Assembly (NCBI GenBank): GCA_026985515.1
Contig: JALSQH010000198.1
Coordinates: 1-18,096 of the forward strand
Source: a bacterium
GTDB taxonomy: Bacteria > JALSQH01
Direction: 5' to 3'
Length of the DNA stretch: 18,096 nucleotides
This document shows, one piece after another, positions 1 to 18,096 of the stretch (its first letter is position 1; each line of letters opens with the position of its first letter). The notes below the pieces were generated by a model. The model worked only from the letters and a program-made list of their open reading frames with translations. It did no database searches and had not been told where the DNA came from. The position numbers and the translations under genes were made by a program.

Positions 1-531
1 GGGCTCTCCCTTCATACCTGTCCGATTCATGAAACTGTTGGCGTTCTTCCACAGGATGTTTACATATTTTACGATTCTCTCAAGAACAATATTGGCCTTG
101 GTGTCGTTGAAGATAGAGAGGTTATCCTCTCGGCACTAAGAAAGGTGTATCTTGATGATTTCGTCAGAAGATTGCCAGAGGGTGTGGACACCCTTCTGGG
201 TCCGGATGGTTACAGGGTAAGCGGAGGGGAGGCGAAGAGAATTGGCATTGCAAGGCTCTTTACCAGAGATTACAGAGTCCTTCTTTTAGATGAACCCTTT
301 GAGTATCTTGACAGGGAAACGGCTGAGAAGATCCTGAAAAATCTCTTTAATTACTTTCCTGAATCAACCATTATTGCAGCTACCCATGATATGAAAATCC
401 TTGAAAATTTTGACAGGATCATAGTTGTGGTGGGTGGAGAAATTGTTGAAGATGGGAGTTTTAAGGAGCTTCTGGCAATGAATGGGACCTTCGCAAAAAT
501 GGTAAGGTACTACAGGGGGATGGTGGGGTAA
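1..531 (+). CDS. ABC transporter ATP-binding protein, exporter type (C-terminal part, start outside window)
   Basis: The open frame runs from the first base to TAA at 529-531, giving 176 residues of a nucleotide-binding domain whose Walker A and upstream part lie outside the window. Visible in order are the Q-loop (VGVLPQDVYIF, Gln at visible residue 18), a signature motif VSGGEAKR (73-80, a variant of LSGGQ), Walker B with catalytic Glu (VLLLDEP, 93-99), the D-loop (YLD) and the H-loop (ATHD, 127-130). The stretch LPEGVDTLLGPDG before the signature is typical of exporter-type half transporters such as the MsbA and CydC/CydD families, so a membrane domain is expected upstream. The substrate cannot be told from this fragment. 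Glu replaces the last Gln of the signature, which is common in CydC-like proteins, but I do not assign a symbol. A 124-base gap follows. Confidence 0.9.
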   Translation, partial: GLSLHTCPIHETVGVLPQDVYIFYDSLKNNIGLGVVEDREVILSALRKVYLDDFVRRLPEGVDTLLGPDGYRVSGGEAKRIGIARLFTRDYRVLLLDEPFEYLDRETAEKILKNLFNYFPESTIIAATHDMKILENFDRIIVVVGGEIVEDGSFKELLAMNGTFAKMVRYYRGMVG

Positions 532-581
532 TTCCTGATTTCAGCCCTTTTCAGTTTCTTCTTTCATGAATTTTTCATATA

Positions 582-597
582 ACTTAATAAGTACTTA
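582..597. promoter_or_regulatory. cluster of ACTTA/TAAGT half-sites next to the promoter (possible operator)
   Basis: Three half-sites lie in a row: ACTTA (582-586), TAAGT (588-592) and ACTTA (593-597). The last two form a perfect 10-base palindrome TAAGTACTTA at 588-597, ending three bases before the -35 box. The position would suit a repressor or activator of the thiolase/DUF35 unit, perhaps a TetR-type regulator as is common for acyl-CoA genes. This is inference. The region is AT-rich, so chance is possible. Confidence 0.35.
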
Positions 598-599
598 CT

Positions 600-628
600 T
601 TGACAATTCGTGAATGTTGTACTAAACT
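600..628 (+). promoter_or_regulatory. sigma-70-like promoter of the thiolase/DUF35 unit
   Basis: A perfect -35 box TTGACA (600-605) is followed after exactly 17 bases by TAAACT (623-628), which matches TATAAT at four of six positions. It lies 28 bases upstream of the start codon at 656, giving a short leader with a strong ribosome binding site (AAGGGAGG, 642-649). No terminator-like hairpin with a T tract is seen between the ABC gene and this promoter, so some read-through from upstream is possible. Confidence 0.7.
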
Positions 629-641
629 TTGAAAAAATTTA

Positions 642-649
642 AAGGGAGG
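642..649 (+). promoter_or_regulatory. strong ribosome binding site of the thiolase-fold gene
   Basis: AAGGGAGG lies six bases before ATG at 656 and fixes that start. It is among the best Shine-Dalgarno matches in the window. Confidence 0.75.
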
Positions 650-655
650 TTGTAA

Positions 656-1996
656 ATGCGTCCAGTTTATGTGGTGGCAGGTGGGGTAAGCAAATTTGCA
701 AAGGCACGCCCCGATAAGACATTTCAGGCACTTGTTAAGGAAGCGTACGATTATATTCTGCAGGATCTGTGTATTGAGCATCCCAAAATGGTGGAGTTGA
801 TTGATGGAGTTGTGGGTTCATACTTTTCTGATCACTTTGAGTATCAGTTGATGGCTGCAATTATGGTGCAGGATTACCTTGGCCTTGTACCCAAGCCGGG
901 TCACAGGGTGGAGGGAGGTGGTGCGACGGGGGGGATATGCTTTCAGGAGGCGTGGAAGGCAGTGGCCTCTGGTTATATGGATGTAGTTCTTGCCTATGGC
1001 TTTGAAGTGATGTCAAAGGTTAACACCTGGAAGGGAAACGAGTTTATTGCTCTTGCTTCAGATACCACTTTTGATTATCCCGTGGGAGGATTCTATTCAG
1101 GCTACTATGCAATGATGGTTGTGAGACACATGAAGGAGTTTGGTACAACTCCGGAGCAAATGGCAATGGTCTCTGTTAAAAATCACAAGAATGCGATGTA
1201 CAATCCCTTTTCTCAGGCTCCTATGGATATTACCATTGAAGATGTGAGAAAGGCGCCAATGGTTGCCTGGCCCCTTACCAGACTTGATATCTGTACCATG
1301 AGCGATGGTGCTGCAGCAATAATTCTGGCAAGTGAAGAGGGTCTCAAGAAGATCGAGGATGCTGCAGGTAGAACTCTACCAAAGGTTAAAGTGACGGGAA
1401 TAGGAAGGGGAACAGATGCGATGAGAATGGCTGACAGACCACATGGAGATGTTCCTCTTTTACCACATGAGAAGCCTGAAGATTATGTGGGCGACAAATT
1501 TCTTGGGGGTAAGCTGAAGTATCCTGGTATCCATTCCTTCAGGGCGGGGAGAATGGCTTCAATTCAGGCATACAAAATGGCAGGCATAACGAATCCCCTT
1601 GAAGAACTTGATTTTATTGAACTGCATGATGCCTATACCTCATCAGAAATCCAGACCTATGAGGATATGGGACTGTGCCGATATGGAGAAGGGGGTAAAT
1701 TTGTTGAGGAGGGTTATCCTTTTATGCCAAATGTGGATTACAGAATTGACAAGCCCCTTCCCCACAAGGGGAAGATCCCTGTTAATCCTTCAGGTGGTTT
1801 GATTGCAGCTGGTCACCCCGTAGGGGCAACCGGTTTAATGCAGGCTGTTTTTGCTCTCTGGCAGTTGCAGGGGACCATAGGTAAACATTTTGGGGATGAA
1901 ACTCTGCAGATCAAAAATGCAAAGAGAGGCGCAATTCACAGTCATGCAGGGACTGGAACTTATGTAACTGTCAGTATCCTTGAAAGGGAGGAGTAA
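656..1996 (+). CDS. thiolase-fold (SCPx/archaeal-type) protein without the nucleophilic cysteine
   Basis: This 446-residue protein belongs to the thiolase superfamily, in the SCPx/archaeal branch that works with DUF35 proteins. Family landmarks are VEGGGATGG (85-93, normally VxxxCASGG), SDGAAAIILAS (216-226), ELHDAYTSSE (322-331, normally xVHDCF or HDAF) and NPSGGLIAAGHPVGATG (377-393). The nucleophilic Cys that carries the acyl group is replaced by Gly89, read directly from codon GGT at 920-922. The Cys of the HDCF motif is Ala326, followed by Tyr327. The C-terminal CxG motif is also absent (HSHAGTG, 428-434). Ordinary Claisen-type thiolase chemistry is therefore unlikely. In steroid degradation the DUF35-bound Ltp2 proteins have this fold without the cysteines and act as retro-aldolases, so a C-C lyase on a 3-hydroxyacyl-CoA-like substrate is a possible role (inference). 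The stop is two bases before the DUF35 gene, so the two are probably translationally coupled. It will usually be labelled acetyl-CoA acetyltransferase, and that label should not be trusted. Confidence 0.88.
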   Translation: MRPVYVVAGGVSKFAKARPDKTFQALVKEAYDYILQDLCIEHPKMVELIDGVVGSYFSDHFEYQLMAAIMVQDYLGLVPKPGHRVEGGGATGGICFQEAWKAVASGYMDVVLAYGFEVMSKVNTWKGNEFIALASDTTFDYPVGGFYSGYYAMMVVRHMKEFGTTPEQMAMVSVKNHKNAMYNPFSQAPMDITIEDVRKAPMVAWPLTRLDICTMSDGAAAIILASEEGLKKIEDAAGRTLPKVKVTGIGRGTDAMRMADRPHGDVPLLPHEKPEDYVGDKFLGGKLKYPGIHSFRAGRMASIQAYKMAGITNPLEELDFIELHDAYTSSEIQTYEDMGLCRYGEGGKFVEEGYPFMPNVDYRIDKPLPHKGKIPVNPSGGLIAAGHPVGATGLMQAVFALWQLQGTIGKHFGDETLQIKNAKRGAIHSHAGTGTYVTVSILEREE

Positions 1997-1998
1997 GG

Positions 1999-2535
1999 AT
2001 GAGTGAAAAAGTAAAATTACCTGAACTTGAAGAGGGAACAGAGGTTTTTAATGTTCCATTTCCCAAGGATAAGGATCTCTCTGTACTGAAAAAGATGACC
2101 CCCATAATTGTCAAAAGGCAGTATCTCATAAATTACATTTACAGTTATGGTCAGGATTCCCCATTTTTTGCTGCTCTTGCTAATGGGAGATTGATTGGAA
2201 CGAGGTGCCCAAAGTGTGGCTACACATATGCCACTCCCAAGGGTCATTGCATGTACTGTGGAGTTGAAACTGAATGGGTGGAGTTACCGGAGACGGGTAG
2301 AGTTCACACATTTACGGTGTGTCACTTTGGCAGTGAGGAGTTTCTTAAAGAAACGCCTTTCATCCTTGCCCTGATTGAATTTGATGGGGTGGATACCCTT
2401 TTCCTTACCAGACTGGTGGGGGTGGATGTGAACAATCCCACACTTGACTGGATAGGAATGGAGGTTAAACCAAGATTCAGAAGAAATTCGCAATTTAAAC
2501 CAACTGATGTTTACTTTGTTCCTGTGGATAAGTAA
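1999..2535 (+). CDS. DUF35 zinc-ribbon / OB-fold protein, partner of the thiolase-fold protein
   Basis: The protein has 178 residues. Residues 1-55 form an extended N-terminal part, followed by a helix and the zinc ribbon with Cys70-x2-Cys73 and Cys84-x2-Cys87 (RCPKCG, HCMYCG), then an OB-fold at about 97-176 (GRVHTFTVCHFG, LALIEFDG, GMEVKPRF). Such proteins bind acyl-CoA and bridge or complete the active site of thiolase-superfamily partners: HMG-CoA synthase/thiolase in archaea, BbsA with BbsB in anaerobic toluene degradation, ChsH2 with Ltp2 in steroid degradation. The N-terminal extension makes it longer than the usual 130-140 residues. ATG at 1999 follows the thiolase-fold stop by two bases, with a purine-rich AAGGGAGGAG ribosome binding site inside the end of the upstream gene. 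Its 3' end overlaps rimO, which reads in the opposite direction, by 25 bases. Confidence 0.9.
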   Translation: MSEKVKLPELEEGTEVFNVPFPKDKDLSVLKKMTPIIVKRQYLINYIYSYGQDSPFFAALANGRLIGTRCPKCGYTYATPKGHCMYCGVETEWVELPETGRVHTFTVCHFGSEEFLKETPFILALIEFDGVDTLFLTRLVGVDVNNPTLDWIGMEVKPRFRRNSQFKPTDVYFVPVDK

Positions 2536-3851
2536 GTGGTGTCCATCACTTCCCCGTCAAATTCGCTTACCTCGTTTTTCACTTCAACTTCTGTGAAGAA
2601 GGGAGGGGGAGTGGTGGTCTTTTTAATTAGTAACGACCCGTCAGCATCTGGTCCCTGAAACCATGCTCTTCCAATGTTATATTTCTCGTCCCACTCCTCT
2701 TCTACTATTGCAGACACACTTTTACCTGAGAATTTATTGTAAAAATTTTCCAGCTTTTCCCATGCCAGTTGCGAGAGAATTTCTGCTCTTTCCTCTTTTA
2801 TCTCTTCATCTATCTGATCAGGAAATTTGCTTGCCCTTGCCTCTTCCTCAGGACTAAATTTGAAGAAACCGAAAAAGTCAACCAGATCTTCCTCCAGGAA
2901 GGAAGTTAACCTCTCAAAGTCATCGTCAGTTTCGCTGGGAAAACCTGTTATTACAGTTGTTCGTATGACTGATTGGGGAATTTTTTTCTTAATTTTTTTA
3001 AAGAGATTTCTTATCGTTTTGCTGTCGCTTCTGCGGTTCATCCGCTTCAGAATGGTATCTGAAAAATGCTGGATGGGGATGTCAAAGTATGGAAGAAGTG
3101 GCGGTTCAGCGAAAAGTTCGATAAACTCTTCATCATACTCTTCCGGGTATAAGTATTGAACTCTTATCCACCGAAATCCTTCAATCTTTTTCAGTCGTTC
3201 CAAAAGAGTGGTAAGATTTGTTTCGTCGTCAAGATCCCTCCCATATGCAGTTGTATCCTGTGCAATAATGATCAGCTCTTCGACCCCCTGATCTTTCATC
3301 CACTTCGCTTCATCAAGTAGTTTATCAACAGTTCTGCTTCTCTGGGGACCACGGAGCCTTGGAATAATACAAAAGGAACAGTTTGCAGAGCATCCTTCTG
3401 CAATTTTGAGGTATCCCACTGGAGGTCTGGTCAGAAGGTGTCTGGGAATTTCCCATGCTTTGTAGATGGGTCTGGTGATGTGGAGACGCTTATTTTCATC
3501 CAGTAATTCTGGAATTCTGTAGAAATCAGTTGTCCCCACAAAGAGGTCCACTTCAGGCAATTCTGAAAGAAGTTGATCCCGGTATCGCTGGACCATGCAC
3601 CCTGATACAACTATTTTCATTCCGGGTTTTTTCTTTTTGATTTCTCCCATTTCAAGTATCGTGTCAATTGATTCTTCAACTGCATCTCTTATGAAACCGC
3701 AGGTGTTTATTACGACCACATCTGCAGAAGAGGGGTCGGGAGTGTATGAAAAGGAGAACTTTTCAAACTGGTAAAATATCTTTTCAGAGTCGATCAGGTT
3801 CTTCGAGCATCCCAGGCTTATGATGTGAAACTTTTTTGAAGAGTTTTTCAT
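2511..3851 (-). CDS. rimO: ribosomal protein S12 methylthiotransferase RimO (radical SAM)
   Basis: RimO adds a methylthio group to a conserved aspartate of ribosomal protein S12, using two iron-sulfur clusters and S-adenosylmethionine. The 446-residue protein shows the N-terminal MTTase domain with three cluster cysteines (LGCSKNLIDSE Cys15, NTCGF Cys51, VSGCMVQRY Cys85), the radical-SAM motif EGCSANCSFCIIP (Cys154, Cys158, Cys161) followed by RLRGPQRSR typical of RimO rather than MiaB, QDTTAYGRD (198-206), and a C-terminal TRAM domain. I chose ATG at 3851, which overlaps the GAF-gene stop as TGATG. An in-frame GTG lies one codon upstream at 3854 and cannot be excluded. Residues after the TRAM domain form a short extra tail that covers the overlap with the DUF35 gene. 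It is the last gene of the chemosensory operon and probably has only a transcriptional link to it. Confidence 0.95.
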   Translation of the reverse strand: MKNSSKKFHIISLGCSKNLIDSEKIFYQFEKFSFSYTPDPSSADVVVINTCGFIRDAVEESIDTILEMGEIKKKKPGMKIVVSGCMVQRYRDQLLSELPEVDLFVGTTDFYRIPELLDENKRLHITRPIYKAWEIPRHLLTRPPVGYLKIAEGCSANCSFCIIPRLRGPQRSRTVDKLLDEAKWMKDQGVEELIIIAQDTTAYGRDLDDETNLTTLLERLKKIEGFRWIRVQYLYPEEYDEEFIELFAEPPLLPYFDIPIQHFSDTILKRMNRRSDSKTIRNLFKKIKKKIPQSVIRTTVITGFPSETDDDFERLTSFLEEDLVDFFGFFKFSPEEEARASKFPDQIDEEIKEERAEILSQLAWEKLENFYNKFSGKSVSAIVEEEWDEKYNIGRAWFQGPDADGSLLIKKTTTPPPFFTEVEVKNEVSEFDGEVMDTTYLSTGTK

Positions 3852-4714
3852 CACTCTTTTTTGAGGAGCTCCATGAAGCTCTGAAAGGTTGTGAGTTTTC
3901 TCTCAGATTCTGCATAGAGTCTTGCACTGAAGATGGCAGTGGCGGCATGACCTGCTAAAAGAGTGAAGAGTTCTTCATCAACCTTGTCGAAGGAAGTTTT
4001 CTGTATCAGAAGTCTGTAAATTACTATTGCGCCCACCAGTTTTTTCTGATTTTCAATTTTTAGTGGGATTACAACCAGTGGATTGTCGGGATCTATCTCA
4101 TTTTCTCTTCTGACTAAAAGCTCAGGATTTATGTAAACTTCTCCAGAGGCTACAGCTTTTCCCACTATACCCTCACCAACTTTAAATGGGGGAGGAGATG
4201 TTTCCTCAAATCCCTCTCCTCCAACAAAGTTGAGTGTTGAATTTTTTTCATCATAAAGGAAGATCCCAAATACTTCGCCTCCTATTAAATTTATCACTAC
4301 TTCAATGATTGTCTGTAGAACTTCTTTAAAATCGAGAGTTGCATGTAGCTGGTAACTGGCAACATAGAGATTGGCCAGACTGTTGTTTTCCTCTTCAATT
4401 TCAACATATCGCTGAGCAAAATCTCTGTTTTCTTCTTCAACTTCTTTTAATCTTTCGAGTATCTTTTTCTTTTCCTCTTCAAGCTCTATTATTCGTCTCT
4501 GAAGATTTGCAATGACAGAGTCTGATTGTAATTGTTTCTTCAATTCATCATTTTCTGTTTGAAGTCTCACTATTTTGTATCTTAATTTCTCATTTTCTTT
4601 GAGAAGTTCCTGGGTAAATTCACTACCTTTTTTGAAGAGATTCAGAAATTCTTCCACCCTTTTCTTAAAGTGCTCATCCATCAATTGATGCTCTTTTTTT
4701 TCTTCGTCACTCAT
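3851..4714 (-). CDS. coiled-coil plus GAF-domain protein of the chemosensory operon
   Basis: This 287-residue soluble protein starts with a charged helix (1-30), continues with a long coiled coil of heptad Leu/Ile/Glu/Lys pattern (about 35-118), and ends with a GAF domain (about 125-270: YQLHATLDFKEVLQTIIE, FGIFLYDEKNSTLNFVGG, VGEGIVGKAVASGEVYI, VVIPLKI, LVGAIVIYR). GAF domains bind small ligands or serve as dimer switches, and no kinase, cyclase or output domain follows. It lies directly downstream of cheB (14 bases apart), with a strong AGGGAGG site before ATG at 4714, and its stop overlaps the rimO start. The coiled coil could attach it to the receptor or HEAT components (inference). The ligand is unknown. 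Confidence 0.85.
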   Translation of the reverse strand: MSDEEKKEHQLMDEHFKKRVEEFLNLFKKGSEFTQELLKENEKLRYKIVRLQTENDELKKQLQSDSVIANLQRRIIELEEEKKKILERLKEVEEENRDFAQRYVEIEEENNSLANLYVASYQLHATLDFKEVLQTIIEVVINLIGGEVFGIFLYDEKNSTLNFVGGEGFEETSPPPFKVGEGIVGKAVASGEVYINPELLVRRENEIDPDNPLVVIPLKIENQKKLVGAIVIYRLLIQKTSFDKVDEELFTLLAGHAATAIFSARLYAESERKLTTFQSFMELLKKE

Positions 4715-4728
4715 GTTTCCTCCCTAAT

Positions 4729-5862
4729 TTACTTTTTTATGAATTTCCTGACATTTGTTGCAACCCAGTTGTTTATCTCTGCAGGAATTTCCCTTAAAGG
4801 AAGAACTTTATCCACGGCGCCTCGCCTGATTGCTTCCCGCGGCATTCCAAAAACAACAGCCGTTTCTTCTGATTCCGCAATTGTATATCCATTATTGACT
4901 TTGATTTCCAGCAATCCTTCCACACCATCGTCACCCATTCCAGTTAACAGAATGCCCATTGTTCTGCTTCCCATCACGCTGGCAACTGAAAAAAATAACT
5001 TGTTTATTGAGGGAACATATCTGTCACTTTCGGTGGTTTTCTTAAGTTCAATTATAACTCTTTTCCCTTTTCGTGCAATTACCATATTTTTCGAACTTGG
5101 AGATATATAGGCAGTTCCTCCTCTGACAACTTCGCCATGTTCCCCCTTTTTCACGATGTATGATGATACTCTATCAAGTCGCTCTGCAAAAGGTTCAATG
5201 AAGTTATCAGGCATGTGCTGTCCTATTAAAATTGCAACATTCTCATTTAGCTTCAGAGAGCTCATAATCTGGTACAGGGCTGCTGGGCCCCCTGTAGAGG
5301 CTCCTATTGCCACTGTGAGAAGATTGTCAATATCTTCTTCGGCAATAAGGGTTTTTTCGGGTGGAAGAAAAAGGGATTCATAAGAGTAAAAATTGTTACG
5401 ATGTTTCCAGAAATCGTTAAATCTTTTTCTGGCCCCGGAGGGATTGAAGGATGTAGCAAGAACTATTTTGTCGTTTAGCTCTTTAACAATTTTTTCCAGT
5501 TCGGGAATTCCGCCATTCATCGGTTTGGGGATGAAATCGAGAGCTCCGAGCTCCATAGCTTTTATGATATTGTAGTAGTTGCTTTTGGCACTGAGCACTA
5601 TCACTGGTATCGGTTTTCTGTCAAGCAGAAGCCTCAGGAAAGTAAAACCGTCCATTTTGGGCATTTCAAGGTCAAGTATGATGACATCTGGATTGTACTT
5701 TATAACTTTCTTGAGTGCATCTTCCCCATCAACTGCAGTTACTATCTGTCCAATGTTTGGTTGTTTTGATAGAAGTTCACTCAATGTTGTTCTCACATAT
5801 GCAGAGTCATCAACAATGAGAACCGCAGGGTTATTTTTCTGGTTTCTGGTAGACAATGTCAT
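4729..5862 (-). CDS. cheB: chemotaxis response regulator protein-glutamate methylesterase/deamidase CheB
   Basis: CheB removes methyl groups from, or deamidates, receptor glutamates after phosphorylation by CheA. The 377 residues contain an intact receiver domain (acidic pair in LIVDDSAY 15-22, phosphoacceptor Asp64 in ILDLEMPKMDG, switch Ser in VLSA, Lys113 in IPKP), a linker of about 50 residues (130-180), and the methylesterase domain with the catalytic triad visible as Ser189 (AIGASTGGP), His216 (GQHMP) and Asp312 (GMGDDG). The C-terminal NNGYTIAESEETAVVFGMP is also classic. No key residue is missing. ATG at 5862 lies 32 bases inside the 3' end of cheR, and the ribosome binding site is weak, so translation is probably coupled to cheR. 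No other Met lies close to the receiver start. Confidence 0.97.
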   Translation of the reverse strand: MTLSTRNQKNNPAVLIVDDSAYVRTTLSELLSKQPNIGQIVTAVDGEDALKKVIKYNPDVIILDLEMPKMDGFTFLRLLLDRKPIPVIVLSAKSNYYNIIKAMELGALDFIPKPMNGGIPELEKIVKELNDKIVLATSFNPSGARKRFNDFWKHRNNFYSYESLFLPPEKTLIAEEDIDNLLTVAIGASTGGPAALYQIMSSLKLNENVAILIGQHMPDNFIEPFAERLDRVSSYIVKKGEHGEVVRGGTAYISPSSKNMVIARKGKRVIIELKKTTESDRYVPSINKLFFSVASVMGSRTMGILLTGMGDDGVEGLLEIKVNNGYTIAESEETAVVFGMPREAIRRGAVDKVLPLREIPAEINNWVATNVRKFIKK

Positions 5863-6706
5863 TTTTCAGGTTGACCAGCTTAAATTTTGTTGTAATGTTG
5901 ATAAGACTTTCTGAATGTCCCAGCAGTAAAAAGCCACCGGGTAAAAGTCTATCATAAAGGTTGTCAACAAGTTTTTTCCTCGATTCCATATCAAAGTATA
6001 TCAAAACATTCCTGCAGAATACAACATCAAAAAAGGGGAGAAGTCTTATTTTTTCTGAGTCAAGAAGATTGAGATGGGAAAATGTAACCAGTTCCTTAAC
6101 CTCTTCCTTAATTTTGTATTTCCCATCCTCCATTCTGACAAAGTATTTTTCGATGTATTTTCTTGGAGTAGCTCTGAATGAACTGGTTGAATATATACCT
6201 TCTCTTGCCTTTGCAAGCATTTCATAGTTGATGTCGTTGGCAAAAATATTGAACACTATTTTCCCGTTGTTGCATAGATAGTGGTACTTGCACTTTTCAA
6301 GGATAAGCATTGCAATGGTATAGGGTTCTTCACCAGATGAGCATCCCGCGCTCCAGATATTTATCATGTTCAGGGATGATTTTTTCTTTTTATCCACTAT
6401 CAGTGGGAGAATTTCTTCGGAAAAGGCATCCAGCTGGAATTTTTCTCTGAAGAAATATGTTTCGTTGGTGGTTACAATGTTTATAAGGGTATCCAGTTCT
6501 TCCTTTTTTCTTCTGTTGTACTTGAGGAAAATCACATACTCTCTGAATGAATTGAACCCCAGATCAAATAATCTTTTCTGAAGCTTGTACTCCAGAATCT
6601 TCCTGTCGTTGTCAGTGAGCCATATGCCTGACTTTTTATTTATGATTTCCCTGAGTACTTCAAATTCGTAGTCTGGTAATGTAATATGATGATAATTAAC
6701 GGGCAT
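5831..6706 (-). CDS. cheR: chemotaxis protein-glutamate O-methyltransferase CheR
   Basis: CheR methylates receptor glutamates with S-adenosylmethionine and works against CheB. The 291 residues have the N-terminal helical domain (about 10-75), then NETYFFRE (81-88), the SAM-binding loop WSAGCSSGEEPY (118-129), ANDIN (157-161), VFCRNVLIYFD (229-239) and GHSES (263-267). Length and motifs match stand-alone CheR without TPR repeats. Neither receptor in this operon ends in an NWETF-like pentapeptide, so tether-independent docking is expected. ATG at 6706 overlaps the stop of the HEAT gene by 11 bases, and cheB starts inside its 3' end, so the three genes are tightly coupled. Confidence 0.97.
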   Translation of the reverse strand: MPVNYHHITLPDYEFEVLREIINKKSGIWLTDNDRKILEYKLQKRLFDLGFNSFREYVIFLKYNRRKKEELDTLINIVTTNETYFFREKFQLDAFSEEILPLIVDKKKKSSLNMINIWSAGCSSGEEPYTIAMLILEKCKYHYLCNNGKIVFNIFANDINYEMLAKAREGIYSTSSFRATPRKYIEKYFVRMEDGKYKIKEEVKELVTFSHLNLLDSEKIRLLPFFDVVFCRNVLIYFDMESRKKLVDNLYDRLLPGGFLLLGHSESLINITTKFKLVNLKNDIVYQKPEK

Positions 6707-8708
6707 TAGCTAGACCCACTAACGCATTTTTTATTTCACTGTCTGTTTCTATTTTGATCATCTTTTTTATCAGCTCTGCTGAATCTGGATCAAGGGGAAT
6801 TCTGTAGAGAGAATTGATTATTTTCTTTCTGCTTTCAGGAGGTAGCTCTTTGTATGCTTCGAGGATAATGTCAAATACCTTCCTTTTAATGGCAATTTCC
6901 ATAGCAGTGTGTATTACCTCTGGATCAGGATGTTTCAAAGCGTTTTTCAGAAGATTTTTGTACTTTTCTGACCAGTGCCTGTCTAAAATTTCAAGGGCAA
7001 CCACCACCACGGCTCCAATTGGATCATCCATTTTATCCACCAGATATTCCACCACCTCGTCACCAAGGATTTCTTCAAGAGCCTTCAGGGTTTCGAGCCT
7101 GATCCAGAAGTTGGGATCCTCTTTCAGTATCTTGAAGTAATCCAGTACCTCTCTGCCTCCTATGGCAGCAAGGGCTTTTATCGCTTCTATCCTGACCTTT
7201 TCATCCTCATCAAAACAGAGAGGTTGAACCTGAAAGAGGGAATCCTTCACTTTTAACTGTCTCAGAGTTCTCAATGCCCACTTCCTTATCTCAGGGTCAT
7301 TGTCCTTCAGAAGCATTGTGACATATTTCCAGTACTGGGTGGACTCAGTGTCACCAATGAGCCACAGCATATTTTTTTTACAGGTTTTCCCGGTGCATGA
7401 GTCAAGATATTTCTCAATAACCTGGGAGGCTACAGAGGGATAATCCCTGACAAGCCTTTTGAGGGCGTTTATTACTGCTTCTACTGTTTCAACATTTTCT
7501 CCCTTTGTGAGGTATCTCACCAGAGGTTCAATTGATTTTTCTGTCCCGACCCTTGCAAGAGCCTCTGCGACTGATGCCACCAATTTTTCAGAGCCACCCT
7601 GGATCAGATCAAGAAGGAGATCTTCAGATTTCTGGTTGCCCATTTTTGAAATAATCTTGCACATGAAGGATTTCGTGTCATCATCAAAGTCAAAGCATAT
7701 ATCGTGAATGATTCCAACTACTTCTTCCCCATAGAATTCCATTATTTCCAGGAAGAATTCTCTGTTTTCTTCTATGCTCCTTAGAATCTGAGGTATTGCA
7801 GATGTATCCCTCCTCGCTGCAAGTACCAGTGCTGCACCACTTTTCGTTTCAATGTTACTGCTGTTCAGAGCTTTATAGACTAAATCCTTCTTTATTTCAT
7901 TTTTCCTGATTGCATCCAGAAGTTCCTTCCTGTATTGAGGATTGTGGATGTAGAATTTGTATATAGCTCTGAAAGCTGCTTCCCTGATCCCTTTCTGAGG
8001 AATGTTGAGATTTTCCACAATGGGCAGGATGATTTTTGGATCAGATATATAGCCTGCAAGTTCCAGGAAGGCTTTTCTCAGAAGGGGTTCGTCAATGTAT
8101 GGTAGAAAATTCCTGTACTCGAGTTGAATTTTGGGGTAGCGGGAAAGAATATCTCTCGATGCTGAGAGGACACAGAAGACAATATTTATGTTGTCCTTTC
8201 TCTTTTCAAGAATATCTATGAGTATTTTTATAGTTTCTGCATTTCCTATTTTTCCAAGAACTTCTATTACAGCTGAAAGTAGATTCTCATCCTCAGTATC
8301 AAGCAATCTGATCAGGTAAGGTGCAACGGATTCATCTCCAATTTCGCCCAGTATGTCAACATAGAATTTTTTTATTTCATCGTTCTCTCTGGGAAGAGCC
8401 TCAATTATTTTGTATGTCGCTTTGCTACCAAGTCTTACAAGTCCCTCTATTGCAGAATTTCTCAGGTTTGCATTTTCTTCTTCATGAACCAGCTGGAGCA
8501 GGAGTTCTATGACGGCGGAAAGGTCATAATATCTCAGAAGTCCCTCTATGGCGGTTTTTCTTATTCTCCAGCGGCTATCACCCATTGCCTCTTTGAAAAC
8601 TTCAAGAGCCTCCGGATCATGCAATTCTGCAATGGATTCGAGAAATTCTATTTTTTCATTTTCATCCTCTATCACATTGTACTTCTCAATCAACCTCTTT
8701 TCCGTCAT
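6696..8708 (-). CDS. HEAT-repeat scaffold protein of the chemosensory operon
   Basis: The 670-residue protein is made almost wholly of paired helices of about 30 residues in the HEAT/PBS-lyase-like pattern. Examples are DPEALEVFKEAMGDSRWRIR, SVAPYLIRLLDTEDENLLSA, KSIEPLVRYLTKGENVETVE, DNDPEIRKWALRTLRQL and HPDPEVIHTAMEIAIKRK. No signal peptide, membrane segment or catalytic motif is visible, so a soluble protein-binding solenoid is likely. HEAT-repeat genes occur in other non-flagellar che clusters, for example the phycobilin-lyase-like Cpc7 of the Myxococcus Che7 system. This one probably docks a component of the array or its output (inference). It starts 24 bases after the zinc-ribbon gene and overlaps cheR by 11 bases. 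Confidence 0.9.
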   Translation of the reverse strand: MTEKRLIEKYNVIEDENEKIEFLESIAELHDPEALEVFKEAMGDSRWRIRKTAIEGLLRYYDLSAVIELLLQLVHEEENANLRNSAIEGLVRLGSKATYKIIEALPRENDEIKKFYVDILGEIGDESVAPYLIRLLDTEDENLLSAVIEVLGKIGNAETIKILIDILEKRKDNINIVFCVLSASRDILSRYPKIQLEYRNFLPYIDEPLLRKAFLELAGYISDPKIILPIVENLNIPQKGIREAAFRAIYKFYIHNPQYRKELLDAIRKNEIKKDLVYKALNSSNIETKSGAALVLAARRDTSAIPQILRSIEENREFFLEIMEFYGEEVVGIIHDICFDFDDDTKSFMCKIISKMGNQKSEDLLLDLIQGGSEKLVASVAEALARVGTEKSIEPLVRYLTKGENVETVEAVINALKRLVRDYPSVASQVIEKYLDSCTGKTCKKNMLWLIGDTESTQYWKYVTMLLKDNDPEIRKWALRTLRQLKVKDSLFQVQPLCFDEDEKVRIEAIKALAAIGGREVLDYFKILKEDPNFWIRLETLKALEEILGDEVVEYLVDKMDDPIGAVVVVALEILDRHWSEKYKNLLKNALKHPDPEVIHTAMEIAIKRKVFDIILEAYKELPPESRKKIINSLYRIPLDPDSAELIKKMIKIETDSEIKNALVGLANAR

Positions 8709-8732
8709 TTTTTAACCCGCCTTGCTCCAGAA

Positions 8733-9638
8733 TCAGAGTCCAAATTCTTTTCTCTTTGCCTCCAGCATTTTTTCAATCTCTTCTCCAAGAAAGTCTTTCA
8801 ATTTCCTGATATGCTCTGGAATTGTTTTTTCATAGTGCTCTCTTCCTGCCTTGAGATCCTTGGCTATTCTTTCATACACATCACCATGAATCAGGCCTTC
8901 TCTGATGGCATCTTCATTGTAAAGAGCTATGTCAGCTGCTATAAGCCGTGCCTTTCGCTGAGCCTTCTTAACCCATTCCTGATCTTCTGGTGAAAGAGAA
9001 GAGAGATCTATTTCCTTTTTCTCTGCTGGTGCTGGTTTTTCTTCAGGGACAGTTTCAGATGGTGCTGATACTTTGCCTTCCTGCGAAGGTGCAATCTGGT
9101 TTATAATACCTGGAAGTTCTTCCTCAATGGTATGTCTGTCGATGTAGTGATCAGCACCGTAGAGGTATTCGGGTGATCTTTTGTATGCATCCTTGTTGTA
9201 AATGGAACCTATAAGGATTATTTTTATGTTTTTCTGAGGGTCATTTCTTCTTACGAGTTCAGATACTTCAAAACCATAAAGTCTCGGTAGGTCAACATCA
9301 ATGATTGCAATGGAGGGATTTTGATTGGTGATCCTGTAAAGAGCCTCTATGCCATCACGGATTATCTGAGGAGAAATCCCGGCGGATTTAAGAATCTTTT
9401 CAATGACGCCTGCCAGTTCAGAGTTTGCTGTTGCAATGATGGCGTTTGCCTTCCCTGAAGGGGGAGGTGTTTCCTTTTTGCCTTCAGAAGGAGGAGTTGC
9501 TCCTTCCCAGTCCACAACATTTTCATATACTGGAAATATTTCTCCACAATGCTTGCATTTGATCTTTGGTGATTTACCGGAGAATTTTTTTGGGTCAAGT
9601 CTGTACTTGGCACCACACTTTGGACATTTGACAATCAT
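8733..9638 (-). CDS. zinc-ribbon / degenerate receiver protein with a conserved-looking helical C-terminus
   Basis: The 301-residue protein has three parts. Residues 1-36 are an MJ0042-type zinc ribbon (Cys5-x2-Cys8 and Cys28-x2-Cys31, CPKCGAKYRLDPKKF). A Pro/Ser/Glu-rich linker follows. Residues 66-182 have the receiver fold with the likely acceptor Asp114 (AIIDVDLPRLYGFE) and Ser145, but the metal-binding acidic pair is replaced (IIATANSE, Thr70-Ala71) and the conserved Lys is Arg168 (HYIDRHT). Normal aspartyl phosphorylation is therefore doubtful. After a second linker rich in Pro and Glu (185-210), residues 215-301 are a helical domain (KARLIAADIALYNEDAIREG). I recognise this style from proteins of many bacteria but know no function for it. 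Its ATG overlaps the stop of the second receptor as ATGA, so the two are coupled. Confidence 0.85.
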   Translation of the reverse strand: MIVKCPKCGAKYRLDPKKFSGKSPKIKCKHCGEIFPVYENVVDWEGATPPSEGKKETPPPSGKANAIIATANSELAGVIEKILKSAGISPQIIRDGIEALYRITNQNPSIAIIDVDLPRLYGFEVSELVRRNDPQKNIKIILIGSIYNKDAYKRSPEYLYGADHYIDRHTIEEELPGIINQIAPSQEGKVSAPSETVPEEKPAPAEKKEIDLSSLSPEDQEWVKKAQRKARLIAADIALYNEDAIREGLIHGDVYERIAKDLKAGREHYEKTIPEHIRKLKDFLGEEIEKMLEAKRKEFGL

Positions 9639-11662
9639 TTTTCACTACCTCTCTTTTGTTTAGTGTTTCTTTCTACCAGATCCATTATTGCTAATAGATT
9701 TTGCTTCATTCTCTTCAATCTCCTGGAAACTTCTTCGGAGGTTAATGAAATGGTATCGAGATACTTCTCCATCTCATTTTTATTATAATATAAACTCCTG
9801 TTCCCTTCACCTATTTCCATGAGGTTTTCAATGATATGTTCCAGTCGTGTTTCATATCTTGCCCATTCTTCTTTGAAGAGATTTATGTTTTCCCGAAGCT
9901 TTGTGATGTCAGGTGTCAGTTCAGTTTCTTTTTCGTAGATAGACGCAATGAATTTTTCAATCTGGGAAATCCTTGTATTGAGCTCATCTATCCATTCAAG
10001 ATTGTCTGATGCAACAGGTTCAATAACAGAGTTTATCTTATTGAGCTGTGTGACAAGCTGGTCAAGAAGGGTATCTGTGTTTCTAATTTCTTCCGAAATT
10101 TCTTTTAAATTCGTGGTATTTTCGTTGAGTGATTTTTTTATTATGTCAACAAACTTTGTAATCATTCCAAGTTCCTTCATGAGTTCTTCCACAAGTCCGC
10201 TGTTGGCGTTGCTGAATTCTCTGCTTTCCCTTATTTTATTTTCCATCTCCTGTATAGCGGAGAAAACTACTTCAGAAAGCCCCTTTACTTCTTCTGCAAT
10301 GATTTCAAAGCTACGGCCTTCGATACTGGTCACCTGTGCAGATATAATTGATGCATTGAGGGAAAGAAGGTTTGTCTGATCGGTAAACTCCTCAATGTCT
10401 CCCATTTTTAGTTCTATTTCGTTAAGGGTGTTTCGGATAAAACTTCTGTTGTTTTCCATGCTGTTAATTATTTCCCGAATCCTTCCAATGGTTGACATGG
10501 TTTCATTTATTGAGTTTTCTATAACTTCTTCTTTTTCTCTTATGGCATTTACTAATGGGAGAATGCCCTGGCTTCTGTTTTTCACATTTTCAGTTATTTC
10601 TTCCAGTTTTCTTATCTCATCTTCCGCTCTTACAATGTTTTTTCTGAGCTGAACAAGGTTTTCATTCCACTTTTCTTTCTCCTTTTCTATTTGCAGATGC
10701 TGAGAAATTTCTTCACTTATGAGTTTGACGAAGACTTCCCATTTTTTTACAAACTCAGTAAGAAGGGTTGAAATATTTTTATTGAAATCCTCCCTGAAAG
10801 TCATTTTTCTGAGTTCATCAAGGAAATCTTTCATCACCTGGATCTGAAAGGTTATTCTTTCCAGATCGTTGAAGAATTTGTCCGGTTCAACCTCTGCGTT
10901 TTTAATGTTGTTGAGGGAGTTTTCCATTTTATCAACCAGATCTATTGACCTCTGAAGAGTAGAGGATAATTCTGAGAGATTCTCCTTCCAGAGAAGGGTC
11001 AGTTTTGATTCCAGATGGAAGATATCTGCAATTTCATCTTCTCGCATGCTATCGGGTTCAGGAAAGGAAAATTTTTCTCCTTTAAAAATGCTTATCAAAC
11101 CTTCTTTGAATCGAAGTAAAGGTGAGGAGATTAGAAAATGTGTCACAAGAGAAATAGAAGCAATTATAACCAGACCAATAAGAAACATTATGAGACTCAA
11201 CCTTATCCCATATGAGAACATACTCTGGTCAATCTTTGTCAGGTCTATCAATCCTTCAATATGGTAAGGTCCTTTATCTTTGATGATCAGTTTCATTATT
11301 CTGTTTCTCACGAGGAAAGTTTTACCTGGTGTTAATTCTTCAGCGGAGTATTTCATGTGAAGCTCATTAAATAACTGAGGAAAAGTTGAGGTTAATCTCT
11401 TTCCTCTTCTATCATAGATTGCAAAATTATATGTCGCCAGTGAATTTTCCATTGTAAATATTCGGGGAGGAAATTTACCGCTCTGGAGCTGTTTTGGAAT
11501 TGTGTTTATTACCGCTTCAGCTCCTGATGTTACACTTTCAATGACACTCTTCCTGTGATTGATGAGGAGGAATATTGTGAGGAAAAAGATTATGGTGTAA
11601 ATAATTATTCCATTTATCAGCAAAAGTTTTCTGTTTATTTTAAGTGACCAGAATCTTGTCAT
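9635..11662 (-). CDS. divergent methyl-accepting-like chemoreceptor (second receptor)
   Basis: This 675-residue protein has TM1 (about 13-34), a periplasmic part of about 118 residues that resembles a small Cache-like sensor, TM2 (about 153-177), a HAMP-like stretch (about 178-230) and a very long coiled-coil hairpin. The tip is recognisable but altered: TDQTNLLSLNASIISAQ (427-443), then VTSIEGRSFEIIAEEVKG. Compared with the usual LNAAIEAARAGEQGRGF it has one extra residue in the turn, Ile440 for Glu and Gln443 for Arg. No adaptation consensus (Glu-Glu pair flanked by small residues) is visible in the arms. I chose ATG at 11662, one base after the stop of the preceding receptor (TGAGATG), with AGGAG at 11667-11671. 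A TTG six codons upstream keeps the frame open but has no matching site. Confidence 0.88.
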   Translation of the reverse strand: MTRFWSLKINRKLLLINGIIIYTIIFFLTIFLLINHRKSVIESVTSGAEAVINTIPKQLQSGKFPPRIFTMENSLATYNFAIYDRRGKRLTSTFPQLFNELHMKYSAEELTPGKTFLVRNRIMKLIIKDKGPYHIEGLIDLTKIDQSMFSYGIRLSLIMFLIGLVIIASISLVTHFLISSPLLRFKEGLISIFKGEKFSFPEPDSMREDEIADIFHLESKLTLLWKENLSELSSTLQRSIDLVDKMENSLNNIKNAEVEPDKFFNDLERITFQIQVMKDFLDELRKMTFREDFNKNISTLLTEFVKKWEVFVKLISEEISQHLQIEKEKEKWNENLVQLRKNIVRAEDEIRKLEEITENVKNRSQGILPLVNAIREKEEVIENSINETMSTIGRIREIINSMENNRSFIRNTLNEIELKMGDIEEFTDQTNLLSLNASIISAQVTSIEGRSFEIIAEEVKGLSEVVFSAIQEMENKIRESREFSNANSGLVEELMKELGMITKFVDIIKKSLNENTTNLKEISEEIRNTDTLLDQLVTQLNKINSVIEPVASDNLEWIDELNTRISQIEKFIASIYEKETELTPDITKLRENINLFKEEWARYETRLEHIIENLMEIGEGNRSLYYNKNEMEKYLDTISLTSEEVSRRLKRMKQNLLAIMDLVERNTKQKRGSEK

Positions 11663-11663
11663 C

Positions 11664-13814
11664 TCACTCCTCTTCCTCAATTCGGAAGTACTTGACTATT
11701 TCATATAAACCTTCAATTTGCTCGTTGAGATTTTTAACCACCGACTCAAGGGAAGAGGCATTTAGCTGATTCTGCCTTGTTATCTCCTGTATTCTGTTCA
11801 TTGCGTCAAGTATATGTTCAACACCCTTTTGCTGTTCCTGAACACTCCTTGAAATAAAGTGCACCATTTGATTGATATTTTTCACTGCTTCCATAATCTG
11901 CCTGCTTCCCTGTGTTTGCTCCTTTGTGGAGATCTTTACCTTTCGTGCTATCTGCCTCATATCTTCAATGGCATGGAGAATTCTCTCTGATCCCGCTTCC
12001 TGATCCTTTGTGGCAATGGAGATTTTCCTTGCCATCTCAACTATTCTGTTTATGGATTCTGTCACTTGATGAGACCCATTTGCCTGATCAGTTGTTGATC
12101 TGCTTATTTCCTTCATCCTTTCGGTGGATAGCATGGCACTGTTTAAAATTTCTTCCAGCGCCTTTCCGGCTTCTTCAGATAGAGTTACACTTTTGTTTAC
12201 TTTCTCGTCACTTTTTTCCAGAGCTTCCTTTGCATAGGTACTTTCTTCCCTCAATGAATTGATGAGATCACCGACTTCTTTTGTTGAAAGAGATGTTCTT
12301 TCAACCAGCTCTTTTATTTCGTCGGCAATAACGGCAAAACTCTTTCCCTCTTCCCCTGCCTGTGCAGCGATTATTGCTGCGTTGAGTGCGAGAAGATTTG
12401 TTTGCTCTGCAATGTCATCTATTACGAGTAGGATGGATCCTATCTCCTCTGTTTTGGCATTCAATCTTTCTATGGCTTTTGCAACTTCTGAAAATGTCTG
12501 TTTTATTTCCCTTATACTGTCTCTGGTGTAGTCAACAGCCTCTTTTCCTCTGGTGGCATTTTCTGTAACCTTTTCTGATAACTGGAGGGTTTCATTTGTA
12601 TTCCTCTCAATCTCGGAGATGGATTTGTCTATCTGATTCATTGAGGCTGCGGTGTTTTCTGATGCTTTGAAGAGTTCTTCAATATGAGAAGCAACTTCCT
12701 TTATTGCAGCTGTCATTTGAGAAATCGAGGAACTCGTTTCTTCAATTGCAGAGGATAGGCTTTCCATGTTTCTGTCCACTTCTGCAATGGTGGCAGTTAA
12801 TTCTGTTATGGAAGAAGAGCTTTCCTCAGAGGAGGAGGAAAGAACATCGATCTTTTCTGTAATCTCCCTCATTGATGCATTTAATTCTTCGATGGAGGAA
12901 CCAGTCTCCTCAACTGCCTTGAACTGAGCTGTTGCACCGGAGTAAACCTCTTCTGCTGTATCCTGTACCTCGTCAGAAAGGGATGTTAATTTCTTTGTTA
13001 TGATCTGTATCTTTTTGATTACATTTTTAATGTCTGTGAGCATCTGATTGAATACTCCTGCAAGGAGACCGATTTCATCTTCTCTCTTAACTTCTGCCCG
13101 CTGAGTCAGATCTCCCGTGGAAACCCTTTTGGCAACAGCAGTTAATTCTGCAAGAGGGGAGATGGCATACTCTATATAGAGATAGAGAATCGTAATGGCA
13201 AGGAGCAGGGTAATAATTAGTATGATTAACCCAACTCTTTCAGTTTCTTTTATTTCCATGCTTATTCCAAAAGTGCTCATCCCCAGCCGCACAAATCCCT
13301 GAACACTTTCCTTTGGTGTAGTCACACTGTAGTTTTCTGTGGGAGCGGTGGTCTGGCCCCCAAAAAGAAACTCATCATTTATGGCTGTTTCAACCGGAAT
13401 AATGATTGGTGCCACAAAATCATAGAATTTTTCCTTCCCTATTTTGAAGGAGGTGATTTTGACCCCTGCTGATGGTGGAGACACATAGGGTATTTCTTCT
13501 TTGTATCTTTCATCCTTGTATTCTTCTGCAAGGACTTCTCCTTTTTCAGTCACTATCATCCCATAGACGACATCCGGGTTATCCATTACCCCTTCAAGGA
13601 GTTGTTTGAGGACAATCTTATTCCTTGCCTGAAAACCCACTTTGGAGTTTCTAGCGAGATCATATACGAGAGTTTTTCCTCTTTTTACAAGCTCCTGCTG
13701 GAGGATCTGCCTTGTTTGATGATAAAAATATACACTGAATGCAAGTCCAAAGATCACGAAGAGCAGGCTAATAAAAAATATAAGCCTTGTTTTCAGCGTC
13801 TTTCTATTCTTCAT
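11664..13814 (-). CDS. methyl-accepting chemotaxis protein with extra-long cytoplasmic hairpin
   Basis: The receptor has 716 residues: TM1 (about 11-31), a periplasmic domain of about 160 residues (32-193, Cache/PDC-like, with NPDVVYGMIVTEKGEVLA and GFVRLGMS), TM2 (194-214), HAMP (about 215-270, ISPLAELTAVAKRVSTGDLT) and a hairpin with its tip at IAEQTNLLALNAAIIAAQAG (468-487). Each arm is about 220 residues, far longer than the roughly 150 of E. coli Tsr. Likely methylation sites on the first arm are Glu302-303, 330-331 and 358-359, with matching Glu/Asp-Gln pairs at 576, 604, 632 and 660 on the other arm. CheR and CheB in the same operon support adaptation. ATG at 13814 is chosen because GGAG (13821-13824) precedes it and the membrane segment follows at once. 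The frame stays open for 88 more codons upstream, but those lie in the cheW gene and show no receptor character. It overlaps that cheW by 11 bases. Confidence 0.95.
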   Translation of the reverse strand: MKNRKTLKTRLIFFISLLFVIFGLAFSVYFYHQTRQILQQELVKRGKTLVYDLARNSKVGFQARNKIVLKQLLEGVMDNPDVVYGMIVTEKGEVLAEEYKDERYKEEIPYVSPPSAGVKITSFKIGKEKFYDFVAPIIIPVETAINDEFLFGGQTTAPTENYSVTTPKESVQGFVRLGMSTFGISMEIKETERVGLIILIITLLLAITILYLYIEYAISPLAELTAVAKRVSTGDLTQRAEVKREDEIGLLAGVFNQMLTDIKNVIKKIQIITKKLTSLSDEVQDTAEEVYSGATAQFKAVEETGSSIEELNASMREITEKIDVLSSSSEESSSSITELTATIAEVDRNMESLSSAIEETSSSISQMTAAIKEVASHIEELFKASENTAASMNQIDKSISEIERNTNETLQLSEKVTENATRGKEAVDYTRDSIREIKQTFSEVAKAIERLNAKTEEIGSILLVIDDIAEQTNLLALNAAIIAAQAGEEGKSFAVIADEIKELVERTSLSTKEVGDLINSLREESTYAKEALEKSDEKVNKSVTLSEEAGKALEEILNSAMLSTERMKEISRSTTDQANGSHQVTESINRIVEMARKISIATKDQEAGSERILHAIEDMRQIARKVKISTKEQTQGSRQIMEAVKNINQMVHFISRSVQEQQKGVEHILDAMNRIQEITRQNQLNASSLESVVKNLNEQIEGLYEIVKYFRIEEEE
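11764..12101 (-). repeat. four tandem 28-residue repeats, descending arm of the receptor
   Basis: Residues 572-683 of the first receptor fall into four units of exactly 28 residues that begin at 572, 600, 628 and 656. They share a core of the type ST-x-(D/E)Q-xx-GS-xx-I (TTDQANGS, ATKDQEAGS, STKEQTQGS, SVQEQQKGV). The aligned acid-Gln pairs are at 576, 604, 632 and 660. The bounds given are the approximate codon span. Confidence 0.75.
12579..12914 (-). repeat. four tandem 28-residue repeats, ascending arm of the receptor
   Basis: Residues 301-412 fall into four 28-residue units that start at 301, 329, 357 and 385. Shared cores are VEETGSSIEEL, SEESSSSITEL, IEETSSSISQM and SENTAASMNQI. The first three hold Glu-Glu pairs that fit the receptor methylation consensus. 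The block lies opposite the repeat block of the other arm. Confidence 0.75.
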
Positions 13815-14409
13815 TGCTGTCTCCACTCTTTTTCGATTTTTTCTTTTTATTCTTTCTTGAAGATTTTCTGGTTGACTTTGAATATTGCTTTTCCTGTTTA
13901 GAATCTTCGCTGTCTGGTTTATTGTTATCCATTTGAGTGTCTGATAGCATTTCATGAAATTTACTGAAATCCACCTGCTCCTTCTGGGAGAGAAGCTTTT
14001 CAAAATCAATGATAAAAATGATTTCTTCCCCTTTCTCTGCGACTCCAGATAAAAAATCAGCTTTGAAGGATTCTCCAAGCTGAGGGGGTGGTTTCAAGTT
14101 TTCGGCGGGTATCCGTAAAACTTCAATAACTTCATCAACTAAGAGACCCGCGATTCTTTTCAGAATCGTGGCAACAATTATTCTTGTTTTCTTGTCTGGT
14201 TCTCTTGGTTCCATGCCGAATTTCTTCCTCAGATCCACAATGGGAATTATTACTCCTCTCAGATTTATCACTCCCTCAATGAATGGTGGAGTCCCGGGTA
14301 TTTTGCTGATTTTATGGTAACGGGTTATCTCCTTCACTTTCATAATGTCTATTCCAAATTCCAGATCTCCCAATTTAAAAATGGCAAATTGCAGCTCCTT
14401 TTCATCCAT
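13804..14409 (-). CDS. cheW: CheW-like adaptor with a lysine-rich C-terminal tail
   Basis: CheW couples receptors to CheA. Residues 6-142 form the CheW fold (LQFAIFKLGDLEFGIDIMKV, IEGVINLRGVIIPIVDLRKKFG, RIAGLLVDEVIEVLRIP, FLSGVAEKGEEIIFIIDFEKLL), including the conserved NLRG loop used for receptor contact. Residues 160-201 are a low-complexity hydrophilic tail with a strongly basic block at about 175-195 (KSSRKNKKKKSKKSG). A short CheW normally ends near residue 150, so the tail is extra. ATG at 14409 overlaps the stop of the other cheW by 8 bases, with AAGGAG upstream. The tail could bind nucleic acid, acidic lipids or an acidic protein such as the tail of the neighbouring CheW (inference). 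Confidence 0.95.
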   Translation of the reverse strand: MDEKELQFAIFKLGDLEFGIDIMKVKEITRYHKISKIPGTPPFIEGVINLRGVIIPIVDLRKKFGMEPREPDKKTRIIVATILKRIAGLLVDEVIEVLRIPAENLKPPPQLGESFKADFLSGVAEKGEEIIFIIDFEKLLSQKEQVDFSKFHEMLSDTQMDNNKPDSEDSKQEKQYSKSTRKSSRKNKKKKSKKSGDSNEE

Positions 14410-15082
14410 TTGCCTTCTCCTTCTTCAGTGAATACTCAATCTTTGTTATTTCATTTATATTGAGAATTCTGAGAAAGACCCCTTCATATCTTGCAATCCC
14501 GGAAACAAAAACCGATTCGTTTTCCTTCTGATTTACTGGTGGGGGTTCTATTTTATCTGCAGGTATTCTGAATACCTGGGTTACTTCATCCACCAGCAGG
14601 CCAATCTCTTCCTCACTGTTGTTGACAATAATGACTCTGGTTTTTCTGTCCATGTTTTTCTCTGGAAAACCAAGCTTTTTTCTCAACGAGATAAGGGTTA
14701 TAACTCTTCCTCGCAGATATATCACCCCTAAGACGTAATCTGGAGTAAGAGGAACATCGGTGATCTGAGGTACCTTGATTATTTCTGTTACATTTTCGAT
14801 GGAGAGACCATATTCATCCTCGTTTATCTTGATTCCAAGAAATTCGTTAAGATTGTGATCTATCTGGATTCTTTCCCTGAGAGCCCCCTGTCCCAGAAGG
14901 GTCTCTGCTGCGAGCTCAATAAGGGATTTTTCTTCCTGTTCTTCCTGTTTCTCAGCTTTTTCTACCTGTGGTTCTTCTGCAGGAGTCTCTACCCCTGTTT
15001 CAGGGATTTCCTTTTCTTTTCCCTCTTCCTTCTTTTCTTCCTTTTTCTTTTTCGCTTTCTTTCTTATTTCGGCAATATCCAC
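14402..15082 (-). CDS. cheW: CheW-like adaptor with a charged N-terminal extension
   Basis: The 226-residue protein starts with a charged tail (residues 1-55). Lys and Glu are mixed at first (KKAKKKKEEKKEEGKEKE) and Glu dominates later (ETPAEEPQVEKAEKQEEQEE). The CheW fold follows at about 75-220 (FLGIKINEDEYGLSIENVTE, VLGVIYLRGRVITLISLRKKLG, EIGLLVDEVTQVFRIPADK, VFVSGIARYEGVFLRILNI). The start is GTG at 15082. No ATG lies in frame before the CheW domain, and GGGAGGG (15092-15098) stands nine bases upstream, inside the end of the ATPase gene. Two CheW copies in tandem suggest that the adaptors are not interchangeable, for example one for each receptor or one in a ring with CheA P5 (inference). 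Confidence 0.94.
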   Translation of the reverse strand: MDIAEIRKKAKKKKEEKKEEGKEKEIPETGVETPAEEPQVEKAEKQEEQEEKSLIELAAETLLGQGALRERIQIDHNLNEFLGIKINEDEYGLSIENVTEIIKVPQITDVPLTPDYVLGVIYLRGRVITLISLRKKLGFPEKNMDRKTRVIIVNNSEEEIGLLVDEVTQVFRIPADKIEPPPVNQKENESVFVSGIARYEGVFLRILNINEITKIEYSLKKEKANG

Positions 15083-15088
15083 CTGTTA

Positions 15089-15925
15089 CTACCCTCCCAG
15101 TGAGTTGGTTTTCCATGCTCTACCAAGTCTGAGATCCTCAACCACATCCAGAATTGTGCTCTCTGTTACGGGATCCTCTTCTTTTCCAAAGCCAGCTAAC
15201 AGGGCATTGGAGGCAATGTTGTTTATCACTCTTGGCAATCCTTCAGAATAGTGATAGATCAATTCAACCGCTTTTTCGGTGAAGAGTGGCTCCTTTCTTC
15301 CAGCTTTTTCCACTCGAAACCTGATGTAATTCTTTGTTTCCTCAAAATCCAGTGGCCCCAGATGGTATCTCATTCCTATTCTCTGCACCAGAGGTTTGTA
15401 GGCCGGATGTTTCAATCTCCTGTTCAATTCTGGCTGAGCAACAAGCATCAGGCAGAGAAGATTTTCATCGTCAAGCTGGAAGTTTGTGAGTAGTCTGATC
15501 TCATCGAAGGTTGATTTTGAAGGTATCAGCTGTGCTTCGTCAATAATTATGACTGGAGTTACCCCGTTCTCGTAAAGTTCATAGAGCTTCTCATAGATAG
15601 CCTCGTTGAGGTCGCTTCTGCTTGAGGGGATTTTATCCACCTCAAGTCCCCTGGCAATTACTTTCAAAAAATGAGATGGAGAAAGTCGTGGATTTAGAAT
15701 AACGATGAATTTATACTTCTTCTCGTCAACACTGTCCATCAATTTTCTGGTGAGAGTCGTTTTGCCTGTTCCTATTTCCCCTGTCAGGAGAAATAGGTCT
15801 TTTTCTTCAAGAGCGTATTCCATTCTTGCCAGAGCTTCCCTGTGCTGTTTCCCCAGGTAGAGAAATTCCGGGTCAGGAGTTTTTGAAAATGGTTTTAATT
15901 TGAGGCCATAAAATTCTCTATACAT
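15089..15925 (-). CDS. ExeA/GspA-like AAA ATPase inside the chemosensory operon
   Basis: The 278-residue ATPase belongs to the ExeA/GspA/MshM family, whose members help assemble type II secretion or pilus machinery at the envelope. It opens with the typical MYREFYGLKLKPFSKTPDP and shows Walker A GEIGTGKTT (49-57), Walker B VIIIDEAQ (125-132), a sensor region VAQPEL (162-167), a likely arginine finger QRIGMR (181-186) and sensor II GLPRVINN (229-236). No peptidoglycan-binding or membrane part follows, unlike full-length ExeA. I chose ATG at 15925, which overlaps the cheA stop by 8 bases (AGAGG at 15935-15939), because the family begins exactly there. An ATG 11 codons upstream is less likely. 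The place between cheA and cheW suggests that it drives localisation or output of the array (inference). Confidence 0.92.
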   Translation of the reverse strand: MYREFYGLKLKPFSKTPDPEFLYLGKQHREALARMEYALEEKDLFLLTGEIGTGKTTLTRKLMDSVDEKKYKFIVILNPRLSPSHFLKVIARGLEVDKIPSSRSDLNEAIYEKLYELYENGVTPVIIIDEAQLIPSKSTFDEIRLLTNFQLDDENLLCLMLVAQPELNRRLKHPAYKPLVQRIGMRYHLGPLDFEETKNYIRFRVEKAGRKEPLFTEKAVELIYHYSEGLPRVINNIASNALLAGFGKEEDPVTESTILDVVEDLRLGRAWKTNSLGG

Positions 15926-17918
15926 ACGCCTCAGCCTCTTCAATAAATGATGCCACATCTATTACCAGAACCACCCTTTGATCCCCGAGATCTGTGGCTC
16001 CCGCAATTGGTTTCAGATATGAAAGAGATTTCCCGAGGGGTTTTATGACAACATCCTGCTGACCTATGATCTGATCCACTAAGATCCCCCATTTTTTTTC
16101 CGCCAGTCCAACCACGATTATGAAATACTCCTGCTGATCTTCAGGACAATCTGTTAAATTGAAAATTTTTCCAGGTCTTATCACTGGAAGTGTTATGTCT
16201 CTCAATTCGATGACCTCTTTCTTTTCAACTGTTTTAATTTCGTCAGGTGTGATGACCACAGTTTCAAGTATGGAGTTCAGAGGAATTGCAAATATTTTAT
16301 GACAGAACTTGATGAGAAGAGCCTGAATTATTGCAAGGGTTATGGGGAGTGTAATAATAAAAGTTGTTCCTTTACCCTCTTCAGTTACAACATTTATCAT
16401 TCCGCTGAGTCTGGTTATGTTGTTTTTGACAACGTCCATTCCGACACCGCGTCCCGAAATTTCTGATACTTCCTCCTTCGTGGAAAAACCTGGTGTAAAA
16501 ATGAGGTTTATGATTTCCTCTCTGCTCAGCTCCTCATCCGGAGAGATGATGCCCTTTTCAATAGCTTTTTTCCTCACTTTTTCAACATCTATTCCCCTCC
16601 CATCATCTGAAATTTCTATGACAACATGGTTACCCTTTTGATATGCATTTATAATGATGGTCCCCTTCTCGGGTTTACCAGCAAGGAGTCTCTCCTCTTT
16701 TGACTCGATCCCGTGATCTATGGCGTTCCTGATAATGTGAATCAGAGGATCTGAGAGTTCTTCCACAATGAGTTTGTCAAGCTCTGTATCTGCTCCATAA
16801 ATCTCCAGATTAATCTCTTTCCCTGAATCCCTTGCCAGTTTGTTAACGATTCTGGCAAGGTTGTTGAAGATCATGCTGAGTGGGACCATTCTTATTTCGG
16901 TTATTCCATTCTGAAGTTCCCTTAACTTCCTCTCCAGGAGTTTTACATTTTTCTGAAGTTCAAGTACGTGGGGGGCCAGTTCTTTGTAATCTTTGAAAAC
17001 CTCGATACTCCTCTCAATAGCTGATTTTGAGAGACCCAGTTCCCCAACTAAACTCATTATGTAATCTAATTTTTCTATGTTGACGCGTACATAGTCACTT
17101 TTTCTGGTCAGGGAGGAAGCAATGTCATTCTTCTTCAGGGCTTTTTTTTTAGGTGGTTCTCTTTTCAGCTTCCCCAGCAATTCTATCTGAGCCTTTTCAT
17201 CTCCAATATGCGATTTTATTTTCTCCTCACTGGCGTCGGTTGCGACCACCATGTCGAATCTGAGTTCTCCCTCTGATGCAGGTTCTGAGCTAGGTAGGGT
17301 GGTTATAACTTCACCTATCTCTTTAAGGGAAGATGTAAGTTTTTCAAGTCTTACGTCAAATTCTTCAAGTGGAAACGAAGCTTTGACTCTGTATATGCCT
17401 TTTCCTTCTTCAAGATTTGCATTTATTCTGTGTTCTTCATATTCTGTAAGAACTGCCAGTATCTCCGGATCAATACCTGCTTCCTTTGCCAGGTTTTCAC
17501 TGGTGGTTTTCTTGTTTCTTTTAATGGCATCATCAATTTCTGAAATAAAGCTCTCCACTTCTGCTCTGTCAATTTCCTCTTTTCTGCTCAGTTTCTCTAA
17601 GATTTCGCTTAACTTCTGCCCCCCCTGAAAGAGTACATCAAAGACATCACTGTTATACTCTATCTTTCCAAGTCTCAAATTATCCAGCATGTTTTCAAGA
17701 GCGTGGCTTAGTTTTGAAAGATCCTCCAGTCCGAACATGCCAGCTGCACCTTTGAGAGAATGGGCAGCCCGGAAAATTTCGTTGAGTATATCCTGATCAA
17801 GGACCCCGGATGAGGAAAAACTTTCATCCATATCGAGAAGGCCTTCCTGGTAACGGCTTATCATTTCCCCCGCTTCAGCCACAAATTCCTTGAAGGCCTT
17901 TTCGGAGAATTCAGGCAT
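15918..17918 (-). CDS. cheA: chemotaxis histidine kinase CheA
   Basis: CheA phosphorylates the CheY-like and CheB receivers in response to the receptors. The 666 residues show P1/HPt (1-130) with phospho-His53 in RAAHSLKGAAGMFG, a P2-like receiver-binding domain (about 172-243), P3 dimerisation helices (276-340, YVRVNIEKLDYIMSLVGELG), the P4 ATPase with N box HIIRNAIDHGIES (394-406), G1 DDGRGID (438-444), G2 SGRGVGMD (488-495) and GKGTTF (515-520), and the P5 CheW-like domain (about 528-660). All catalytic landmarks are present. There is one HPt domain and no fused receiver. ATG at 17918 is preferred because GGAG (17926-17929) lies seven bases upstream. A GTG two codons earlier is too close to that site. 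It overlaps the stop of the CheY-like gene by 8 bases. Confidence 0.97.
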   Translation of the reverse strand: MPEFSEKAFKEFVAEAGEMISRYQEGLLDMDESFSSSGVLDQDILNEIFRAAHSLKGAAGMFGLEDLSKLSHALENMLDNLRLGKIEYNSDVFDVLFQGGQKLSEILEKLSRKEEIDRAEVESFISEIDDAIKRNKKTTSENLAKEAGIDPEILAVLTEYEEHRINANLEEGKGIYRVKASFPLEEFDVRLEKLTSSLKEIGEVITTLPSSEPASEGELRFDMVVATDASEEKIKSHIGDEKAQIELLGKLKREPPKKKALKKNDIASSLTRKSDYVRVNIEKLDYIMSLVGELGLSKSAIERSIEVFKDYKELAPHVLELQKNVKLLERKLRELQNGITEIRMVPLSMIFNNLARIVNKLARDSGKEINLEIYGADTELDKLIVEELSDPLIHIIRNAIDHGIESKEERLLAGKPEKGTIIINAYQKGNHVVIEISDDGRGIDVEKVRKKAIEKGIISPDEELSREEIINLIFTPGFSTKEEVSEISGRGVGMDVVKNNITRLSGMINVVTEEGKGTTFIITLPITLAIIQALLIKFCHKIFAIPLNSILETVVITPDEIKTVEKKEVIELRDITLPVIRPGKIFNLTDCPEDQQEYFIIVVGLAEKKWGILVDQIIGQQDVVIKPLGKSLSYLKPIAGATDLGDQRVVLVIDVASFIEEAEAYV

Positions 17919-18096
17919 TACCACTCTCCACTAAAAATTTTCTAACAACTTCCTGCAGATCTTCCGGGTCAAAGGGTTTTACTATGTATGAGTCGGCACC
18001 CAGAGCGAGTCCCTTTTCTCTGTCCCTCTTGCTACCCTCAGTGGAAATTATAATCAGAGGAATATGCCTGTATAGCTGGTTGCCTTTAATGAATTT
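17911..18096 (-). CDS. CheY-like response regulator receiver (C-terminal part, start outside window)
   Basis: The frame is open from the right edge to TGA at 17913-17911, giving 61 residues. Visible are strand 4 with the switch residue (IPLIIISTEGSKRDREKG, Ser-Thr), helix 4, and strand 5 with the conserved Lys-Pro (GADSYIVKPFDPEDLQEVVR). The protein ends shortly after helix 5, so it is either a single-domain CheY-like regulator or a larger protein that ends in a receiver. The acidic pocket and acceptor Asp lie outside the window. It is next to cheA with overlapping stop and start and is a natural substrate of that kinase (inference). Confidence 0.9.
   Translation of the reverse strand, partial: KFIKGNQLYRHIPLIIISTEGSKRDREKGLALGADSYIVKPFDPEDLQEVVRKFLVESGNA

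Follow-up and report, generated by a model that had tools for sequence, protein, structure and literature searches.

Several described proteins resemble the thiolase-fold protein analyzed here (hereafter TL). The nearest solved folds are those of the archaeal acetoacetyl-CoA thiolase/DUF35/HMG-CoA synthase assembly (PDB 6ESQ and 6ET9) and of 7YVY, all of which show about 33% identity to TL and have in common with it the His residues of the HD and GHP motifs. The 6ESQ structure includes a DUF35 partner, which TL also has, but unlike TL these enzymes retain the nucleophilic Cys and are placed outside the TL clade. Benzoylsuccinyl-CoA thiolase BbsAB (7PXP) is another thiolase/DUF35 pair and contains HDA instead of HDC, as TL does; this enzyme is 31% identical to TL in the structural alignment and, in contrast to TL, has kept the nucleophilic Cys (QSACSAG). 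The ST0096 protein of Sulfolobus tokodaii (4YZO) also lacks the nucleophilic Cys (SGSGG) and is found elsewhere in the tree than TL. Finally, the steroid side-chain aldolases Ltp2-ChsH2 (6OK1) and Sal-Shy (9MYR) combine, like TL, a thiolase fold, a Gly in the place of the nucleophilic Cys and a DUF35 partner (PMC12329534). Catalysis by these aldolases depends on Tyr294 and Tyr344 in the case of Ltp2 and on Tyr302 and Cys304 in the case of Sal (PMC12329534).

TL is encoded in a stretch of bacterial DNA of 18,096 nucleotides (contig JALSQH010000198.1 of assembly GCA_026985515.1), the whole of which is referred to below as the window. The gene is followed by that of a DUF35 protein (Table 1).

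Table 1. Features of the window discussed in the text; positions are counted from the first nucleotide of the window.
Feature	Positions	Strand	Basis or remark
Weak sigma-70-like site 5' of TL, 10/12 matches	600..628	+	number of such sites in the region does not exceed chance
TL, Cys-less thiolase-fold subunit	656..1996	+	ATG start, 446 aa
Gly89 codon, motif E-G-G-G-A-T-G-G, at the position of the nucleophilic Cys	920..922	+	Gly in 49/49; Cys in canonical relatives
His324-Asp325-Ala326-Tyr327 codons (HDAY; HDCF in thiolases, YDHF in Ltp2, YDCY in Sal)	1625..1636	+	alignment; PMC12329534
Gly386-His387-Pro388 codons, GHP loop; His387 matches Ltp2 Tyr344 / Sal Gln352 by spacing	1811..1819	+	alignment
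His428-Ser429-His430-Ala431-Gly432 codons, C-terminal motif; His430 falls in the area of the CxG Cys of thiolases	1937..1951	+	49/49
DUF35 / ChsH2-like partner, 178 aa, zinc ribbon and OB fold	1999..2535	+	starts 2 bases past the TL stop codon
Codons of the zinc-ribbon cysteines C70, C73, C84 and C87	2206..2259	+	sequence; motif compared among loci
Chemosensory cluster: CheB-like, CheR-like, HEAT-repeat, two methyl-accepting-type and CheW-like proteins, CheA-like kinase	4729..17924	-	sequence reading

TL scores above the cut-offs of all three Pfam models Thiolase_N, Thiolase_C and Thiolase_C_1, and the features that are typically required of a thiolase are only partly present. The fold and the HD and GHP histidines are there. 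The alignment with homologues shows that the column of Gly89 is occupied by Cys in canonical members (xCASGG or CATG), and that the column of Ala326 corresponds to the Cys of the HDC motif in canonical homologues. In the alignment of 49 TL members, G89, H324, D325, A326, H387, H428, S429, H430, A431 and G432 are each invariant (49/49), and Y327 is kept in 48 sequences and replaced by Phe in one. The nucleophilic N-terminal Cys is accordingly absent from every member (Gly89), as is the second, acid/base Cys of HDCF or CxG (Ala326 and His430). Since the motif residues are invariant across the 49 members, the residue pattern of TL is, as judged from the alignment, neither chance nor decay. All residue statements of the first-pass annotation of the window (Gly89, Ala326-Tyr327, HAG, GHP and HD) proved correct when compared with the reading frame and the homologue alignment, and its view that TL is probably not a thiolase is well supported by the loss of both the nucleophilic and the acid/base Cys in 49/49 sequences.

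An ordinary thiolase that employs another Cys appears hardly credible given the distribution of the remaining cysteines. Cys213 and Cys341 are invariant among the members and Cys385, which adjoins the GHP His, is nearly so (48/49); however, the TL of the window has Ala in place of Cys385, neither Cys213 nor Cys341 aligns with the nucleophile loop, and the acid/base Cys is gone as well. Cys95, given in the first-pass annotation as an example of another Cys that might be the nucleophile, is a Cys in only 35/49 members and is ruled out as the nucleophile.

The AlphaFold2 model of TL shows a complete thiolase fold and has a mean pLDDT of 83.8 and a pTM of 0.90, with lower confidence at residues 121-145 and in two short loops. 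Among the structural matches of this model, the Pyrococcus thiolase 7YVY ranks first (Z 50.5), followed by the methanogen acetoacetyl-CoA thiolase 6ESQ/6ET9 (Z 48), ST0096 (Z 47.8) and BbsB (Z 46.8); Ltp2 (Z 41.3) and Sal (Z 40.5) are more distant. With Z 48-50, archaeal acetoacetyl-CoA thiolases resemble the predicted fold of TL more closely than Ltp2 or Sal do. The catalytic Tyr of the YDHF motif of Ltp2 and the YDCY motif of Sal aligns with His324 of TL (49/49), and Cys304 of Sal aligns with Ala326. In those members that have no loop insertion, 50 residues separate the His of the HD motif from that of the GHP loop, a spacing identical to that between Tyr294 and Tyr344 in Ltp2, and therefore Tyr344 corresponds to His387. 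Because the catalytic Tyr of Ltp2 and Sal is absent from TL, the known retro-aldol mechanism is not transferable. The analogy to Ltp2/ChsH2 that had been drawn in the first-pass annotation thus stands with respect to the absence of the nucleophile and the presence of a DUF35 partner and fails with respect to the catalytic residues, in the place of which TL has His324, His387 and Ala326. The contexts differ as well, steroids in the case of Ltp2 and Sal and short-chain acyl-CoA metabolism in the case of TL. By its residues, TL does not appear to be an aldolase of the Ltp2/Sal type; it may work like these enzymes and is not classed here as a member of their group. As far as the sequences tell, TL is a thiolase/DUF35 variant with an active-site set unlike that of thiolases, Ltp2 or Sal.

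Screening bacterial and archaeal genomes, one for each species, yielded 499 confirmed relatives of TL, a number that takes in more distant proteins and is not a count of the exact TL family. The best 80 of these 499 relatives share about 71-76% identity with the query over their best segment and belong to NC10, Chloroflexota, Deltaproteobacteria, Myxococcales, Melainabacteria, Schekmanbacteria, Acidobacteria and other groups. In the maximum-likelihood tree of 42 sequences, TL forms one clade with support of 100/98, and this clade, along with the invariant active-site residues, bears out the earlier claim that the gene is not decayed. Together with a sister group (L009-L011, 43-48% identical), which has the same S-H-A-G in the C-terminal motif, and a Cys-less pair (L028 and L021), TL belongs to a larger "GGATG" clade (100/99). 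The Cys-less GGATG clade is separate from every Cys-bearing thiolase sampled in this 42-sequence tree, in which Ltp2 and Sal are not included. Other thiolase-like proteins that lack the nucleophilic Cys (L016, L024 and PDB 4YZO) make up a second set, which the tree places apart from TL.

The best family model for TL is NCBIfam NF004982 (PRK06365), which matches over the full length with 661.3 bits, below the curated cut-off of 695, and is titled "thiolase domain-containing protein" with no function attached. The expectation that automatic annotation would miss this protein is therefore only partly justified: a near model exists, so that the family is not wholly overlooked, and the name it confers is that of a thiolase domain-containing protein and nothing else. 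The TL family is real, widely conserved and mis-named. The name "thiolase" is contradicted by the residues of TL in many genomes from many phyla, and pathway reconstructions that include it are probably wrong at the TL step.

The DUF35 protein of the window passes both ChsH2 models of Pfam (PF01796, 52.7 bits with a cut-off of 27.1; PF12172, 37.2 bits with a cut-off of 23.2), and a DUF35 reading frame is located directly 3' of TL in at least 77 of the 80 related loci. By analogy with the solved thiolase/DUF35 complexes, this protein is likely to bind TL in the same manner. In roughly half of the loci, all four zinc-ribbon Cys are gone from the DUF35 partner and the CxxC...CxxC arrangement is replaced by a conserved pattern like DPETGYTYATPRGHDMYTG. 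Loci of this kind include L036, L038, L044, L046, L050, L052, L057, L066, L079, L108 and other Chloroflexi, as well as L083 and L112. To judge from these sequences, a zinc-free ribbon in a DUF35 protein looks unusual.

The neighbors of TL inside the window are the end of an ABC transporter gene and a RimO-like gene; function could not be deduced from these or from the chemotaxis genes, all of which were uninformative. Among the 80 related loci, 17 contain a gene for the large subunit of a B12-dependent acyl-CoA mutase, always upstream of TL and on the same strand, and in 16 loci the B12-binding small subunit is encoded directly upstream of TL. Almost all of the mutase-bearing loci (16/17) are from NC10, Chloroflexi and Deltaproteobacteria, the remaining one (L091) being acidobacterial. 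At the two specificity positions, we take Tyr/Arg to be the signature of methylmalonyl-CoA mutases and Phe/Gln that of isobutyryl-CoA mutases. The context mutases have Phe/Gln in 14 cases and Tyr/Gln in 3, that is, Gln in 17/17 and Arg in 0/17 at the position of the methylmalonyl-CoA mutase Arg. Methylmalonyl-CoA mutase is thereby ruled out as the linked enzyme, and 2-hydroxyisobutyryl-CoA mutase, for which Asp is presumably the signature, is not supported because the diagnostic position is Ala. The large subunits with Tyr/Gln are those upstream of TL in L037, L049 and L061 (NC10).

Genes for acyl-CoA dehydrogenases are found near 25 of the 80 loci, and glutaconate-type or 3-oxoacid CoA-transferase, FadF-like, ETF, HBDH, thiolase and MeaB genes are recurrent in the vicinity of TL. 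The L096 operon encodes a TIGR00366 transporter, which we assume to be a short-chain fatty acid transporter (AtoE-like), along with subunits A and B of 3-oxoacid CoA-transferase. The minimal context, in Melainabacteria, consists of TL, DUF35, an acyl-CoA dehydrogenase and a fused CoA-transferase; no mutase was detected in the one genome of this group that was checked. TL-bearing genomes with no mutase hit are those of L043 and L086. Taken together, the gene context of TL suggests branched short-chain acyl-CoA catabolism.

The genome to which the window belongs encodes two mutases, one with Tyr/Arg (L114, the methylmalonyl-CoA signature) and one with Phe/Gln (L115, the isobutyryl-CoA signature). 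The latter is part of a cluster that includes an adenosyltransferase, the large and small subunits and MeaB; the contig also encodes an acyl-CoA ligase and a thiolase. The same gene set as in the L115 cluster has been reported for the isobutyrate degrader Syntrophothermus lipocalidus (PMC5017805).

We tentatively propose, with a probability of about 0.45, that TL together with its DUF35 partner acts as a C-C lyase that is not thiolytic and serves to break down branched short-chain acyl-CoAs (valine/leucine-type). The first-pass annotation had suggested a C-C lyase related to Ltp2/ChsH2 that acts in another pathway. This is plausible; the gene context speaks for it and the lack of conservation of the Ltp2/Sal catalytic residues against it. 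In thiolase chemistry, a His and backbone amides stabilize the thioester enolate. By extension, TL deprived of the nucleophile might stabilize an acyl-CoA enolate, with His324 and backbone amides forming the oxyanion hole and His387 and His430 serving as the base and acid. The complex with DUF35 would then make or break a C-C bond beside the CoA thioester with no covalent Cys intermediate, such that a beta-hydroxyacyl-CoA is split or formed directly. Such a lyase would represent a third active-site solution among thiolase/DUF35 lyases, after Ltp2 and Sal, and it could fill a gap in the degradation of branched-chain acids in sediments, groundwater and digesters. Nothing relevant was found in the literature on a lyase of this kind, on a link between DUF35, thiolase and mutase, under the ribbon-OB name or on an enzyme leading from leucine to acetone.

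The retained GHP and HD histidines, the proximity of the fold to acetoacetyl-CoA thiolases and the presence, in some loci, of 3-oxoacid CoA-transferase genes adjacent to TL and DUF35 could also be reconciled with a retro-Claisen hydrolase, in which a beta-ketoacyl-CoA is cut by water instead of CoA and His387 activates the water in the space vacated by the Cys. We consider such an activity improbable, given that it would wastefully compete with a normal Cys thiolase, the gene of which often shares the operon with TL.

Loss of the nucleophile in ketosynthases that keep both active-site His is a known decarboxylase pattern. TL shows the same combination of a lost nucleophile and two retained His, and mutase genes are found nearby, so that a decarboxylase function of TL with substrates of the malonyl-CoA type, such as methylmalonyl- or dimethylmalonyl-CoA, has to be considered; furthermore, the Cys-less TbSLP decarboxylates malonyl-CoA, albeit very slowly (PMC12329534). 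Nevertheless, the related Sal has no malonyl-CoA decarboxylase activity (PMC12329534), the linked mutases are of the Gln type rather than the methylmalonyl-CoA Arg type, and propionyl-CoA-carboxylase/MmdA-type subunits are already encoded in the genomes tested, all of which makes this function quite unlikely.

In four genomes of the deltaproteobacterial type (G021, G059, G060 and G061), the sole short B12 subunit found is encoded directly in front of TL, and the mutase large subunits are located on other contigs. This arrangement would be compatible with TL having no catalytic activity of its own and acting as a scaffold or CoA-binding partner, for instance of the adjoining mutase small subunit. 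The active-site motif residues are, however, invariant in TL whereas pseudoenzymes usually drift at such positions, and we regard a purely structural role as very improbable.

Returning to the proposed C-C lyase, the mutase would convert isobutyryl-CoA to butyryl-CoA for ordinary beta-oxidation. The L079 operon is complete in this respect, containing genes for every step from isobutyrate to acetyl-CoA, and therefore a need for TL in that operon is a guess. The substrate of TL might be a beta-hydroxy-beta-methylacyl-CoA, such as 3-hydroxyisovaleryl-CoA. The Melainabacteria gene set would fit a pathway in which an acid is activated, dehydrogenated, hydrated and then cleaved, isovalerate being the simplest such acid; cleavage would follow hydration because a tertiary beta-hydroxyl is not oxidizable. 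In its most specific form, the proposal is that TL catalyzes the retro-aldol cleavage of 3-hydroxyisovaleryl-CoA to acetone and acetyl-CoA, in a biotin-free leucine/isovalerate route that replaces methylcrotonyl-CoA carboxylase (MCC) and HMG-CoA lyase in hundreds of mostly uncultured bacteria. This version is speculative and rather doubtful.

If TL bypasses MCC, its carriers should tend to be without MCC, and this expectation was set down in advance of reading the MCC data. Because Pfam carboxyltransferase counts and NCBIfam alone could not separate PCC from MCC, MCC was scored by a motif search. The sample comprised 150 genomes from a single class, to which L038 (in an Anaerolineae genome) belongs; the Fisher tests given here ignore kinship and missing contigs. 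Every MCC motif match that was examined at the level of its reading frame proved to be an MCC beta subunit. The motifs of TL, the Gln-type mutase and MCC were found in 25, 88 and 31 of the 150 genomes, respectively. The Gln-type mutase is present in 21/25 genomes with TL vs 67/125 without it (p=0.0067), which leaves 4/25 TL carriers with no Gln-type mutase motif. MCC itself also goes with the mutase (28/31 vs 60/119, p=3e-5). Among the mutase-positive Anaerolineae, MCC is found in 2/21 TL carriers vs 26/67 others (p=0.015, with no correction for kinship), and the contrast is weaker over all 150 genomes (p=0.11). The two mutase-positive genomes that combine TL and MCC are unusually large (8.0 and 6.5 Mb). 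Outside Chloroflexi, the MCC motif is present in 4/43 TL genomes, and it is also infrequent in the TL-negative comparison set (6/36). No MCC motif was detected in the genome of the window.

Two further gene associations were observed. A gene for a protein with the metallo-beta-lactamase fold recurs in TL operons (L096:18586-19425, L079:6166-7023, L057, L066, L103 and L108); this protein resembles the YtnP lactonase, with a score of 220 bits that is below the cut-off of 425. In addition, on contig C85 of the window's own genome (L129:570-3241), the gene of a Cys-bearing thiolase adjoins a gene for an HMG-CoA-synthase-like protein of 487 aa, an arrangement similar to that in archaea.
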